Shown here in pieces: positions 1 to 64,000 of a stretch of DNA of 64,000 bases (the stretch's first letter is position 1; each line of letters starts with the position of its first letter). Location: the NCBI RefSeq assembly GCF_019973735.1, contig NZ_AP024463.1, positions 3,224,001 through 3,288,000 on the forward strand. Reading direction: 5' to 3'. Made by a program: the position numbers and the translations under genes. The notes under the pieces are model-generated. The model did no database searches and was not told where the DNA came from. It was given only the letters and a program-made list of their open reading frames with translations. This DNA comes from Arachnia rubra. GTDB lineage: Bacteria; Actinomycetota; Actinomycetes; Propionibacteriales; Propionibacteriaceae.

Positions 1-1110
1 CAGGACCCCGCCGGTCGCGGTGTCGACCGATGCGACGGCGGCATGCAGCTTCGACGCATCCTGCTTGGGCTTCGCGGAACTGGCCGCCTGCTCCGTGTAT
101 TTCTGGGCAGTGGCGACAGCGGCGTCCTGCATGTTCTTGTCGAGGGTGGTGATCACCTTGAGGCCGCCGCCCTGCACTTCGGCGTCGCTGAATCCAAGCT
201 TCTCCAGCTCCTGCTCCACCTGGGAGATTAGGAACCCCTTGGGGCCGCCGTAGCGGTCGGAGACGGGCACCTCGGGGAATTCCGGAAGAGCCTGGTAGGT
301 GGAGTCGTATTCGGCTTTGGTGATGTAGCCGTTCTCCAGCATCTGGGAGAGCACGTACTGGTAGCGGCCCAAGAGCCTCTCCCGGTTCTTCTCCCCGCCG
401 GACGGGTTGAAGCCGGCTGGGTTGTTGAGGATGGCCGCGAGCGTGGCGGCCTCCGCGAGGCTGAGCTCCGAGGCGGATTTCAGGAAGTACGACTTGGCTG
501 CCGCCTCGATCCCGTAGGCACCACGTCCAAAGTAGATGGTGTTGAGGTAGCCCTCCAGGATCTTCTCCTTCGGCACCTCACGGCCCATCTTGATGGCGAG
601 GATCAGCTCCCGGATCTTGCGGTCCGCGGTGCGTTCGGAACTCAGGTAGAGGATCTTGATGTACTGCTGGGTGATCGTCGACCCGCCCTGGACGTCACCT
701 CCTCTGGCGATGGTCCACATGCCGCGGAGCATGCCGGGCAGCGAGAACCCCGGGTCGGTGAAGAAGGTGGAGTTCTCGGCCGCCACCACAGCGTTCTTCA
801 CGACCTGCGGCATGTTGGCGTAGTCGAGGGTGACGCGGTTCTGCACCGCTAGCGACCCAACCTGCTCCTGCTCATCGTTGTAGTAGATGAAGGTGGTGTT
901 GGTGGTGAAGTCGCTGTTGGGGTCTGGCAGGTCCGTGGTCGCGTACAGGTACAAGAAGGTGCCCACCCCCGCCAGGCTCGCGACGAGGAACAGAATCAAA
1001 GCGCCGAGACCGACCCTGCCCAGGATCTTCCGGGCGCGGGACTTCGGGCGCTTCGCAGCGCGTTTGCGCTTCTGCTCCGGCTTGGCCGGTTGCTGATCCT
1101 GCTGTTCCAT
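1..1110 (-). CDS. Class A penicillin-binding protein, N-terminal part (cut by window edge)
   Basis: Bifunctional glycosyltransferase/transpeptidase that polymerises lipid II and cross-links peptidoglycan outside the membrane. The frame is open from ATG at 1110 to the window edge (370 codons), so the transpeptidase domain is missing here. Residues 1-25 are a basic, cytoplasmic tail rich in Lys/Arg/Gln. One membrane helix follows at about 30-57. A GT51 domain is then visible: AENSTFFTDPG (the catalytic Glu motif in its actinobacterial form), QGGSTITQQ, and a KILEGYLNTIYFGRGAYGIEAA block. The last residues enter the linker before the transpeptidase. The upstream 200 bases hold no gene. Family assignment is secure; which of the ponA-type paralogues this is cannot be told. 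Confidence 0.9.
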   Translation of the reverse strand, partial: MEQQDQQPAKPEQKRKRAAKRPKSRARKILGRVGLGALILFLVASLAGVGTFLYLYATTDLPDPNSDFTTNTTFIYYNDEQEQVGSLAVQNRVTLDYANMPQVVKNAVVAAENSTFFTDPGFSLPGMLRGMWTIARGGDVQGGSTITQQYIKILYLSSERTADRKIRELILAIKMGREVPKEKILEGYLNTIYFGRGAYGIEAAAKSYFLKSASELSLAEAATLAAILNNPAGFNPSGGEKNRERLLGRYQYVLSQMLENGYITKAEYDSTYQALPEFPEVPVSDRYGGPKGFLISQVEQELEKLGFSDAEVQGGGLKVITTLDKNMQDAAVATAQKYTEQAASSAKPKQDASKLHAAVASVDTATGGVL

Positions 1111-1304
1111 GTCAACCAGACTATGCGCTGAACCTGGGTGACTCACATGCAGATGCCTCGCCGCATAGTCCGAGGACTACGCACATCACACAATCCCACC
1201 AGGTGAAACCCCAAGCCAGAACAGCTATCAGCTCATCGGCGAGGGCCAGCTGGCCAGGTGGATGCTCCTGCATCATCTTAACCTGGCGACACGTCGTAGA
1301 ATTC

Positions 1305-2564
1305 TCAGGCCTCTGCTGCCTCGGCCTCTGGCTCTTCGGCATGACGTCCGCGCCTGGCCTGATACTTCCCACGCCTGGCTGGTGGTGTGGCGGCTGCGCC
1401 GACGGTCAGGGCTGCGATCCCCGTCGTGATCGGGACGCTCAATATCAGCCCGATCGCGCTACCCAAGGTACGGACAATCTCACTGGCGAACATCTCCGCA
1501 TTCATGAGCGCGAGAGCAGGACGATCGGTGAAATACAGCAGCAACAGAACCGCCAGCGACCCACCCGCATAGGCAAAAACGATGGTGTAGATGGTGGAGG
1601 CGATGTGGTCGCGCCCGATCCGCATACCCGCCGCGAACAGTTTCCCGCGGCTCATCGACGGCGCCGCCGCCCGCAATTCCCACACCGCCGAGCTCTGCGT
1701 GATGGTGACGTCGTTCATCACGCCGAGGCCACCGACGATGATGCCCACCATCAGGAGCTCCCGGAAGTTGAGCCCGGGCACGAGCTGCGCCAGGTCGTAC
1801 TCGTTCTCCTCGGCGAACCCCGCCAGCCGGGCCAGCTCCACGAACAGGCTGCCCAAACCCGTCGTCACCGCCACGCCGAGCAGCGTCCCGGCCAGGGCCG
1901 TCGACGTCCGGATCGAGACGCCATGGGCCACGTACAGCACCACGAACATGATCGCCGTGCCGCCGACCAGAGCCACCAGGATCCCCGGTTTGCCCGTGAT
2001 CAGCGCCGGCAGCATGAACCCGACCAGCACCACGCCGGCGAATCCGAGCCCGAGCAGGGCAAACAAACCCTTCAGGCGCGCCACCGCGAGCACCACCAGG
2101 ACGAACAGGACCGCCAGCACAGCCAGCACCGGCATTCGCTCCGTCGACGAATAGGACCAGACTGGGTCGTCGGCAGATGCGATCCGGTTCAACTCGATCA
2201 CATCCCCGGCCCGCAGCCCGGACTGCGCGTTCGGCCCGAGCAGCGGGATGGTCACCGAGCTGCCGGTGTCCTCGCCGGTGTTCACGGTCACCGTGGCAGT
2301 CACGCATTTGGCGTTCCCAGTCTGCTGCGCGTCGCAGCCGTCGGTGATGTCGGTGATGGTGCCGTGCTCGTGGGTCAGGTTGGGGGCGTCGTAGATCTTC
2401 TGCACCACCGAGGACAGGTCCGAGCCGGACGGCCACAGCCAGATCAGTCCCGCCACCGTCAGCACCCCGACCAGCGCCAGGAAACCGATCAGCACATTAC
2501 GCGCCGTGGTCCCGACCGCCACATGGTCCAGATCTGCTCCCGAATGAGAATGCCCTGCGCCCAT
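1305..2564 (-). CDS. YibE/F-family multipass membrane protein
   Basis: Predicted integral membrane protein of the YibE/F family (PF07907), whose function is not firmly known; a transport role has been suggested. A first membrane helix near residues 22-42 is followed by an extracytoplasmic domain of roughly 130 residues, then about seven hydrophobic helices. The conserved FVELARLAGFAEENEYDLAQ and MVGIIVGGLGVMNDVTITQ stretches typical of the family are present. I start at the internal ATG (2564, MGAGHSHSG): starting at 2642 would overlap the divergent rhomboid gene and add a tail with no family likeness. The C-terminus is a charged tail rich in Glu and Ala. Divergent from the rhomboid gene with 76 bases between. 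Confidence 0.82.
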   Translation of the reverse strand: MGAGHSHSGADLDHVAVGTTARNVLIGFLALVGVLTVAGLIWLWPSGSDLSSVVQKIYDAPNLTHEHGTITDITDGCDAQQTGNAKCVTATVTVNTGEDTGSSVTIPLLGPNAQSGLRAGDVIELNRIASADDPVWSYSSTERMPVLAVLAVLFVLVVLAVARLKGLFALLGLGFAGVVLVGFMLPALITGKPGILVALVGGTAIMFVVLYVAHGVSIRTSTALAGTLLGVAVTTGLGSLFVELARLAGFAEENEYDLAQLVPGLNFRELLMVGIIVGGLGVMNDVTITQSSAVWELRAAAPSMSRGKLFAAGMRIGRDHIASTIYTIVFAYAGGSLAVLLLLYFTDRPALALMNAEMFASEIVRTLGSAIGLILSVPITTGIAALTVGAAATPPARRGKYQARRGRHAEEPEAEAAEA

Positions 2565-2640
2565 GCCATGGCACGATACCCCCGGGAACCAGAAGCAGAA
2601 GTAACCACGCGTGGTGGATTGCGAAGGTAGCCTTGCGCCC

Positions 2641-3558
2641 ATGCAACAGAGCGTCTGCTACCGGCATCCCGGCGAGGTCACGGGCATCGTCTGCCAACGC
2701 TGCCACCGGCCCATCTGTCCCCGCTGCATGGTGGCGGGGTCCGTCGGATTCCAGTGCCCCGAGTGCGTCGTCCTGGGCCGGCGGCAGACCCGCCAGGCGG
2801 ACCTGCCCTACGGCGGCTCCCGCAGCGCCATGCCGGCGCTGACCTCGCAGGTGCTGATCGGGATCAACGCGGTGGTCTGGCTGGCGATCATCCTGACCGG
2901 CGGCGCGAACAGCTTCCTATTCCAGACCCTGGCCATCCGCGCCCAGGCTTTCTGCGCCACGGACCGGTACATCCTCGCGGTGGACAGCCAGGCGCAGTGC
3001 ACGGCAGTGGGCGCGACCTGGTTCGACGGAGTCAGCTCCGGATCCTGGTGGCAGGTCCTGACCAACGCCTTCACCCACCTGGACGTCCTCCACATCGCCT
3101 TCAACATGGCCGCCCTGTTCATGCTTGGCCCGCAGCTTGAGAGGGTGCTGGGCCGGACCCGTTTCCTGGCGCTCTACCTGGTCTCGGCGCTGACCGGGTC
3201 CGCCATGGTGATGTGGTTCTCCAGCCCCTACATCATCACCATGGGTGCCTCCGGGGCGATCTTCGGGATGATGGGCGCGGTGCTGCTGATTGCGTGGAAA
3301 CATCAGGGCGACGTGCGGTCCATCCTGATGTGGCTGGGTATCAACGTGGTGATCACCTTCGTGGGCTCCAGCTACATCTCGTGGCAAGGGCACCTGGGCG
3401 GCCTGCTCGGCGGGCTGGCCGTCACCGCCGTCCTGGTCTGGCTTCCCCGGGAGCAGCGCCGCTGGCAGTGGCCGTTGGTGGCGGCGGTGGCTGCGCTGGC
3501 CATCGCCGACATCGTGGTGCGGGCGCTGATGCTGGCCCCAGGGACGCCGGTCAGCTGA
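2641..3558 (+). CDS. Rhomboid-family intramembrane serine protease
   Basis: Membrane protease that cleaves transmembrane substrates within the bilayer; its substrates here are unknown. The start at ATG 2641 gives a 305-residue protein. Residues 1-45 hold a B-box-like zinc-binding region (CYRHPGEVTGIVCQRC, CPRC, CPEC), common in actinobacterial rhomboids. Six helices follow. The nucleophile lies in GASGAIFG (Ser about 204) and the catalytic His in SWQGHLGGLLGG (about 251); the HIAFNMAALF segment is the conserved helix-2 motif. The gene converges on the PBP gene downstream and overlaps its 3' end by 8 bases. Confidence 0.92.
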   Translation: MQQSVCYRHPGEVTGIVCQRCHRPICPRCMVAGSVGFQCPECVVLGRRQTRQADLPYGGSRSAMPALTSQVLIGINAVVWLAIILTGGANSFLFQTLAIRAQAFCATDRYILAVDSQAQCTAVGATWFDGVSSGSWWQVLTNAFTHLDVLHIAFNMAALFMLGPQLERVLGRTRFLALYLVSALTGSAMVMWFSSPYIITMGASGAIFGMMGAVLLIAWKHQGDVRSILMWLGINVVITFVGSSYISWQGHLGGLLGGLAVTAVLVWLPREQRRWQWPLVAAVAALAIADIVVRALMLAPGTPVS

Positions 3559-5476
3559 ACATCGCGTTGATGAGCGGGCCGGCCGTCGCGGAACCCGACT
3601 GGCCGTCCTGCACGAAGGCCGCCACCGCGTACTTGTCGTTCCACGCGATCATCCAGGCGTGAGCGCTGTCGGAGGCGGCGTCACCGAATTCGGCGGTGCC
3701 CGTCTTGGCGCCGGTCATGACGCCCTTGACGACGCTGCCGGACCCCTCGTTGACCACGGCTTTCATCAGGGTCTGGAGTTGTGTGGCCTCGTCCTGGGTC
3801 AGGGGCGTGGCCGTCGACTTCGCCTCGTGTCCCTTCACCAGCCACGGAATCCGGGTCTCACCCGAGGCGACGCTGGCCGACACCGAGGCCATCCCCAGCG
3901 GCGACATCTCGATGCCGCCCTGCCCGATCATGCTGATGGCCAGGTCGAGCGGGGAATTCGCAGGCTCCACCTTCCCGAAGTTCGACGAGAACCCGGCGTC
4001 GTAGTCCGTGCCCACCCCGAGGCTGCCCGCGGCTTCCTTCAGTTTCTCCGGGGTGACCTTGTCGGTGTTGCTCCCGAAGGCGGTGTTGCAGGAGTTCGCC
4101 ACTGCCTGCGTCAGCGTGATGCTGCCGGTCTTGTCCTCGGGATAGCCGTCGTAGTTCTTCAGGGTGTGGTCGCCGATCTGCATGGTGGCTGGGCACTGCA
4201 CCGTCGAGTCGGGCCGCAGGCCGGAGCGCAGCAACGCCAGCGACGAGACCACCTTGAAGGTGGAACCGGGCGCGTACTTGCCGAAGGTGGCGTAGGGATA
4301 CTCGCCGGCCGCCTTCGAGTTGGCTGCTGCCAGCACTCCCCCGTCCTTGACGTCCAGCACGACCAGGGAGGCGAGCCCGGAGTCGCCAACCTGCTGCGAC
4401 AGCACCGACTCCGCCTTCTCCTGCATCGCGCGGTCCAGCGACAGCTGAATCGGGCTGCCGACGCTGGACTCCTGCGAGAACAGCGTCGTGGTCTCTGCCT
4501 CCGCTCCGGAGCGCGCCACGATGTCGACAGTCACCTTCGGCACCCCGCGCAGTTCCTTGTCGTAACGCTCCTGCAGGCCAGTGACCCCGACCATGTCCGA
4601 GGTCATCAGGGCGCCCTCCGACTTGTCCACCTGTTCCTTCGACGGGTTCCCGACCTTGCCGAGCAGGCCCGCGGCGAAGGTGTCCGATGGCGCGACCGAC
4701 GAGCTGGACTCCTTGACGAAGGCTCCCGGGATGCTGGAGACAGTGGACGGGATCTGGTCCTGGGAGGAGATGGTCTTGGCGACCACGAACTGCTTGGCCC
4801 CGCCAGTCAGCACCTTCTGGGTGTAGGAGTTGACGTCGACTCCCAGCAGCTGCGCCAGCTGCGCGGCCGCGGCCTCCCAGGTGGACTCCTCAGACTTCGA
4901 CTTGTCGATGCCGACCTGGTAGACGGTGCGCTCCTCCACGAGGGCCACGCCCTCGCGGTCGTTGATGGCGGCGCGTTTCGGCCAGGTGCGCTGATGCCTG
5001 AGCCGTGTCTTGTCGGTGAGTTTCTCGTGCACCACCGTGGGCGCCCAGGTGACCACCCAGTTGCCGTCCGCATTCTCCAGCTGAACGTTGGTGGTGTATT
5101 GCAGCCCGGCCTGCCCGACGGGGTAGTTGTAGTTCAGATGAGCGGAGGCGGTCTTCCCATCGGGCGCGTACTGCACCCCAGCGGACTCCACCGCCGGGAC
5201 GATGTCGTCCATGCCCGCGAAGATGGTCTTCAGCTCCGTGGTGGCGTCGGCGGGCGGCGTGGACAGCGACGTGCCAGTCAGGTCCAGCTTCTGCAGCCCC
5301 GCGACCAGGCCGGCGACCACGTCATCCGCGGAGGACACCCCGTTCGGTGGGTCGTTGGGGGCCCAGGCACCGGGCTCCGGATTGCCGGGAGAGCACCCTC
5401 CCAGCAGCAACGCCGAGGCCATGACGGCGGCCAGCACAGCCCGGAGCCTCCCGGCCCAGAAGGTCTTGGTACTCAC
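3551..5476 (-). CDS. Class B penicillin-binding protein, lipoprotein type with MecA_N-like domain
   Basis: Lipid-anchored D,D-transpeptidase, 641 residues, resembling mycobacterial PBP-lipo. I choose GTG at 5476 because an AGGAAGG ribosome site lies just upstream and the protein then begins with a proper signal peptide and lipobox (LLLGGC, lipidated Cys 28). An NTF2-like MecA_N domain spans roughly 55-175, a dimerisation domain follows, and the transpeptidase carries GSTFK (Ser about 405), SCN and KTGT motifs. It faces the rhomboid gene tail to tail. Role: peptidoglycan cross-linking in growth or division; the MecA_N domain often accompanies intrinsic beta-lactam tolerance, but nothing here shows that directly. 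Confidence 0.9.
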   Translation of the reverse strand: MSTKTFWAGRLRAVLAAVMASALLLGGCSPGNPEPGAWAPNDPPNGVSSADDVVAGLVAGLQKLDLTGTSLSTPPADATTELKTIFAGMDDIVPAVESAGVQYAPDGKTASAHLNYNYPVGQAGLQYTTNVQLENADGNWVVTWAPTVVHEKLTDKTRLRHQRTWPKRAAINDREGVALVEERTVYQVGIDKSKSEESTWEAAAAQLAQLLGVDVNSYTQKVLTGGAKQFVVAKTISSQDQIPSTVSSIPGAFVKESSSSVAPSDTFAAGLLGKVGNPSKEQVDKSEGALMTSDMVGVTGLQERYDKELRGVPKVTVDIVARSGAEAETTTLFSQESSVGSPIQLSLDRAMQEKAESVLSQQVGDSGLASLVVLDVKDGGVLAAANSKAAGEYPYATFGKYAPGSTFKVVSSLALLRSGLRPDSTVQCPATMQIGDHTLKNYDGYPEDKTGSITLTQAVANSCNTAFGSNTDKVTPEKLKEAAGSLGVGTDYDAGFSSNFGKVEPANSPLDLAISMIGQGGIEMSPLGMASVSASVASGETRIPWLVKGHEAKSTATPLTQDEATQLQTLMKAVVNEGSGSVVKGVMTGAKTGTAEFGDAASDSAHAWMIAWNDKYAVAAFVQDGQSGSATAGPLINAMFS

Positions 5477-5670
5477 GTCGGATCCCTTCCTCAGCTTCCT
5501 TGCCCTGAGACTACCGGGAGCCCCTGTCAAAGACGACAGGGAGGTTCTGGACAATGATTGTTGCCCCTCATGGAGACAGGTACCCTTTATAGGGTTGAAG
5601 GTCGTACAGATCGCTACTTACGGATCGGCCCGCGACCACCTCCCCGATCTATATCAAGGAGTGAAACCGG

Positions 5671-6852
5671 TTGTCCGTCCCCCTTTGGGTCTGGGTCCTG
5701 ACCATCGCAATCATCATGGGGCTGCTCGCCTTCGACTTCTTCTTCCACGTCCGCAAGGCACACACACCCACCCTCAAAGAAGCCACCCTCTGGTCGATCA
5801 TCTACGTGGGCCTGGCTGTCCTCTTCGGTATCGCCGTGACCATATTCGGCGGCGTCGACATGGGCACGCAGTATTTCAACGGCTGGCTGCTGGAGAAAGC
5901 CCTCAGCGTCGACAACCTGTTCGTGTTCCTGGTGATCATGGGTTCTTTCGCTGTGCCACGCCAGGACCAGCAGAAGGTGCTGCTGTTCGGCATCGTCTTC
6001 GCACTGCTGGCCCGGTCGGTCTTCATCGCCCTCGGCAAGGCGATGCTGGAGACGTGGAGCTGGACGTTCTACATCTTCGGCCTGATCCTCATGATCACGG
6101 CCGGCCGGCTGCTGGCCCCCGACGACGGCGAGTCCGGGGACGCCGACAACTTCATCATCCGGATGGCGAAGAAATACCTGCACACCACCGACCACTACGA
6201 CGGGGACAAGCTGTCCACCGTGGAGAACGGCAAACGGGTGCTCACCCCGATGCTGCTGGTGATGATCGCCATCGGCGGCACCGACCTGATGTTCGCGCTG
6301 GACTCCGTGCCCGCCGTCTATGGCGTGACCACCAACGTGTACCTGGTGTTCACCGCGACCGCGTTCTCGATGATGGGGCTGCGGCAGCTCTACTTCCTGA
6401 TCGACGACCTCCTGGACCGCCTGATCTACCTGAAGTACGGCTTGGCCGCGGTGCTCGGTTTCATCGGCGTCAAGCTGACCCTCCATGCGCTGAACGAGAA
6501 CAACGTGCCGTTCATCAATGGCGGCAGGCACGTCGATGTGTGGGACATCAGCGATCGCGACTCGCTGCTCGTGATCCTGAGCATCCTGACGATAACGATC
6601 GTGATCTCGCTGTTCAGCCGGAAGGGAATCGTCGCCAGCGCCATTCGCAGCCTAGACCGCCGGGCGCACTCCTACCTGCACACCGAGTACCACAACACCG
6701 ACGAGGAACGCGACGCCCTCTACCAGGACATCGTCACCCGGGAAGCTGGACTGGGGAAGTTCAATCCCAGGTTCGTCGCCGAGTACATGGAGTCCAGCGG
6801 CTTGGAGGCCACCCTAGAGAAGGTCCACAAGATGCACCGGGAGATCGGCTAA
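5671..6852 (+). CDS. TerC-family integral membrane protein
   Basis: TerC/Alx-type membrane protein (PF03741), a family tied to manganese export and protection of secreted proteins during metallation, originally named for tellurite resistance. The start is TTG at 5671 behind AAGGAG with about 9 bases of spacing; no in-frame ATG lies nearby. Nine or so helices are visible, with the acidic family motifs in LEKALSVDNLFVF and GTDLMFALDSVPA (metal-coordinating Asp residues). A cytoplasmic loop of about 45 residues splits the two halves. The C-terminal tail of 70 residues is charged. I looked for a yybP-ykoY manganese riboswitch upstream and do not see a convincing one. Confidence 0.9.
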   Translation: MSVPLWVWVLTIAIIMGLLAFDFFFHVRKAHTPTLKEATLWSIIYVGLAVLFGIAVTIFGGVDMGTQYFNGWLLEKALSVDNLFVFLVIMGSFAVPRQDQQKVLLFGIVFALLARSVFIALGKAMLETWSWTFYIFGLILMITAGRLLAPDDGESGDADNFIIRMAKKYLHTTDHYDGDKLSTVENGKRVLTPMLLVMIAIGGTDLMFALDSVPAVYGVTTNVYLVFTATAFSMMGLRQLYFLIDDLLDRLIYLKYGLAAVLGFIGVKLTLHALNENNVPFINGGRHVDVWDISDRDSLLVILSILTITIVISLFSRKGIVASAIRSLDRRAHSYLHTEYHNTDEERDALYQDIVTREAGLGKFNPRFVAEYMESSGLEATLEKVHKMHREIG

Positions 6853-6924
6853 GACCGCCCCAGGAAATCCCTCACCTGAGCGGTACGCAGACTCCGCGCA
6901 ACCATCTGAGCCCTCACTGAGCCC

Positions 6925-7869
6925 TCAGGCAGCAGCCTTGACGTCCCACGCGGCCGCAGCGACCATTCCCGCCAGCGTCTCCTCCAGGGGAGTGTGGGTC
7001 TCGCCGAGCAGGTCGCGGGTATCGGTGTCGTCGCAGATGAAGGGCGCCTCCATCTGGTAGCTGGTCTGGCCGATCGCACGCATCACCGGGGAGAACCAGC
7101 CCAGCAGGCGCATCACCGGGGCGGGGATGACGCGCAGTCCCGGCTCTCCGCCGATCCCGGCAGCCTGGAACAGCAGCCGGGCGAGCTCGCGGACACTGCG
7201 GGCGGGGGCGCTGGGGACGTGCCACGCCCGGCCGGTCATCCCGGGATCGGTGGCGGCGCGGGCCAGGAGACGTCCGAAGTCGGAGATCGCGGTCCAGGTG
7301 TGCGGGGAGTCGGCGCTGCCGATGATGCCGGCCCTCCCCTTGGCCAGCAGGGGCCCAACGATCCGCGACCCGGCATAGGACCCCGTCCCTGCGCCGGCCC
7401 CGAGGTACGACGACCCACGCACCTCGACCGCCCGGATCCGCCCCTGCTCATGGGCCTGGAACAGGCGCCGGGTCACGTCGGCCCGGACCTCACCAAGCGC
7501 CGACGGCGGGTCGAGGGGGTCGGTGGCACGCATCGGCATGACTCCGCGCGCATAGGAGTAGAGATTGCCCGCGACCACCAGCGTGGCGTCCTGTCGTTCC
7601 GCCAGGCGGATGAGGTTCTCGATGGCCAGGGGCCAGGCATGACGCCATCCGGCGACGGTGTAGGTGAAGTTACAGCAGGCGACGATCGCCGCGCTGGGCG
7701 CAAGCCCCTCCAGGCCATCGCCCGTGACGACGTCGGCCCTGGCGGCCTGCGCGCCAGGCAGCTGGGTTCCGCTGCGGGTAGCGACCGTGACCTGATGCCC
7801 GGTCTCGACGAGCGTGCGCGTCGTGGCCCTGCCGAGCGGCCCGGCGCCGATGACGGTGATGTGTTCCAT
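6925..7869 (-). CDS. NAD(P)-dependent epimerase/dehydratase-family oxidoreductase
   Basis: Short-chain, extended-SDR-like protein of 314 residues. The Rossmann motif VIGAGPLGRATTRTL stands at residues 5-20 and binds the dinucleotide. The usual catalytic YxxxK is not obvious (NLYSYARG aligns near it), so it belongs to the atypical SDR group that often acts as a regulator or reductase. Substrate unknown. It is divergent from a TetR gene, with two operator-like palindromes between them, so the TetR protein very probably represses it and perhaps senses its substrate. Confidence 0.82.
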   Translation of the reverse strand: MEHITVIGAGPLGRATTRTLVETGHQVTVATRSGTQLPGAQAARADVVTGDGLEGLAPSAAIVACCNFTYTVAGWRHAWPLAIENLIRLAERQDATLVVAGNLYSYARGVMPMRATDPLDPPSALGEVRADVTRRLFQAHEQGRIRAVEVRGSSYLGAGAGTGSYAGSRIVGPLLAKGRAGIIGSADSPHTWTAISDFGRLLARAATDPGMTGRAWHVPSAPARSVRELARLLFQAAGIGGEPGLRVIPAPVMRLLGWFSPVMRAIGQTSYQMEAPFICDDTDTRDLLGETHTPLEETLAGMVAAAAWDVKAAA

Positions 7870-7898
7870 GGTTCCTCCTCAGGTATCGACCCAAAACA

Positions 7899-7936
7899 GT
7901 AAACACTGTTTACGCAACATTGTAAACACTGTTCAC
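7899..7936. promoter_or_regulatory. Two tandem 15-bp palindromic operators between TetR gene and oxidoreductase gene
   Basis: A perfect palindrome GTAAACACTGTTTAC lies at 7899-7913 and a near-perfect copy ending TTCAC at 7922-7936, 23 bases centre to centre (about two helical turns). They occupy the divergent promoter region. This is the expected form of a TetR-family operator pair; the binding protein is inferred from the neighbour, not shown. Confidence 0.75.
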
Positions 7937-7970
7937 GCTCCTGGCGTGGTGCGCGTGCGAGACTGGGGCC

Positions 7971-8687
7971 ATGGCACCCACCCCACGCAGCGAGGCCCGC
8001 GACGCCTTCACCCGGCAGCTGCTGACGGTCGCGCACCAGCACCTGGTGGACAACGGCGCGACAGGGCTGGGGATGCGCGCCCTCGCTCGCGATCTCAACG
8101 TGACGCCTGGCGCCCTGTACCGCTACGTCAAGAGCCGCGATGACCTCCTGACGCTGCTCATCGTCGACGCCTACGAGTCGCTGGGAAAAGCCGTCGAGGA
8201 GGCCGAGGGCAGGATCCCACGCGGAGACCACGAGGGTCGCTGGCTGGCGATATGGCGCGCGGCGCGCACCTGGGCGCTGGAGCACCGCAACGAGTACGGC
8301 CTGATCTACGGCACCCCGGTCCCCGGATACCAGGCCCCACCGGAGACCATCCCTGCCGCGTCCAAGATCTCCATCCTGCTCGCGCGAATAGCCTCGGAAG
8401 TGGCCCCGCCCGCCGGCGGCACTCCCCCGGCGAGCGGGCCGGAGCTGGCCCCAGGCCTGTTGGAGGACCTCGAGAGGGTGCGTCGCTGGACCATCGAACA
8501 GGGACTACCCGCGAAAGCCTCGGACGAGATGATCCTGACCGTCCTGAGAGGTTGGACCGAGCTGTTCGGCTGCATCAACATGGAACTCTTCGGCCACTAC
8601 GTCGGCAGCATCGAGAATGGCCCAGAATTCCTCGACGAACTGGCCCACCGCAGTTTCCACGAACTCCAAGAACTGGCACGGTCCTAA
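7971..8687 (+). CDS. TetR/AcrR-family transcriptional regulator
   Basis: 238-residue regulator. The N-terminal helix-turn-helix is clear (TGLGMRALARDLNVTPGALYRYVKSRDDLL, residues about 32-62). The C-terminal half is a ligand-binding domain with a Pro/Ala-rich loop near 145-165. It is transcribed away from the oxidoreductase at 7869, and two palindromic operators lie in the 101 bases between. It most likely represses both genes until a small molecule binds. A short inverted repeat (AGAAATG/CATTTCT, 8697-8712) just after the stop could be a weak terminator. Confidence 0.9.
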   Translation: MAPTPRSEARDAFTRQLLTVAHQHLVDNGATGLGMRALARDLNVTPGALYRYVKSRDDLLTLLIVDAYESLGKAVEEAEGRIPRGDHEGRWLAIWRAARTWALEHRNEYGLIYGTPVPGYQAPPETIPAASKISILLARIASEVAPPAGGTPPASGPELAPGLLEDLERVRRWTIEQGLPAKASDEMILTVLRGWTELFGCINMELFGHYVGSIENGPEFLDELAHRSFHELQELARS

Positions 8688-8795
8688 TCAACACCCAGAA
8701 ATGCTCATTTCTCCCTGAAAACCTACGAAAACTGGCTCATACCTAAAAGCGTCGGGAGCAACTGATAGATTTCCGGCGAGCGACAGGAGTAAGCC

Positions 8796-9599
8796 ATGAC
8801 GACGGTCACGCGGCGTGTAAAAGAAGTTACCCAACCCCGTGGCGGGTACATCAACCCGAGGTCCATGAGGGTAAAACAGCTGGACGACGGCAAACCATCA
8901 CCGCTCGATCATAAAATCGAGAATCTCCACCCTACTCTGGTGGGCACAGCAGTGGATTACCTATCACGCCTCGCGAACGGCGCGGATCCACACGACGCCT
9001 TTGCGGTTTCACTGATGGGCGCCAACAACATCGGCGGCGCTGCTCGCACAGCTGCTGAGGTCGCGGTGGCAAGCCTCACACCAGGAAAAATAGACGGCTA
9101 CGCCATCATTGCCGCCTGCAAGCTCGCCGGATACGACGTTGGATACCGCGTCGGTCCGGCAATGTACGATCCACGTGCACGAACCAAGCCGGATAAGGTC
9201 ACGATCGATCACATCGTGACCATGGTTGATCGGTCAGTCAGGTTCTTCCGCGAATACGGGCCTATCACACTCGATGGCTTCACTTTCCCCGGCGGCTATA
9301 CTGACGTGGTGACGGCAGGTGATGGAGATTTCCTGACCTCCGATACGCTGTGGGATTTCAAAGTCTCAGTGAAAAGCCCCACCAAGGATCACACGCTCCA
9401 GCTACTCATGTACTGGCTCATGGGCATGCACACAGGCCTGTCCCACTTCACAGGCATCACCCATCTGGGGGTCTTCAACCCGCGCCTCAACACCGTATAC
9501 CGCATCGCGGTTGCGGACATCTCCAAGGAGGTTATCAGGGAGGTCAGTATCGAAGTGATTGGATATGAGGATTATCCACAGGCTTTAGTGCACCGATGA
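8796..9599 (+). CDS. Unnamed protein with PD-(D/E)XK nuclease-like signature
   Basis: 267 residues, good AGGAG ribosome site. I do not recognise an exact family. The C-terminal half shows the pattern of the PD-(D/E)XK fold: an Asp in GDGDFLTSD, then LWDFKVS (DxK core), then a helix carrying QLLMYWLMG, which matches the QxxxY motif of RecB-type nucleases. The N-terminal half (to about residue 110) is alpha-helical with no motif I know. It stands alone, after a small regulator unit and before 430 bases of empty DNA. A nuclease or nuclease-derived defence function is an inference from the motif pattern only. Confidence 0.6.
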   Translation: MTTVTRRVKEVTQPRGGYINPRSMRVKQLDDGKPSPLDHKIENLHPTLVGTAVDYLSRLANGADPHDAFAVSLMGANNIGGAARTAAEVAVASLTPGKIDGYAIIAACKLAGYDVGYRVGPAMYDPRARTKPDKVTIDHIVTMVDRSVRFFREYGPITLDGFTFPGGYTDVVTAGDGDFLTSDTLWDFKVSVKSPTKDHTLQLLMYWLMGMHTGLSHFTGITHLGVFNPRLNTVYRIAVADISKEVIREVSIEVIGYEDYPQALVHR

Positions 9600-10032
9600 C
9601 ACGTGAGGACGGCTTTCCCGCTCGCACTGTAGGGAATATGGAAGTGGCAGCAGCCAACGGCACAGAAGACGCTCCCGGAGCCGTGGCCTTCGCCTGAGAG
9701 AGCTTCACGGGCTGCCACACGTCCGGTCATGGCGAGAGGGACAGCAGACTTCCAGCTCGTGTAAACCGCAGCGAGGCCGCCGCCAGGGCTGCGACACATC
9801 ATGACCCGCGCGCAGAAGGCACGCATGCGAGATCTTCCCGATCGGACGAGACCGCCGAAGCAGTCCTGAGCCTGGTCAGCGCAGGCCTCTTCTGGCTGAG
9901 GTCGTCATCGCTGGCCTATGACCACACTGCCCAGGACACCCCAGGGCGATTCACCCAGATGCTAGGGTATTAAAGTGCGACACCGTACGGCACAACCGAG
10001 ACAACGCACACGACCACAAGGAAAACCACGCC
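9600..10032. other. Intergenic stretch without recognisable gene
   Basis: Both strands have only short frames without ribosome sites or family likeness. Just before the antiporter start an AAGGA ribosome site is seen at about 10018-10022. A short stretch near 9917-9940 resembles one at 44798-44820 (accaca-c-cccaggaca), too short to interpret. Possibly decayed coding DNA. Confidence 0.4.
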
Positions 10033-11676
10033 TTGTTAGAAGTCCTCATCGCCCTCTCCCTGGCGATCCTCATCGGCAACATCATTGCCCACAAGACACG
10101 CCTCACCCCCGCCATCGTTCTCATCGTCTTAGGGCTGGTGCTGGGTCTCATCCCCGCCCACCAGCTGCACGAGGTGCAAGAACTCGGCCTGCCCCCGCAC
10201 GTCATCCTCGAAATCTTCCTGCCCATCATGCTCTTCTGGGAGGCGCGCAACACCTCCTGGCGAGAGATTCGTAAATTCATGCGCGGCATCACCCTCAGCG
10301 GCACGCTGCTGGTCATTTTCACCGCCGCCGTGATCGCCTGGTCGCTGAATTTCTTCTTCGGCACCGACTGGGGGGTGGCCCTCATCATTGGCGCCGCCCT
10401 AGCCCCCACAGACGCCACCGCCGTGGCCACCCTCAATGGCAAGCTACCCAAGTCGTCCATCACCATTCTGAAGGCCGAATCGCTTATTAATGACGGCACC
10501 ACCCTGGTGATTTTTGCGCTCGCCCTCCAGGTAGCTAACGGGCACCAGCTCAGTCTTGGGCCCACCACCGGCATGTTCTTCTACTCGTTCGCGGTGGGCA
10601 TCTTCGTGGGCCTGGCTGTGGGCTGGGCGGGCAATAAAATCCGCGCCTACCTCACTAACCCCATGTATTTCACCGTGTTCATGGTGACCACACCGTTTAT
10701 CGCCTTCCTCATCTCTGAGCAGCTGGAGATCGCCGAGGGGTTCAAGGGCTCCGGGGTGGTGGCCGTGGTGGTGGCGGCCATCTACCTCACCTACAACGGC
10801 CCGGACACGATCACCGCGCAGAACCGCTTCTACGGTCTGCCGATTTGGGCGTTCATCTCCTTCGTACTCAATGGCGCGCTGTTCGTGCTGGTGGGAGTAC
10901 AGCTGCCCGAGGTGTGGCGCGCCATGGACGAGGTGGCCCAGCACAACCACTACTCCGCGATGACTGGCGTGATGGTGGTGCTCGTTGCGTGGGTGACGAG
11001 CGTCGCTGCCTGGTTCGTGTTCCTTAACGTGACCGTGGGGATTATTCGCGCCCTGGACCGCAGCGAGAAGCAGCGGCGGCTGCGCGGCACGTTCCGCGGG
11101 CGCGTGGTGAGCACCTTCGCGGGCCTGCGCGGGGGCATCTCCCTGGCGGTGGCGCTGTCGGTACCCGTCGGCGTGGAGGGTCGCGAGTTCATCATCTTTG
11201 TGGTGGCCGCGGTGGTCATCCTCTCCATGGTGGTGCAGGGCCTCGCGCTGCCGGCGGTGATCCGGTGGGCAAAAATCCCCGCCGACGACTCCGAGGAGCG
11301 CGAGATCACGGATGCTTCGCGCCTGGCCTGGAACGAGACCTACAGGAACCTGGACGAGCTGGCCGAGCAGGCGCAGGTATCCCCCGAGGCGCTGGAGGGT
11401 GTGCGCAAAGAGTGCGAGCACCGCATCCGCCTGTATAACGACCACCACGACACCTACAAGGAGATCTCCAGCATGGAGGCCCGCCCGGACGGCTCCCACA
11501 CCGCCACCCAGCTGGAGCAGGAGAATATTCTGCGCCTGGCGTTTCTTGATAACCAGCGGCAGGTACTCAAGCGCCTGCGCAATGAGGGCAAGATCGACAT
11601 GAACGTGCTGCATGTGATTCAGGAGCGCCTGGACATTGAGGAGGTGCGCGTCCTCGGCCCGGTTGAGCTGGAATAG
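10033..11676 (+). CDS. CPA1-family Na+/H+ (cation:proton) antiporter
   Basis: 547-residue monovalent cation:proton antiporter of the NhaP/CPA1 type. The start is TTG at 10033 after AAGGA. About twelve helices cover residues 1-410. The ion-binding region shows GAALAPTDATAV (Asp of the CPA1 core) and a second stretch KAESLINDGTTLVIF (ND motif), then FAGLRGGISLAVALSVP in a late helix with its conserved Arg. The last 130 residues form a cytoplasmic, coiled-coil-rich regulatory tail. Role: sodium and pH homeostasis. The neighbour downstream is unrelated. Confidence 0.9.
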   Translation: MLEVLIALSLAILIGNIIAHKTRLTPAIVLIVLGLVLGLIPAHQLHEVQELGLPPHVILEIFLPIMLFWEARNTSWREIRKFMRGITLSGTLLVIFTAAVIAWSLNFFFGTDWGVALIIGAALAPTDATAVATLNGKLPKSSITILKAESLINDGTTLVIFALALQVANGHQLSLGPTTGMFFYSFAVGIFVGLAVGWAGNKIRAYLTNPMYFTVFMVTTPFIAFLISEQLEIAEGFKGSGVVAVVVAAIYLTYNGPDTITAQNRFYGLPIWAFISFVLNGALFVLVGVQLPEVWRAMDEVAQHNHYSAMTGVMVVLVAWVTSVAAWFVFLNVTVGIIRALDRSEKQRRLRGTFRGRVVSTFAGLRGGISLAVALSVPVGVEGREFIIFVVAAVVILSMVVQGLALPAVIRWAKIPADDSEEREITDASRLAWNETYRNLDELAEQAQVSPEALEGVRKECEHRIRLYNDHHDTYKEISSMEARPDGSHTATQLEQENILRLAFLDNQRQVLKRLRNEGKIDMNVLHVIQERLDIEEVRVLGPVELE

Positions 11677-11757
11677 CACCCCCGCCTTATCCTCTGGAGC
11701 GACCAGCCCCCGTCTGTCTCGGTAAGCTTGGCCGCCAAGGCGTGAAAGGAGTAGACA

Positions 11758-12114
11758 ATGGAGTTCATCCCCAAGGCCGGGGCTTGCCTGGCCACCCGCA
11801 ATGTCATTGAGCAAAAGGGGCTGGTGCGGTGGATGGTGCGAGGCAAGTCGCAGGCGCCCGCCGACAACGGCTGGCAGATCATGAGCCACATTGACACCTC
11901 CGAATACCTCAACGACCCCTCGAACTGGCAGGTCGCCGACTTCAACGACCTGTGCACCATCGAGCCCGCCCTCATCGGGATCTGGGACCTGCCCGTCGGC
12001 TCCGACCTGCAGATAGTCCGCGACGAGCTGGGCATCCGCATCGTGGAAACCCCCACCGGCCGGGAGATCCCTGTGGAGGACCTCTACGTGCCCCCGTCCC
12101 AGCGGGCTGACTGA
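11758..12114 (+). CDS. DUF2185 / Imm33-like protein
   Basis: 118 residues; AAAGGAG ribosome site ahead of ATG 11758. The pattern (GACLATRNVIEQKGLVRWM, NGWQIMSHIDTSEY, IEPALIGIWDLPVGSD) is that of DUF2185, classed as immunity protein Imm33 in polymorphic toxin systems. No toxin gene lies beside it, so it is either an orphan immunity gene or a housekeeping member of the family. Soluble, cytoplasmic. Confidence 0.75.
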   Translation: MEFIPKAGACLATRNVIEQKGLVRWMVRGKSQAPADNGWQIMSHIDTSEYLNDPSNWQVADFNDLCTIEPALIGIWDLPVGSDLQIVRDELGIRIVETPTGREIPVEDLYVPPSQRAD

Positions 12115-12284
12115 GACGAACCACCGCCGGTCTGAGGACACCACGCCCAGACCAACAGACCACCGCACCCGGTTGCCGACCAGCCAACCCTGGACGCTGC
12201 CCCGCTCTGAAGAGATGCGGGTAAGACCAGCACCACATCGCGGGACACCGCTTCTCCTTGAAAGCTGTATTTTGTCACGCTATC

Positions 12285-12310
12285 CTGAACGTGTTCAGTG
12301 AACTTGTTCA
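12285..12310. promoter_or_regulatory. Tandem palindromic operators ahead of TetR-DoxX operon
   Basis: CTGAACGTGTTCAG (12285-12298) is followed at once by TGAACTTGTTCA (12299-12310). Both are TGAAC-NN-GTTCA palindromes and they run into the ribosome site of the TetR gene. Autoregulation by the TetR protein at 12320 is the obvious reading. Confidence 0.72.
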
Positions 12311-12319
12311 GGAGATGTG

Positions 12320-12901
12320 ATGCCGACCCGCAGCGACATGAAGGCCGAGACCCAGCGGCGAGTGCTGGCCGAGGCCGACCGGCTCTTCCGTGAGCGAGGC
12401 CTCGCGGCCACCACCGTGCGCGACATCGCGGCGGCGAGCGGAGTGAGTGTCGGCACGGTCATGGCCGTCGGCGACAAGTCGGCGCTGCTCGTCAAGGTCT
12501 TCGACAGCCTGATCGAGGAGACCCACGCCGCCCGCCGCGAGACACCTCCACGCGGCGGCAACCGCGTCGTCCGCGTCCTGAGCCTCGTCGAACCCTTCCT
12601 GCAGCTGTTCGCCAGCCGCCAGGAACTAGCACGGGCCTACGGATCGATCCTGCTCTCCGGCAACCACTCGTCCGAGATCTTCACCCGCCTGACCAAGATC
12701 CTCCTGGCGGAGATCCGCGACGCCATCAGCAGCCCCGGACGCGCCCCGGACGACCTGGACCGCCAGGCCCAGGCCCTCTACTACGCCTACCTGGGCGTGC
12801 TGTTCACCTGGGCCACCCGGCCCACCTTCGAGGGCAGCTCCATCATCGCGGAGCTGCGCACCACTTTCGAAACCATCTGTAATCACAAGGAGCACGAATG
12901 A
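12320..12901 (+). CDS. TetR/AcrR-family regulator of the DoxX-like gene
   Basis: 193-residue regulator. The helix-turn-helix reads AATTVRDIAAASGVSVGTVMAVGDKSALLVKVF (about residues 32-64). I take ATG 12320, five bases after AGGAG at 12310-12314; a GTG three bases earlier sits too near that site. The stop overlaps the next start as ATGA, so this gene and the DoxX-like gene are translationally coupled. It very likely represses its own operon through the paired palindromes just upstream. Confidence 0.88.
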   Translation: MPTRSDMKAETQRRVLAEADRLFRERGLAATTVRDIAAASGVSVGTVMAVGDKSALLVKVFDSLIEETHAARRETPPRGGNRVVRVLSLVEPFLQLFASRQELARAYGSILLSGNHSSEIFTRLTKILLAEIRDAISSPGRAPDDLDRQAQALYYAYLGVLFTWATRPTFEGSSIIAELRTTFETICNHKEHE

Positions 12902-13257
12902 TCATCACAGCCGACCCCTGGTGGCCCGCCGTCATCCTGGCTGCAGCGCTGCTGACCGACGCCGTTCTCATGATCCGGCCGCCAAAGTTCATCCGCGAGT
13001 GCCTGGACGGCGTCAACTTCCCCAGGGAATGGGCCTGGACGCTGATCGTCATCAAATTCCTCGGCACCGCGGGCCTGATCGCCGGTATCTGGCTGCCGGG
13101 GGTGGCATTCGCAACGAGCGTCGCGGTGGTGGTGTATTTCCTCTGCGGCGTTGCTGCGCATTTCAAAGCCAACAACGCCCGGGGCCAGGCCTTCGGAACC
13201 TGCCTGTTCATGCTCGCACTGGGTATCTTCACCCTGGTGTCATTGTTCATCCTGTAA
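12898..13257 (+). CDS. DoxX-like small membrane protein
   Basis: 119 residues with four hydrophobic helices, DoxX-like family. The family is often linked to redox or membrane stress but its reaction is unsettled. It starts inside the stop of the TetR gene (ATGA overlap). The last 108 bases of the gene (from 13141) are repeated almost exactly at 16154-16261, beyond a Fic toxin pair and an insertion sequence, so this locus has been rearranged. Confidence 0.82.
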   Translation: MIITADPWWPAVILAAALLTDAVLMIRPPKFIRECLDGVNFPREWAWTLIVIKFLGTAGLIAGIWLPGVAFATSVAVVVYFLCGVAAHFKANNARGQAFGTCLFMLALGIFTLVSLFIL

Positions 13258-13334
13258 AGACCCCACTGGTAGGGGACGATGGCACAACACAACATCCAGA
13301 TGCCGTACTGCCGAGGCCTCGGTAAAAAGGCACA

Positions 13335-13350
13335 CTGGTTTGTAAACCAG
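13335..13350. repeat. Palindrome between convergent DoxX-like and fic genes
   Basis: CTGGTTT-GT-AAACCAG, 7-base arms with a 2-base centre. The loop is too short for a good terminator hairpin, so a protein-binding site is as likely. No function assigned. Confidence 0.35.
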
Positions 13351-13441
13351 CGGCGATCCATAACCAGGACCGCGCATGGACGCCACAATTCACCCAATCC
13401 CCGATCATGTGGTATCTCGCAATTCCGCTAGGTCAGGAAGG

Positions 13442-14153
13442 TCAGTTGCGAAAAAGAGTGATCTCGCGAGCGAAAACGGCTGCAAGGCGGTCATTGCGCC
13501 CGGTAGCTTGGCTGTGGAAGCGAGCAGCGATAAAGTCGTTGCTACCTGGCGTGCCGGGGGCGAAGTAGGCGGGATTAAGTTGCCAGCCGGCTTGTTGGGC
13601 AAGTTGGGAGAAGAACACAAATTGGCTACGGGTGTTTCCCTCGCGGAAGCTGTGGACGACGTTCAATTCACCCCACACCTCGGCAAGCTCGGTTACGAAT
13701 TCATCCCGGTCCAAACCACGCAACAAGTTCTTATACGCAAGCCGCTGGTACTGTTCCTCAGCTGCCGCCGTCAATGCTGGTCCTGCTGGGTAGTAATTAT
13801 AGGGAACTTGGGGTGCTGTAGGGTCGCCTGGCGGGTAGTTGATGACGTCGGGACCGGTCTTCGTCATGAACTCTCCTACCGGTGCCACACGTTCCTGGCC
13901 TGCCCATTCATAGACATCCTGGAAGATGTAGCGATGGATCGCTTTCATGTGCTTGTAATCGAACTTGCCGGCGATCGGGTGCTTGGCAAGTTCCTCAAGC
14001 CGGATCGCGGCTGCGCCTTCTTCGAGGGCCCGGAGTTTTCCTGGGTCGGTTTCCCCATAGGGCTTGCCTGGCGTGGTGAACTTGTTGCGTAACACGTGTG
14101 TACCTGGAATGAAGTAGTCGTCCCAGGTACGATACGTGTTTACGGGCCGCCAT
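13442..14153 (-). CDS. Fic/DOC-family toxin (probable AMP transferase), frame broken near its start
   Basis: Fic-fold enzyme, expected to move AMP from ATP onto a target protein. The core motif HSFREGNTRSQF (His about 148 of the open frame) has the catalytic His and GN, but the usual last Arg is Phe. An ATG at 14153 overlaps the antitoxin stop (TGATG), yet it is out of frame: one base too many in the GGG run at 14144-14146 (plus strand). Removing it joins MAAVNTYRTWDDYFIPGTH to VLRNKFTTPG, the conserved start of VbhT-like Fic proteins. As the sequence stands, only a GTG at 14095 could start the long frame (217 residues), losing that segment. So this is either an attenuated toxin, a slippage-controlled one, or a sequencing error. 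Confidence 0.8.
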
Positions 14154-14350
14154 CACCTTTGGATATGACGGCGCAGCGCCTCTATCGCCTGGTCTCCTGT
14201 CATATTGTCGTGGGCGACTTGGTCCATGAGGTCACGGACCACAGGATCAGTAACCTGGTGACCCGCCACAGCCAAGGCAGCCTCTGCAAAAGCGACCCGC
14301 TCTTGCGCCTCAGGTGTAGCGGTCCGGGCGATAGCGGTGCTACGGGCCAT
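14153..14350 (-). CDS. VbhA-like antitoxin of the Fic toxin
   Basis: 65-residue small helical protein just upstream of fic with a one-base stop/start overlap, an AGGGAGA ribosome site, and VbhA-type C-terminal pattern (VTDPVVRDL...MTGDQAIEALRRHI). VbhA-class antitoxins inhibit Fic through an S/TxxxEG helix whose Glu pairs with the second Arg of the Fic motif. Here that segment reads ALAVAGH: the Ser and Glu positions are both Ala. Since the Fic protein also lacks the matching Arg, the two losses fit each other. An insertion sequence ends 50 bases upstream and may have replaced the native promoter. Confidence 0.72.
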   Translation of the reverse strand: MARSTAIARTATPEAQERVAFAEAALAVAGHQVTDPVVRDLMDQVAHDNMTGDQAIEALRRHIQR

Positions 14351-14399
14351 AATGCAGATCTCCCTACCTCTCGATTTCTCTACCCATCCTACCCCCCGA

Positions 14400-16081
14400 C
14401 CTGAGTTGTCGCAGTTTAGTGACCCAGGATTTTCTCGATTATTGCTGTGGTGTCGGGGGTTATGTGGGGTTGGGCGGTGATGGTTTGACCGGCGATTTGG
14501 ATGGTGACTTGGCGTAGGGGTCGTAGGGTTCGAATCAGTCGTTTGATGCTGATGCCGGTGGTGGTTTGGAGCTGGCGGGCGATGGCAAGAGCGGTGAACA
14601 CGATGGTGAGGTGGGCTTCGATCGCTTCGGCTTGGTGGTGGAAGATTGACCTGGCTTTGAGGTCGTGTTTGGACATCCGGAATGATTGTTCGATGTTCCA
14701 TAGGTCGTGGTAGGCGTCGATCACTTCCTGTCCTGGCATGGCGGTTATGGGAATGTTGGTGACGTAGCCTTTCAACCCGACCAGTTGTTTCGCTCGGGTC
14801 AGCGCTTCCTCGTTGAGGACAGCGGTGCCTTTGCTGGTGGTCACGAACCGTGGGTTGCGGGCGGTCTTCTCGCCGGCCACGACGGCCCGGGCCTTGTTCT
14901 CCTGCGCGGTGAGGGTTCTACGGTCGTGGAGTGCACGTTTGTGGCTGTAGTGCCATACAGCCCGCCACGAATGCGGATACCGGATTGGATCCCAAACCGG
15001 TTCGGCCCGTTCCGTAATGGGGTTGGCTGTCTGGGCCCTGGTGGTTTTATCCCTAGGGGTGATCGTGTCGATCAGTTGTCCGTCAGTGAACGCGTCCCCT
15101 ATGCCAGCGGAAATGTTTGGCGAGGTCACCCGGGGCTTTGACCGGGCGGGACCCGACAATGAACCCCAATCCCGCCTCGTGAAGTGTTTGGAGGTTGGTC
15201 ATCGACAGCATGCCGGCGTCGGCGACCACCACCACTTCGCCGAGCTGGTGTCGGGTCGTGAACTGGTTGATGATCGGGATGATGGTGTGGGTTTCGGTTT
15301 TGTTGCCTTCCCAGGAGCCGATCTCCAGCGGGAACCCATGGCGGTCTACGAGAAGCCCGACGATGATTTGCGGATCGACGCGGCGTTCCTTGCTGTATCC
15401 GACCTTGCGGAGCTTGTCTTCGTGCTCGACCTCGAAATGCAGGGTCGTCACGTCATACATCACTAGTGTCACGTCTCCGTCTCTGGTGGCGTGGCCGTAA
15501 CAAGCCGCAGCCAACTGGTCTCGGTAACCCCGCCTTGCGATCCTGGCCAGACAGCGGTGCATCGTCGCCCGGTGCACCGGAACAATCCCGAGCTCGGTCA
15601 AGACCCGGGCACTGTCCAGCATCGATGTCGGCTCGACCAGGCGGGCCAGCACGAGCTGGAAGAACGCCTCATCACCGACCACGTCGAAACCCAACGCCTT
15701 CCAAGTAGCCCAGACCACCTCAACCAGCAAAGCGGAACTGCTCCCAGTGACCACCGCAGGCTGCGTGGGTGTCGCTGCGCTGAAGTCCAGCATCTGCTGA
15801 TCTGGTGGGACCAGCTTGGCCCGGCCAGCGGCCATCAACACAGCCAGCCCGGCCTCGTCATGGGCAGACCCGAGATGCTCGATGATCCGGTTTTTGCGGC
15901 CTTCCTTGACCACGATCTGCACAGCTGTCGCCCCGGAAGCGGTCTTCACCTTCCGCAGAAACGGGCTCACCTACCAGATCCTACCCCCCGATTAGTGACC
16001 CACACGACACACCCAAAACGCCCTGACAAGCACCAACACAATCCACAGACACCAACCCAACCTCAACTGCGACAAGTCAGG
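14400..16081 (-). mobile_element. IS1634-family insertion sequence, complete, 1682 bp
   Basis: Terminal inverted repeats of 20 bp are visible: CCTGAGTTGTCGCAGTTTAG at 14400-14419 and its near complement at 16062-16081 (two mismatches). A 5-bp direct repeat, CCCGA, flanks both ends (14395-14399 and 16082-16086), the expected target duplication. Inside lies one transposase gene filling almost the whole element. The clean duplication argues for a recent insertion, placed just upstream of the Fic antitoxin. Confidence 0.9.
14416..15970 (-). pseudogene. IS1634-family DDE transposase, broken by one frameshift
   Basis: The N-terminal part (295 codons from ATG 15970 to a stop at 15083) begins MSPFLRKVKTASGATAVQ and carries the first two catalytic Asp (VMYDVTTLHFE, VVVADAGMLS). 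The C-terminal part continues in another frame with AFTDGQLIDTITPR and holds the catalytic Glu region (LWNIEQSFRMSKHDLKARSIFHH). The junction falls in the CCCC run at 15096-15099 (plus strand): one base fewer would fuse FRWHR to DAFTDGQ. Members of this family usually have a single frame, so this is a real inactivating change or a sequencing error rather than programmed frameshifting, which in IS elements is normally of the opposite (-1) sign. Confidence 0.88.
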
Positions 16082-16153
16082 CCCGAGGCGGGGATGCCGA
16101 CGAATCGATTGCTCCACATCAGTTCCACGACGTCGCCCAAGCACTCCACCGTC

Positions 16154-16270
16154 CTCTGCGGCGTCGCTGCGCATTTCAAAGCCAACAACGCCCGGGGCCA
16201 GGCCTTCGGAACCTGCCTGTTCATGCTCGCACTGGGTATCTTCACCCTGGTGTCATTGTTCGTCATGTGA
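16154..16270 (+). pseudogene. Duplicated 3' end of the DoxX-like gene
   Basis: Bases 16154-16261 repeat 13141-13248 with a single mismatch, encoding the last helix region (CGVAAHFKANNARGQAFG and on); the two copies part just before their stop codons. There is no start codon or upstream domain, so it is a remnant. The copies bracket the Fic pair and the insertion sequence, as if that module arrived by an event that duplicated its target gene's tail. Confidence 0.85.
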
Positions 16271-16441
16271 TTCGGGCTGCAACAACAAGACAACGAACCC
16301 ATTGAGCCGGATCACGACGGACCGCGCAGACTCATCACGCCCACCAAAGAGACGGCAAGAGACTGGCCGAAAGTTAGATTTCTTCAGAGGTCACATGGCA
16401 TATAGTTCCATAAAACCAGTCACAGCAGATTGGAGTAGTTC

Positions 16442-16597
16442 ATGAAAACCCATGCATTCACCAGTTTAATCGCGAGAACATATAAGGCGTGCTCCACACC
16501 GCAGATAGCAGCAGTGCGCACCGCCTGTATCGGAGGTTTTGCAGCAATAGGCATGGGTACGGCCAGTTTGGCCTCCAGTTGTTTCCAGTATCTGTGA
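16442..16597 (+). CDS. Small peptide of 51 residues, possible bacteriocin-like precursor
   Basis: ATG 16442 with GGAG about 10 bases upstream. The peptide starts MKTHAFTSLIARTYKACS and ends with a hydrophobic, Gly/Ala/Ser/Cys-rich half (IGGFAAIGMGTASLASSCFQYL). No signal cleavage site or double-Gly leader is certain, though IGG occurs mid-peptide. The stop is 8 bases before a second small gene with its own GAGGT site, so the two look like an operon. A TATAGT -10-like hexamer lies at about 16399. I do not recognise the family; a secreted or membrane-active peptide with its partner is a guess. Confidence 0.4.
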   Translation: MKTHAFTSLIARTYKACSTPQIAAVRTACIGGFAAIGMGTASLASSCFQYL

Positions 16598-16605
16598 GGT
16601 AAATC

Positions 16606-16836
16606 ATGGGTATTTCGCAATCTGGGCATACCGGCCCCCGGCACCTTCCGATCCACATCCTTCAGATCGCGTTTTCTGGCTGCGCCCTCATGGCCACCAT
16701 TCCCTTGGCATTTGACCATTTCTCGACGGGTTTCATCATGCTCTGGGGATTTCTTGTGGTTTTGTTGGCGCTGTCGACATATGCCGCACATCGTTCCAGG
16801 CGAGCCGAATTCACAACACCGCACCAGGATCGCTGA
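16606..16836 (+). CDS. Small membrane protein, partner of the 51-residue peptide
   Basis: 76 residues. Two hydrophobic segments (about 19-35 and 40-60) joined by a short loop, then a basic tail AAHRSRRAEF. GAGGT overlaps the stop of the gene before it. The size and shape resemble immunity proteins of small peptides, but no family is recognised. The bases from here to 17028 hold no other gene I can support. Confidence 0.4.
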   Translation: MGISQSGHTGPRHLPIHILQIAFSGCALMATIPLAFDHFSTGFIMLWGFLVVLLALSTYAAHRSRRAEFTTPHQDR

Positions 16837-17028
16837 ATGGGCCAATCCGAAGCAGAAGCTGAGGGAGGGAACGGCATGAGATCGCCTCCTCCCACAGCCG
16901 GCATTCAACGCATTGAAGCGCAATGGCGCCCGTCTTAAAAATTTCACGCAGGAACGCACACCGCCCCTTGCCCGGGACTCCCCACACCTGGACGAATCCG
17001 CCGGTACAACCGACGCCACCCTGCGACC

Positions 17029-17065
17029 TCAGCGTTTCCAATAGCCCATGAAGATGCCCCCTTCC
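17029..17065 (-). pseudogene. Remnant copy of the 3' end of a siderophore-interacting protein gene
   Basis: About 27 bases starting CTCAGCGTTTCCA match 17499-17525, the 3' end of the intact gene downstream, with one mismatch; likeness fades after that. Read on the minus strand it encodes the terminal FMGYWKR and stop. The copies flank 440 bases holding an orphan antitoxin and repeats. Too short to be sure whether it was copied from the neighbour or is the tail of a lost paralogue. Confidence 0.6.
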
Positions 17066-17080
17066 TTCCGATGTGCCTGC

Positions 17081-17160
17081 AGGCTTATTCGCGGGCGGTC
17101 GACGAGGTCGCGGAACCCCTTGTCAACGGCGGGTTGCCATGAGCTATGAATTAGCTTTCG
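17081..17160. repeat. Dispersed repeat, copy 1 (partner at 35039-35120)
   Basis: Begins aGGCTTATTCGCGGGC, contains GTCGACGAGGTC and CCCCTTGTCAACG, and ends CATGAGCTATGAATTAGC. The two ends are roughly inverted (GCTTATTC/GAATTAGC). The copy at 35039-35120 shares the same order of blocks. Looks like a short REP/MITE-like unit. Confidence 0.6.
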
Positions 17161-17216
17161 TGTATGTGCTATCGGCCTTCATTCTCGTGTGCTGGGATTT
17201 TGCTGGCGTTATTGTC

Positions 17217-17284
17217 GGTTTGCTGGCCTTATTCACGTTTGCCTGTGCTGTGAGGCCAGCAGACGCGAATAAGGCCAGCAAACC
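17217..17284. repeat. 18-bp perfect inverted repeat with 32-base spacer
   Basis: GGTTTGCTGGCCTTATTC (17217-17234) is exactly complemented at 17267-17284. The spacer holds a partial further copy (GGCCAGCAGAC). It overlaps the 3' end of the orphan antitoxin frame. It could end a transcript or be the scar of a small mobile unit. Confidence 0.7.
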
Positions 17285-17459
17285 GGGGGCTTGGAGTTAC
17301 CTGGCTGTTCACCACTGCCCACGAAACGCCGGGCACTCCACAGTACTGATCGAGGGCTTCTCGGGCCTCGGCCTCCATAGAGCGGTTGTTTGAGGCTGCC
17401 AGTTGCCTCAGGTTCTCATGTGTTTCGTCACTGAGCCCGCGGATGGTGACCGTAGACAT
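17229..17459 (-). CDS. FitA/Arc-like ribbon-helix-helix antitoxin, C-terminally altered, toxin lost
   Basis: Starts at ATG 17459 behind a strong GAGGAGG site. Residues 1-40 (MSTVTIRGLSDETHENLRQL, then RSMEAEAREALDQ) match the DNA-binding part of FitA/VapB antitoxins. From about residue 42 the sequence no longer looks like the family and runs into an inverted repeat. The PIN-domain toxin expected downstream is absent. This looks like a truncated antitoxin fused to unrelated bases, left after a deletion. Confidence 0.65.
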   Translation of the reverse strand: MSTVTIRGLSDETHENLRQLAASNNRSMEAEAREALDQYCGVPGVSWAVVNSQVTPSPRFAGLIRVCWPHSTGKRE

Positions 17460-17500
17460 GCTTGCACCTCCTCGCAGAAATGCTAGCCGTTCCCGTCGAC

Positions 17501-18397
17501 TCAGCGTTTCCAGTAGCCCATGAAGGCGATCTGCTTCCGTGCAACGCCGAACTCCCTGACCAGCCTACGGCGCAACCCCGCGACCACCCGGCACTCCCCC
17601 GCCACCCAGTAGAACGTCTCACCGACCTGCTCCCGCGGCTCGTCGAGATCTTCGCCCAGTGCGGAGAAGGTCGGGGTCTCCCACACCAGCTCGCCCTCGT
17701 CGTAGGCGGGCAGGTCCCCGACGCCAGCATGCGTGCGTCCCTGCGACACCACATCCAGGAGCTCCTCGACCAGCCGGTCGCCGTGCTCCCGGTCGTCGCG
17801 GGCCAGCCACCGCACCTCGAAGCCCGAGGGCGCGTCGATGGGCAGCTCGTCGGCAGCGGCCGGGATCTCGATCAGCGCGTAGCCCTGGGAGTCGCGGGGT
17901 AGATCCTCCAGGATCCGGGCGATCGCGGGGGCAGCCGTCTCGTCGCCCGCCAGGACGATGACCGTCGCCGGTCCGGGCGCGAACTCGATCCCCGCCCCGG
18001 CCAGCCCACGGCGCGGCAGGATCATCGACGCCCGGTCGCCGGGCTGAGCAGCCTCGGCCCACTCTGACGCCACCCCGGGGCAGCCGGGCGAGAAGTGCAG
18101 CACGAAGTCGACGGTGATGAGGGTCTCGTCGTCGCGGCGGTCGATGTCCCGGACCGAGTAGGTGCGCAGCTGCCCCCGCTCCGCCTCGGGTGAGGCAAGC
18201 CATTCGCTGTACCAGTCGTCGCCGTCGGCCACCCAGGGGTCGCAGCCGGGCGACGGGATCCCGACGCGGATGCGCTGGTCGTAGGCGGGCCCGGCCCCGC
18301 CGACGTGGGCGGGTGCCCGGAACCGGATGCGCGCGAAATGCGGGGTAAGGCGCTGCGCCTCCACCACCTCGACGGCGACCGTCAGCCAGTCACTCAT
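17501..18397 (-). CDS. Siderophore-interacting protein (FAD-binding ferric-siderophore reductase)
   Basis: 298 residues, SIP family: reduces iron in imported ferric siderophores with FAD and NAD(P)H in the cytosol. The FAD-binding RTYSVRDID motif lies near residue 78-86, followed by the VDFVLH and ASEWAEAAQPGD stretches. The NAD(P) domain holds LAGDETAAPAIARIL and the C-terminal GYWKR. Its start overlaps the end of the ABC ATPase gene by 8 bases; it is the last gene of the iron operon that begins at 22338. Confidence 0.92.
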   Translation of the reverse strand: MSDWLTVAVEVVEAQRLTPHFARIRFRAPAHVGGAGPAYDQRIRVGIPSPGCDPWVADGDDWYSEWLASPEAERGQLRTYSVRDIDRRDDETLITVDFVLHFSPGCPGVASEWAEAAQPGDRASMILPRRGLAGAGIEFAPGPATVIVLAGDETAAPAIARILEDLPRDSQGYALIEIPAAADELPIDAPSGFEVRWLARDDREHGDRLVEELLDVVSQGRTHAGVGDLPAYDEGELVWETPTFSALGEDLDEPREQVGETFYWVAGECRVVAGLRRRLVREFGVARKQIAFMGYWKR

Positions 18398-19202
18398 CGC
18401 TCACGTGCACCCGGTGCCGGCCGATCGGCATCACCAGGGGCGCACCGGAGACGGGATCCGGCACCACCTTCGACGCGATCCCGAACACCTCACGCACCGT
18501 CTCCTCCGTCACCACGTCCCGCGGCGATCCCTGCGCCAGGATCGCCCCGGAGCGCATCGCGATGAGCTCGTCGGAGTAGCGGGCCGCCAGCCCGAGATCG
18601 TGCAGCACCATCACAACAGTGGTGCCCTTGCGGGCATTGAGGTCGATCAGCAGGTCCAGCACCTCCAGCTGGTTCGCGACATCGAGGTAGGTGGTTGGCT
18701 CGTCGAGCAGCAGGATGTCGGTCTCCTGGGCGAGCGCCATCGCGATCCACACGCGCTGCCGCTGGCCGCCCGACAACTCGTCGACGGGACGGTCGGCAAG
18801 CTCGGTGGTGTCGGTGGCGGCCAGCGACTCGGCGACCACCTCATAGTCGCGGGGACTCCACCGCCCGAGCATCCCCTGGTGGGGGTGCCGGCCCCGGCCG
18901 ACGAGGTCGGCGACGACGATGCCCTCCGGTGCCGTCGGCGACTGCGGCAGCAGCCCCAGCACCTTCGCGATCTCCTTGGTCGGCTGCTCGTGGAGGGACT
19001 TGCCGTCGAGTAGCACCTGCCCGCGTTTGGGCTGCAGCAGCCGCGCCAGGGAACGCAGCAGCGTCGACTTGCCGCAGCCGTTGGCACCAACGATAGAGGT
19101 GATGGCCCCGGGCCTGACGGTCAGGTCGAGGCTGTCGATGACGGTGCGGTCGCCGTAGGCGAGCCCGAGCTCGACGGCGGTCAGGGAACGATTCGAGGTC
19201 AC
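18390..19202 (-). CDS. Iron-siderophore ABC transporter ATP-binding protein (FecE/FepC type)
   Basis: 270-residue ATPase that drives ferric-siderophore import. Walker A GANGCGKST, signature LSGGQRQR, Walker B ILLLDEPTTYLD and the switch His in VLHDLGLAARY are all present. I start at GTG 19202, which has GGAG upstream and follows the true stop of the permease gene (19217) by 14 bases. Because the permease gene has a one-base shift, its frame runs straight into this gene and would give a 622-residue permease-ATPase fusion; that fusion is probably not real. Confidence 0.92.
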   Translation of the reverse strand: MTSNRSLTAVELGLAYGDRTVIDSLDLTVRPGAITSIVGANGCGKSTLLRSLARLLQPKRGQVLLDGKSLHEQPTKEIAKVLGLLPQSPTAPEGIVVADLVGRGRHPHQGMLGRWSPRDYEVVAESLAATDTTELADRPVDELSGGQRQRVWIAMALAQETDILLLDEPTTYLDVANQLEVLDLLIDLNARKGTTVVMVLHDLGLAARYSDELIAMRSGAILAQGSPRDVVTEETVREVFGIASKVVPDPVSGAPLVMPIGRHRVHVSDE

Positions 19203-19216
19203 GGGGTCTCCGGGGG

Positions 19217-20258
19217 TCAGTTCCGGCGCTGCCGGTTGGAGCGGATGAGGAGGTAGACGAGGAAGGGGGCGCCGAGCGCACCGGTGATGATGCCGACGGG
19301 GGTAGCGGGTGCCGAAGGCGAACTGCCCGATCAGGTCGGAGGCCAGCACCAGGATCGCGCCCACTAGAGAGGCAGGCAGCACCAGGGACGCGGCGGACCG
19401 GCTGATCCGCGCCGCGATCGGCCCCGACATGAACGCCACGAACGCGACCGGCCCGCAGGACGCCGTCGCAACGGCCACCAGCGTGACGGCCGCGATGATG
19501 GTCCACACCCTGACGGAGAACACCCTCACGCCCAGTCCGGAGGCAGTGTCGTCGCCGAACCGCATCGCCGCCAGCTTGCTGGAGTTCAGCCACATCAGCG
19601 GCAACACCACCAGGCAGGCCACCGCCAGCGGCACCACCCGCGGCCAGCCCGCGCTGTTCAGCGACCCCGTCAGCCAGCGGGTGGCGACCTGGAGGTCCCA
19701 CGCCGACGCCTGCGCGAGGGTGTAGGTGACGACGGCTCCCAGCATCGATGAGATGCCGATGCCGATCAGAATCAGCCGGGTGCCCGCGAAACCGCCCTTG
19801 TAGCTGAGGGCGTAGATCACGACGGCGGTGCCGATCGCGGCGGCCAGCGCCAGCAGGGAGACGGTGGTCTCGTTGAGTCCCAGGATCACGATGCCGACCA
19901 CCCCGGCGGCGCTGGCACCGGAGGAGATGCCGATAACGTCGGGAGAGGCCAGCTGGTTGCGCAGCAGGGTCTGGAAGGTGACGCCCGCCGCCCCGAAGGC
20001 CAGCCCCGCCAGCACGGCTAGGGTGGCGCGAGGCAGCCGCAGCGTGCCGACGGTAAAGGTGGCGCCCGGCACTCGCTCACCGATGATCACCCGCCACACC
20101 TCCGACGGGCCGTAGAAGGTCTCGCCGACCATCAGGGAGGCGGCCCACAGACCGGCCACCAGCAGCACGAGGATGCCGACCACCAGGACCTGGCCGCGGG
20201 TGCGCCGCAGCCGCGCGGCACGCAACGCCCGGACGTCGGGGGAGGCAACAGCGGTCAC
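19217..20258 (-). CDS. FecCD-family siderophore permease, second subunit, with apparent frameshift
   Basis: Membrane subunit of the siderophore ABC importer; about ten helices, with LPRATLAVLAGLAFGAAG and the conserved GISSGAS turn. Translation is normal to FAFGTRYP, then one base too many in the GGGGG run at 19298-19302 (plus strand) throws the frame. Removing it restores VGIITGALGAPFLVYLLIRSN and a stop at 19217, the standard FecCD ending and length (346 residues). The start overlaps the upstream permease by 4 bases (ATGA). Most likely an assembly error; if real, the last helix is lost. Confidence 0.88.
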
Positions 20259-21298
20259 AGTTCACGCACCTTCTGGCGTCGGACGATCCAGATGAAGAAC
20301 GGGGCCCCGATGAACGGGGTGATGATGCCGACGTCGATCTCGGAGTTGGGGGTGACGACACGGCCCAGGGTGTCGGCTCCGAGCAGCAGGCACGCGCCCG
20401 CCAGGCCGGCGAACGGCAGCATCCAGCGATGGTCGGTGCCGACGAGCAGCCGGCAGACGTGCGGCACGACCAGGCCGACGAACGCGATCGGCCCGCAGAC
20501 CGCCGTCGTCACACCGCACAGGATCACCGCCCCGACTGACGCGACCAGCCGGGTGCGCATCACGTTCTCACCCAGACCGGTGGCGACGTCGTCACCGAGG
20601 GCCAGGGAGTTCAGGCCGCGCGCCGACAGCAGGCAGATCAGGGCGCCAGCCAGCAGGAATGGGGCCACCAGGCCCACCCGGTCCCAGGTGGCGCCGCCGA
20701 TCCCACCGATCTGCCAGAACCGGAAAGAGTCCATCACACGGATCCGGGGCAGCAGGATCGCGGAGACCAGCGACGAGCAGGCAGCGGAGGTCGCGGCCCC
20801 GGCCAGGGCCAGTTTCAGCGGAGTGGCCCCGCCACGTCCCAGCGACCCGACGGCATAGACGAACGCAGCAGCCGTCCCCGCCCCGATCACCGCGAATAGC
20901 AGCGTCGCGTAGGGATGGGAGATGTCGAAGAAGGCCAAGCCGATCACCACCGCTAGCGACGCCCCCGACAGCACGCCGAAGATACCGGGATCGGCTAGCG
21001 GGTTGCGGGTGACGGCCTGCATGGTGCCGCCCGCGATCGCCAGCGACGCCCCGGCGAGCAGCCCCAGCACGGTGCGGGGCAGCCGGGCGACAGCCGCGGC
21101 CTGCTCAGCGGTCGTGGCCTGGCCGGTCAGCGCGGCGAGGGCGTCGTCCAAGGTGACGGCCCGCACCCCGAAGATCACGGAGGCCACCACGACCACCAGC
21201 AGGAACAACGCCAGGACCGCCAGCCAGAGCAGACGACGCCCGGCCGAGCGCTGGATACTCTCAGCGCCCGGCCGGGCCTGGGTGCCGGCAACGGTCAC
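20255..21298 (-). CDS. FecCD-family siderophore permease, first subunit
   Basis: 347 residues, intact. Partner of the permease gene downstream in the heterodimeric importer. Family landmarks are RLPRTVLGLLAGASLAIAGG, NPLADPGIFGVLSGAS, a coupling region near CGPIAFVGLVVPHVCR, and the terminal GIITPFIGAPFFIWIVRR. Four-base overlaps at both ends tie it to the binding-protein gene upstream and the second permease. Confidence 0.93.
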   Translation of the reverse strand: MTVAGTQARPGAESIQRSAGRRLLWLAVLALFLLVVVVASVIFGVRAVTLDDALAALTGQATTAEQAAAVARLPRTVLGLLAGASLAIAGGTMQAVTRNPLADPGIFGVLSGASLAVVIGLAFFDISHPYATLLFAVIGAGTAAAFVYAVGSLGRGGATPLKLALAGAATSAACSSLVSAILLPRIRVMDSFRFWQIGGIGGATWDRVGLVAPFLLAGALICLLSARGLNSLALGDDVATGLGENVMRTRLVASVGAVILCGVTTAVCGPIAFVGLVVPHVCRLLVGTDHRWMLPFAGLAGACLLLGADTLGRVVTPNSEIDVGIITPFIGAPFFIWIVRRQKVREL

Positions 21299-22338
21299 TT
21301 GAGACCTTCAGCCAGCTTCGCAATGTACTTGTCGACGCCCCACGGGATGGACAGCGGAGACGGGTTTGCGGAAGCCGACAGGGCGTCCTGTCCCAGGAAA
21401 ACCACCCGGTCCTCGGCGACGGCCGGGATGCGGGAGACCAGCGGATTCGCCTTCATGGCCTCCCGTAGTGGCGCTGGATCGGCAGGACCATAGGTGAGCA
21501 GGATGTCGACGTCGTTGAACAGCTCCGGCTTCTCGGCGGACATGTCCACCCAGAAGGCCTTCGACTTGGCAGACTCGTCAGCCACCACCTGCGGCGCGGC
21601 CATGCCGGCGTTGATCAGGAACCCGGCACGCGGGTCGTGGGTGGTGTAGAAGCCGACCTTCGACAGATCGTCGGCGTTGAGGAAGCTGAACAGCACCTTC
21701 TTGCCCTTGAGGCCGGCATGCTGGTCCATCGCCGCGGCAACCTGCTTCTTGAGATCCTCGATCAGCGTCTTGCCCTGCGCGGACATCCCCATGGCCTGGG
21801 AGTTCAGCTCGATCATCTGATCCATAGTGGTGATCCACGGCCCCTCCGGGTAGGCGACGACAGGGGCTATGTCGCTGAGCGTCTTGTAGTCCTCCTCGGT
21901 GATGCCGGAATAAGAGGCGAGGATAACGTCGGGTTTGGTGTTGGAGACCGCCTCGAAGGGGACTCCGTCGTTGTCGTCGAACAACACCGGGGCCTGGCCT
22001 CCCAGGGCGTCGAGCTTCTCCTTGACCCAGGGCAGGAGGCCATCGCCGTCCTCATCGCCCCAGTTGGCCTTGCTCATGCCGACGGGCACCACACCGAGGG
22101 CCAGCGGCACCTCGTGATTAGCCCAGCCGAGGGTGGCTATGCGTTCGGGTTTCTTATCGATGACGGTCTCACCGAGAGCGTGCTTGATGGTGATGGGGAA
22201 GGCCTCAGTGGCTCCAGACGAGCTGGAACCCGCGCTGGGGCTGTCGCTGGCCTGCGTCGTCGAGTTATTGGCGCAGGCGGCAAGGCCCGCGGTGGCAGAC
22301 GCGGCAAGCGCTGCGACGAATGTCCTTCTGGAAAGCAC
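21295..22338 (-). CDS. Iron-siderophore ABC transporter substrate-binding lipoprotein
   Basis: 347 residues. The signal peptide has a twin-Arg-like RRTF and a lipobox (AGLAAC), so the protein is exported and lipid-anchored. A Ser/Gly-rich linker leads to a FhuD/FecB-type fold (KKPERIATLGWANHEVPLALG, then DVILASYSGITEEDY). It captures the ferric siderophore and hands it to the permeases downstream. First gene of the five-gene operon; a DtxR/IdeR-type box lies 35 bases before its ATG, so iron should repress it. Confidence 0.93.
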   Translation of the reverse strand: MLSRRTFVAALAASATAGLAACANNSTTQASDSPSAGSSSSGATEAFPITIKHALGETVIDKKPERIATLGWANHEVPLALGVVPVGMSKANWGDEDGDGLLPWVKEKLDALGGQAPVLFDDNDGVPFEAVSNTKPDVILASYSGITEEDYKTLSDIAPVVAYPEGPWITTMDQMIELNSQAMGMSAQGKTLIEDLKKQVAAAMDQHAGLKGKKVLFSFLNADDLSKVGFYTTHDPRAGFLINAGMAAPQVVADESAKSKAFWVDMSAEKPELFNDVDILLTYGPADPAPLREAMKANPLVSRIPAVAEDRVVFLGQDALSASANPSPLSIPWGVDKYIAKLAEGLK

Positions 22339-22372
22339 GTGGGCTCCGTTCGTTTTCGGAAAATAGCCCAGT

Positions 22373-22391
22373 TATGGTAAGCCAAACCTAC
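22373..22391 (-). promoter_or_regulatory. DtxR/IdeR-type iron box
   Basis: Read on the minus strand: gTAGGTTTGGCTTACCATA. It matches 14 of 19 positions of the DtxR/IdeR consensus TTAGGTTAGSCTAACCTAA, including the GG...CC core. Position, 35 bases ahead of the iron importer operon, fits iron-dependent repression. The regulator itself is probably elsewhere, since the DtxR-family protein at 40.4 kb sits with a manganese exporter. Confidence 0.7.
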
Positions 22392-22516
22392 GTTACATTC
22401 CAGAGATAACTTTCGGGAGTGTCGCCGGCCAGAACCGCGCACAGCAAGGCGGCCCCAGCGCTGCCGGGGCCGCCTTGGCTGAATCAGGTCGCACGTATTC
22501 CCGCGCTGGGGAGCAC

Positions 22517-23014
22517 TCAGTGAACGGGCTTGCGCACCTCAGCGGAGAGGAACCACGCCTGCTGCTCCAGCTGGGTGGTGAGGTCCTCGATGATGCCGGA
22601 GGAGGAGGGGTCCTCCTCGTCGATGGCGCCGTGCACGTCACGCAGGGTGACGACGACAGCCTCGATGGCGGAGACGATGTAGGCGACGGCGTCGGTTGTG
22701 AAGATCTCGCCCTCCGGAGCGGTGGGCACGGTGGCCGAGGCGACCACGGTGGCAGGGCGGCCGTCGGGGGTCGCGTTGACGGCGCGCATCCGCTCGGCCA
22801 CGTCGTCGGCGCCCGCGCGGGCAATGTCGACGACCGCGTCGAGGTTCAGGTGCAGGTCGCGGAAGTTCGGGCCGACGATGTTCCAGTGGGCCTGCTTGCC
22901 GACCAGCTCAAGGGCGATGAGGTCCACCAGGACGCGCTGGAAGTTGTTGCGCAGCGCGGGGGACGCAGTGAAAGAGAGGTTGACATACGGGGTGTTGACA
23001 GTCTCGGTGCTCAT
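22517..23014 (-). CDS. Dps-family DNA-binding ferritin-like protein
   Basis: 165 residues. Dps dodecamers oxidise and store iron and shield DNA. The ferroxidase motif is visible: KQAHWNIVGPNFRDLHLNLD (His and Asp ligands across the dimer interface) with AGADDVAERM. The start codon overlaps the stop of a small membrane protein gene (ATGA), which suggests co-translation. Standing next to the siderophore importer, it stores the iron that the importer brings in. Confidence 0.93.
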   Translation of the reverse strand: MSTETVNTPYVNLSFTASPALRNNFQRVLVDLIALELVGKQAHWNIVGPNFRDLHLNLDAVVDIARAGADDVAERMRAVNATPDGRPATVVASATVPTAPEGEIFTTDAVAYIVSAIEAVVVTLRDVHGAIDEEDPSSSGIIEDLTTQLEQQAWFLSAEVRKPVH

Positions 23015-23190
23015 GGCCTCAACATTATGTCCGCCACCGAGGAAACCTGAGCCGGACTTAGGCAGGCCAGCCTAATGCCCAGACAGGCCAGGAAAGCCAC
23101 GACCACAACGCACATGATCACCCCTGCCACGGTCACGGCCTGGATGCGCCACCGCCTGAGCACGCCGCGGGGCGGGGCGGGCAGCATCAT
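23011..23190 (-). CDS. Small Cys-containing membrane protein coupled to dps
   Basis: 59 residues from ATG 23190, seven bases after AGGGAG. One hydrophobic helix (AVTVAGVIMCVVVVAFLACLG) follows a basic N-terminus (PRGVLRRWR). Its stop overlaps the dps start as ATGA, and its ribosome site is good, which argues it is translated. A TTAGG...CCTAA palindrome is embedded in the coding sequence. No known family; an accessory to iron storage is only a guess from context. Confidence 0.5.
   Translation of the reverse strand: MMLPAPPRGVLRRWRIQAVTVAGVIMCVVVVAFLACLGIRLACLSPAQVSSVADIMLRP
23058..23075. promoter_or_regulatory. Palindrome resembling an iron-regulator box, upstream of dps
   Basis: TTAGGCAGGCCAGCCTAA is palindromic but for one base pair and shares the TTAGG...CCTAA ends of DtxR boxes, though it is 18 rather than 19 bases. 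It lies 44 bases upstream of the dps start. Could serve an internal dps promoter. Confidence 0.4.
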
Positions 23191-23288
23191 CGCTACTCCC
23201 TTCACCAGGACATTGACAGGACATTGAGCTGACCGGCTCAAACGTAATGATAGGGACTCCGCCCGCTAGTGATGGAAAACCTGCCCTC

Positions 23289-23332
23289 GGGCTTATTCAT
23301 GGCTATGAGAAACCTTCCTGACAAGGGCTTTA
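23289..23332. repeat. Dispersed short repeat (TTATTC...CCTTCCTGACAAGGG type)
   Basis: GGGCTTATTCATGGC at one end and CCTGACAAGGGC at the other, as in the units at 27724 and 38751. It lies between the dps operon and the end of the MFS gene, in a 190-base gap with no gene. Confidence 0.5.
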
Positions 23333-23381
23333 TCGTTCACAGGTCACGCTGCGCATCAGGCATCGAGGCCATCACAGGTTT

Positions 23382-24566
23382 TCATGATGCCTTGGAACGG
23401 CCCAGCGACGGGCTGAGGAGCAGGATCACAACGGCGAACACCGGCACCACCCATAGCGCAAGGCGCAGCTCCGTCGCCTCCGATAGGGCACCGATCAGCG
23501 GCGGGCCGACGAAGAAACCGAACCTCATCATCCAGGTGACGATCATCAGGCCGTTGCCGTGGTTCATGCCGGGCAGCTCGTCGGCGGCGTGCATGGCCGA
23601 CGGGATCGCCGTCGCGATGCCCCAGCCGACGCAGGCGAAGCCGAGGATCGCAGTGACCACGGTGGGCCAGACCAGCGAGATCCCCATTCCGAGGCAGGCG
23701 ATCGCCGCGCCCTGCACGACGGCGGGTCGCGGGCCGATCCGCGCCACCAGGGCGTCGCCCGTGAAACGGCCGATCAGCTGCGCGCCCTGCAATGCGACGA
23801 AGGCCATGCCGGTCAAGAACGGGATGATCTCGAACTGGCGGTCCAGGTAGATAGCGCCCCAGGTGGCGCCTGTGTCCTCCATCAGCATGGCCGCAGCCCC
23901 CAGCGACCCCAGCGCGAGCAGCCGCAGCAGCGTCGGCGTGGGCAGGCGCCGTCTCGTCCCGCCGGCCTGGCTGGCGGCCGGGTCGTGGTCCTTGCCGGGC
24001 AGCAGCAGGGACTTCGCGCCCAGCGCCATGACCACGAACGCGCCGGCAGCTATGAGGCACTGCAGCCAGATGGGAACTCCGCCCTGCTTCGCCGCGGACC
24101 CGAGCAGCCCGCCACAGACCGCGCCGATCGACCACCAGCCGTGGAAGCTGTTCAGGATCGGACGCTGGTAGAGCCTCTGCACCCGCAGCCCGTGTGCGTT
24201 CATGGCGATGTCCGTCAGTGCATCACCCGCGGCCATCAGGAACACTCCAGCCGCCAGCATCCAGGCCACGGATGCATTCCCGATCAGGCTGAGCATCGCG
24301 ACGCTGACCGCCTGGAAGACCACCGCGACCGTCGCCGACGAGAACCGGCGGATCAGGGCGGCTGTGACCAGGCCCGCCACCAGCCCACCGAGGGGCGCAA
24401 GTGCGATCAGCAGTCCCCACCACTGGTCGTCAATGACCAATCGGGACTTGATCTCCGGGTAGCGCGGAATGATCGACGCAGCCGCCGCCCCGTTCAGCCA
24501 GAACAGCAGGATCACGCCCCAGCGGGCGCGCCGGGCGGCAGGGGTAACGTCGGGGATCGGATGCAC
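23382..24566 (-). CDS. MFS transporter
   Basis: 394 residues with twelve predicted helices, major facilitator superfamily. The first helix carries FWLNGAAAASIIPRYPEIK, a pattern common in MFS exporters near regulators in actinobacteria. Charged loop motifs such as RPILNSFHGWWSIGAVCGG mark the fifth helix region. Substrate not predictable. It is alone, divergent from a lipoprotein gene, with no regulator next to it. Confidence 0.85.
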   Translation of the reverse strand: MHPIPDVTPAARRARWGVILLFWLNGAAAASIIPRYPEIKSRLVIDDQWWGLLIALAPLGGLVAGLVTAALIRRFSSATVAVVFQAVSVAMLSLIGNASVAWMLAAGVFLMAAGDALTDIAMNAHGLRVQRLYQRPILNSFHGWWSIGAVCGGLLGSAAKQGGVPIWLQCLIAAGAFVVMALGAKSLLLPGKDHDPAASQAGGTRRRLPTPTLLRLLALGSLGAAAMLMEDTGATWGAIYLDRQFEIIPFLTGMAFVALQGAQLIGRFTGDALVARIGPRPAVVQGAAIACLGMGISLVWPTVVTAILGFACVGWGIATAIPSAMHAADELPGMNHGNGLMIVTWMMRFGFFVGPPLIGALSEATELRLALWVVPVFAVVILLLSPSLGRSKAS

Positions 24567-24679
24567 GGAAGAATCCTATGGGCAGCTCCCCAGCAGGGAC
24601 GAGAAACCGCAAGCCGATCATCCGCAGAGCTTCCGGCACAGAAAGCAAAAAGGTAGCATCCTCTTAGTCGAGGGAGGCA

Positions 24680-25111
24680 ATGATGCGATACCTGAAACGC
24701 ATGGCAGCAGTGCAGCTGGTGGCGGTGCTGTGCCTGGCGCTGGTCGCCTGCACCTCCGACTGGGACCGCTGGATGAACAACCTCCGGAAAGACCCCATCG
24801 CCACCGCAAGATGGCCAGGACTAGAACCCCTCGGCAGGGAAGAAACCACCGGAGAGGGATACAAACCACGCCCCCCAAAAATTAACCGATGCTACAGACG
24901 CACCATCCCACTCGAAGAAGCCTTCACCCAAGTCATGACCACCGCAGAACAAGAAGGCTGGCAAGAAGATCAAAATCTTAGGTATTCAGAGAGTAGAGTC
25001 GCCCAGAAACAGCCAGAAGACAACAAAGCAACCCTGATACTCACCTCAGGAACGACAGGCTGTGAGAGCTATCATCATGCCGGATTCCGGATCACCATGA
25101 CCTATGAATAA
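24680..25111 (+). CDS. Hypothetical lipoprotein
   Basis: 143 residues, GAGGGAGG ribosome site. Signal peptide with lipobox LALVAC (Cys about 25). The mature part is hydrophilic, with a WDRWMNNLRKDP segment and two later Cys (NRCYRR, TGCESYHH) that could form a disulfide. The 3' half of the gene has lower GC and many AAA/GAA codons compared with its neighbours. No known family; surface-anchored by inference. Confidence 0.65.
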   Translation: MMRYLKRMAAVQLVAVLCLALVACTSDWDRWMNNLRKDPIATARWPGLEPLGREETTGEGYKPRPPKINRCYRRTIPLEEAFTQVMTTAEQEGWQEDQNLRYSESRVAQKQPEDNKATLILTSGTTGCESYHHAGFRITMTYE

Positions 25112-25245
25112 GAAAGACAGATAATCAACACTCTAGGCTGTTTCCTGAAAGTCCTCTGCGCTAGTCGTCCAACAACCCAGTACCTCAGCTCGCTCCTGCG
25201 CTGTATGGATGGCAGTTTTGTCAGCGACCCCACTAGAATCCCGCC

Positions 25246-26523
25246 ATGGACGCCATTGAGGTCATCTCCAGGAAACGCGACGGCGGAAGGCTCAGCGACG
25301 CTCAGATCGACTGGGTGATCCGCGCCTACACCGACGGGGTGGTCGCTGAGGAGCAGATGTCAGCGCTGGCTATGGCGATTCTGCTCAATGGCATGGACCG
25401 GGGCGAGATCGCGCGCTGGACTGCCGCGATGATCGCCTCCGGGGAGCGCATGGACTTCTCGTCGCTGGGCAAACCCACCGCCGACAAGCACTCGACGGGC
25501 GGGGTCGGCGACAAGATCACCCTGCCGCTGGCACCCTTGGTGGCGGTGTTCGACGTTGCCGTGCCGCAGCTATCGGGCCGGGGCCTCGGCCACACCGGCG
25601 GCACCCTCGACAAGCTGGAGGCCATCCCCGGATGGCGAGCCGACCTGAGCAATGACGAACTTCTCGCGCAGCTCCGTGACGTCGGCGCGGTCGTCTGCGC
25701 GGCGGGTTCCGGCCTGGCTCCCGCGGACAAGAAGCTGTACGCCCTGCGTGACGCCACCGGCACCGTCGAAGCCATCCCGCTGATCGCGTCGTCGATCATG
25801 AGCAAGAAGATCGCGGAGGGCACGGGGGCGCTGGTGCTGGACGTGAAGGTCGGTTCGGGCGCGTTCATGAAGACCCACGACCGCGCGGAGGAGCTCGCCC
25901 GCACCATGGTGGCTCTGGGCACCGACGCGGGCGTCAATACGGTCGCATTGCTCACGGGCATGGATACTCCGCTCGGGCTCACCGCCGGCAACGCCCTGGA
26001 GGTACGGGAGGCCGTCGAGGTGCTGGCCGGCGGCGGACCTCCGGACGTCGTGGAGCTGACCGTCACCCTGGCCCGGGAGATGCTGGCAGCCGCGGGGAAG
26101 CCGGATGTCGATCCAGCCCCCGCCCTGCAGGACGGCCGGGCGATGGACGTGTGGCGGCGCATGATCGCAGCCCAGGGCGGCGACCCCGGCGCACCGCTGC
26201 CCGTGGCCGGGCACACCCATACCGTCACCGCCGAGCAGGACGGCTTCGTCTCCCGCCTGGATGCGATGGCGGTCGGGGTGGCGGCCTGGCGACTGGGCGC
26301 GGGACGAGCTCGCAAGGAGGACGATGTACAGGCGGTCGCCGGCGTCGAGCTGCACGCCAAGCCCGGCGACCACGTCACCAGGGGAGCACCCTTACTCACC
26401 CTCCACACCGCCACCCCGGAGCGTTTCGAACGCGCCCTGGAAGCCCTCGAAGACGCCGTCGGCTACTCCCAAGAGTCCATCACCCCCGGCCCTGTGGTCC
26501 TGGGTAAGATCGTTGCCGACTGA
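25246..26523 (+). CDS. deoA: Thymidine / pyrimidine-nucleoside phosphorylase
   Basis: 425 residues. Splits thymidine (or uridine) with phosphate to the base and (deoxy)ribose-1-phosphate in nucleoside salvage. The family signature is clear: SGRGLGHTGGTLDKLEAIPG at about 115-134, preceded by KHSTGGVGDKITLPLAPLVA, which binds phosphate. The C-terminal pyrimidine phosphorylase domain (VAGVELHAKPGDHV) is complete. Single gene; no neighbouring salvage genes. DeoA and Pdp cannot be told apart by eye. Confidence 0.93.
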   Translation: MDAIEVISRKRDGGRLSDAQIDWVIRAYTDGVVAEEQMSALAMAILLNGMDRGEIARWTAAMIASGERMDFSSLGKPTADKHSTGGVGDKITLPLAPLVAVFDVAVPQLSGRGLGHTGGTLDKLEAIPGWRADLSNDELLAQLRDVGAVVCAAGSGLAPADKKLYALRDATGTVEAIPLIASSIMSKKIAEGTGALVLDVKVGSGAFMKTHDRAEELARTMVALGTDAGVNTVALLTGMDTPLGLTAGNALEVREAVEVLAGGGPPDVVELTVTLAREMLAAAGKPDVDPAPALQDGRAMDVWRRMIAAQGGDPGAPLPVAGHTHTVTAEQDGFVSRLDAMAVGVAAWRLGAGRARKEDDVQAVAGVELHAKPGDHVTRGAPLLTLHTATPERFERALEALEDAVGYSQESITPGPVVLGKIVAD

Positions 26524-26600
26524 CCACATCCAACCGCGGGCGACGATTTCACCTGGGGACGCCCACTGGTATAGTCTTGCCGCTGGCTCTGATGAGTCAC

Positions 26601-26674
26601 CGGGGTGTGGCGCAGCTTGGTAGCGCGCGTCGTTCGGGACGACGAGGCCGCAGGTTCAAATCCTGTCACCCCGA
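26601..26674 (+). tRNA. tRNA-Pro (anticodon CGG)
   Basis: 74 bases folding as a full cloverleaf: acceptor CGGGGTG/CACCCCG with discriminator A, anticodon stem CGTCG/CGACG with loop TTCGGGA (anticodon 26635-26637), T loop TTCAAAT. CCA is not encoded. Lower-GC accessory genes follow directly, so its 3' end may have served as an integration site. Confidence 0.96.
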
Positions 26675-26818
26675 CAAAAAATTTCATCTTCAATCATCTA
26701 TTCTCAGCAGAATCAGTCGCCCCAGCCTCATCAACCAGCCGCTGGGACTGGTCGCGATTGAGCAGATAGCCGCAGATCAGTCAATGTCACATGTCAGTGA
26801 TCTCTCAGCTCCCGATAG

Positions 26819-27622
26819 TTACCCGCATTCAGGATATTCAGCTCCTTTCGAACTAGACAACATACTAATCAGTGATGTATGGTGACCTTGCTTACAGACG
26901 CGCCGCTCAATAATGGCACCTTCTGGTATGCGAAGAATCACTTTTTGTTCTGTGAGAAGTGTCGCCCATCCTTCACTGTTGCTGAGAACATACGCTTTTG
27001 CTGATGTGTTCTGGGTTGTGACCAGTTCGAGCGGCAACCACATTGAGCCAAATTGAGCGAGTACCGCGATAAGGATAGTTAGCGGAGGAATCATGGCGTA
27101 TCGCAACTGGCCGAGCGCGAGGCTTGATAACCCCTTTTGCACATTGAAAATATCTTTCCATGAATTTTTTACACGTTCTCGCTCTAGTTTTTCGCCAAGG
27201 AAACTTACGAAAGATATGACAAAAAGGATGATAGGAACAACCACTAATGCCGCTGCAATCCACATGAGGTTAGAAAATACCACGAGGAGCAAAATAATTC
27301 CACCGATAAGAGTTCCCCATCGCCTTCGACCCTTCTTATCTCCCCCAAGAAGCCGCCCCGCCAGTGATTTCTCAACCATGAGGAAGGATGAAGCAACCAT
27401 AGCCATTGCCGGCAAGATTGAGAAGAAGCTCCCCAGAAGCAGCGTCCTCACATCCAGATTTTCAATAAGAACCTGGGTCAATACCGGATCGCCGCCAGTG
27501 AATATGACGACTCTCAGCGACGCCACGACTATCGGCGCGACGGCCAGAATGATCCCGACGTCTAGCCAGCGCAGGCCCTTGTGGGTTTGGTTTGTTTCTG
27601 TGACTTCCTCGTCGGCTGCCAT
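26819..27622 (-). CDS. Hypothetical multipass membrane protein
   Basis: 267 residues, AAGGAG ribosome site. Five hydrophobic segments (about 20-40, 60-83, 103-122, 124-145 and 175-197) and a soluble C-terminal domain of about 60 residues with KVILRIPEGAIIERRVC. No family recognised. GC and codon use are lower than in neighbouring core genes, and it follows a tRNA gene, so it is probably acquired DNA. Confidence 0.6.
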   Translation of the reverse strand: MAADEEVTETNQTHKGLRWLDVGIILAVAPIVVASLRVVIFTGGDPVLTQVLIENLDVRTLLLGSFFSILPAMAMVASSFLMVEKSLAGRLLGGDKKGRRRWGTLIGGIILLLVVFSNLMWIAAALVVVPIILFVISFVSFLGEKLERERVKNSWKDIFNVQKGLSSLALGQLRYAMIPPLTILIAVLAQFGSMWLPLELVTTQNTSAKAYVLSNSEGWATLLTEQKVILRIPEGAIIERRVCKQGHHTSLISMLSSSKGAEYPECG

Positions 27623-28082
27623 GCTTGACCAACTCCTTGGTTAGCCCCATATGGGGTGGTTTGTGCTGTCCATGAAAGCTTCTCAAGCGTAGCGTACGGT
27701 ATGGCACTGCTGCGCAATGAGAACACTAAGGGCATTATTCACGGCTTTGGTTAAATGGGCCCTGACAAGGAGGTTCATATCTTTGCAAGATTCTGCTGAA
27801 TAACCCCTTGGACTCACGGGCGGATCGCAGCGAACAGCGAACTGGTCCTGATAGCGTCTCTATCAGATTTTCAAACCAAATGCTCAGCAGGTGACGCAGG
27901 TCATGCGGATTAGGCTATGACACGAACACCTGTGCATTAACTTTCCTCAAGGTAAACTGTCTTGAATGGGTAACGTATGTCCAGACTTGCTATAGAGAGG
28001 GTGACGTTCTGGGGTCACGGAACAAGACTGGGCCTTGGGGGATGTTCTCTACTTCTCGATGACCTCACGGAAAGGAGAGGCC
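27623..28082. other. Intergenic stretch with a dispersed repeat, no gene seen
   Basis: Low-GC gap of 460 bases. A short repeat unit lies at 27724-27770 (listed separately). The remainder must hold the promoters of the divergent genes on either side; GGAAAGGAG at 28071-28079 is the ribosome site for the gene at 28083. Confidence 0.5.
27724..27770. repeat. Dispersed short repeat (ACTAAGGG-TTATTCAC type)
   Basis: ACTAAGGGCATTATTCACGG ... GGCCCTGACAAGG. The opening block recurs at 38753 and the TGACAAGG end recurs at 23319, 38805 (inverted) and 54640 (inverted). Confidence 0.5.
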
Positions 28083-28654
28083 ATGAAAAATAGATTCATC
28101 AGGCAGATTCTAGCGCTGCTGCTGGGATTCAGCCTGTTCCTGGTGCCAGCTACTGCCAGCGCAGATGAGGGGACCAGCCAGTCGGAGGAACAGGCGGGGT
28201 TCACCGACGCCCAAGTGGTTGAGCTTGAGCAGTACCTGAACACCTTGTTTGCTGAAGTGGTGGTCAAGGACGAACAGACCGGCCAGCTGCACATTGATTA
28301 CGACGCCGCCAAGCGGCTGTATCCTGATCGGGACCTGTCCGTCCTGTCGATACCCGCCAGTCAGCTCGACACATCGAGTCACAACGGCGCCGGGCCACTT
28401 GACCTGAAGGATTACGCCTGGTGCGTGGTCAAAGGGGCTATCCCTTTTATCGGACTGCTTGACGTCAATTGGGGCCTATCCGCATGTGGGTCCGTCAGCA
28501 GAACTGGGGAGCTCTTTCTAGGTACCTAGGTAAAGAGATCCCCAAGCGCGCCGCCAAGATCGGCATCAAAGATGCCCTTGCACTGAGCCCATGGGGAGTT
28601 GCAGGTAAACTGGCAGCATCCGCAGTGGGTTGTGCCATTTGGCAAGGATGGTGA
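28083..28654 (+). CDS. Secreted hypothetical protein with hydrophobic C-terminal helix, frameshifted
   Basis: ATG 28083 after GGAAAGGAG. A signal peptide (to ATASADE) is followed by an acidic region and a segment IPFIGLLDVNWG. There the frame ends in a stop at 28529, while a second frame carries on with PIRMWVRQQNWGALSRYLG and ends KLAASAVGCAIWQGW at 28654. Adding one G to the GGGG run at 28471-28474 fuses the two into one protein of about 190 residues. The tail is a helix of the kind found in exported, membrane-active proteins. Unknown family; paired with a small membrane protein downstream. Confidence 0.6.
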
Positions 28655-28661
28655 TTCCATT

Positions 28662-28922
28662 TTGAAGAAGCAAGAACCTGGTCAAAAGTGGAAGCTTTGG
28701 GATGGTTCCCTCAAAGGTCATCTGCGCTTCTACAGGCCCTCGGCAACTAACTACGTCGTCCGTGGGGTTGGCACATTCGCAATCATTGCCATCATGTTCC
28801 CGCGCTCCCGTTTCCTCGGAGCAATCCTGATGGGATTGGGCTATGTGGTCGCAGAGTTCCTCTCCTACCAGATTGCCCTGGCCATCTACCGCCGACGACT
28901 CAAGAAGAAATACCACCGATGA
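28662..28922 (+). CDS. Small membrane protein downstream of the secreted protein
   Basis: About 86 residues from TTG 28662, with AAGG some 12 bases ahead; a start further upstream in the same frame is possible. A soluble N-terminus (LWDGSLKGHLRFYRPS) is followed by two helices (YVVRGVGTFAIIAIMF, FLGAILMGLGYVVAEFLS) and a basic tail RRRLKKKYHR. It begins 8 bases after the preceding gene, so they are probably one operon; an immunity or export partner is conceivable. Confidence 0.5.
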   Translation: MKKQEPGQKWKLWDGSLKGHLRFYRPSATNYVVRGVGTFAIIAIMFPRSRFLGAILMGLGYVVAEFLSYQIALAIYRRRLKKKYHR

Positions 28923-29070
28923 CACCGTAAGCCTCACGGGCGCAGCAGCTGCCTACGATCTCATGTGTCACGACCCATGAATTACGGTCCAAAACCTCAC
29001 CTCACCACTTCAACCTTATGCCATTTATAAGTATGTAGACTTTTAAGTAGCATCCAGCCAGGCTAGGGAC

Positions 29071-29292
29071 GTGACTCAGGGCGATCTCCAACGAACGGTG
29101 GGCGCGAATCTGCGCGCCTGGAGATTGAAACGTGGCCTGAGTCAAGAGGAGTTCGCTGAGATATTTGATTTTCACCGCACTTACATGGGAGGCATCGAGC
29201 GCGGTGAACGGAACCTCTCTTTGAAGAGTTTGGAACGCATCGCCGAGGTACTAAAAGTGGATCCCAGGGAGTTGCTAGACCCAACGAGGTGA
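29071..29292 (+). CDS. XRE-family helix-turn-helix regulator
   Basis: 73 residues from GTG 29071. The whole protein is one HTH_3 domain: LRAWRLKRGLSQEEFAEIF, then YMGGIERGERNLSLKSLERIAEVLKV. Its size and sequence resemble controller (C) proteins of restriction-modification systems, but no methylase or endonuclease gene is nearby. It may be a leftover regulator from a mobile element. Confidence 0.8.
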   Translation: MTQGDLQRTVGANLRAWRLKRGLSQEEFAEIFDFHRTYMGGIERGERNLSLKSLERIAEVLKVDPRELLDPTR

Positions 29293-29341
29293 GCAGCCCG
29301 TTCGAGCTCCATCCTTCGCGCCGGGCCCGAACTGCTTGTGG

Positions 29342-29790
29342 CTAGGCCATTCTTAGCGAAGTGCTGAGGGTGGCGGGACTAGCTAGCTGGTGGGGGGTGT
29401 AGGAGAAGCCCAACCACCCCTGGAGTTCCTTGATCGTACGGTCTCCCTCAACAAGGGATACATAGGAGGTGTTCCCAAACCACACCTGAAGATATTCGAT
29501 GGTTTGTGGGCCCATGATGCCGTCGACGGTAAGCCCGTAACCCGACTGATTCATATGCTTTTGAAAGGCTTGGATGGTGGTGGAGCCGGACGCGTCGCTC
29601 CATTCCCAGCCAAACGATCGACTTTCATGGCGGGATCGCCCATGTGATCAGGCGAGCTCGTCATCCAGACGTTGTCATCCATCTCCATGCGGCTGGCCAT
29701 ATGAATCTCACGACGGGCCTCGGACCACACCTCGCTGAGCACTGGGACCAAGCGGTGCGACCAGGTGCGTTCAAGGTTGATGTCGGTCAT
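29342..29790 (-). CDS. Protein with C-terminal peptidoglycan-binding-like repeats, frameshifted
   Basis: A frame from ATG 29790 (MTDINLERTWSHRLVPVLSEV) runs to a stop at 29551; a second frame carries STTIQAFQKHMN, GLTVDGIMGPQTIEYLQ and RTIKELQGWLG to a stop at 29342, a pattern of PG_binding_1 modules. One added base in the TTT run at 29623-29625 (plus strand) joins them as ...DPAMKSRSFGWEWSDASGS..., about 148 residues. The C-terminal modules suggest a small wall-binding protein or a fragment of a phage-type lysin. The N-terminal half is unknown. Confidence 0.5.
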
Positions 29791-29914
29791 GGCAACTCCT
29801 TTCGTTGATCACATGTGCGACACGCATATTGTGCAGTAGTACCAGCACAGGCGGTGGTGTGGGGCAGATGCACCCAAACCGCCGTCTGCTGGTCTATGCA
29901 GAGAAGGTTAACGA

Positions 29915-30151
29915 ATGCCCACCAAGGAACCAGAGCTCAAAGCGCTTAAAGTGCGCAACGTATCGGTCAGATTGCCGGAAGATATCTTCGAGACGCTCGT
30001 GTCGGTTGCCCGCGTCGACGGCGAGACGATGGGTGAAGTCATCCGCAAGGCCATCAACAGTTATGCGGCTGACAGAAAATCCTCAGAAGACTGGGCTGAG
30101 AAGGTTCACGAACTTCAGCGACAGTTGAAGGCTGTGCTTCCACATGTCTGA
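29915..30151 (+). CDS. Ribbon-helix-helix DNA-binding protein (antitoxin-like)
   Basis: 78 residues; AGAAGG site before ATG. The core VRNVSVRLPEDIFETLVSVARVDGETMGEVIRKAI matches RHH/CopG-type domains that bind DNA as dimers and often serve as antitoxins. No toxin gene follows; the next gene is the convergent GH81 gene 17 bases away. An orphan regulator, with lower GC than the operon beside it. Confidence 0.7.
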   Translation: MPTKEPELKALKVRNVSVRLPEDIFETLVSVARVDGETMGEVIRKAINSYAADRKSSEDWAEKVHELQRQLKAVLPHV

Positions 30152-30168
30152 GTGGAGTGAACCGGGAC

Positions 30169-32139
30169 TCAGGCCTTCAGCGAGTACAGCCAGGCCAGCA
30201 GGAGGGAACGTGTGAAGCCATCGTCGGAAGGAACTTCGTCCACCAGGGTGAGTGCCTTCGCGCGAGCCTCCTCGCCGGCCAGGGCTGAGTAGGCCAGCAG
30301 GATGTCGCCGTAGGTGCGGGAGAACGTGTCAGCCGTCAGGGCGTTGTCGATGTTGGTCGCGACCCGGTCCGGGTCCCTGCCCAGATAGGTGGACGCCGGG
30401 GTCACGGGGAGGACCTGGATGGCCAGTCCGGCCTCCGGGTCGGGCGAGAACCAGGTGGCAAAGTCTCGTTTGCCACCGAAGTTGAGGGGCAGGTAGCTGT
30501 ACTCCAGCGGCGCGTACAGCGGATCGCTCTTGTTGAAATTCAACCAGTACGCCAGGGCCGCGTTGGCCTCATTGGACTGCATCCAGGTGCCCTGATCCGC
30601 CATGGCCTGGTCGCCGCTGACTTCACCCCACAGCCGCAGACCCACCCAGGCCGCCACGGCCTCACTGGTGGACTCCTGGTTGTTGGCATCAGCGAACGGG
30701 GAGGTCCCGGAGGCCCACGAATGGGAGGCATAGGCGTCATAGACACGCAGAGCCGGGAACCGGTCCGAGGCCACAGGACGGGCGATGTCAGAGGACAGCA
30801 GAGTCATCACCGGCGCCATCTCGGAGACCAGATTGGGATCGTCCATTGCGACGAGGGCAGCGGCATACAGGAAATAGCCGTAGTGGAAATGATGATCGTT
30901 GAACTCGTCGCTGCCGAAGGTCGCCACCAGCCCGACCACACCATGATTGTTCTGGTCGTAGAAGAAGCAGCGGGCCGCCCCAGGCGTGGCGCATCCCGCC
31001 GGGTTCGTCCAGGTCCGCATCTCGGGCACCAGACGGTTGCGGACCGTCGCAGCCAGGTCATCGCGGCCGAGGGTCTTCGCCAGCTGCAGGAGCTGGGCAT
31101 CCCTCGCGAGGGCCTTCCCTGCGAAATAGGTGTCCGCGGGGTAGGCGGGAAGATGCTGGACGTCCGTTTCAAGATGCGTGATGAGGTTCGCGCGACCGGC
31201 CTCGTCCAGCTTCCCCAGGTCGTAGGTTGCCGGCGCCGGCAGCTTCGGCGCCCCCCAGGTGACCGACGACCTCAGGCACGCCTTGAGCTCGCCATAGACG
31301 CTCTTGAAAGTGCCCAGGCGGCAGTCCTGGTCGGTGTCCGACTCCGTCTGATGGGGCATGGTGGCCACCAGGGTGGGGGCTCCGTCGGCGGTCTGCCACG
31401 TGATGGTCGTGAAGGTCTTCTCATCGTCGACCTGCCACGACAGGGCGGACCCCGTCACCGGATGGACCTGGCCGAGCACCTCGGCCTTCGATGCCCCGTC
31501 GGGGATCGCGACCCAGGTCACGGACTGCCCCTCCGCGATCTGGGTGGCGCCAGAACCGGACTCGGGCACCATGCCGAAATGCTCGGGCAGCGAAGAGGTC
31601 TCCAGCGTCACCGCACTCGACGCGGTGAATGTGACCTGGGGTGACCCCTGGGCCAGCGTGACGCGCCCCACGGGACCGTCCGCACCTCGCGCCTCGACGA
31701 CGACAGTGGCCGTGTCATAGGCCACCACCTGCCAGCCTGTGATCCCGGGCACGGTGACGGATACCTCCGGCCGGTGCCCGCCGAACAAGGTCTTCTCGGT
31801 GGACTGCACCTCTGGCAGCCCAAAATTGAACCCGGTGGCCGTCAGCTGGAAGCTCAGCGGCAGGGGATAGACCGGCAGGGGCTCCGGCCCGAAGACCAGA
31901 CCAGAGAACCACCGGTTGGTCGGGGGGTTGAGCCCCTCTGCGAGGCGTTCGGGTTTGAGATCCTTGCCTGGGTTTTGAGCCACCACATTGAGGGCTGCCG
32001 CCTCACCGGGCAGCTCACGCGGCCGGGTTGGGTCAGGCAATGACGGACGATCAGGCTGGATCCGGGGAACGCTGCCTGGCAGCAACACGACGGCCACCAG
32101 GCAGACAGTCCCCAGCAGGAGGCTGAAGGCCCGCCTCAA
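30169..32139 (-). CDS. GH81-family endo-beta-1,3-glucanase, exported
   Basis: 656 residues. Hydrolyses internal beta-1,3-glucan bonds. An N-terminal hydrophobic segment (RRAFSLLLGTVCLVAVVLL) exports or anchors the protein. A beta-sandwich domain spans roughly 50-290. The catalytic domain shows the GH81 hallmarks FNDHHFHYGYFLYAAA (Asp near 415) and WASGTSPFADANNQESTSEA, with the paired Glu at about 489 and 493. Its start overlaps the stop of the HlyD-like gene (ATGA). By analogy with the hydrolase in cellulose operons (BcsZ), it may edit or release the polymer made by the upstream synthase, which would make that polymer a beta-1,3-glucan. Confidence 0.9.
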   Translation of the reverse strand: MRRAFSLLLGTVCLVAVVLLPGSVPRIQPDRPSLPDPTRPRELPGEAAALNVVAQNPGKDLKPERLAEGLNPPTNRWFSGLVFGPEPLPVYPLPLSFQLTATGFNFGLPEVQSTEKTLFGGHRPEVSVTVPGITGWQVVAYDTATVVVEARGADGPVGRVTLAQGSPQVTFTASSAVTLETSSLPEHFGMVPESGSGATQIAEGQSVTWVAIPDGASKAEVLGQVHPVTGSALSWQVDDEKTFTTITWQTADGAPTLVATMPHQTESDTDQDCRLGTFKSVYGELKACLRSSVTWGAPKLPAPATYDLGKLDEAGRANLITHLETDVQHLPAYPADTYFAGKALARDAQLLQLAKTLGRDDLAATVRNRLVPEMRTWTNPAGCATPGAARCFFYDQNNHGVVGLVATFGSDEFNDHHFHYGYFLYAAALVAMDDPNLVSEMAPVMTLLSSDIARPVASDRFPALRVYDAYASHSWASGTSPFADANNQESTSEAVAAWVGLRLWGEVSGDQAMADQGTWMQSNEANAALAYWLNFNKSDPLYAPLEYSYLPLNFGGKRDFATWFSPDPEAGLAIQVLPVTPASTYLGRDPDRVATNIDNALTADTFSRTYGDILLAYSALAGEEARAKALTLVDEVPSDDGFTRSLLLAWLYSLKA

Positions 32140-32879
32140 CGCAGACCAATCTTCAACAGGAAGTCGTAGACAGCCTGCGTAGGACCAGCCAACGGACCGT
32201 CGTCGCGCAGCGTCATGATCGCGGTGACGGGCGTGCCACGCCGGGTGAGCAGCATGAGGTCCTCTGCCTGCAGAGCATCGCTGGAGACCGTCACCTCGGT
32301 GACGGTGTTACTGGTGGCTGAATCTGTGGCGATGTTGACGCTCATCACTTGCCCCTCCACAAGTTGGCCATTCGGTAGATGGATGGTCACTTTCCCGTTC
32401 GGTTCAATTCTTCCATAGTCCGAGGGATTGAGCTGGAACCTCGCCACCACGGTCTTGTTCGCGCTGGAGACGATCTCAGCCAGGGACTCAGCGCTGTTGA
32501 CGTAGCTTCCCTGGACGGCCGTGAAGCTGTCCAGGTAGCCAGCGATGGTGGCGAAGAAGGTGATGGTGCCGTCCTCCAGGCTGATCTTGTATCCCTCGGT
32601 GCTGTTGGGTTGCGTGCCCTGGCTGGCCATGTCCTTCAGGTTGGCGCTGGTGATGGTGAAGAGCTCCTCACCAGCTGACACGTATTCGCCAGGATTGTGG
32701 TTCTGCTTTGTGACCAGACCCCCGTAAGGCGAGGCTATCACCGTGCGGGGAGCCTCGACGTGGGCCGTGATGCTGGCCACCTGATTCTGCCGCTGGTTGA
32801 ACAACACGGTCAGCAGCCCGAGGATGAGAACGACGACAATGAGGCCGCCGAGGAGCTTGAGACGATTGAGGAAGGACAC
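32136..32879 (-). CDS. HlyD-like membrane-anchored adaptor (biotin-lipoyl type) of the glucan operon
   Basis: 247 residues. One N-terminal helix (LKLLGGLIVVVLILGLLTVLF), then an extracellular part with two lipoyl-like half motifs (VIASPYGGLVTKQNHNPGEYV and FFATIAGYLDSFTAVQGSYV) and a beta-barrel region, as in membrane-fusion proteins. It starts 3 bases after the synthase stop and overlaps the GH81 gene. In Gram-negative polysaccharide machines such proteins (Alg44, BcsB-like roles) accept the chain outside the membrane; here the same duty is inferred. Confidence 0.8.
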   Translation of the reverse strand: MSFLNRLKLLGGLIVVVLILGLLTVLFNQRQNQVASITAHVEAPRTVIASPYGGLVTKQNHNPGEYVSAGEELFTITSANLKDMASQGTQPNSTEGYKISLEDGTITFFATIAGYLDSFTAVQGSYVNSAESLAEIVSSANKTVVARFQLNPSDYGRIEPNGKVTIHLPNGQLVEGQVMSVNIATDSATSNTVTEVTVSSDALQAEDLMLLTRRGTPVTAIMTLRDDGPLAGPTQAVYDFLLKIGLR

Positions 32880-32882
32880 GGG

Positions 32883-34733
32883 TTAACCCTTTCGGTCATA
32901 AAGCTCGGGTAGGGCGGCAAGGGAGTCCTTGGCGGCTTGGGCACCCAGGATGGCCTCGGCGGTCAGGGGCTCAGTCGTCTGCTTGTCGGCCAGGGCGGAT
33001 GTCCTCCGCGAGGACGCCAGCTCCGGTTCCATGCCGTGTTTGGGACGCGACGGATCCCCGCCACGTTTGCTGTTCCTCTTCTTCTGGCGATTCTCCAGGA
33101 AAGCAGTCACGACGAATGCCCCGAGGAAGAAGGCATTCAGGACGCACCAGAAGGTGGCGATATTGACGTGCCCCATCAGGTAGTCCCGGTAGATCGACAT
33201 GATAGAGGTGCCGACCATGAGCACGAATGCCCACACCTGCACCATGATGAAGTTGAAGGCCGACGTCCTGCCGCCCGTGGTTCCCGTGGCAGACCACTTC
33301 GTGTCCACCTTGAGCAGGGCATTGAAGAATGCCTTGATGTAGATGGGGAAGGAGTTGGCGGCCAGCAGAAGGACCTCCCAGCGGAAAGTGCCTGCGATCA
33401 CCGCAGCCAGCACGATCTGCATGACGTAGAAACCGGGATAGAACAACGCCCACTCGTACCATTTCACCGCCAAGGTCATGGGCCGCAGGTCGAAGAACAC
33501 CTCCATGACCGGAACCAGCATGAGGAGGCCCGGCGCTATACCCGTGAAATAGAACGTGCATGTGACGAAATACATGAGCCGCTGGTCCATGTGGAGACGA
33601 CGGCGCGGGCTGAGCGGGTTGTGCGTGAACAGGATCTCAAAGCCACCGGTGGCCCAGCGGAGCTGCTGCTTGCTGTAGGCCTCGATGGTGTCGGGGGTCT
33701 CACCGATGGCAAGCTCCTTGGGCTGGAAGATCGACCGCCAGCCGCGTTCATGCATGAGGATCGAGGTCCAGATGTCCTCCGACTTGGACTGCGTGTAGAT
33801 CCCGCCGACGTCCTTGACCGCGGCACGGCGGAACAGCACGTTGGTGCCGACGCAGAAGGCAGCATTGAATTCATTGCGCCCAGGCTGGATAAACCGGTAG
33901 AAAACCATCTGGATAAAGCCAGCGCCCCGGGAGACAATGTTATTGAGATTGCCATATACCTGAGGCGCCTGGACGAATGCCACATTCGGATCCTCCATGA
34001 ACGGTATCGTCTCGTAGAGGAATTCGGGCCTGGCAACAAAATCAGCATCAAAGATAACGAAGAACTCGGATTTGGCTAAAGATAATGCGTTGTTGACATT
34101 GCCCGCCTTGGCGCCAGAGCTGCCGAGTCGCCGCACATAGTTACAGCCGAGGGTCTTGGCCAGCTCGCGCACCTCGTCCGAATCCCCATCATCCAGAATC
34201 CAGGTGGTGTGGAGGCCCTGCATCGCCATGGCCGCTTTGACCGTGGTCGTGATGACGTCCAGCGACTCACCGTAGACCGTGATGAGGACGTCCACATCGA
34301 TCTGGCGGCCATTCAGGTACATCGGCCACTTTGTGGGATCGTCGCTGACATCCAGCTGATAGTTGGCCTCTGGGTCGAACAGCCTCGCCTGGGCGGCCTG
34401 GAACCTGTAGTTGGGCTGGCGCCCGTAGCCCGAGAGCATCGTCCACAGGGCCATGGAGGCCTGGAAGATGAGGATCAGCTCGCATGTGATGACGATGAGC
34501 CAGGGGATGAGATCGCCCCGGAAGTTCGGGTTGAGGAGGAAGCCCGCGTAGGCCAGCACCCCGATTGAGGCGAGCACGGCAACCAGGAGCAGAGTGGGGG
34601 AATAACGGCCTGATATCGAGGCTCGGCGTTCCTCGGGATCAATGCCGTCAACGAGCGCGAGTTCGGTATTGGCGTTGACGGCTGACAGGTCAACCTTCGA
34701 GCGACGTCGCCGAGACCGGCGTGACGATGACAC
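32883..34733 (-). CDS. Processive GT2 polysaccharide synthase (cellulose/curdlan synthase-like)
   Basis: 616 residues from GTG 34733 (GAGG site). A basic N-terminus leads to two helices, then a cytoplasmic GT-A domain with the full processive set: DDGD (about 181), DAD (229-231), ED (319-320) and QQLRW (356-360). Four or five helices after it form the translocation channel. It should polymerise a UDP- or other nucleotide-sugar and thread the chain across the membrane. No PilZ domain is seen, so c-di-GMP control is unlikely. Partners in the same transcript are an HlyD-like adaptor and a GH81 beta-1,3-glucanase, which point to a beta-1,3-glucan product. Confidence 0.9.
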   Translation of the reverse strand: MSSSRRSRRRRSKVDLSAVNANTELALVDGIDPEERRASISGRYSPTLLLVAVLASIGVLAYAGFLLNPNFRGDLIPWLIVITCELILIFQASMALWTMLSGYGRQPNYRFQAAQARLFDPEANYQLDVSDDPTKWPMYLNGRQIDVDVLITVYGESLDVITTTVKAAMAMQGLHTTWILDDGDSDEVRELAKTLGCNYVRRLGSSGAKAGNVNNALSLAKSEFFVIFDADFVARPEFLYETIPFMEDPNVAFVQAPQVYGNLNNIVSRGAGFIQMVFYRFIQPGRNEFNAAFCVGTNVLFRRAAVKDVGGIYTQSKSEDIWTSILMHERGWRSIFQPKELAIGETPDTIEAYSKQQLRWATGGFEILFTHNPLSPRRRLHMDQRLMYFVTCTFYFTGIAPGLLMLVPVMEVFFDLRPMTLAVKWYEWALFYPGFYVMQIVLAAVIAGTFRWEVLLLAANSFPIYIKAFFNALLKVDTKWSATGTTGGRTSAFNFIMVQVWAFVLMVGTSIMSIYRDYLMGHVNIATFWCVLNAFFLGAFVVTAFLENRQKKRNSKRGGDPSRPKHGMEPELASSRRTSALADKQTTEPLTAEAILGAQAAKDSLAALPELYDRKG

Positions 34734-34804
34734 ATGACCTCCTATCGGAGTTCTTTCGGCTACTACGCCGAATGGGGACCAGTTGAGTTGATTGAAGACA
34801 AAAG

Positions 34805-34820
34805 GTTAACCACTGTTAAC
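34805..34820. promoter_or_regulatory. Paired GTTAAC palindrome upstream of the glucan operon
   Basis: Two GTTAAC palindromes 10 bases apart (one helical turn), 72 bases before the synthase start codon. Form and position suit an operator; the binding protein is not in this window as far as I can tell. Confidence 0.45.
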
Positions 34821-35038
34821 TTCCGCCTGTGGGAACACTATATGTTGGAGAGGGTCGAACTTGCGATAAAACCCGTGTCATCCTTTATCTGTGGCGTGAC
34901 GCCGGCAGAGGTCGAGGAGCCAGCGCGTTCCGGGGATGACGCCCGAGGCGCCCTCCGCGACCAACCGGCTGCAGAGGCATCGTCGATACACGGTTCCAGT
35001 GGGCCTTCCCACACCTCACCACGACGCACCGGAACCGG

Positions 35039-35120
35039 GAGGCTTATCCACGGACAGTCGACGAGGTCACGGCCCCCTTGCCGACGCCAGCATGTCATGA
35101 GCTATGAACAAGCTTCCGGA
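35039..35120. repeat. Dispersed repeat, copy 2 (partner at 17081-17160)
   Basis: Shares GGCTTAT-C-CGG, GTCGACGAGGTC, CCCCTTG and CATGAGCTATGAA in the same order and spacing as copy 1, with substitutions. Found between two unrelated genes. Confidence 0.6.
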
Positions 35121-35198
35121 AGTCGTTTATTTAATTGGCGGCAGGATCTCCAGGCGTGGCACATTGCCGTCCGAGTAGTGATAAGTCAAAGTCAGACA

Positions 35199-36059
35199 AT
35201 GAGCATTTCTGTCGAGGTTTTGCATACCGGAACGGTGATCGTGGACGAGGCGCTGCCTTTCCACCGGCCGACCGATCGCCCGATGGCATGGACCCACGCA
35301 TTGCGTTCGAAGAGACATCTGATCGAAGCGCCGGTTTCCTGCTACCTGATCAGCACTGACCATGGCCTGATACTCCTCGACACCGGCTGGCATCCCATCA
35401 ATCGCACCAGGTGGGGACAGATCAAGAATCTGCTGCATCAGTATCCAGTCAACAAAGCCGTACTGCCTCAGGGGCAAGCCATCAATGAGCAGCTCGAGGA
35501 ACGCGGCATCAGGGTAGGTGACCTGGATATGGTGTTGATGAGCCACCTGCACTGTGACCATGCCGATGGCCTGCGGCTTGTCCGCGAGGCACCCCGGATC
35601 ATGGTCTCCGCCCCCGAGCTGAGGGCCGCAGAGCAGGACCGGCTGCGCTATCTGCCACACGAATGGGCTGGCGTGGACATGCAGGCTTTCAGCTGGAATG
35701 GCCGCCTGGGACCGGCTAGGCGCTCCTTCGATGTATACGGGGACGGAACTGTCACCATGATCAACACCCCAGGACACTCCTGGGGCCTGTGCGCCACCTT
35801 GATTCGGAAAGAGAGAACAATTGCTGGTGATTTCCCCGAGGACTGCCCACTGGGCAGCGACCCGCGAGAGGCGATCCTGCTGATAAGCGACGTCGGCTAT
35901 GGCCAGCCGTCGTTAAAAGAAGGCTTACGCCCATCAGTGGTGGTCAACGCTGAGGACGCAGAGAAATCCCTGACCTGGGTACGCTCGGTCATGAACGACC
36001 CTCGCGTCACCCACGTCATTGCCAACCATGACCCCACCATCAATCCAGGTCTCCTATAG
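35199..36059 (+). CDS. Metallo-beta-lactamase-fold hydrolase (AHL-lactonase-like)
   Basis: 286 residues. The metal site is clear: MSHLHCDHADGL (HxHxDH, about 106-117), INTPGHSWG, and a late VIANHDP; the bridging Asp lies in LISDVGYG. The long LISTDHGLILLDTG strand is typical of the N-acyl homoserine lactonase-like branch. Which ester or lactone it cuts is unknown. ATG 35199 lacks a clear ribosome site; GTG 35178 in the same frame is an alternative. It stands alone. Confidence 0.82.
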   Translation: MSISVEVLHTGTVIVDEALPFHRPTDRPMAWTHALRSKRHLIEAPVSCYLISTDHGLILLDTGWHPINRTRWGQIKNLLHQYPVNKAVLPQGQAINEQLEERGIRVGDLDMVLMSHLHCDHADGLRLVREAPRIMVSAPELRAAEQDRLRYLPHEWAGVDMQAFSWNGRLGPARRSFDVYGDGTVTMINTPGHSWGLCATLIRKERTIAGDFPEDCPLGSDPREAILLISDVGYGQPSLKEGLRPSVVVNAEDAEKSLTWVRSVMNDPRVTHVIANHDPTINPGLL

Positions 36060-36244
36060 AACCAGAATTCCCCGAGCCACCAGACGGATGAACCCCAGCG
36101 GACAAGAGTCCGGAATTCCATTCCCAGCTCTCGCCTTTGCCACGGCATCCGCCCCAGAGCCACGGCCTGACGAACATCCGGCGCACGACACCGGCTCAGG
36201 CATCCTTGGTCCCATTAGGTCAGTGTCTGCTGTATAGTCACTGC

Positions 36245-36628
36245 ATGCTGACTCTTGCTTCCCGTGTCGACGTGATGAACCGGCTGGGCCGGGCAATGGC
36301 CGATGCGACACGGTCACGGATCCTGCTATTGCTGCTGGACGCACCGGGATACCCGGCCCAGCTCGCCCGCGACCTGAACCTGACACGAACCAACGTCTCG
36401 AACCATCTCGCCTGTCTTCGTGGCTGTGGGATCGTGGTCGCGGTCCCGGAGGGACGCAGAACCCGGTATGAGATCGCTGACCCGCACCTGACGCAGGCGC
36501 TACGGACTGTGGTCGATGTGGTCCTGGCCGTCGATGACGGACAGTCCTGCCTCGATGCGGACTGCGACGTCCCGATGTGCTGTGGCCCAGGATCTAGCCG
36601 CGCCAGCCAAGGCGAGGAGGAACGGTGA
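36245..36628 (+). CDS. cmtR: CmtR-type ArsR-family metal sensor (Cd/Pb)
   Basis: 127 residues, closely patterned on mycobacterial CmtR: LARDLNLTRTNVSNHLACLRGCGIVV with the two metal-binding Cys in the DNA-recognition helix (HLACLRGC), and a third Cys after VDDGQSC. Further Cys follow (DADCDVPMCC). Cadmium or lead binding should release it from DNA. A TATAGT -10 hexamer at 36233-36238 places the likely transcript start at or next to the ATG, and there is no ribosome site, so the message is probably leaderless. Its stop overlaps the start of the efflux ATPase gene. Confidence 0.88.
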   Translation: MLTLASRVDVMNRLGRAMADATRSRILLLLLDAPGYPAQLARDLNLTRTNVSNHLACLRGCGIVVAVPEGRRTRYEIADPHLTQALRTVVDVVLAVDDGQSCLDADCDVPMCCGPGSSRASQGEEER

Positions 36629-38664
36629 GCAGGGAATGCTGCGGTGATGACCGGCCCACAACCGCCACACAGGTCGATGCGTGCTGTGGTGGCCAGGAGT
36701 CAGCTGACGGCCACGCCTCCTGCGGCCATGAGGGACACGAGGAATCTGTGCCCTGGTGGCGTGACCGCGAGCTGCTGCTGCCGATGGCCTCCGGCATGTT
36801 CTGGGTAGCTGGACTGGTCCTGGACTGGACCGGCTCCGGGTCCCTGGCGCTCATCGGGTATGCGCTTGGACTACTGGCTGGCGCCTGGACGTTCGCGCCA
36901 GGCGCATTCAGGCGCCTGTTCACCTCGCGGGGACGTTCCCGGCTGGGCGTCGGGCTCCTGATGACCATCGCGGCCATCGGGGCGGTCCTGCTGGGTCACG
37001 TCGGCGAGGCCGCGGCCCTGGCCTTCCTGTTCTCCATCGCAGAGGCCCTGGAGGACCGGGCCATGGACCGTGCCCGGGAGGGGCTGAGATCCCTGCTGTC
37101 GCTGATCCCCGAGACGGCCCGTGTCTCCAGGCCGGACGGAGAAGACGTGATCCCAGCCGCCGAGGTGCGGCAGGATGATGTCCTCGTGGTCGGTGCTGGA
37201 GAGCGAGTGGCGACGGACGGCGTGGTCGTCAGGGGACGCTCATGGCTGGACACCTCGGCGATCACGGGGGAGTCGATCCCCGTTGAGGCCGGCCCCGGCA
37301 GCCCGGTGCTGGCTGGGTCGGTCAACGGTGCAGGCACCCTGCGGATCACAGCCACCTCGGATGGCCGGGACAACTCCCTAACGCAGATCGTCCGGCTCGT
37401 CGAGCAGGCGCATGCGGCCAAGGGAGAGCGGGCCCGGCTGGCCGACAGGATTGCCCGGCCGCTGGTGCCGCTAGTCCTGATTGCATCCGTCCTGGTGATG
37501 GCATTCGGGGTCATGACCGGTGATCCAGCACTCTGGACCGAGAGGGCGCTGGTGGTGCTGGTGGCAGCCTCTCCGTGCGCCCTGGCGATCGCGGTGCCGG
37601 TGACGGTGATCTGCGCCATCGGCTCCGCAAGCAGGTTCGGCGTGGTCATCAAGTCGGGGGCCGCCTTTGAACAGCTGGGGACGATCCGCGCCATCGCCTT
37701 CGACAAGACCGGGACACTGACCCGCAACAGGCCTCGGGTCGTCGCCGTACACACAGTTGCGGAGTTCTCGCGCGACGAGGTGTTGGCGACGGCAGCGGCA
37801 TTGGAGGCCAGCTCAGCACACCCACTGGCAGAGGCAATCACCGCGGCTGCACCGGACAGGGCCGTGGCAGACGAAGTGGTTGAGCACCCTGGCCAGGGAA
37901 TCACCGGCCGGGTCGGTGGGAGATCCGTCCGGCTGGGCAGTCCGAGATGGATTGGCCCAGCCTCCCTCGGTGAGCAGGCCCAGGGAATGGCCAGCGAGGG
38001 AATGAGCGTTGTCGTCATCGAGATCAACGGGCACGCGGCTGGGGTCATCGGCGTCCGCGATGAACTGCGTCCGGAGGCGGCCGAGACCATCGCTGCACTC
38101 CGGCGGCAGGCGATCCACAGCGTGATGCTCACCGGCGACAACGCCGTCACAGCCCAGACGATAGCCTCCGAAGCTGGGATAGATCAGGTATATGCCGAGC
38201 AGCTGCCCGCCGACAAGGCACGCCATGTCCAGCGCCTGGCAAGTGAAACGCCCACGGCAATGATCGGCGACGGGATCAACGACGCGCCTGCGCTGGCGTC
38301 GGCGAGTGTGGGCATCGCGATGGGGGTCACAGGAAGTGCAGCCGCCGTCGAGTCAGCAGATGTCGCCTTCACCGGCACCGACCTGCGACTCATCCCAGCA
38401 GCGCTGGCCCATGCCCGGCGGGGACGGCGAATCATGACCAGCAACATCGGGCTCGCGCTGGCGATCATCGTCGTCTTGTTTCCGCTGGCGCTGTCCGGGG
38501 TGCTTGGCCTTGCCGCGGTCGTCCTGGTCCACGAGGTCGCTGAGGTGGTCGTCATCGGCAACGGGCTCAGAGCTGCAGCCACCGTGAGGTGGCCCGGGAT
38601 GAAGGGGTCCGCATCATCGGATGGCGTCCCTCGCCAAAGCCACACGGTGGAAGTAACCGAGTAA
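36625..38664 (+). CDS. cadA: Heavy-metal translocating P-type ATPase (Cd2+/Zn2+/Pb2+ exporter)
   Basis: 679 residues from GTG 36625, which overlaps the cmtR stop (GTGA). P1B-type pump: Cys/His-rich N-terminus (CCGDD, DACCGG, HASCGHEGH) in place of a classic HMA domain, TGES actuator motif, transmembrane SPC (about 316-318), phosphorylation loop DKTGTLT (Asp about 360), TGDN and GDGINDAPAL. The SPC metal site and CmtR partner indicate export of cadmium, lead or zinc. Induced with cmtR by metal. Confidence 0.92.
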   Translation: MSRECCGDDRPTTATQVDACCGGQESADGHASCGHEGHEESVPWWRDRELLLPMASGMFWVAGLVLDWTGSGSLALIGYALGLLAGAWTFAPGAFRRLFTSRGRSRLGVGLLMTIAAIGAVLLGHVGEAAALAFLFSIAEALEDRAMDRAREGLRSLLSLIPETARVSRPDGEDVIPAAEVRQDDVLVVGAGERVATDGVVVRGRSWLDTSAITGESIPVEAGPGSPVLAGSVNGAGTLRITATSDGRDNSLTQIVRLVEQAHAAKGERARLADRIARPLVPLVLIASVLVMAFGVMTGDPALWTERALVVLVAASPCALAIAVPVTVICAIGSASRFGVVIKSGAAFEQLGTIRAIAFDKTGTLTRNRPRVVAVHTVAEFSRDEVLATAAALEASSAHPLAEAITAAAPDRAVADEVVEHPGQGITGRVGGRSVRLGSPRWIGPASLGEQAQGMASEGMSVVVIEINGHAAGVIGVRDELRPEAAETIAALRRQAIHSVMLTGDNAVTAQTIASEAGIDQVYAEQLPADKARHVQRLASETPTAMIGDGINDAPALASASVGIAMGVTGSAAAVESADVAFTGTDLRLIPAALAHARRGRRIMTSNIGLALAIIVVLFPLALSGVLGLAAVVLVHEVAEVVVIGNGLRAAATVRWPGMKGSASSDGVPRQSHTVEVTE

Positions 38665-39096
38665 AACCCACCAGTCCGGCGACCTCTTCCACCCGGCATC
38701 AACCCTGAGAGCCTGCCCTTGCCGTCACGGCTTTACCGGCCGTGACAACACAACTAAGGGATTTATTCACAAGGAACCTTCAGGTCACTAAAATCCCTTG
38801 TCAGCCAAGGTTTGCTTGTGGTCGTGATAACCTATCGAGAGATACCGCCGATAGGGAACACCCAGCCTACGGCGCTCGGATCATCCAGTACGATCCACAG
38901 CCAGGAATCATTTCATGGCCTCCTATGGTCTTGTCCAAACTTCAGGACGTGATTTCCACTTCCGGCCCGTCGTATTTGGCTCTGTTGCCCGCTCTGTAAC
39001 AATGGATGTAGCCAGATCACTGGCGACTGCTTCGCGTTCCGGGGGGAACGACAGCGATTACTTGTCGACAGACATGGACGTGTCAGGGGAGAAACC
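38665..39096. other. Intergenic stretch with a dispersed repeat, no gene seen
   Basis: 430 bases after the metal pump. Contains the repeat at 38751-38814. The rest has only unsupported short frames. The GTG of the next gene at 39097 is preceded by GGGGAGAAACC, a fair ribosome site. Confidence 0.5.
38751..38814. repeat. Dispersed short repeat with inverted ends
   Basis: AACTAAGGGATTTATTCACAA opens the unit, and ACTAAAATCCCTTGTCAG closes it; AAGGGATTT and AAATCCCTT are complementary. Ends match the units at 27724 and 54630. Confidence 0.55.
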
Positions 39097-40365
39097 GTGG
39101 TTGCCGCATGGAATGTGGGGGTCAGTGATGTGGGTATCCTGGTCAGCCGGATATTCGATTCGTCCCGCGATGGCGCTTTAGTCGTGGTGTCGCCAGCCAG
39201 TGACACAAATCGTCCGCGAATAGACCCGGATCTGCTGGCCCGGTATCTGGTTGCCGGCACCGAATTGGCCGTTCTCGACAGCATGACGGCATCTGAGCGG
39301 CTATCCGACACCGTCGATCCTCAATTCCAGGTTTATGGCGGCGGTATCCGCGTGATTCTCGCTGGCGCAGTGCGGACGGACCACTGGCGTCGGCACCGGC
39401 TGTTCCGCGTCTACCCTGGCGATGACGCAGAGCGGGCATGTCGTCAGATAGCGGAGTTCGTCGAGGCCCACCAGGGAGGCGGAAGGTCCCGCCAGGTGGG
39501 GACGAGCGCTGCCAAGCCAGCGCTGACCGACGACCAGGTGGCAGCTCTCAACCGGTTCAGGTCCTCCCTGGACATCACACCGGCTGCTCCTGAATCCATC
39601 GCCAAACCCATGAAATCAGGACTGACAAGCTCGGCGACACCAAAACCCGGGGTAATTCCCAAACCCCGCCCGTATCGTCCGGCCGCTGACACCGCACTGA
39701 AACCGGCCGATACCACGACGGCTACCACCCCTGCCGAATCCGTTGTCACGGGTATTGGCGCAGCCGAACTAAAAGCCCTGCTGAATAACCAGACCGACCG
39801 CATAGCGAACAAGCTTCGCCGTTCCATCATCGACGACCTGATGCTTCTTCTCGACACCGACCATGAATCCCTGGCCAGGGAACGCTCCCGCGCAGACGCA
39901 GCGGAAGAGGAACTGGATCAGCTGCGCCGCCGAATGGCAGACCAGGAAGAGCAGCGCGGATATCCCCAGGTCTTTGGTGATCCGGAGAAACAACTGCGCT
40001 GGGAAGTGGATTATGAATGGCTGACCGGAACACCCGAGGAGGAACGCGACGATTCACTGACCCCCTACGTATTGAGCGAGGGTTTCCTGGAGTCCATGGA
40101 AAGGGACCTGCTAAGGGGCAGGGCAAAGATCATCCAGGTGATCGTCGATATCGTTTCAGGACACGCCTGGGACCGCCGGAAAACCCATCAGTTCATCATC
40201 CCGGGCAGGTCGGTGATCCAGAAGTCCCTGCCCGAGGGCGCCGTCCCCTGGCGGACCTACGTGAAACGCGGCGCACCGGGCGCCCCCAGGCTCACCTGGT
40301 GGCAGCATCGTGACGGCGTCATCGAGCTGGCGCACGTCGGCCACCACGACGATCTGCTGCGCTGA
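39097..40365 (+). CDS. Unknown protein with central coiled coil, possibly defence-associated
   Basis: 422 residues, GTG start. The N-terminal 125 residues form a domain with VVVSPASDTNRPRIDPDLL and FQVYGGGIRVI. A Pro/Ala/Thr-rich linker spans about 145-225. A helical coiled coil (LARERSRADAAEEELDQLRRRM) covers about 245-290. The C-terminal domain starts QLRWEVDYEWLTGTPEEERD and ends with ITWW-like aromatic strands and HHDDLL. I have the impression of similar proteins near actinobacterial defence genes, but cannot name the family. No partner gene lies beside it. Confidence 0.55.
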   Translation: MVAAWNVGVSDVGILVSRIFDSSRDGALVVVSPASDTNRPRIDPDLLARYLVAGTELAVLDSMTASERLSDTVDPQFQVYGGGIRVILAGAVRTDHWRRHRLFRVYPGDDAERACRQIAEFVEAHQGGGRSRQVGTSAAKPALTDDQVAALNRFRSSLDITPAAPESIAKPMKSGLTSSATPKPGVIPKPRPYRPAADTALKPADTTTATTPAESVVTGIGAAELKALLNNQTDRIANKLRRSIIDDLMLLLDTDHESLARERSRADAAEEELDQLRRRMADQEEQRGYPQVFGDPEKQLRWEVDYEWLTGTPEEERDDSLTPYVLSEGFLESMERDLLRGRAKIIQVIVDIVSGHAWDRRKTHQFIIPGRSVIQKSLPEGAVPWRTYVKRGAPGAPRLTWWQHRDGVIELAHVGHHDDLLR

Positions 40366-40417
40366 GCAGCCTCAGCGGTTGTGGCCCAGGGTGGTGACTT
40401 GCCGGGCGGGGATGGGA

Positions 40418-41110
40418 TCAGCTGGGTTTTACCGGTTTGACGTGGACTGCCTCGGCGACCGGCGCGCTGAGCTCGACCTCGGTCTCTAAGAGCCCGACGG
40501 TCATGAGCCCCGCGCCGGAGAGCCGCGACAATACCCGCAGCCGCGTCCCGATGGCGATACCCCGCTCCGCCAGGAAGCGCAGGATGTCGGGGTTGGCATC
40601 GGAGACCCGCACCACCTGGACGTCGGTTCCCGCGGCCACGCTGCTCATCAGGACGACACCGCTGCGGCTGGGATCGTGGTCGCGGGGGATGGGGTCTCCG
40701 TGCGGGTCGGCGTCAGGATGTCCGAGGGCCTCGTCCATCCGCTCGACGAGTGCCTCTGAGGCCGCGTGCTCCAGCCGGTCGGCCTCGTCGTGAACCTGAT
40801 CCCAGGGCATGCCCAGCGACTTGGCCAGGTAGGTCTCGATGATGCGGTGGCGACGCACCACCGCACGCCCGATCCGTTCCCCCTCCTCGGTCAGTTCGAT
40901 GGTCCCGTAAGGACGGTATTTGATCATCCCCTCCCGCGCCAGGCGCTTCAGGCTGGCTGAGACGGTGGATGCGGTGACCCCCAGGGCTGCGGCGAGCTCA
41001 GTGGTGTTGGGGTGGCGTCCGTCGTCGGGCCATTCGCAGGCCTTCCAGATCAGCGCCAGGTAGTCCTCCGTGACCCGGGTCACGTCAGCTCCGCCGGTGG
41101 CCGTCATCAT
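40418..41110 (-). CDS. DtxR/MntR-family metal-dependent repressor
   Basis: About 230 residues from ATG 41110 (AGAAGGA site); a longer frame upstream has no ribosome site. Winged helix (TTELAAALGVTASTVSASLKRLAREGMI), then the dimer and metal domain (RRHRIIETYLAKSLGMPWDQVHDEADRLEHAAS) with His/Glu ligands, and a C-terminal SH3-like FeoA domain. Divergent from the manganese exporter gene mntP, so manganese is the likely co-factor: metal-bound repressor or, as for mntP in some species, activator. Confidence 0.85.
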   Translation of the reverse strand: MMTATGGADVTRVTEDYLALIWKACEWPDDGRHPNTTELAAALGVTASTVSASLKRLAREGMIKYRPYGTIELTEEGERIGRAVVRRHRIIETYLAKSLGMPWDQVHDEADRLEHAASEALVERMDEALGHPDADPHGDPIPRDHDPSRSGVVLMSSVAAGTDVQVVRVSDANPDILRFLAERGIAIGTRLRVLSRLSGAGLMTVGLLETEVELSAPVAEAVHVKPVKPS

Positions 41111-41249
41111 TCCTTCTTCTGGGTCAATCGTCTGGTGACGGCAACAGCCGTCGTCGCCAGAGTGCGGCATCGCAGGCATGGATGTCCACTCTCAAGGACG
41201 ATTTTCCCGGGAAAAACCGGCGTGTTGCAGCAATGTCCTAGTGTCGCAA

Positions 41250-41312
41250 AAAGTGTGGTCAGACACACTTTCAGTTACCTGTAGACACACTTTCAGTTAC
41301 CTGTAGACACAC
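41250..41312. repeat. Inverted repeat and 22-bp tandem repeat in the MntR-MntP control region
   Basis: AAAGTGTG-GTCAGA-CACACTTT at 41250-41271 is a perfect 8-base inverted repeat. It runs into two exact 22-bp tandem units starting ACACACTTTCAG (41263-41284, 41285-41306) and a third partial ACACAC. Placed between the divergent regulator and mntP, this is the obvious place for regulator binding or for expression tuning by repeat number. Confidence 0.75.
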
Positions 41313-41410
41313 CAGACCCGCCGGTTTCACAGTATTTCGCAGGAGCTGTTTTCCCCTGGGAAATCAGCTTGACAGAAATGATTCTCAATAAGAAGTCGGG
41401 AAGGCGTCTC

Positions 41411-41983
41411 ATGTCCCTCTGGTCTATCTGGATGATTGGTCTCGGCGTGTCCGCGGACGCCTTCGCCGCCTCGCTCACCAGTGGCCTGAAGATGGGCCGG
41501 TTCAACTACCGTCACGCCCTGGCGATCGCCTTGACCTTCGCCGGTTTCCAGGCCGCGATGCCGTTGTTCGGCTGGCTCCTGGCCGCGAACTTCACCAGCG
41601 TCCTCGACCCCTACGACCACTGGATCGCCTTCCTGCTGCTCATCGGCATCGGCGGCAAGATGACGTGGGAGGCCTTCCAGGCCGAGGACGAGGAGGACGA
41701 CGAGCACCGGGGCCGGCTCAACCTGCGCCGACTGTTGATCCTCGGCGTAGCGACCAGCATCGATGCGGCAGCCGTCGGCGTGTCTTTCGCAATGCTGGAG
41801 GTCTCCATCCTCCACGCGATCCTCTGCATCGGACTGGTGACGCTGGCGACGTCGTTCGCTGCAGTCGGCATCGGGCACCGGATCGGGGTCAAGTTCCGCA
41901 AGCCAGCGGAGTTCCTGGGTGGGGCCGTGCTGATCATCATCGGCGTGCGCATCCTGCTGCAAGGACTCGGCCTGCTGGCCTGA
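41411..41983 (+). CDS. mntP: Manganese efflux pump MntP
   Basis: 190 residues, six helices, two-fold internal repeat. Each half has the conserved Asp motif: GLGVSADAFAASLTSGL in helix 1 and GVATSIDAAAVGVSFA in helix 4. An acidic cytoplasmic loop (EAFQAEDEEDDEHRG) joins the halves. I take ATG 41411 (GGGAAGG upstream) rather than the longer frame from 41369. Exports Mn2+ to prevent toxicity; controlled, by position, by the divergent MntR-type protein. Confidence 0.93.
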   Translation: MSLWSIWMIGLGVSADAFAASLTSGLKMGRFNYRHALAIALTFAGFQAAMPLFGWLLAANFTSVLDPYDHWIAFLLLIGIGGKMTWEAFQAEDEEDDEHRGRLNLRRLLILGVATSIDAAAVGVSFAMLEVSILHAILCIGLVTLATSFAAVGIGHRIGVKFRKPAEFLGGAVLIIIGVRILLQGLGLLA

Positions 41984-42085
41984 CCTAGCCTCCTGGGCGA
42001 CGCGAGGGCCCAGACCCCTGGGATCGGCGTCCGGACGGGTTACGCTGACGCCATCGTCACGTCATCCGCATCCCGGAGGGGCAGT

Positions 42086-43057
42086 ATGGAACGCAACACT
42101 GAACTGCTGCTGCGGGTGGCGCGCATGTATCACGTCCAGGCCGAGACGATGGAGGCTATCGCCCATCACCTCGGGGTATCCCGCTCAACAGTGTCGCGGC
42201 TGCTGAAAGAGGCCCGGGAGCGGGGACTGGTGCGCATCACCATCACCGACCCAGGCCGCCCCATGAACCGCCTGACCGAGATTTTCCGCAATAGTTTCCA
42301 CGTCCAGACGCACCTGGTCAACGTACGCCCCGGCTCCAGTTCTGTGCTGCGCCTCGAACAGGTCGCCAAGGTGGCCGCGCGACTGCTCGACGAGAGCGTC
42401 ACCGACGGCGACGTCGTCGGAGTGGCGTGGGGCACCACGGTCTCCGCCGTCGCACAGCAGCTGCGTCCCCGCGACTTAAGTGGTGTGACCGTAGTCAGCC
42501 TGAACGGCGGCGCGAACCACCGCACGACGGGACTGCCGTACGTCGGCTCGATCCTGCAGCGCTTCGCCGCCGCGTTCCACGGTGATGAACAGCTCCTCGC
42601 GCTGCCGGCGTTCTTCGACGACCCCAGCACCCGCACCGCCATGTGGGCGGAGCGATCCACCCGGCACATGCTGCAGGTGCGATCCGCCTGCACCAAGGCG
42701 ATCTTCGGGGTGGGGGGCCTCGGCTCCGGTCTCCAGTCGCACGTGTACTCCGCCAACTACCTCGACGAGACCGACCTCGACCACCTGAAAGCCGCTGGTG
42801 TCGTCGGGGACGTCTGCACCGTGATGCTGCGGGCCGACGGCTCCTGGAGTGGCATCCCCATCAATGACCGCGCCACCGGCATGACACCGGCGGAACTCCA
42901 GATGATCCCGCGCCGCATCTGCGTGGTCAGCGGACCCGGTAAGGCGGTCGCGGTGCTGGGCGCGCTGCGCGCCAGGGTCGCGACAGACCTGGTGATCGAC
43001 GAGGAGACCGCCCGGGCAGTGCTACACGAGATGCGCCCAGGGTCGCAGACCGACTGA
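42086..43057 (+). CDS. SorC/DeoR-family sugar-binding transcriptional regulator
   Basis: 323 residues, GGAGGGGCAGT site upstream of ATG. N-terminal helix-turn-helix (METIAHHLGVSRSTVSRLLKEARERGLVRI pattern), then a sugar-phosphate-binding domain with DVVGVAWGTTVSAV (SorC signature) and GVVGDVCTVMLRADGS. No carbohydrate genes adjoin, so its regulon is elsewhere. Confidence 0.88.
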   Translation: MERNTELLLRVARMYHVQAETMEAIAHHLGVSRSTVSRLLKEARERGLVRITITDPGRPMNRLTEIFRNSFHVQTHLVNVRPGSSSVLRLEQVAKVAARLLDESVTDGDVVGVAWGTTVSAVAQQLRPRDLSGVTVVSLNGGANHRTTGLPYVGSILQRFAAAFHGDEQLLALPAFFDDPSTRTAMWAERSTRHMLQVRSACTKAIFGVGGLGSGLQSHVYSANYLDETDLDHLKAAGVVGDVCTVMLRADGSWSGIPINDRATGMTPAELQMIPRRICVVSGPGKAVAVLGALRARVATDLVIDEETARAVLHEMRPGSQTD

Positions 43058-43121
43058 GAGAATCACATCACTGGGGAAGCGCCAACGCACACAGGCGCCA
43101 TGATTCTCGATCGCATCTCGG

Positions 43122-43331
43122 TTAAGAACCACGGCGCAGGAGATAGTCGATAAGAACTGGAAGTGCAGTCGAGGGGACTGGCCCTACCTGGCAGGGAGCA
43201 AGTCCTGGATCAGCCTGCAAAGCGCGGCGGCAAGCTGCATCATGCGACGCGACGAGTACCCGGCGACGTTCTTGTCTAGGCTGTCTACCTCTACCGGCTC
43301 TACCAGCCCGGCCCCGGGACTTCGGGTTCAT
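43122..43331 (-). pseudogene. Remnant of the partner gene of the AAA ATPase (RloB-like start)
   Basis: ATG 43331 overlaps the stop of the AAA gene (ATGA). Residues 1-28, rich in Arg and Gly and ending QERRRVLVA, recall the start of RloB-family proteins, after which the likeness ends and the frame stops at 69 residues. Another frame over the same bases reads LVEPVEVDSLDKNVAGYSS and RRMMQLAAALCRLIQDLL, also protein-like, so the true reading is uncertain. Probably a truncated gene. Confidence 0.35.
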
Positions 43332-44626
43332 GCGCCGAGCAGGTTGGTGATCAGACTTGGGGCAGGGGCGGGAATCGCACCGTAGCGACCCGTCAGGTAG
43401 CGGCGCGCGACGTTGGCGTCTTTGTGTCGCTTGAAATCGGCCAGACTGTAGAGCTCGCTGGAACCATCACGTTCCTTCTCCGTGAACCACACCTGTTCCG
43501 GCTCCAGCGTGACGCTGGCCAGGGGTGACAGCAGATAGGTGTCATGACTGGTGAAGATCAGCTGGGCACCAAATCGGTTGATCTCCGGATCAGCGAACCA
43601 CCCCAGGAGAACCTCCATCAGGTGGGAGTGCAGGCTGGCATCAATCTCATCGACGACCATCACATTCCCACGACGCAGGCACTGCACGGCATAGAGCGCC
43701 AGCGACAGCCAGGCAAGCGTGCCATTGCTCTCGTCGTAGATGGTGAATGTATAGCGTCTGTCGCCCGAACCCAGATGCGTGAACTCTAGGTTCCGCACCA
43801 CCATCTCCGTCTGCTCCTCAGACAGCCGGATCTGAGCCCCAGCGTCGCCTTCCGGCTCCTCGGACAACAAGTTCTTGAAGCGCCTCAGGAACTCGGCGAG
43901 TTCCGGCGTAATCTGATCCTCTCGCACACTGAGACCACAAATACCGACGTCCGCCACCTGAAGCAGGACCCGGACCAGCTCCTCTCTGATCTCTCCCGAG
44001 GCCACCGACTCTGCGATGTCCTGCGTCCGGTGGCTATGTACCGTGTCACCGAAAGGAACCACCTTGGTTTCGTTTAGAGCTCGTGTGATGGGGGTGAGTC
44101 TTGGATGCTCCAACAATGCCGCACGGCTCAGGGCAAGTTCACGACGGCTAAGCGGCCCGATCGAGCCAACCCCGGGGGCAAGCTTGATATCGGTTCCCCG
44201 GCGTAAGAGCAATGACCGGAATCGGCTCCCGGGCAGGTCGCGCAGCCACTCCGATTCAATGCCGCCACCTCCCAGCTCAAAACCGTACTGGTAACGGGTC
44301 TCACCGACCACAAAGTCGAACTCGTAGCAGCTGGGCTTCCCGGGATGTACCTCATCCAGAGCGAAAGGCACGTGAGGCACGGTGTCGTACTGCTGCCATT
44401 CACCTGCCGAGAATTCCACGACCGCGAGGGCGTAGCGCAGGGCGTCGAGCACCGTCGACTTGCCCGACGCATTCGCCCCGAAGATACCGGCTACCGGATA
44501 GACCTGCTGATTCCACCCCTCACCCTCGCGGGGACGCAGCGTACGCAGGGTAGGACGTGTCAGATCCAAGACCGCTTCGTCACGCAGGCTCTTGTGGTTC
44601 GTTGCAGAGAATCTCAGCAGCAACAT
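43328..44626 (-). CDS. AAA-family ATPase, RloA/AbiL-type (putative phage defence)
   Basis: 432 residues from ATG 44626. SMC/OLD-like ATPase: LLRFSATNHKSLRDEAVLDL at the start, Walker A GANASGKST, Walker B VMVVDEIDASLHSHL, and the switch region FTSHDTYLL. The C-terminal ARRYLTGRYGAIP is typical of the AAA_15/RloA group, which works with a separate nuclease-like partner (RloB or DUF4435) in abortive infection. The partner here looks truncated, so the system may be inactive. Confidence 0.8.
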   Translation of the reverse strand: MLLLRFSATNHKSLRDEAVLDLTRPTLRTLRPREGEGWNQQVYPVAGIFGANASGKSTVLDALRYALAVVEFSAGEWQQYDTVPHVPFALDEVHPGKPSCYEFDFVVGETRYQYGFELGGGGIESEWLRDLPGSRFRSLLLRRGTDIKLAPGVGSIGPLSRRELALSRAALLEHPRLTPITRALNETKVVPFGDTVHSHRTQDIAESVASGEIREELVRVLLQVADVGICGLSVREDQITPELAEFLRRFKNLLSEEPEGDAGAQIRLSEEQTEMVVRNLEFTHLGSGDRRYTFTIYDESNGTLAWLSLALYAVQCLRRGNVMVVDEIDASLHSHLMEVLLGWFADPEINRFGAQLIFTSHDTYLLSPLASVTLEPEQVWFTEKERDGSSELYSLADFKRHKDANVARRYLTGRYGAIPAPAPSLITNLLGA

Positions 44627-44856
44627 AACGCCTGATCCTATACCCAATGGACCAATTTGCGCGGAAATCGTGCTAAAAATACCTCTCCGCCGCTAAAAAC
44701 CGTCGGAAAGGGCCGGTTGCATGCATCCACCGCTGCTCGCCGTCGGCCCGGTCGTCGCCCCATCCGCCTGGGTGGCGGTCCCAGCATGGCCGCTTCTGAC
44801 CACACCACCCAGGACATGAGGGTGAGAACCATACACAGACCTCATAGGCTGTTCTC

Positions 44857-45775
44857 ATGACAGATCTTCTCGTCACCACCCTGGACGACGGGGGTCGCGA
44901 CTCTCACACTTAACCGTCCCAGCGCCATCAACTCCCTCAATCTCGAGATGCTCCAGGCAGCCAGCGAGATTCTGACGTCATGGGCCCACGACGACTCCGT
45001 CCGGGAGGTCGTGCTCCGCGGCGAGGGAACCCGCGGTTTCAGCGCAGGGGCCGATGTCCGTGAACTGTCGAAGACAGTCAGCGACAACGGCCCCTGGCTG
45101 CATTTCTTAGAGGTCGAATACCTGCTTGACCTGATCGTCGCCCAGTTCCCAAAGCACATCACCGCGCACCTGAACGGCATCACGATGGGTGGCGGCCTCG
45201 GCTTGACGGCGAACGCGGACCGCCGGATAGTCGACTCGACGACGCTGATGGCCATGCCGGAGACGAAGATCGGGTTCTTCCCCGACGCGGGTGTGATGTA
45301 TTGGCTGGCCAGGGCAGGGGCGCTCGGCACCCACATGGCGCTGACGTCCGGGACGATCGGCGGCGGCGACGCCCTGCGCATCAAACTGGCCGACGAGTCG
45401 GCGGACGGTGACCTAGCAGCTCCTCTCTGCGATGCCGCTTGGATCCAGGACTGCTACGCCGGCGACGACGCGGTGGAGATCGCACACCGCCTTGAGGAGC
45501 ACACCGACCCGGCCGCCCAGCAGGCAGGCCGCGAGTTGCGGGCCCGTTCGCCCTTCTCGGTGCACATCGCGTTGCGGGCACTGCGCCGCGCCGCCACCCT
45601 CGACCTGAACGGGGTGCTGCACCAGGACCTGCGGCTGGCGGAGCACATGATCCCCGTCGACTTCGTGGAGGGCGTGCGCGCACTCCTGATCGACAAAGAC
45701 AACCAGCCCGCCTGGCGCTACGCCACCCTGGAGGACGTCCCCGCCCAGGTCATCGACGACGTCTTCTCCTACTGA
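44857..45775 (+). CDS. Enoyl-CoA hydratase/isomerase-family protein, frame broken near start
   Basis: Crotonase-fold enzyme, about 305 residues. ATG 44857 gives MTDLLVTTLDDG, then a stop follows because of one base too many in the GGGGG run at 44890-44894. Removing it gives GVATLTLNRPSAINSLNLEML, the classic opening of the family, joined to the long intact frame. The oxyanion-hole motifs are RGFSAGADVREL and NGITMGGGLGL; MPETKIGFFPDAGVMYWLAR resembles 3-hydroxyisobutyryl-CoA hydrolases, which also share the long C-terminus. Role: acyl-CoA or valine breakdown by inference. Confidence 0.85.
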
Positions 45776-45873
45776 CGACTGACGGTATCAGGAGCGCCCA
45801 CCGGCCAAGTCCGCCAGTCACGGCCGGCGCTGGGACCGAAACCGAATACCCGCGTCCCACCTGATGTGTCTGG

Positions 45874-46033
45874 TGCTGTGTGGTGGGAGTTTGTCAGTGG
45901 GAGGCGGTTCCGGGGCGGATGCGTCGCGAGGCAACCGAGTGAAACGCTACCGGGTCGTACCGTGAGCGAGGTGAACGACGCGAGGCGCCGCATCCGGGAG
46001 CGAAAAACACCGGCGAACTCACACCACACGGCA
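45874..46033 (+). repeat. MITE-like repeat, best-preserved copy (160 bp)
   Basis: Terminal inverted repeats of 21 bp agree at 17 positions (45874-45894 and 46013-46033; TGC-GTGTGGTG-GAGTT pattern). Inside are GGGGCGGATGCG, GAGTGAAACGCTACCGGG and GAACGACGCGAGGCGCCGCATCC, blocks that recur in at least five places after 57 kb. It ends 13 bases before the start codon of the S9 peptidase gene, so it supplies that gene's upstream region. No coding capacity. Confidence 0.75.
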
Positions 46034-46046
46034 CTAAGCTCGGCCC

Positions 46047-48164
46047 ATGAGCGATCACCACCCTCACACCCCTGGCCTGCCTGCCCACGACGGTTCCACG
46101 GATCCCTGGCTGCATCTCGAGGACATCGCTGGCCAGGATGCCCTGGAGTGGGTGCGCGAACACAACGTACGCACGTCGGAGGAGCTCAACGCCGACGGTG
46201 AGGTGACGGCCCTGGCCGCGGACCTGAAGGCGATCCTCGACTCCCCAGCGAGTATCCCGAATGTGGTGCGCCGCGGCGGGCAGCTCTACAACTTCTGGAC
46301 CGACGCGGACCATCCCCGGGGCCTGTGGCGGCGCACGTCGCTGGAGTCATACCGCACGGAGGAGCCCGACTGGGAGGTGCTGATCGACGTCGACGCCCTC
46401 AACGCGGCGGAGCAGCAGGACTGGGTCTGGCACGGCGCCACCGTCCTGCGGCCCGAGGAGGGCCAGCCGTGGCGGCATGCGCTGATCGCCCTGTCACACG
46501 GCGGCTCCGACTCCGACGTCACCCGCGAGTTCGACCTCGTCGCCAAGCGATTCGTGCCACCTGCCGAGGGAGGCTTCGAGCGTCCCGACGCGAAGGGCAC
46601 TCTCAGCTGGATCGACGCCGACACCGTGTTCGTCACCACCGACTTCGGACCCGACACCGTGAGCAGCTCCGGCTATCCGTTGCAGGCGCGGCGGTGGCGC
46701 CGGGGCACCCCGATGTCCGAAGCCGAGATCGTCTTCCAGGGCGACCCGGCGGACATGCAGGTCGGCACGGACCGCGAGCACGACCCCGGTTTCGTGCGCG
46801 ACTGGGTGTACCAGGTCCGCGACTTCTACGACTACGACCTGCTCCTGCTGAACCCCGATGGCTCCCTGAGCCTGATCGAGGTTCCCGCCGACTGCACTGC
46901 CGTGCCCCACCGCGACCTGCTGCTGCTCACACCCCGCACCGACTGGGAGGTCGACGACGTGCTCGTGCCCGCGGGGTCGCTGGCGGTGGCTCCGCTGGCA
47001 TCCTTCCTACCGGGCTGGGAGGGACAGGGACCGAGGGTCAAAGTGCTGTTCTCCCCGTCGGAGTCGACCTCGATCGCCGACTTCTTCGTCACGCGGAACT
47101 TCATCGTGGTCACGGCGCAGGAGGACGTGCGGCACTACCTGCTGACGTTCTACCACGACGGCGACCAGTGGCAGTCGCGGCGCATCCACCGCGACCTGCC
47201 TGGGTCGGTGTGGGCGTCCGCCGTCGACGACGTCGAGGGCGATGAGCTGTGGATCACCGCGACGGGGTTCCTGCAGCCGCCGACGCTGTATCTCAGCGAC
47301 CTGGCCCCCCTTCTCGACGACCAGGATCCGTCGCCGCTGGTCAGGATGAAGGCGGAGCCGTCGCACTTCGACGCCGCCGGGCTGGCGGTCAGCCAGCATT
47401 TCGCCATTAGCGACGACGGCACGCGCGTCCCCTACTTCCAGATCAGCCGCGACGACCTGCCCCCAGCCGGGGAGAACCCGACGCTGCTGAACGGCTATGG
47501 AGGATTTGAGGTGTCGATGGCGCCACAGTATGGCCCGCTGACCGGCAAGGCCTGGCTGGAGCGAGGCGGCACCTATGTGGTCGCGAACATCCGTGGCGGC
47601 GGCGAGTACGGCCCCAGCTGGCATCAGGCCGCACTGAAAGAGAACCGGCACCGCGCCTATGAGGACTTCGCGGCGGTCGCGCGGGACCTCGTCGCCCGGG
47701 GCGTGACCATCCGGGAGCGCCTGGCGTGCCTCGGCGGGTCGAACGGCGGATTGCTGACCGGCAACATGCTCACCCAGTACCCGGACCTGTTCGGGGCGGT
47801 GGTGATCCAGGTCCCGCTGCTGGACATGCGCCGCTACACCAAGCTCCTGGCCGGGGCGTCATGGAAGGCCGAGTACGGCGACCCCGACACCGGCGACTGG
47901 GACTACATTCGCACCTTCAGCCCCTACCACCTGCTCGACGAGTCGGTGGAGTACCCGGCGACGCTGGTGACCACCTCCACCCGCGACGACCGCGTCCACC
48001 CAGGGCACGCCCGCAAGTTCACGGCGGCGCTGGAGTCGATCGGGGCGGACGTCCGCTACTGGGAGAACACCGAGGGCGGACACGGGGGTGCGGCCGACAA
48101 TGCGCAGACAGCCTGGATGAACGCCCTGATCTGGACCTTCCTGCGACGGACCATCGGGGCCTGA
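46047..48164 (+). CDS. Prolyl oligopeptidase-family serine peptidase (S9)
   Basis: 705 residues, cytoplasmic (no signal peptide). N-terminal beta-propeller, then an alpha/beta-hydrolase domain. Nucleophile GGSNGG (Ser about 571), Asp in TSTRDDRVHPGHARKF, His in EGGHGG, and the GYGGFEVSMAPQY oxyanion region are all present. It cleaves short Pro-containing peptides. No clear ribosome site precedes ATG 46047; a MITE-like repeat abuts it. Confidence 0.92.
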   Translation: MSDHHPHTPGLPAHDGSTDPWLHLEDIAGQDALEWVREHNVRTSEELNADGEVTALAADLKAILDSPASIPNVVRRGGQLYNFWTDADHPRGLWRRTSLESYRTEEPDWEVLIDVDALNAAEQQDWVWHGATVLRPEEGQPWRHALIALSHGGSDSDVTREFDLVAKRFVPPAEGGFERPDAKGTLSWIDADTVFVTTDFGPDTVSSSGYPLQARRWRRGTPMSEAEIVFQGDPADMQVGTDREHDPGFVRDWVYQVRDFYDYDLLLLNPDGSLSLIEVPADCTAVPHRDLLLLTPRTDWEVDDVLVPAGSLAVAPLASFLPGWEGQGPRVKVLFSPSESTSIADFFVTRNFIVVTAQEDVRHYLLTFYHDGDQWQSRRIHRDLPGSVWASAVDDVEGDELWITATGFLQPPTLYLSDLAPLLDDQDPSPLVRMKAEPSHFDAAGLAVSQHFAISDDGTRVPYFQISRDDLPPAGENPTLLNGYGGFEVSMAPQYGPLTGKAWLERGGTYVVANIRGGGEYGPSWHQAALKENRHRAYEDFAAVARDLVARGVTIRERLACLGGSNGGLLTGNMLTQYPDLFGAVVIQVPLLDMRRYTKLLAGASWKAEYGDPDTGDWDYIRTFSPYHLLDESVEYPATLVTTSTRDDRVHPGHARKFTAALESIGADVRYWENTEGGHGGAADNAQTAWMNALIWTFLRRTIGA

Positions 48165-48222
48165 GTCCGAAAGGACCCACCTGCGCCGCACCGACGACGG
48201 CGCGACAGGCAGTCGCCGGGCG

Positions 48223-48534
48223 CTATCCGGCGATGCCCAGGACCCTGACGAGGGCGGCAGCAGCGGCACCCAGCAGCACGACCAGCAGGAACGGTGCCCG
48301 CAGCCGCAGCGCGATGATGGCGACCACCAAGGCCGCCAGGCGGGCGTCGACCAGAATCGTGCTGCCGGTGGTGAAGGTGGAGATGCCAATCAGCCCGGCC
48401 AGCACCCCGATGGTCATGCCCGCCATGGTCAGCACGGTGCGTTCGTCGTCGAAGAGGCGGCGCGGCACCAGGAGGCCCGCCATCTTGGTCGCGCAGCATG
48501 CGAGGGACGCCACCAGCACCCAGCCCCACATCAC
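48223..48534 (-). CDS. azlD: AzlD-family branched-chain amino acid exporter subunit
   Basis: 103 residues, four helices, with the family motif ACCATKMAGLLVPRRLF. Small subunit of the AzlCD/BrnFE exporter of branched-chain amino acids. Overlaps the azlC stop by four bases; last of a three-gene operon with a TetR regulator. Confidence 0.88.
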   Translation of the reverse strand: MMWGWVLVASLACCATKMAGLLVPRRLFDDERTVLTMAGMTIGVLAGLIGISTFTTGSTILVDARLAALVVAIIALRLRAPFLLVVLLGAAAAALVRVLGIAG

Positions 48535-49214
48535 CGCGTCCCCTCGGCCCGGGCGGAGCGCCGGATCTGATGCCAGGCCGCCCCGCCACCGACCACGACC
48601 GCCGACAGGACCGGCAGCCCAGCCGGCAGCACCGGCACCAGGGCGACCGTCACGACGGCTGCGACGACGGCGGTTGCGACCGCGTCACGCGCGACCAGGC
48701 GCGGCCACAGCAGCCCACAGAACGCGGCGATGGCGGCACCGTCGAGTCCCCAGGCCTTCGGATCGCCCATGAGGTTGCCCAGCAGCGCCCCGGCGAGCGT
48801 CATCACGTTCCACAGCGTGAACACCCCGACCCCGGTGGCCCAGAAACCCAGCTTCCGCAGCCGCTGGTCCGGCTGGGCGGCAGCCACCGCCGCCGACTCG
48901 TCGGTGGTGACGTGCGCCATCAGGATCCGCTGGGCGAGCCGGGGATGGAACCAGGAGTTCACCTGCATCACGTAGACGGCATTCCGCAGCCCGACGAGCA
49001 CGGCCGCTCCGGCGGCGGGCAGCCCACCGCCGGCGAGCGCTCCGACGAAGGCGAACTGCGATCCTCCCGTGTACATCAGCAGGCTCAGCACCATTGTCTG
49101 CCAGACGTCGAGCCCGGCCGCGACCGCGAGCGCACCGAAGGACACCCCGTAGGCTCCCGTCGCCACGCTGACGGACAGTGCCATCCGCCAAGTGGCAGCG
49201 ATCTGCGAGGTCAA
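48531..49214 (-). CDS. azlC: AzlC-family branched-chain amino acid exporter subunit
   Basis: 227 residues. Typical AzlC features: GVSFGALAVAAGLDVWQTMVLSLLMYTGGSQFA near the N-terminus and RNAVYVMQVNSW in the middle. Together with AzlD it should export leucine, isoleucine, valine or methionine analogues. Overlaps its neighbours by four bases on both sides, giving a compact TetR-azlC-azlD operon. Confidence 0.9.
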   Translation of the reverse strand: MTSQIAATWRMALSVSVATGAYGVSFGALAVAAGLDVWQTMVLSLLMYTGGSQFAFVGALAGGGLPAAGAAVLVGLRNAVYVMQVNSWFHPRLAQRILMAHVTTDESAAVAAAQPDQRLRKLGFWATGVGVFTLWNVMTLAGALLGNLMGDPKAWGLDGAAIAAFCGLLWPRLVARDAVATAVVAAVVTVALVPVLPAGLPVLSAVVVGGGAAWHQIRRSARAEGTR

Positions 49215-49813
49215 CGATCCCCGCCGGTGATTCCTGCGACGAGGCCCCGGGCCGCTTTCTCGCCCAAGTCGACGACCACGTCGACAGGCATCCCCGTGTC
49301 GAGCTGGCGGAAACCAGCCTCCAGGAGACCGCGGGTCAGTCCGGCGGCGATCCGCAGCTGCGTGGGGTCCTTGACGAGGGCCGCCCAGGCCTGGGCGATC
49401 GCGTCACGCATCACCGCATGTGAGTCGTCCATCACCTTCGCCGTGGCGGGCGACGGCGCGATGGATCGGCTGAGCCCCATCAGCCAGCCATGCCCGGTCC
49501 GGGCGGCCTGCTGAAGATTGGCGCGCACCCACACGACGATACGCTCCGCGGGGTCGTCGACGGCCTCCAGCTCGGCGGCGACGGCGTCGATCCAGGCTGG
49601 CAGATGACGGGCCAGCACGAGCCCACGTAAGTCATCCACAGAATCGACATAGCGATAAATGCTGTTGCGCGCGATCCCAGCTGCGGAGGTGACAGCGCCA
49701 GCTGTCAGCCTCTGGGGTTCGCCGGAGCGCATGATCTCCTCAGCGGCATCAATCAGTCGGCGCTGAACCATTGCGCGATGCTGAGCAACGGTAGGGGCTG
49801 CGATCTTCGGCAC
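49211..49813 (-). CDS. TetR-family regulator of azlCD
   Basis: 200 residues from GTG 49813, preceded by AGGAAGG; the longer frame to 49942 has no such site. HTH: LTAGAVTSAAGIARNSIYRYVDSVDDLRGLVL. The C-terminal domain is of the small TetR_C type. First gene of the operon with azlC and azlD, which it presumably represses. Confidence 0.87.
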   Translation of the reverse strand: MPKIAAPTVAQHRAMVQRRLIDAAEEIMRSGEPQRLTAGAVTSAAGIARNSIYRYVDSVDDLRGLVLARHLPAWIDAVAAELEAVDDPAERIVVWVRANLQQAARTGHGWLMGLSRSIAPSPATAKVMDDSHAVMRDAIAQAWAALVKDPTQLRIAAGLTRGLLEAGFRQLDTGMPVDVVVDLGEKAARGLVAGITGGDR

Positions 49814-49983
49814 GCGGATCCTTCCTGAGTCTTTGGCGACCAATATTAGGACTTCGTCGCGAAACCGCACCAGACCCGATCGTGGTTCACTGCCAAATGC
49901 GCCGCTGACATGCCCTTCGAACCATCGATGTGGCCGGGCCACCTCACCTAGACTAGAGCGGCACGACTGATTTGAGGGGAACC

Positions 49984-50916
49984 ATGACCGTCCACGAACT
50001 GATCATCATCGGCTCCGGCCCAGCCGGCTACACCGCCGCCATCTACGCGGCCCGTGCCGCGCTGAACCCCATCGTCTTCGAGGGCGCCCTCGACGGCGGT
50101 GGCGCGCTGATGAACACCACCGAGGTGGAGAATTTCCCCGGCTTCCCCGATGGCGTGATGGGACCGGACCTGATGGGCAAGATGCGTTCCCAGGCTGAGA
50201 AGTTCGGCGCCACGCTGATCACCGACGACGCTGAGGCCGTCGACCTGACCGGCAGGGTCAAGCACGTCACCGACTCCGCGGGCAAGGTCTGGGAGGCGAA
50301 GGCCGTGATCCTGGCCATGGGGTCGGGCTACCGCAAGCTGGGCGTCGACGGGGAGGAGCGCCTCTCGGGACGTGGCGTGTCCTGGTGCGCGACCTGCGAC
50401 GGCGCATTCTTCCGTGACAAGCCCATCGCGGTGATCGGCGGCGGCGACTCGGCGGTGGAGGAGGCCACTTTCCTGACCCGTTTCGGCTCCAGCGTCACAC
50501 TCGTCCACCGCCGCGACGAGCTGCGGGCGTCGAAGGCAATGGCCGCCCGCGCGGAGAAGGACCCGAAGCTAGACTTCGCATGGAACTCGGTGGTGGAGTC
50601 CATGAACGGCGACAACCGGGTGGAGTCCCTCACCCTGCGCGACACCGTCACGGGCCAGAGGAGGCAGTTGGACGTCGCCGGGGTGTTCGTCGCCATCGGC
50701 CACGACCCGCGCAGCGCGCTGGTCAAGGGGCAGGTGGACCTCGACGAGGCGGGCTATGTGAAGGTCGCCGACGGGTCCCAGGCAACGAACCTGCCAGGCG
50801 TGTTCGCCTGCGGCGACCTGGTGGACCACACCTACCGCCAGGCCATCACCGCCGCCGGCACCGGATGCCAGGCGGCCCTTGACGCTGAGCGCTGGCTGGC
50901 CGCGAGCGATGCGTGA
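49984..50916 (+). CDS. trxB: Thioredoxin reductase
   Basis: 310 residues from ATG 49984 (GAGGGGAA site). FAD motif [16 protein letters not shown], redox pair CATC (Cys 135 and 138), NADPH motif [13 protein letters not shown], and C-terminal FAD motif [27 protein letters not shown]. Passes electrons from NADPH to the thioredoxin encoded 33 bases downstream. Part of the conserved block near the origin in many actinobacteria. Confidence 0.96.
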
Positions 50917-50949
50917 CCGTAGACTCGCCAGGAAAGCAAGGAGAGTGAA

Positions 50950-51270
50950 ATGGCCGTTGTCGATGTGACCGAGGCGACCTTTGCCGACGAGGTGCTACTG
51001 GCTCAGGAACTAGTGGTGGTGGACTACTGGGCCGATTGGTGCGCCCCATGTAAGCAATTGGCACCGATCCTCGAGGAGCTGGCCCGTGAGTATGAGGGCC
51101 GCGTGAAATTCACGAAACTGGACACCTCCATCTATGCCAGTTTCGCTGCACAGCAGGGCATCCTCAGCCTGCCCACCCTGGAGTTCTACAAAGCCGGACG
51201 AGTAGAGAAATCCCTGGTGGGAGGCAAGTCGAAGAACGCGCTCAAGAAGGTCATCGACGAGCTCGCCTGA
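50950..51270 (+). CDS. trxA: Thioredoxin
   Basis: 106 residues with the WCAPC redox motif (Cys 31 and 34) and cis-Pro region SLPTLEFYKAG. AAGGAG site. Same operon as trxB; its stop overlaps the start of the following gene by one base (TGATG). Cytoplasmic disulfide reductant. Confidence 0.96.
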   Translation: MAVVDVTEATFADEVLLAQELVVVDYWADWCAPCKQLAPILEELAREYEGRVKFTKLDTSIYASFAAQQGILSLPTLEFYKAGRVEKSLVGGKSKNALKKVIDELA

Positions 51271-52106
51271 TGGCCGGTCATTCCCCGCGTTATGGCGAGG
51301 TGCCCCCTCGCCGTAGTGCGAGCAGCCCCGAGTCGCCTCTGGAGCCGGAGTTCCCGGCTCCGAGGCGGACGGCGGAGAGCGTCCCGACACCTCCCAGGTT
51401 CACAGGACCGCGGCGCAGCGCCGTCAGCCCGGAGAGCCCGGACAAGACCACTGTCTTCAGGCGCATAACGGCCCCGATTCCCCGCAGGTCCGCCGCCTCG
51501 CCATTCTCACCGGACGAAGAACCCGCTGGGTGGCGCAACGTCCCGAGGGATGAGGCCGGGGACGGCGAGGACGACGAACACAGCACAGACGAGACGCCGG
51601 CCACCCAGCCACATCACCAGCCGCCACCCATCCCCAGGTTCGTGAAGGTCGCGGGCGTGATCGCGGCGGTCGTCCTGCTGGTGGTCGCAGGCTGGATAGG
51701 CCTGACACTGGGCAAACCAAGCCCAGAGGCATCACCGACATGGGAGCTGAAGCTCCCGGTGCAGGTGGGCGACTTCGTGGCCGGCGAGGCCAAGGAGTCC
51801 CCGGCACCCGACGGCAAAAGTTCCATCATCCGGGCGACCTACTCCGATGGCAACACCAAATTCGTGCTGCTGTTCCAGCGGCCAGGGCCGGCCTCGAACC
51901 TGGACTCCTATCTGGGGGAGGTCGGCATCTCCGACATCTCCCAGGTCCACGATGCATCATGTGGCATCTTCGTGGACTCGAAGAACCCGGTGTGCGCCCG
52001 CGTCCTCGACTCGACCGCCATCATGGTCATGGGCTTGAGTAACCAGGACAACGAGTCGCTCGCCGGGCTGATCGACACCGTCTACGCGACGGTCAAGAAG
52101 CAGTGA
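51270..52106 (+). CDS. Single-pass membrane protein with Pro/Ser-rich cytoplasmic half
   Basis: 278 residues. Residues 1-120 are low in complexity, with repeated PRRSA-SPESP motifs (about five), then an acidic stretch. One helix (VAGVIAAVVLLVVAGWIGLTLG) spans about 130-150, and the C-terminal 125 residues form an extracellular domain with two Cys (ASCGIF, NPVCAR). Unknown function. Overlap with trxA places it in the trx operon. The Ser/Pro repeats could be phosphorylation targets. Confidence 0.75.
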   Translation: MAGHSPRYGEVPPRRSASSPESPLEPEFPAPRRTAESVPTPPRFTGPRRSAVSPESPDKTTVFRRITAPIPRRSAASPFSPDEEPAGWRNVPRDEAGDGEDDEHSTDETPATQPHHQPPPIPRFVKVAGVIAAVVLLVVAGWIGLTLGKPSPEASPTWELKLPVQVGDFVAGEAKESPAPDGKSSIIRATYSDGNTKFVLLFQRPGPASNLDSYLGEVGISDISQVHDASCGIFVDSKNPVCARVLDSTAIMVMGLSNQDNESLAGLIDTVYATVKKQ

Positions 52107-52188
52107 CCCTGCTGCACCCGTCTCACAGATTTCACAGACGGCGGCCGCGGCTATCCGCAGTGCCTGTGTTCCAGCTAGCCTATGCCGG

Positions 52189-53487
52189 ATGAACTCCATG
52201 CGCCACGACACCCGCCTCGATCCGTTCGTCGAGCACTATTCGGCTCGCGCCCAGGGTCTGAGGGTGTCGGCGGTACGGGCGCTGTTCGCGGTGGCCAACC
52301 GTCCGGAGATCGTCTCGCTGGCCGGCGGGATGCCGAATATCAAGGACCTGCCACTGGATGAGATCAGCGACCACATCGCCCGCATGATCCGCGACCACGG
52401 CATGCAGGTGATGCAGTACGGCTCCGGGCAGGGAGAACCGCGGATCCGGGAGCAGATCTGCGAGGTGATGGCGGAGGAGAGCAGCGTCGCAGACCCCGAC
52501 GACATCACGATCACCGCGGGCTCCCAGCAGGCCCTCGACCTGGTCACGCGCATCTTCTGCGACCCAGGAGACGTGATCCTGGCAGAGTCGCCGTCATATG
52601 TGGGAGCGCTCGGTACATTCCAGAGCTATCAGGCCGAGGTGGTGCACGTCGCCTGCGACGGCGACGGCCTGATCCCCGAGGCCATCACCGAGACCGCCAG
52701 CAGGCTCCGTGAGCAGGGGAAGCGCATCAAATTCCTGTATACGATCCCGAACTTCAACAATCCGTCGGGGGTCACGCAACCCGTGGAACGCAGGCGCCGG
52801 ATCATTGAGTGCTGCGCCGACGCCGGGGTGCTGGTGGTGGAGGACAATCCGTACGGCCTGCTGACCCTGGACGCCGACCCGCTTCCGGCGATGCGTTCCC
52901 TCGACCCCAGCGTCATCTACCTGGGGTCCTTCTCCAAGACCTTCGCACCGGGTTTCCGCGTGGGCTGGGTGTGCGCCCCGCACGGGGTGCGGGAGAAGCT
53001 GGTGCTGGCCCAGGAGTCGGCGACGCTGTGCCCACCGGTGTTCTCGCAGTTCGCCATCAGCGACTACCTGGAGAACTCCGACTGGCGCGGCCAGATCAGG
53101 GTTTTCCGCGACATGTACCGGGTACGCCGTGACACGATGCTCGCAACGCTGGAGCGCGAGATGCCAGAGGGCTGCTCCTGGACTCGTCCCGCAGGTGGTT
53201 TCTTCGTGTGGGTAACGCTGCCGGAGGGCCTCGACGCGTCCGCGATGCTGCCACGTGGGGTGAACGCCCGGGTGGCCTTCGTACCCGGTCCTGCGTTCTT
53301 CGCTGACGGACAGGGCTCACGTAACGTGCGGCTGTCCTACTGTTTCCCACCACCAGACCGGATCGCGATGGGGGTGGAGCGCTTCGCCCAGGTGGTGCGG
53401 GGCGAGCTGGAGATCCTGAAGACCTTCGGCATGCACACTCCATCGCACACCAACCCAACCACCGGACCCGGCCCGGACCTGACATGA
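52189..53487 (+). CDS. PLP-dependent aminotransferase (class I/II, 2-aminoadipate/valine-pyruvate type)
   Basis: 432 residues. PLP-binding Lys lies in LGSFSKTFAPGFRVGW; the cofactor pocket motifs are TAGSQQALDLVTRIF, YTIPNFNNPSG and VEDNPYG. Resembles the aminotransferase domain of MocR proteins and LysN-type enzymes, without a DNA-binding domain. Stands between the trx block and ddl, a placement kept in related genera. Substrate unknown; alanine or aromatic amino acids are possible. Confidence 0.9.
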   Translation: MNSMRHDTRLDPFVEHYSARAQGLRVSAVRALFAVANRPEIVSLAGGMPNIKDLPLDEISDHIARMIRDHGMQVMQYGSGQGEPRIREQICEVMAEESSVADPDDITITAGSQQALDLVTRIFCDPGDVILAESPSYVGALGTFQSYQAEVVHVACDGDGLIPEAITETASRLREQGKRIKFLYTIPNFNNPSGVTQPVERRRRIIECCADAGVLVVEDNPYGLLTLDADPLPAMRSLDPSVIYLGSFSKTFAPGFRVGWVCAPHGVREKLVLAQESATLCPPVFSQFAISDYLENSDWRGQIRVFRDMYRVRRDTMLATLEREMPEGCSWTRPAGGFFVWVTLPEGLDASAMLPRGVNARVAFVPGPAFFADGQGSRNVRLSYCFPPPDRIAMGVERFAQVVRGELEILKTFGMHTPSHTNPTTGPGPDLT

Positions 53488-53560
53488 CCCAGCTGCCAGC
53501 GGACGGGAACGATGAACGGCGGCCGGCCGCTGTTCGCAACCACCATGAGAGACTGATCCC

Positions 53561-54499
53561 ATGACTGTATTCGTGATCGCCGGGGGCCTGAGCCACGAGC
53601 GCGAGGTGTCGCTACGCTCCGGGAAGCGCCTGGCGGCGGCACTCCGGAAGCAGGGCCTCGGTGTGGAGGAGGTCGACGTGAACGCCGAGCTCGTCTCCCA
53701 GCTGCTGGACGCCGCCGACCCCGTCGCCGTGCCGGTGCTGCACGGCGGGCTGGGTGAGGACGGCGCGTTGCGGGAGGCCCTGTGGACACTTGGGGTGCCT
53801 TTCGTCGGCAGCGACGGGGCGAGTTCCCGGCGCACCTTCGACAAGTCGGTCGCGACACGTCTGGTCAAATCCGCCGGGCTGGCGACCCCGCGGCAGGTGG
53901 CGCTGCCCGACGACATCTTCCGGGAGCTCGGAGCCCAGGCGATCATGTCGGCGATCGGGGACCGGCTCGGTTTCCCGTTGATGGTCAAGCCCGCCCGGTC
54001 CGGGTCGGCGCTGGGGGCCACGAAAGTGGACTCGGCCGATGAGCTGCCGTCGGCTCTCGTCGGTACCTTCGCATACGGGAAGATGGCGGTGATCGAGGAG
54101 TTCATCACGGGGACGGAGCTGGCCGTCACCGTCATCGACGACGAGACTGGGTCGCGTGCGTTGCCGCCCGTCGAGATCAGGCCCACGTCGAACGTCTACG
54201 ACTACGAGGCCCGTTACACCGCGGGAGCAACCCGTTTCGTCACCCCAGGGGACCTGCCCGACGAGCTGCTCGAAGCCGCTGGCCGGCTCGCGGTCCAGAC
54301 GCATGAGGTCCTGGGACACCGGGACATTTCCCGCGTGGACATGATCGTGCGCGACGGGGTTCCGGTGTTCCTGGAGAGCAATGTGGCCCCGGGACTGACG
54401 GACACCTCGCTGGTGCCGCTGGCGTTCGAGGCGGCGGACCTCGACCTGGGTGAGGTGTTCGCACGCCTGGTCGAGCGTGCACGGCTGCGCAGCCACTAA
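53561..54499 (+). CDS. ddl: D-alanine--D-alanine ligase family protein
   Basis: 312 residues, ATP-grasp fold. GGLSHEREVSLRSG at the start, VLHGGLGEDGALREALW, PLMVKPARSGSALGA (ATP lysines), and VFLESNVAPGLTDTSLVP (Mg ligands and D-Ala site). Joins two D-Ala for peptidoglycan. Slightly short for the family, and the final motif reads ESNVAPGLT where Ddl proteins have N-x-x-PG-T/M-T, so it may be the Ddl-like origin-linked paralogue rather than the main ligase. Confidence 0.85.
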   Translation: MTVFVIAGGLSHEREVSLRSGKRLAAALRKQGLGVEEVDVNAELVSQLLDAADPVAVPVLHGGLGEDGALREALWTLGVPFVGSDGASSRRTFDKSVATRLVKSAGLATPRQVALPDDIFRELGAQAIMSAIGDRLGFPLMVKPARSGSALGATKVDSADELPSALVGTFAYGKMAVIEEFITGTELAVTVIDDETGSRALPPVEIRPTSNVYDYEARYTAGATRFVTPGDLPDELLEAAGRLAVQTHEVLGHRDISRVDMIVRDGVPVFLESNVAPGLTDTSLVPLAFEAADLDLGEVFARLVERARLRSH

Positions 54500-54616
54500 G
54501 CCGCGTCCGAGGCAGGGAGAACCGACGGCGGGAGAATGACCTGGGAGGACCAAGACCCCAGTCCAGCTCCTAGGGAGGGGCCTACCTTTTCCTCGTCCTT
54601 GGGATGGCTGCGCTCA

Positions 54617-54635
54617 TTTTGCCTCTCAGGCAAAA
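54617..54635. terminator. Hairpin between convergent ddl and parB
   Basis: TTTTGCCT-CTC-AGGCAAAA: 8-bp stem, 3-base loop. With T-rich ends on both strands it may end transcription from both genes. It is followed by CCCTTGTCAG, a block shared with dispersed repeats elsewhere. The rest of the 235-base gap holds no gene. Confidence 0.55.
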
Positions 54636-54734
54636 TCCCTTGTCAGAAGCACGGGAGTCAACCTCAGCTCTTAAAAACCCGCTTTATCGACATAACTGCT
54701 AAGAGCTACATCGTTTAGCGCGTCGTCTACGCTG

Positions 54735-55655
54735 TCATGGCTCGACGGTGCGCCCGTCAATCACAGCCATGATCCGGTCCAAGTCGTCGGCAGAGGCAAA
54801 CTCGATGGTGATCTTGCCCTTGTTCTTACCGATGGCAACCTTCACCCGGGTATCAAAATGGTCGGAGAGCACAGCCGCGACCGCGGCTTCACGTTCTGAG
54901 GGCAACCGCCGGACACGCTGCGTCGGTTCCTCGTCCGTTGGGACGTTGCCGAGCCGGACCATTTCCTCTGTGCTGCGCACTGAGAGCCCCTCGGCGACAA
55001 CGCGCTCAGCAAGCAGCTCTTGCGCTCGCTGATTCGTCAATCCCAGCAGTGCTCGTGCATGCCCGGCGGAAAGCACACCGGCAGCCACCTTGGTCTGCAC
55101 GGTGGAGGGGAGGCTCAGGAGCCTGAGGGTGTTCGAGATCTGCGGCCGGCTACGGTGAATCTTCTGGGAGAGCTGTTCTTTGGTGCAGTTGAAGTCTCCC
55201 AGGAGCTGCTGGTACGCGAGGGCTTCCTCCAGGGGATTGAGGTTGGCCCGGTGAAGGTTCTCCAGAAGCGCATCACGCAGCAGGGCATCATCATCGGTGC
55301 CACGGACAATAGCTGGAATCGTCTCCTTGTCCGCAAGTTTGGAGGCGCGGAACCGGCGTTCGCCCATGATCAACTCATAGTGATCGGGCTCCACCTCACG
55401 CACCACGACGGGCTGCAGCACCCCGAACTCTTTAATGGAGGCAGCCAATTCGTTGAGATCATCCTCATCGAAGACGTGACGTGGCTGCCGGGGGTTGGGT
55501 ACGATCTGCTCCAGCGGCAGCTCCACAAAGTAGGAGCCATCCCGGAGCCGCTCGGAGGGAGCAGCAGGCTTGCTCTGGGTTTCCGGTTCGTCGGTCCGGG
55601 CGAAAAGATCCCCGAGGCCCTTTCCAAGACCAACGTGCTGTTTTGCTCTGGCCAT
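54735..55655 (-). CDS. parB: Chromosome partition protein ParB
   Basis: 306 residues. CTP-dependent clamp that loads at parS and spreads to form the origin partition complex. N-terminal QHVGLGKGLGDLF (ParA contact), the CTP-binding region with RQPRHVFDEDDLNELAASI and ELIMGERRFRA, the HTH (KEQLSQKIHRSRPQISNTLRLL), and a C-terminal dimerisation domain. The start overlaps the parA stop by one base. A decayed copy of codons from about residue 114 to 166 lies at 58995-59146. Confidence 0.95.
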   Translation of the reverse strand: MARAKQHVGLGKGLGDLFARTDEPETQSKPAAPSERLRDGSYFVELPLEQIVPNPRQPRHVFDEDDLNELAASIKEFGVLQPVVVREVEPDHYELIMGERRFRASKLADKETIPAIVRGTDDDALLRDALLENLHRANLNPLEEALAYQQLLGDFNCTKEQLSQKIHRSRPQISNTLRLLSLPSTVQTKVAAGVLSAGHARALLGLTNQRAQELLAERVVAEGLSVRSTEEMVRLGNVPTDEEPTQRVRRLPSEREAAVAAVLSDHFDTRVKVAIGKNKGKITIEFASADDLDRIMAVIDGRTVEP

Positions 55656-56665
55656 CAGGCTGCTCCTTCAGTCTCGATGGATCGGGCGATCTCTTCGGCG
55701 GCCTTGAGGTAGGCGACAGCGCCAGGAGACTTGGGGTAGTAGGTGAGGACGCTCTGGCCATAGGACGGGGCCTCAGCGATCCGCACCGAACGTGGGATTT
55801 CCACGTCAAGCGTTTCCTCCCTGAAATGCGACCGTACCTCGGTGGCTACCTCATGGGAGAGGTTCGTGCGATTGTCAAACATCGTCAGGAGCACCGTCGT
55901 CAACTGTAGTTGATCATTCAGGTTTCCCTTGACCCGTTGGATAGTACGCATCAGCTGGGAGACACCCTCGAGAGCGTAGTACTCGCATTGAATGGGCACC
56001 ATGATCTCGGTAGAGGCAACGAGAGCGTTGAGCGTGAGAAGCCCCAGCGAAGGGGGACAGTCGAAAAAGACGTAGTCAACCCCAGATTCCTCGATATATT
56101 GAGCCAGCGCCCTCTTCATTCTGGACTCACGGCCGGACTCATTGACGAGTTCCAGTTCCGCGGTGGAAAGGTCGATCGTGGCGGGGAGGACGTGCAGATT
56201 CGGCGTGTGGGGAGACTGGACGGCGAGGTCCTGGATCCGTTCTCCACGAAGCAGTACCTCGTAGGTTCCCGGGGTTCCAGGGTCATGTTCGACGCCGAGA
56301 GCAGTGGATGCGTTGCCCTGTGGATCGATGTCAATCACAAGCACGTTGAGGCCGCCAAAGGCGAGGGCGGCAGCGATGTTCACGGTCGTGGTCGTCTTCC
56401 CGACGCCGCCCTTTTGGTTGGCGACCACGAAAATGCGGGGTTCTTCCGGACTCGGCAGCGCTGACATCTGAGTCTCGTCCCCGTACTCAGCGCCATACTC
56501 GTCATCAGCCACCCAGTCGTCATCGGCACGATCAAAGTAAGCGCGCCGCGGTCCGATGGGGGTCTGGATGGCCGTTTCACGTGAAACGCTCTCGTGGTCC
56601 TTCCAAGGCTCGACTTCTGCGTCTTGTTTCGGAGTACGCTTGCGCTTGCGAAAGAACAGGGCCAT
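55655..56665 (-). CDS. parA: Chromosome partition ATPase ParA
   Basis: 336 residues. Walker-type ATPase that moves ParB-bound origins: deviant Walker A KGGVGKTTTT, VLVIDIDPQGNAS, and FFDCPPSLGLL. An unusually long N-terminal tail of about 80 residues is acidic and variable; inside it SVSRET is encoded by a parS site, as in several actinobacterial parA genes. Genes rsmG, jag and yidC would normally lie just upstream (to the right) but are absent. Confidence 0.95.
   Translation of the reverse strand: MALFFRKRKRTPKQDAEVEPWKDHESVSRETAIQTPIGPRRAYFDRADDDWVADDEYGAEYGDETQMSALPSPEEPRIFVVANQKGGVGKTTTTVNIAAALAFGGLNVLVIDIDPQGNASTALGVEHDPGTPGTYEVLLRGERIQDLAVQSPHTPNLHVLPATIDLSTAELELVNESGRESRMKRALAQYIEESGVDYVFFDCPPSLGLLTLNALVASTEIMVPIQCEYYALEGVSQLMRTIQRVKGNLNDQLQLTTVLLTMFDNRTNLSHEVATEVRSHFREETLDVEIPRSVRIAEAPSYGQSVLTYYPKSPGAVAYLKAAEEIARSIETEGAA
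56574..56587. other. parS site 1 (inside parA)
   Basis: Exact GTTTCACGTGAAAC, the universal ParB-loading sequence, within codons of the parA N-terminal tail. Confidence 0.95.
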
Positions 56666-56733
56666 GTAGTCCTCCTCCTTTGATGCTCACCAACTTTAGC
56701 TTGAGTCAATGACGCGGACTGAAACTCAACGGC

Positions 56734-56747
56734 GTTTCACGTGAAAC
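56734..56747. other. parS site 2
   Basis: Exact GTTTCACGTGAAAC, 68 bases before the parA start codon, in its likely promoter region; ParB bound here could repress parAB. Confidence 0.95.
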
Positions 56748-56795
56748 AGAATGCGCAGATCCGAATGGATGACGTTGTCGCCGACACCTCGAGAC

Positions 56796-56833
56796 TGGTA
56801 CCAGTGCGTTTCACGTGAAACGCACTGGTACCA
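56796..56833. other. parS site 3 in a 38-bp perfect palindrome
   Basis: The core GTTTCACGTGAAAC at 56808-56821 is extended by exact complementary arms (GGTACCAGTGC and its complement, plus one more pair). The arms are not part of the parS consensus. Confidence 0.95.
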
Positions 56834-57221
56834 CAAAGCCTTGTACCTGCGATCCTGTGACCAAGGCAAGTACGGGATCCCGCCGGCAGGGGCGGGGGTG
56901 AGGTGAAAGAACTCCGGACTCATCCATCGCAGATCACCCCGCCGGACGCAGCGCATTGCACTTCACGGCAAGGGTCTGGTGGGGGTTGGCTGTGTCTACC
57001 GCCAGGAGATCCCCGGCAACATCAGTAGCTCTCACAAGGAATCACGAAGAGACCGGGACCAACCAAGGCATTGTGAATCAACAATCACCATCACCTATCA
57101 GACACCCGACGCCGGTGAGATATGGACCACACCTCGCGGCAGCAGACTCATCCTGACAAGATGGTCTTACCGACGAATCTCTATACCCTGATATCAACTT
57201 AGAGATTCCGCCGGAACGCAT

Positions 57222-57353
57222 GGGCGTTGCGTGTAATCTTGCGCAGCGGGTCGTCGTTTCGCCGGTTTTCCAGCCACGGATGCGTGGTGCCTCGCATCGT
57301 TCACCTCACCCAGGACACGACCCAGTCCAGTTTCATTCGATTGTCTTGGCAAT
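57222..57353 (-). repeat. MITE-like repeat, inverted, degenerate
   Basis: Reverse-oriented blocks matching 45874-46033: CACGGATGCGTGGTGCCTCG, TCGTTCACCTC, and TTTCATTCGATTGTCTTGG. Ends are poorly kept. Confidence 0.55.
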
Positions 57354-58188
57354 ACCCCTTCCAGAACTACTTCTCGCTAAGTTCCACACACGACACAGGT
57401 GCCGCTGGCAGAAGCTCAGCGAAGGTAGGTGCTCCCGGAACGCTGTGAGAGAGGTGACGTCCAGCAGAGGCGTCAGAGAGAAGAAAAGCACTCGGGTAAA
57501 TCTGACACTCGACTGGCAGGTGCTCCTGACCTCGGCAAGGGGCGCTGCCAGCGATACCCCGAGACCAGATGATGCCTGCATGCTACGAGTCGACTAGTTC
57601 TTACCTGGTCTTCGTATCATCTGCTCAAGAATCCCCAGACGATTCCATTACCTGGGACCGCTTCCGAACGCGCAGAACATCCGATGGCTCTGGGCAGGCA
57701 TAAGGAGATGCTAGGCACCGCTACACCGGACAACTGGGACCACACCATGAGCGATCTTGGTTCGTCCCTGCTCTGACCAGCTCCGGTAACCTCCTTGCGA
57801 TAGCCAGCAAAACCATCGAAACCCACGAGGTCGCGATGCATAACAAGTGCCCATGAGAAAGCGAGTCAGCCAGGCCAGGGTGGGGTCAGGTTCTTTGGGC
57901 AGCAACCGTGGCTGGAGGTTTGACTGTCGTAACCAAGCCTATTAAATGTTATAGCGATATATAAATATCTCTGTATCTGGGTATTTCTACGGGCTATGTG
58001 AGCCACCAGCTTTGCGTAGAAGCCCCCAACGACGGATGTGAGGGAAGCGACGCTCAACCCCATGGGTAAGGTGCAAGGGAAGAGGCATGCAAGCAACGAT
58101 GATCCGAAGCCAAGACAGCGGATAGGCAATGCGAGCCAACTTGGCTCTCCCAGACGAACTGACAGATGGGCCTAACCCTGGCCATCAG

Positions 58189-58262
58189 TCGCATGTCGGG
58201 GAGAGGTCGTTCCGGGGCGGATGCTATGCCAAGGCAGCCAGGCAAAACGTCATGGGCACCCC
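58189..58262 (+). repeat. MITE-like repeat, partial
   Basis: Contains GTTCCGGGGCGGATGCTATG, CCAAGGCAGCCAGGCAAAACG, then diverges. Left part only. Confidence 0.5.
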
Positions 58263-58614
58263 GTGGGCAAGGCGGGGTTTAGCTCCGGGGCCTCTGCGGG
58301 TGCAAGCACCACAGCACCATACTGCTCCCGCAGACAGCGATGCAGACTATCTACGTCGTAGATATACACACCTCAAGGTCATCTGTCGCTGGCCATCAGC
58401 AGCGAGACAAGAAGGCATTTGTAGGTCTCCCCGTGAGGGGTCGGTTGCCCAGTTACCATCCATGCTTCGGGCACCGGTCAATACACACGCCCATACATGA
58501 GGCTCCCACGGCGGAACTAGAAGCTATTCGCTCCTAGGAGCTCCGATCAGTCCTTCGGCATCAAGTCGAGGCATCCATTTCCTTTCGATGGAGGGGACTT
58601 TTCTAACCCGTTGT

Positions 58615-58648
58615 GGCTGTCTGCGTTTCACGTGAAACGCAGACAGCC
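58615..58648. other. parS site 4 in a 34-bp perfect palindrome
   Basis: Core at 58625-58638, arms GGCTGTCTGC and exact complement. The arm sequence differs from that of site 3. Confidence 0.95.
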
Positions 58649-58650
58649 TT

Positions 58651-58817
58651 GCTAGTCGTGTACCGGGAGTTCGTTAGTAGGAGGCAACCCTGGGGCGGAT
58701 GCTGTGCCAAGATGACCGAGTGAAACTGCTACTAGACGTGCTGTGAGCAAGGTGAGCGAAGCGAGACGCCGCATCCAGGATCGAAAACACCCATGAACTA
58801 ACGCCACACAGCGCTAG
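58651..58817 (+). repeat. MITE-like repeat
   Basis: Near full length: GGGGCGGATGCTGTGCCAAG, ACCGAGTGAAACTGCTAC, GAGCGAAGCGAGACGCCGC, ending AACTAACGCCACACAGCGC, which is inverted with GTGTACCGGGAGTTCG at the left end. It starts right beside parS site 4. Confidence 0.65.
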
Positions 58818-58994
58818 AGTCGTAGGCCCGGGAAGTCATTAGCAAAGACAGCAACCACGGACTACGTAGACACCTGATCAAGGCGGATCCGAACAGTACA
58901 GGACCTACAGATCGATGATGACCGCCACCAGCCAGGATGAATTAGAGCACTTGCCGACTGAGTATCTGTCGTTTCTACCCCACAGTAGTCAAGG

Positions 58995-59146
58995 CCAGCT
59001 ATTGTCCGTGGCATCGACGATGATGCTCTGCTGCGTGATGCGCTTCTGGAGAACCTTCACTGAGCCACCTCCCCTGAGGAAGTCGCGTATTAGCAGCTCC
59101 CGGGAGACTTCAACTGCACCAAAGAACAGTTTTCCCAGAAGATCCA
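58995..59146 (+). pseudogene. Decayed fragment of parB
   Basis: About 150 bases match parB codons at 55157-55316 (inverted relative to parB), including GCTATTGTCCGTGGCA, CTGCTGCGTGATGCGCTTC and ACTTCAACTGCACCAAAGAA. Translation gives AIVRGIDDDALLRDALLENLH, then stops and gaps, then GDFNCTKEQFSQKIQ. It covers the CTP-binding/HTH border of ParB. Clearly not functional. Confidence 0.9.
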
Positions 59147-59735
59147 GCAGCAGGCATGAGTAGAGCGCTGGTCGGGAGCTCACAGCACCCACTCACCCAG
59201 CAGTGCTTCCACCAGCATCATGGTTATTAAGAGGTCCCTCAATGGAATCGGGTAGCACCAAGCTCGGCACTGTACTGTTCATTGTCGACGCGAACCGGAG
59301 CGTGTATCGCTTGCCCGAGTTGCCGCCGTGACGGAACACGGCCTGCAACACACCTACATCGGCGGGGCCCGCCCCCATAGCTGAAGATATCCGGCGAATG
59401 TATGAGGCGCGGCACAAGGATCCGCTGACGTTCAGCTGACCTCTATCTGGTTTGCCTTGCGCTCGATTACTCGAACAGCATCTGTCGGGACCGATTCTCC
59501 GGCATGAAGTTGACTGTAACCAGCGTCCAGAGGCTTCGCCCACCCTACTAGCGTCGGTTCCTGTCATTTCACCGATGTTCTCCAGCCTCCAGTGCACCGT
59601 TTGACTTCGTTCAAGGAAAGCCCCCAGACCCCGGATCACCGTCGATACCAGGCTCGTAGAGGATTCTTCCCGCCGCATCACCGCAGCCGGGCGCATTCGG
59701 GTGGTCCTGACTGATGAGCTTAAGAAGGAATAACC

Positions 59736-59753
59736 CCGTTTCACGTGAAACGG
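59736..59753. other. parS site 5
   Basis: Core GTTTCACGTGAAAC at 59738-59751, palindrome extended by two pairs (CC/GG). Confidence 0.95.
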
Positions 59754-60458
59754 AGCGGTGTACAGCTACCAAGCGCAAAGCCAGCAAATAGAGGTAACTC
59801 AGATCGAGCACAAATGCATCACGGACCATACAAGATAGTCTTCGTTCTCGGCGATGCTGCTCTCCCCGCATGGGTTCCCTGATCTTCTTGAGTGCTCTGC
59901 ACGATAGGGCCGCAGGGGTCCACGGTGCTGCCCAGCCCTCAGGCGACTGCATGCCGGGTGCCCCTTCCCAAATTTCCAGCGCATTGGTCACAGCGTCGCC
60001 TTGGAACTCCAGTATGTCAGGCAAGGAGTTGTAACCAGTTCTCAGAGGTCCCACCTGTGGTGGTGAGGCAGCGTCAATACCGTGCTGGCAAAGTCGAGGG
60101 GTCTGCCAGTCCGGTCCGGCAAGGCCACATAACCAGGATGATGTCTGGATGTTGCGAGTCAATCAGACTCTCATTAGCGGGATCCCCCCACGTCATAGCT
60201 TTTGAGCTCCGCTTGTATGGCTACCGGCTGGGTCAGGGCAGCGCGTCCCCTGGCCTCACCTGAAGACTTGCCGCTACCCGGCAATCTTTATCTTTCAGCC
60301 CTTTGATTCTGGATTATCCGCTGAGCACCTTGGGTTTAGAGTACGGGATCCGTGGAATTCGCATATGCCACAGCCCCAGCAGACAGCCGCCATGTTTTAC
60401 GGTAAAGCACCTGACGAAGCCAGCCGCTCAGGAATTCCCCCGGCCATCATCGAGAGTT

Positions 60459-60488
60459 TCGCTGCCGTTTCACGTGAAACGGCAGCGA
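60459..60488. other. parS site 6 in a 30-bp perfect palindrome
   Basis: Core at 60467-60480 with arms TCGCTGCC and exact complement. Confidence 0.95.
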
Positions 60489-61612
60489 GTAGGCCCATTG
60501 CCTAGGGGTGATACCGGCATGCGGCGCTACAGACAAAGACCTGGCGGAGGTGAGCTGGAGATTTGGAAATGACACGATACCCACTCGAAGCTCTACGAGG
60601 TCGATCAACAGCCGCGCTCCCATCCTGCTCACTAGACACCCAAGAAGCTCTCGCTCAACGGGCAAGCGACGCCCACACTCACTGTCACGATAGAAGCAAG
60701 GTGGCATTTGATCCCGTAACGCTGTCTCCAAGCACCTCACACTCTCTACCGCAAGGATTCTCTCAGCCCGACGATTCCACGGCCGAATCTGTGCCGACAA
60801 GCACGCAACGTATACAGCCGCTCAATAGCCCGCAGGATAAGGCGGCATGATGGTGCATGTCGTACTTAAGCTCTTCACGAGCTTCAGATCCCGCTCATAG
60901 GCGGGTGGTGGGCAAGCAACGTCCACCACGTCCGTCGATTTCGCCGTGAAAATACGCTGAATCATGCGCCGCTCCCTACCCCCCACCAGGGGCCTGGGTG
61001 CCACGTCAGCTAAACCCCCTCAGTAGGTCCGTGCGACCCCTTCGATCGCACCTGCCAAGCTCAAGGCATCGTCATGGGTGTAGCAAGGTAGTGTTCGCAT
61101 GGCAGCTCCCACCTCAGACCTGACGAGTGAATTTGGCGGTAATAAGGGGACCCGGGCTTTCTGGAGTCTCCCTGCAGCTCTTCCGAAGTCCTGAAACCGG
61201 GCGGAAGCCCAGCAGGAGCACTAGTCCTATCGGCTGATTCTGATTGAATTCGACCACGTGACACAGAAGTAGAAGCTCCGTGACGAGGCACTCTCTGGAA
61301 GCTAGTCCACCGTGATGGCCACCTTACCTATGACTCGGGCTCTCTTGGGTATGCCAACCCGGATCAGTGCAGCCCAGCCATTGACGATTTCATTGCGATG
61401 GTCAGCGTACAGCACAGCGCTCTTATCATGCCTTGTCAGAGCGGATTCTGGAGCGGCTCGTATCACAACACCACGGCATCGGAGTTATTTCTAAATTCCT
61501 ATCTGCCTCAAGCCATATATAGGTAAGTAGGCAAAACTATTTATCTTTTAGAGGTCTGGAGGCCATCGTCGTCTACCGTGGCTGGGGCTGGTTCCGGACC
61601 TTGAAGAGCCTT

Positions 61613-61774
61613 ATGCCGTGTGTCGGGAGGTTCCCCAGTAAGTCGGCTCCGGGGTGGATGCTGCGCCAAGACAACCGAGCGAAACGCTACCGGGGCGTAC
61701 CGCGAGCAAAGTGAACGAAGCGAGCGCCGCATCCAGAGCCAATAGACACCGGCGAACTAACGCCACACGACACC
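61613..61774 (+). repeat. MITE-like repeat
   Basis: Near full length: CCGGGGTGGATGCTGCGCC, ACCGAGCGAAACGCTACCGG, GAACGAAGCGAGCGCCGCATC, and inverted ends ATGCCGTGTGTCGGG / AACGCCACACGACAC. Confidence 0.7.
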
Positions 61775-62390
61775 AGCTTTCCTTCCTGGTCTCACTACGC
61801 GCTCTCTCCGTTCACCAGGTAGGTTTCCTCGGTCAAGACAAGGTCAGCCCCTCATGGTATGAGGGGTCCAGGGATTTCAGAGCCCAGCCATGGCTCGAAG
61901 CAGGTGTTGAGGCACACCACCAAAAACAATCCTCTACGACGGCCTATACACCTTCCCACGGACACAAGCATTGAACCCGACTGGGAACACACCAGCATGT
62001 GTGGGAAGTCCCTTCTCAGCGGTTCTCCCCTCCGCGGGGATGACGCATCAAGCAGGCGGTTACTAGCATCATGCAAGACGTAAGAAAACACAGTAAACAT
62101 GGCATCGGGTGTCCCGTCGGGTGCTTCCGGCCCCGGATACGGTCACCTCCTCGCCTGCGGCACCCCTAGTGTTGCGTGACTCAACTACCTCGCGAAACAT
62201 CCACTCTGGAACCAGCCCTCGCTGACGAGCCTCCGATACACGACTCCAGGGCTAGCCGCAACGTGTGCCCATCCATCAGCGAATCTCTATCCTGCTACGA
62301 TCCACCAGTCCACACACCGCTATGTACTGACGCGTTTTCTCTACGTCAGGAGCGCAGCCGCAATGGTGGGGGTAAGTCCATTGATCGGTC

Positions 62391-62404
62391 GTTTCACGTG
62401 AAAC
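62391..62404. other. parS site 7
   Basis: Exact GTTTCACGTGAAAC; only one further pair extends the palindrome. Confidence 0.95.
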
Positions 62405-62598
62405 GCCCTCCGCCCCACTCCACATCAGACAGCTGATCTGCACGACGTGCAAGAGCCTCCGAGAAACATGCAACACAGTAGTCAGATCGTCTTCAAGTTG
62501 TACCGATAAAGCAATATACATATAAATACTCTCCAAGGTCGCTGTCGACGATTTCCCGAGGATCTTCGTTGTGGCTGGGCCGGCTCTGATGGCATGCA

Positions 62599-62714
62599 AA
62601 AGTTCGTCAGTAGCAGTAAGAGGCAGGTCCGGAACAGATGCTGCGACGAGGAAACCAGGCGAAATGATGAAGGTCATACCCACACCACGAGCAAGGCACG
62701 CCAGAGAGAACATC
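62599..62714 (+). repeat. MITE-like repeat, strongly degenerate
   Basis: GTTCGTCAGTAGCAGTAAGAG, GGTCCGGAACAGATGCTGCG, GAAACCAGGCGAAATGATG and CACGAGCAAGGCACG follow the order of the better copies. Confidence 0.45.
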
Positions 62715-63055
62715 CGGCACAAAGACGAAGACACGCATCACCACTGTGAATCACCCGACTCGCATGGCTAAAATCCTGCTCTAACGTGAAGCCATGATGT
62801 TGACCATCGTCGGTGGGCGTCTTTGCCGCGGAAGTTTACCGATGGCAGCTCTGGAGAACCTGACGATATGAAGCAACAAACCAAGCGCCCTTTGGCCAGC
62901 CGACCGGGTGGTGCATCGATGATTACAAGCAGACAGTGACTGCGATGCGTTCCCTGGACAAATCGCTCATAACCTCGTGAATAACCAGGATCCCCAAAAA
63001 ACCTGCGCTGCACCCATCCCCTACCCATCCGCCGCAACGCCCTGGTACCTGGTCA

Positions 63056-63204
63056 CGTGTCATCATTCACCGGTGACTTCCGGCTCCGGATGCAGCACCT
63101 CGCTTCGGTCACCTCTCTCACGGTACGGATACAATCTGGTAGTGCTTCCTCCACCCGGCCACGTTGGCACAGCATCCGGTCTGGCTACCTCTCGTTGACG
63201 AACG
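63056..63204 (-). repeat. MITE-like repeat, inverted
   Basis: Reverse-oriented blocks: CCGGCTCCGGATGCAGCACC, CTTCGGTCACCTCTCTCACG, GGTACGGATACAATCTGGTAG and GCATCCGGTCTGGC. It precedes parS site 8 by about 45 bases. Confidence 0.55.
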
Positions 63205-63246
63205 TCCGGCGCAGTCATCAGGGGCATGCAAGCTTGACTCTGCGGT

Positions 63247-63266
63247 TGCGTTTCACGTGAAACGCA
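63247..63266. other. parS site 8
   Basis: Core at 63250-63263, extended to a 20-bp perfect palindrome (TGC/GCA arms). Confidence 0.95.
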
Positions 63267-64000
63267 CCGCTACTCTCCCAGGCGAAGAATCTAAAAGAGA
63301 AAAATCCTCACCATATAGCGACGCTGAAGCTCATTCACGGATAGCCGGGAAGACAGTGAAACCCCTTGCCGGAGCCAGATTGTCCGAGGCGATGAATAAG
63401 CCTTGCCGGTCAGGTCAGCACGTGGCATGAAGCTATCCCTTACCCGCCAGCCAGTATCCTCGTCTTTGCCAGTCGGTGTCTGGCAGAGATAACTCACGGT
63501 TCTGCTAGCGAGGATTTCCGCGTAATCCCGAGGCGGCGGACCGGCATCACTATGCCGTCAGCGTGTGGCCCCAGCATCTCTTCCGATGCGGCCCACCTCA
63601 CACAACTGCCCATGACAGCGGCAATGCTTCTCATCCCCTAGCCTGACCGGTGTCTCACCAAATCGAGAACTCAACTCAACAACCTGGAGACCTCCGCCAC
63701 GAGGATGACGACGAGGCAGGCCACTCTAGACACCATCGCGGTGAACCACAGCCACGATGCACATTGGCATGTGTCGATGATGAATAAAGTCCAAAACACC
63801 TGACGTGCACCATGTCAGCCGACTCTCTCAACAGGATTGTGTGAGTACACCCACGACGCTGGCAATAGTCTGATGGAACGACGATCAGATCCTGCTGCTG
63901 CCGCATTGCACGAAGGACTGTCACCGACGAGATCAGAGAAAACACCCGCTGCCTTGCACCCGCTAATGCATAGCAGCAATACTCTCGCAATTTATGCCAT

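Follow-up and report, generated by a model that had tools for sequence, protein, structure and literature searches.

A parS-rich spacer without recognizable genes as the probable chromosomal centromere of an Arachnia species

Accounts of bacterial parS sites usually describe them as dispersed through the genes near the origin. Dense parS clusters are already known. Corynebacterium glutamicum has an actinobacterial ParABS system in which, according to part of the published account, all ten parS sites form one oriC-proximal cluster and nine of the ten lie outside coding sequence (PMC7083940). The same partial account states that one parS suffices to keep the chromosome architecture in this species (PMC7083940), and thus many parS sites need not imply a special function. 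In Myxococcus xanthus, a section of the source describes a very dense cluster near parA, with 22 parS sites in 3 kb (PMC3899335).

We compare with these a locus in a 64,000-bp stretch of the chromosome of the oral bacterium Arachnia rubra, hereafter the window. The window encodes parB (54735..55655, minus strand, 306 aa), which matches TIGR00180 (ParB/RepB/Spo0J) with 196 bits, and parA (55655..56665, minus strand, 336 aa), which has ParA-family matches. ParA is 92-58% identical in 38 other genomes of the genus, and parB adjoins parA in the loci read. The genes rsmG-jag-yidC-rnpA-rpmH-dnaA are intact beyond the window edge, 8,314 bp from parA, with the rsmG end at window-equivalent coordinate 64,980. 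DnaA-box-like sites, scored against the box consensus, are found at rpmH-dnaA and dnaA-dnaN. Adjacent parA and parB near oriC are typical of a chromosomal (type Ia) ParABS system. The gap between parA and rsmG, without a recognizable gene, covers 56666..64000 in the window and continues to window-equivalent 64,979 (8,314 bp in total). With a GC content of 56%, it differs from the likely strain, whose published value is 64% (PMC8638593). A preliminary description, to which 7.3 kb of this filler was visible, proposed that the rsmG block has been displaced from parA, and the full distance bears this out. The possibility that rsmG, jag or yidC is hidden inside the gap, which that description named as the observation that would overturn it, is ruled out, as the whole block is intact just past the window.

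An exact motif search of the window found eight copies of the parS core GTTTCACGTGAAAC in 6.7 kb, one in parA and seven outside it, which agrees with the earlier count. They are located at 56574..56587 (parS 1), 56734..56747 (parS 2), 56808..56821 (parS 3), 58625..58638 (parS 4), 59738..59751 (parS 5), 60467..60480 (parS 6), 62391..62404 (parS 7) and 63250..63263 (parS 8). The first lies inside the parA coding sequence. The second, 69 bp from the parA start, belongs to the promoter of this gene, and the other six are farther out. A whole-genome search found no exact core elsewhere in the 3,316,972-bp single-contig chromosome, and the degenerate core GTTYCACGTGRAAC likewise occurs eight times in it. 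Thus, all eight parS sites of the genome form one dense cluster, ~5.1-11.8 kb from dnaA. When the search was relaxed to a 16-mer with as many as 3 mismatches, 100 shuffles gave a chance expectation of 0.07 matches, and the degenerate core did not occur in 300 shuffles of the gap. The eight exact palindromes near parAB and oriC therefore exceed chance, as in type Ia systems. A separate comparison of ParB residues, which concerns R or K at position 201 and possible binding to GTTTCACGTGAAAC and GTTCCACGTGGAAC, leaves out G015, where parA is at a contig end and no parS was found, and G008.

The parS-rich, expanded gap is not peculiar to this genome but a trait of a nine-species clade. We examined 39 genomes of the genus, one per species. 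Eight of the nine clade species have 6-8 parS sites, and the other 30 genomes have 0-4. Both the ParB tree (support 100/99) and the ParA tree (93/89) recover the clade as monophyletic. The ninth species (G006) has three parS sites in an 87% complete genome, where the contig ends 2.7 kb into the gap and rsmG was not found. A comparison of gene order with sister genomes, suggested in the preliminary description, found expanded parS-rich gaps at the same junction in six other clade genomes. The seven fully read clade gaps range from 3.3 to 9.8 kb; only those of this genome (G000) and G018 exceed 8 kb, and the other five are 3.3-3.9 kb. One parS lies outside the gap in each of G002, G004 and G005, and a parS is found at a place like that of parS 1 in all eight parS-rich clade genomes. 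Outside the clade, parS number and gap length are uncoupled, e.g., the 6.4-6.6-kb gaps of G020 and G046 have 2-3 parS sites.

Four of the seven fully read gaps look gene-free (G000, G018, G010 and G047). Six-frame Pfam searches of the latter three gave no accepted match, the single hit in G047 (E 0.26) being far under its cut-off, and their ORF lengths were likewise as in shuffles. The gene-free state does not extend to the whole clade. A ThrE gene is found in the gaps of G004 and G005, and the G002 gap has a 364-aa ORF that exceeds the longest one of 199 out of 200 shuffles and has no Pfam match.

Little of the gap can be aligned between sister species except the parA promoter with its parS, where parS 2 lies within ~100 bp of alignable sequence, and the ThrE gene common to two species. 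Turnover was judged from pairs with 4-fold differences below 0.43; higher pairs are uninformative, and most other pairs are too diverged. Between G004 and G002, 28% of 4-fold sites differ, a yardstick that may evolve slower than truly neutral DNA, and just 4% of the gap is alignable. When 28% substitution and ordinary indels were simulated, 55-100% of the gap was recovered. Filler has thus been replaced while parS sites were kept in this pair, and less strongly in G010 and G047. The pair G004 and G005 does not show such turnover; 40% of the gap is common to both, mostly the ThrE gene (a 1.34-kb segment). The oriC intergenic region is alignable over 83-99% in G004, G005 and G002, while 2% of the G000 gap minus its first 110 bp is alignable with these three, roughly the length of the parB fragment described below. 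With G018, the oriC intergenic region also fails to align. Most parS positions, like the filler, change among the clade species.

Part of the filler is debris. A dispersed intergenic repeat of ~160 bp is present in six decayed copies, at 57258..57397 (minus strand, 67%), 58194..58272 (plus, 68%), 58658..58816 (plus, 76%), 61618..61773 (plus, 80%), 62140..62241 (minus, 65%) and 63066..63203 (minus, 67%). An inverted parB fragment (58995..59146, plus strand) is 87% identical to the genome's own parB and at most 78% to the parB genes of ten relatives; it was gained after the split from the sister species. With one IS-end-like piece, these elements make up ~1.0 of 8.3 kb. The earlier suggestion that the region may have grown by repeat insertion is thus partly supported. 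The repeats do not bring parS sites with them, since parS is found nowhere else in the genome.

Such debris would also fit ordinary junk. The junction may tolerate insertions throughout the genus, with mobile-element remains decaying here, a parS count that is normal and a lack of genes without function. Other members of the genus carry unrelated cargo at the same gap: GH3 enzymes (G048, G052 and G046), an MFS transporter (G046), IS21-type genes (G020) and an IS4/5-type transposase (G012); within the clade, there is ThrE. Junk alone leaves unexplained why 6-8 parS sites are found in eight of nine clade species even though filler and positions change, and why more than half of the fully read clade gaps lack recognizable genes. 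We regard it as a possible, if doubtful, account of the locus.

Perfect palindromes of 26-46 bp enclose 10 of the 37 parS sites in clade gaps (eight genomes and nine loci, the G024 gap being split over two contigs; G006 was left out). Arms of at least six perfect pairs beyond the core are found at 10 of 37 sites, versus 0.01-0.04 expected. In the window, parS 3 lies in a 38-bp perfect palindrome (56796..56833; RNA hairpin -31.2 kcal/mol, z -8.2), parS 4 in one of 34 bp (58615..58648) and parS 6 in one of 30 bp (60459..60488). The folds of these three range from -24.5 to -31.2 kcal/mol (z -5.6 to -8.2). The palindromes of parS 5, parS 7 and parS 8 are 18, 16 and 20 bp long, the last being perfect. 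Arm sequences vary from site to site and still pair. Copying inside palindromes may have produced the arms; alternatively, they may be retained as hairpins against stray transcription. Two 22-bp palindromes in clade gaps lack parS, and thus the arms may have a mutational origin. We found nothing on extended parS/ParB palindromes in the open-licence PMC literature.

If palindromic parS sites acted as two-way transcription stops, as hairpins without a U-tract, the main role of the region could be to insulate the rsmG operon and parA from each other. The excess of long arms, the strong folds and the pairing of divergent arms are what this would predict, and the minus strand of parS 5 also scores terminator-like. 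The other 27 gap parS sites have no such arms, no U-tract follows the three long-armed sites of the window, and the parS-free palindromes allow a mutational origin. A terminator scan of the gap gave six sites, one of them parS 5, versus 7.2 in shuffles, i.e., no excess. A chiefly insulating role is therefore improbable.

With its 8.3 kb and 46 ORFs of at least 60 aa, the gap could also be filled by an unrecognized gene for a protein or RNA, or by the decayed remains of a prophage or island. The six-frame protein search that the preliminary description called for was run with Pfam and supported no gene in the gap; it gave no match, nor did Rfam. The longest ORF is 183 aa, compared with a shuffle mean of 182 aa. 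The gap would thus appear to have no protein or structured-RNA gene. Promoter-like sigma-70 sites are not in excess (1 versus 4.0 expected), and no DnaA boxes were found at one mismatch. Searched against 38 other genomes of the genus (E up to 1e-8), the gap matched only parB among the best seven candidates per genome. Remnants of the relatives' cargo genes were not convincing in tblastn (best E ~1.4). The codon score of the gap is a weak test, as the conserved ThrE genes score only -0.02 and -0.11. Three methylation motifs are reported for the likely strain (PMC8638593): CTGCAG and ACGABCT have a per-kb frequency in the gap about half or less of that in window positions 1-56 kb, and GAAATG a slightly higher one, each with too few sites (2-4) to carry weight. 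A hidden gene or island is very unlikely. An assembly artefact is scarcely credible, as six other clade genomes have fully read, expanded gaps at this junction, the window part of the gap has no long exact repeats, and the likely matching genome is reported as one circular PacBio contig of 3,316,958 bp at 185x (PMC8638593).

We favor the reading in which the chromosomal ParABS centromere of this Arachnia species probably resides in an expanded parA-rsmG spacer without recognizable genes. Calling the region something like a dedicated bacterial centromere, as the preliminary description did, is fair in the sense of centromere-like, because the rsmG block is displaced and all parS sites are at that junction. 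Going by what is established for ParB in general, its CTP-bound clamps would load at each parS and slide onto flanking DNA, and the outcome would be a single dense partition complex beside oriC, segregated by ParA and recruiting SMC. As the spacer has no gene, few clamps would be cleared by transcription, and filler would be free to come or go. What selection would chiefly maintain is a sufficient set of intact parS sites, not the DNA between them. From the sequences compared, it is chiefly the parS sites that look selected within a mostly gene-free spacer. A further reading, which we offer tentatively and consider unlikely on present evidence, is that the locus in Arachnia sensu stricto is a regional centromere, set by parS number in a largely gene-free spacer where filler is replaced faster than synonymous sites, and where new parS sites and long palindromic arms arise. 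The open-licence PMC literature consulted gave no data for A. rubra on segregation, on transcription or on DNA binding by ParB or SMC, and no title listed there described a gene-free centromere region of this kind.

The M. xanthus cluster is denser, belongs to an unrelated phylum and lies ~4 kb from parA, according to part of the source (PMC3899335). The ten parS sites of C. glutamicum, in the portion of the account cited, extend over 35 kb, 73 kb from oriC, with nine in intergenic regions (PMC7083940). In A. rubra, unlike C. glutamicum, all eight sites fall within 6.7 kb at ~5.1-11.8 kb from dnaA, and a single gap that has no recognizable gene contains seven of them. A single clade has nearly all its parS sites beside parA, in a spacer whose filler turns over and which is free of genes in several species. 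It is a natural test system for whether transcription-poor DNA favors ParB loading and for how such sites come and go. Of its nine species, which provide a ready series for comparison, eight have 6-8 parS sites and seven have fully read gaps. In eukaryotic regional centromeres, function is kept while the underlying DNA changes fast, and the mark is largely epigenetic. The 14-16-bp parS sites of Arachnia differ in that they stay sequence-specific. Location is here fixed by sequence, as all parS sites of this genome have the exact core, and thus the parallel with regional centromeres is a likeness and not membership. If the regional-centromere reading is true, centromere evolution could be followed here, as in eukaryotes, while sites are acquired and disappear.

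Eight exact parS cores lie between positions 56574 and 63263 of the window: one inside parA (parS 1, 56574), one in the parA promoter (parS 2, 56734) and the others (parS 3-8) further out in the 8,314-bp spacer between the parA start and the rsmG end. This gap starts at 56666 and runs past the window edge to the equivalent of 64,979. The eight cores, recorded in the preliminary description, are also the full set in the Arachnia rubra genome (G000, a single contig of 3,316,972 bp), as neither the exact core nor the degenerate core GTTYCACGTGRAAC found another. The available text of the announcement for A. rubra DSM 100122T gives one circular PacBio contig at 185x with 64.2% GC (PMC8638593). The closest named relatives found for its ParB are those of [Pseudopropionibacterium] massiliense, Arachnia propionica and a Tessaracoccus. 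Directly past the window edge are rsmG, jag, yidC, rnpA, rpmH and dnaA in their customary order (rsmG, jag and yidC called from ORFs and same-order homologues in relatives, rnpA and dnaA from ORFs). Gene order is thus canonical with a single junction expanded; the rsmG block is displaced from parA, as had been proposed, and rsmG, jag and yidC are not concealed within the gap. DnaA-box-like sites occur at rpmH-dnaA and dnaA-dnaN, and none were found in the gap.

The earlier view that the gap holds no supportable gene is borne out. No Pfam family matched in any of the six frames up to E = 1, Rfam gave no match, and the longest ORF (183 aa) is typical of 200 dinucleotide shuffles (mean 182; at least 183 aa in 80/200, and in 84/200 on repeat). 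The codon score agrees, although it is a weak score that also falls below 0 for a conserved ThrE gene. The GC content is 56.1%. Several pieces of the gap have dispersed relatives elsewhere in the genome (own-genome search scoring 40 of its 74 candidates). Chief among them is a repeat of ~160 bp found at about twenty other places, intergenic at those read. The copy used as query (45877-46044, between two long ORFs) is the only one in the remaining 56.6 kb of the window, and six decayed copies (65-80% identity) lie in the gap. A 92-bp piece is a 90% match to another dispersed family, which looks like an IS end. An inverted parB fragment (58995-59146) is 87% identical to the G000 parB, against 78% in G005, 74% in G004, 72% in G002 and 68-72% in six others; the G018 parB matches over 65 bp only (77%). 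Being nearer the G000 parB than those of the sister genomes, the fragment entered the gap after the split from them. Together these elements cover about 1.0 of the 8.3 kb and the remainder is unrecognised. A second low-GC (50-56%), ORF-poor stretch at 27640-30160, about 1 kb past tRNA-Pro (26601-26675), has no sequence in common with the gap at E 0.01.

Across 39 genus genomes, degenerate-core parS number 6-8 in eight, 2-4 in 30 and zero in G015, where parA is at a contig end. The eight parS-rich genomes and G006 form a single branch (support 100/99 in the ParB tree, 93/89 in the ParA tree), hereafter the clade. G006 has three parS; its genome is 87% complete and the contig stops 2.7 kb into the gap. 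Most clade parS lie within parA, in the parA promoter or in the gap, with one elsewhere in each of G002, G004 and G005. Exact-core counts are too low for G004 and G018, whose gaps carry mixed half-site parS (GTTTCACGTGGAAC / GTTCCACGTGAAAC; L033:8249, 8913 and 9195; L036:16534). The fully read gaps measure 8.3 (G000), 9.8 (G018), 3.9 (G005), 3.7 (G004), 3.6 (G002), 3.5 (G047) and 3.3 kb (G010); that of G024 is divided between two contigs. The gaps of G000, G018, G010 and G047 look gene-free, judging from six-frame Pfam searches without a match of weight and longest ORFs inside the shuffle range. Those of G004 and G005 contain a ThrE-family gene. The G002 gap (L035:11186-14808) has a 364-aa ORF, a length reached by 1/200 shuffles, with no Pfam match; it spans a parS with a 38-bp palindrome.

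Outside the clade, gaps with parA and rsmG on one contig range from about 0.1 to 6.6 kb. All five with ORFs tested bear genes (GH3, MFS, IS21-type or IS4/5-type), and the 1.7-kb gap of G016 has no ORF above the shuffle range. Here parS number does not track gap length (2-3 parS in the 6.4-6.6 kb gaps of G020 and G046). Genus-wide, the junction has repeatedly taken up unrelated cargo (GH3, ThrE, MFS, IS21-type, IS4/5-type).

The DNA between the parS, the filler, appears to turn over between species. Only the 101 bp adjoining parA, with parS 2 inside, align between G000 and G004, G005 or G002 (80-81%); no further same-strand alignment of at least 40 bp was found (coverage 1%). The oriC intergenic region of G000 aligns over 83-99% in the same three genomes, and does not align in G018. 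Pairs differing at 43% or more of four-fold sites, including all G000 pairs, are uninformative. For the informative pair, G004/G002, the four-fold difference is 28% (711 sites) and gap coverage is 4%, the sole aligned piece of at least 40 bp being 122 bp adjoining parA. At 28% substitution with 0-0.2 indels per substitution, simulations recovered 55-100% of the gap. Therefore, where alignment allows a judgement, the filler is replaced and not merely mutated, with the caveat that codon selection may act on four-fold sites. G010/G047 (37% four-fold difference, 7% coverage; 5-100% simulated at 37%) and G005/G002 (35%, 3%; 10-100% simulated at 34%) point in the same direction, less firmly because the simulated range is so wide. 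For G004/G005 (34%), 40% of the gap aligns, comprising its initial 108 bp plus a segment of 1.34 kb with the ThrE gene; the remainder does not align. Between species, parS 1 and parS 2 keep their positions and the other parS are at new spacings.

Perfect palindromic arms extending six or more pairs past the 14-nt core flank 10/37 clade gap parS (chance expectation 0.01-0.04) and 0/17 clade parS in parA, the promoter or outside the gap. The longest such palindrome is 46 bp, in G010, and arm sequences vary from site to site. Arms also occur at 3/65 sites elsewhere in the genus and 14/108 parS in loci of other genera (L060-L062, L071, L092, L095, L099, L109, L116, L122, L125, L127), so the feature is broader than the clade. 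Terminator-like T-runs follow some of the latter (L095:9027, L125:7032). A mutational origin of the arms is possible, as two 22-bp palindromes in the gaps lack parS. Three long palindromes in the window are predicted to form strong RNA hairpins; a terminator scan gave no excess (six sites, one of them parS 5).

A variant site, GTTCCACGTGGAAC, replaces GTTTCACGTGAAAC in six genus members (G001, G009, G014, G017, G045, G050; L045, L153-L157), at the parA and promoter positions; G009 has one variant and one mixed site. In the ParB alignment, R201 to K is the sole change that all six share and that none of 33 canonical rows shows (31 genus genomes and two outgroups, leaving out G008 and G015). The ParB tree requires two changes, with G014 on a long branch. 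From the spacing G198-R201, R201 seems to correspond to Caulobacter R204, which the available text describes as contacting parS and conserved in ParB and Noc (PMC7383237). G020 has one GTTCCACGTGGAAC and one canonical site, and its ParB retains R201.

At the sequence level, the comparison establishes the concentration of parS, the lack of a recognisable gene in the G000 gap, clade-wide parS retention and, for at least one informative pair, the replacement of filler. We infer that ParB would load at every parS and then slide; a gene-free tract should keep the partition complex near oriC undisturbed. Published spreading is about 15 kb, and in vitro bound roadblocks stop sliding while ParB-ParB recruitment gives bypass (PMC9242446). 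According to the portion of that study available, ParB occupancy measured by ChIP in vivo does not change strongly around obstacles of some kind, so the case for needing empty DNA is weaker. A single parS is reportedly enough for chromosome architecture in C. glutamicum (PMC7083940), which also counts against a need for a gene-free tract. The parS-studded, coding-poor region of the preliminary description is confirmed as an observation, and the interpretation given there is supported in part.

The literature searched gave no description of a clade with a parS cluster in a spacer that turns over between species and is gene-free in several. Dense clusters are already known: the texts available give ten parS within 35 kb in C. 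glutamicum, 9/10 of them intergenic (PMC7083940), and 22 within 3 kb in M. xanthus (PMC3899335). What appears to be new is the clade-level cluster in such a spacer.
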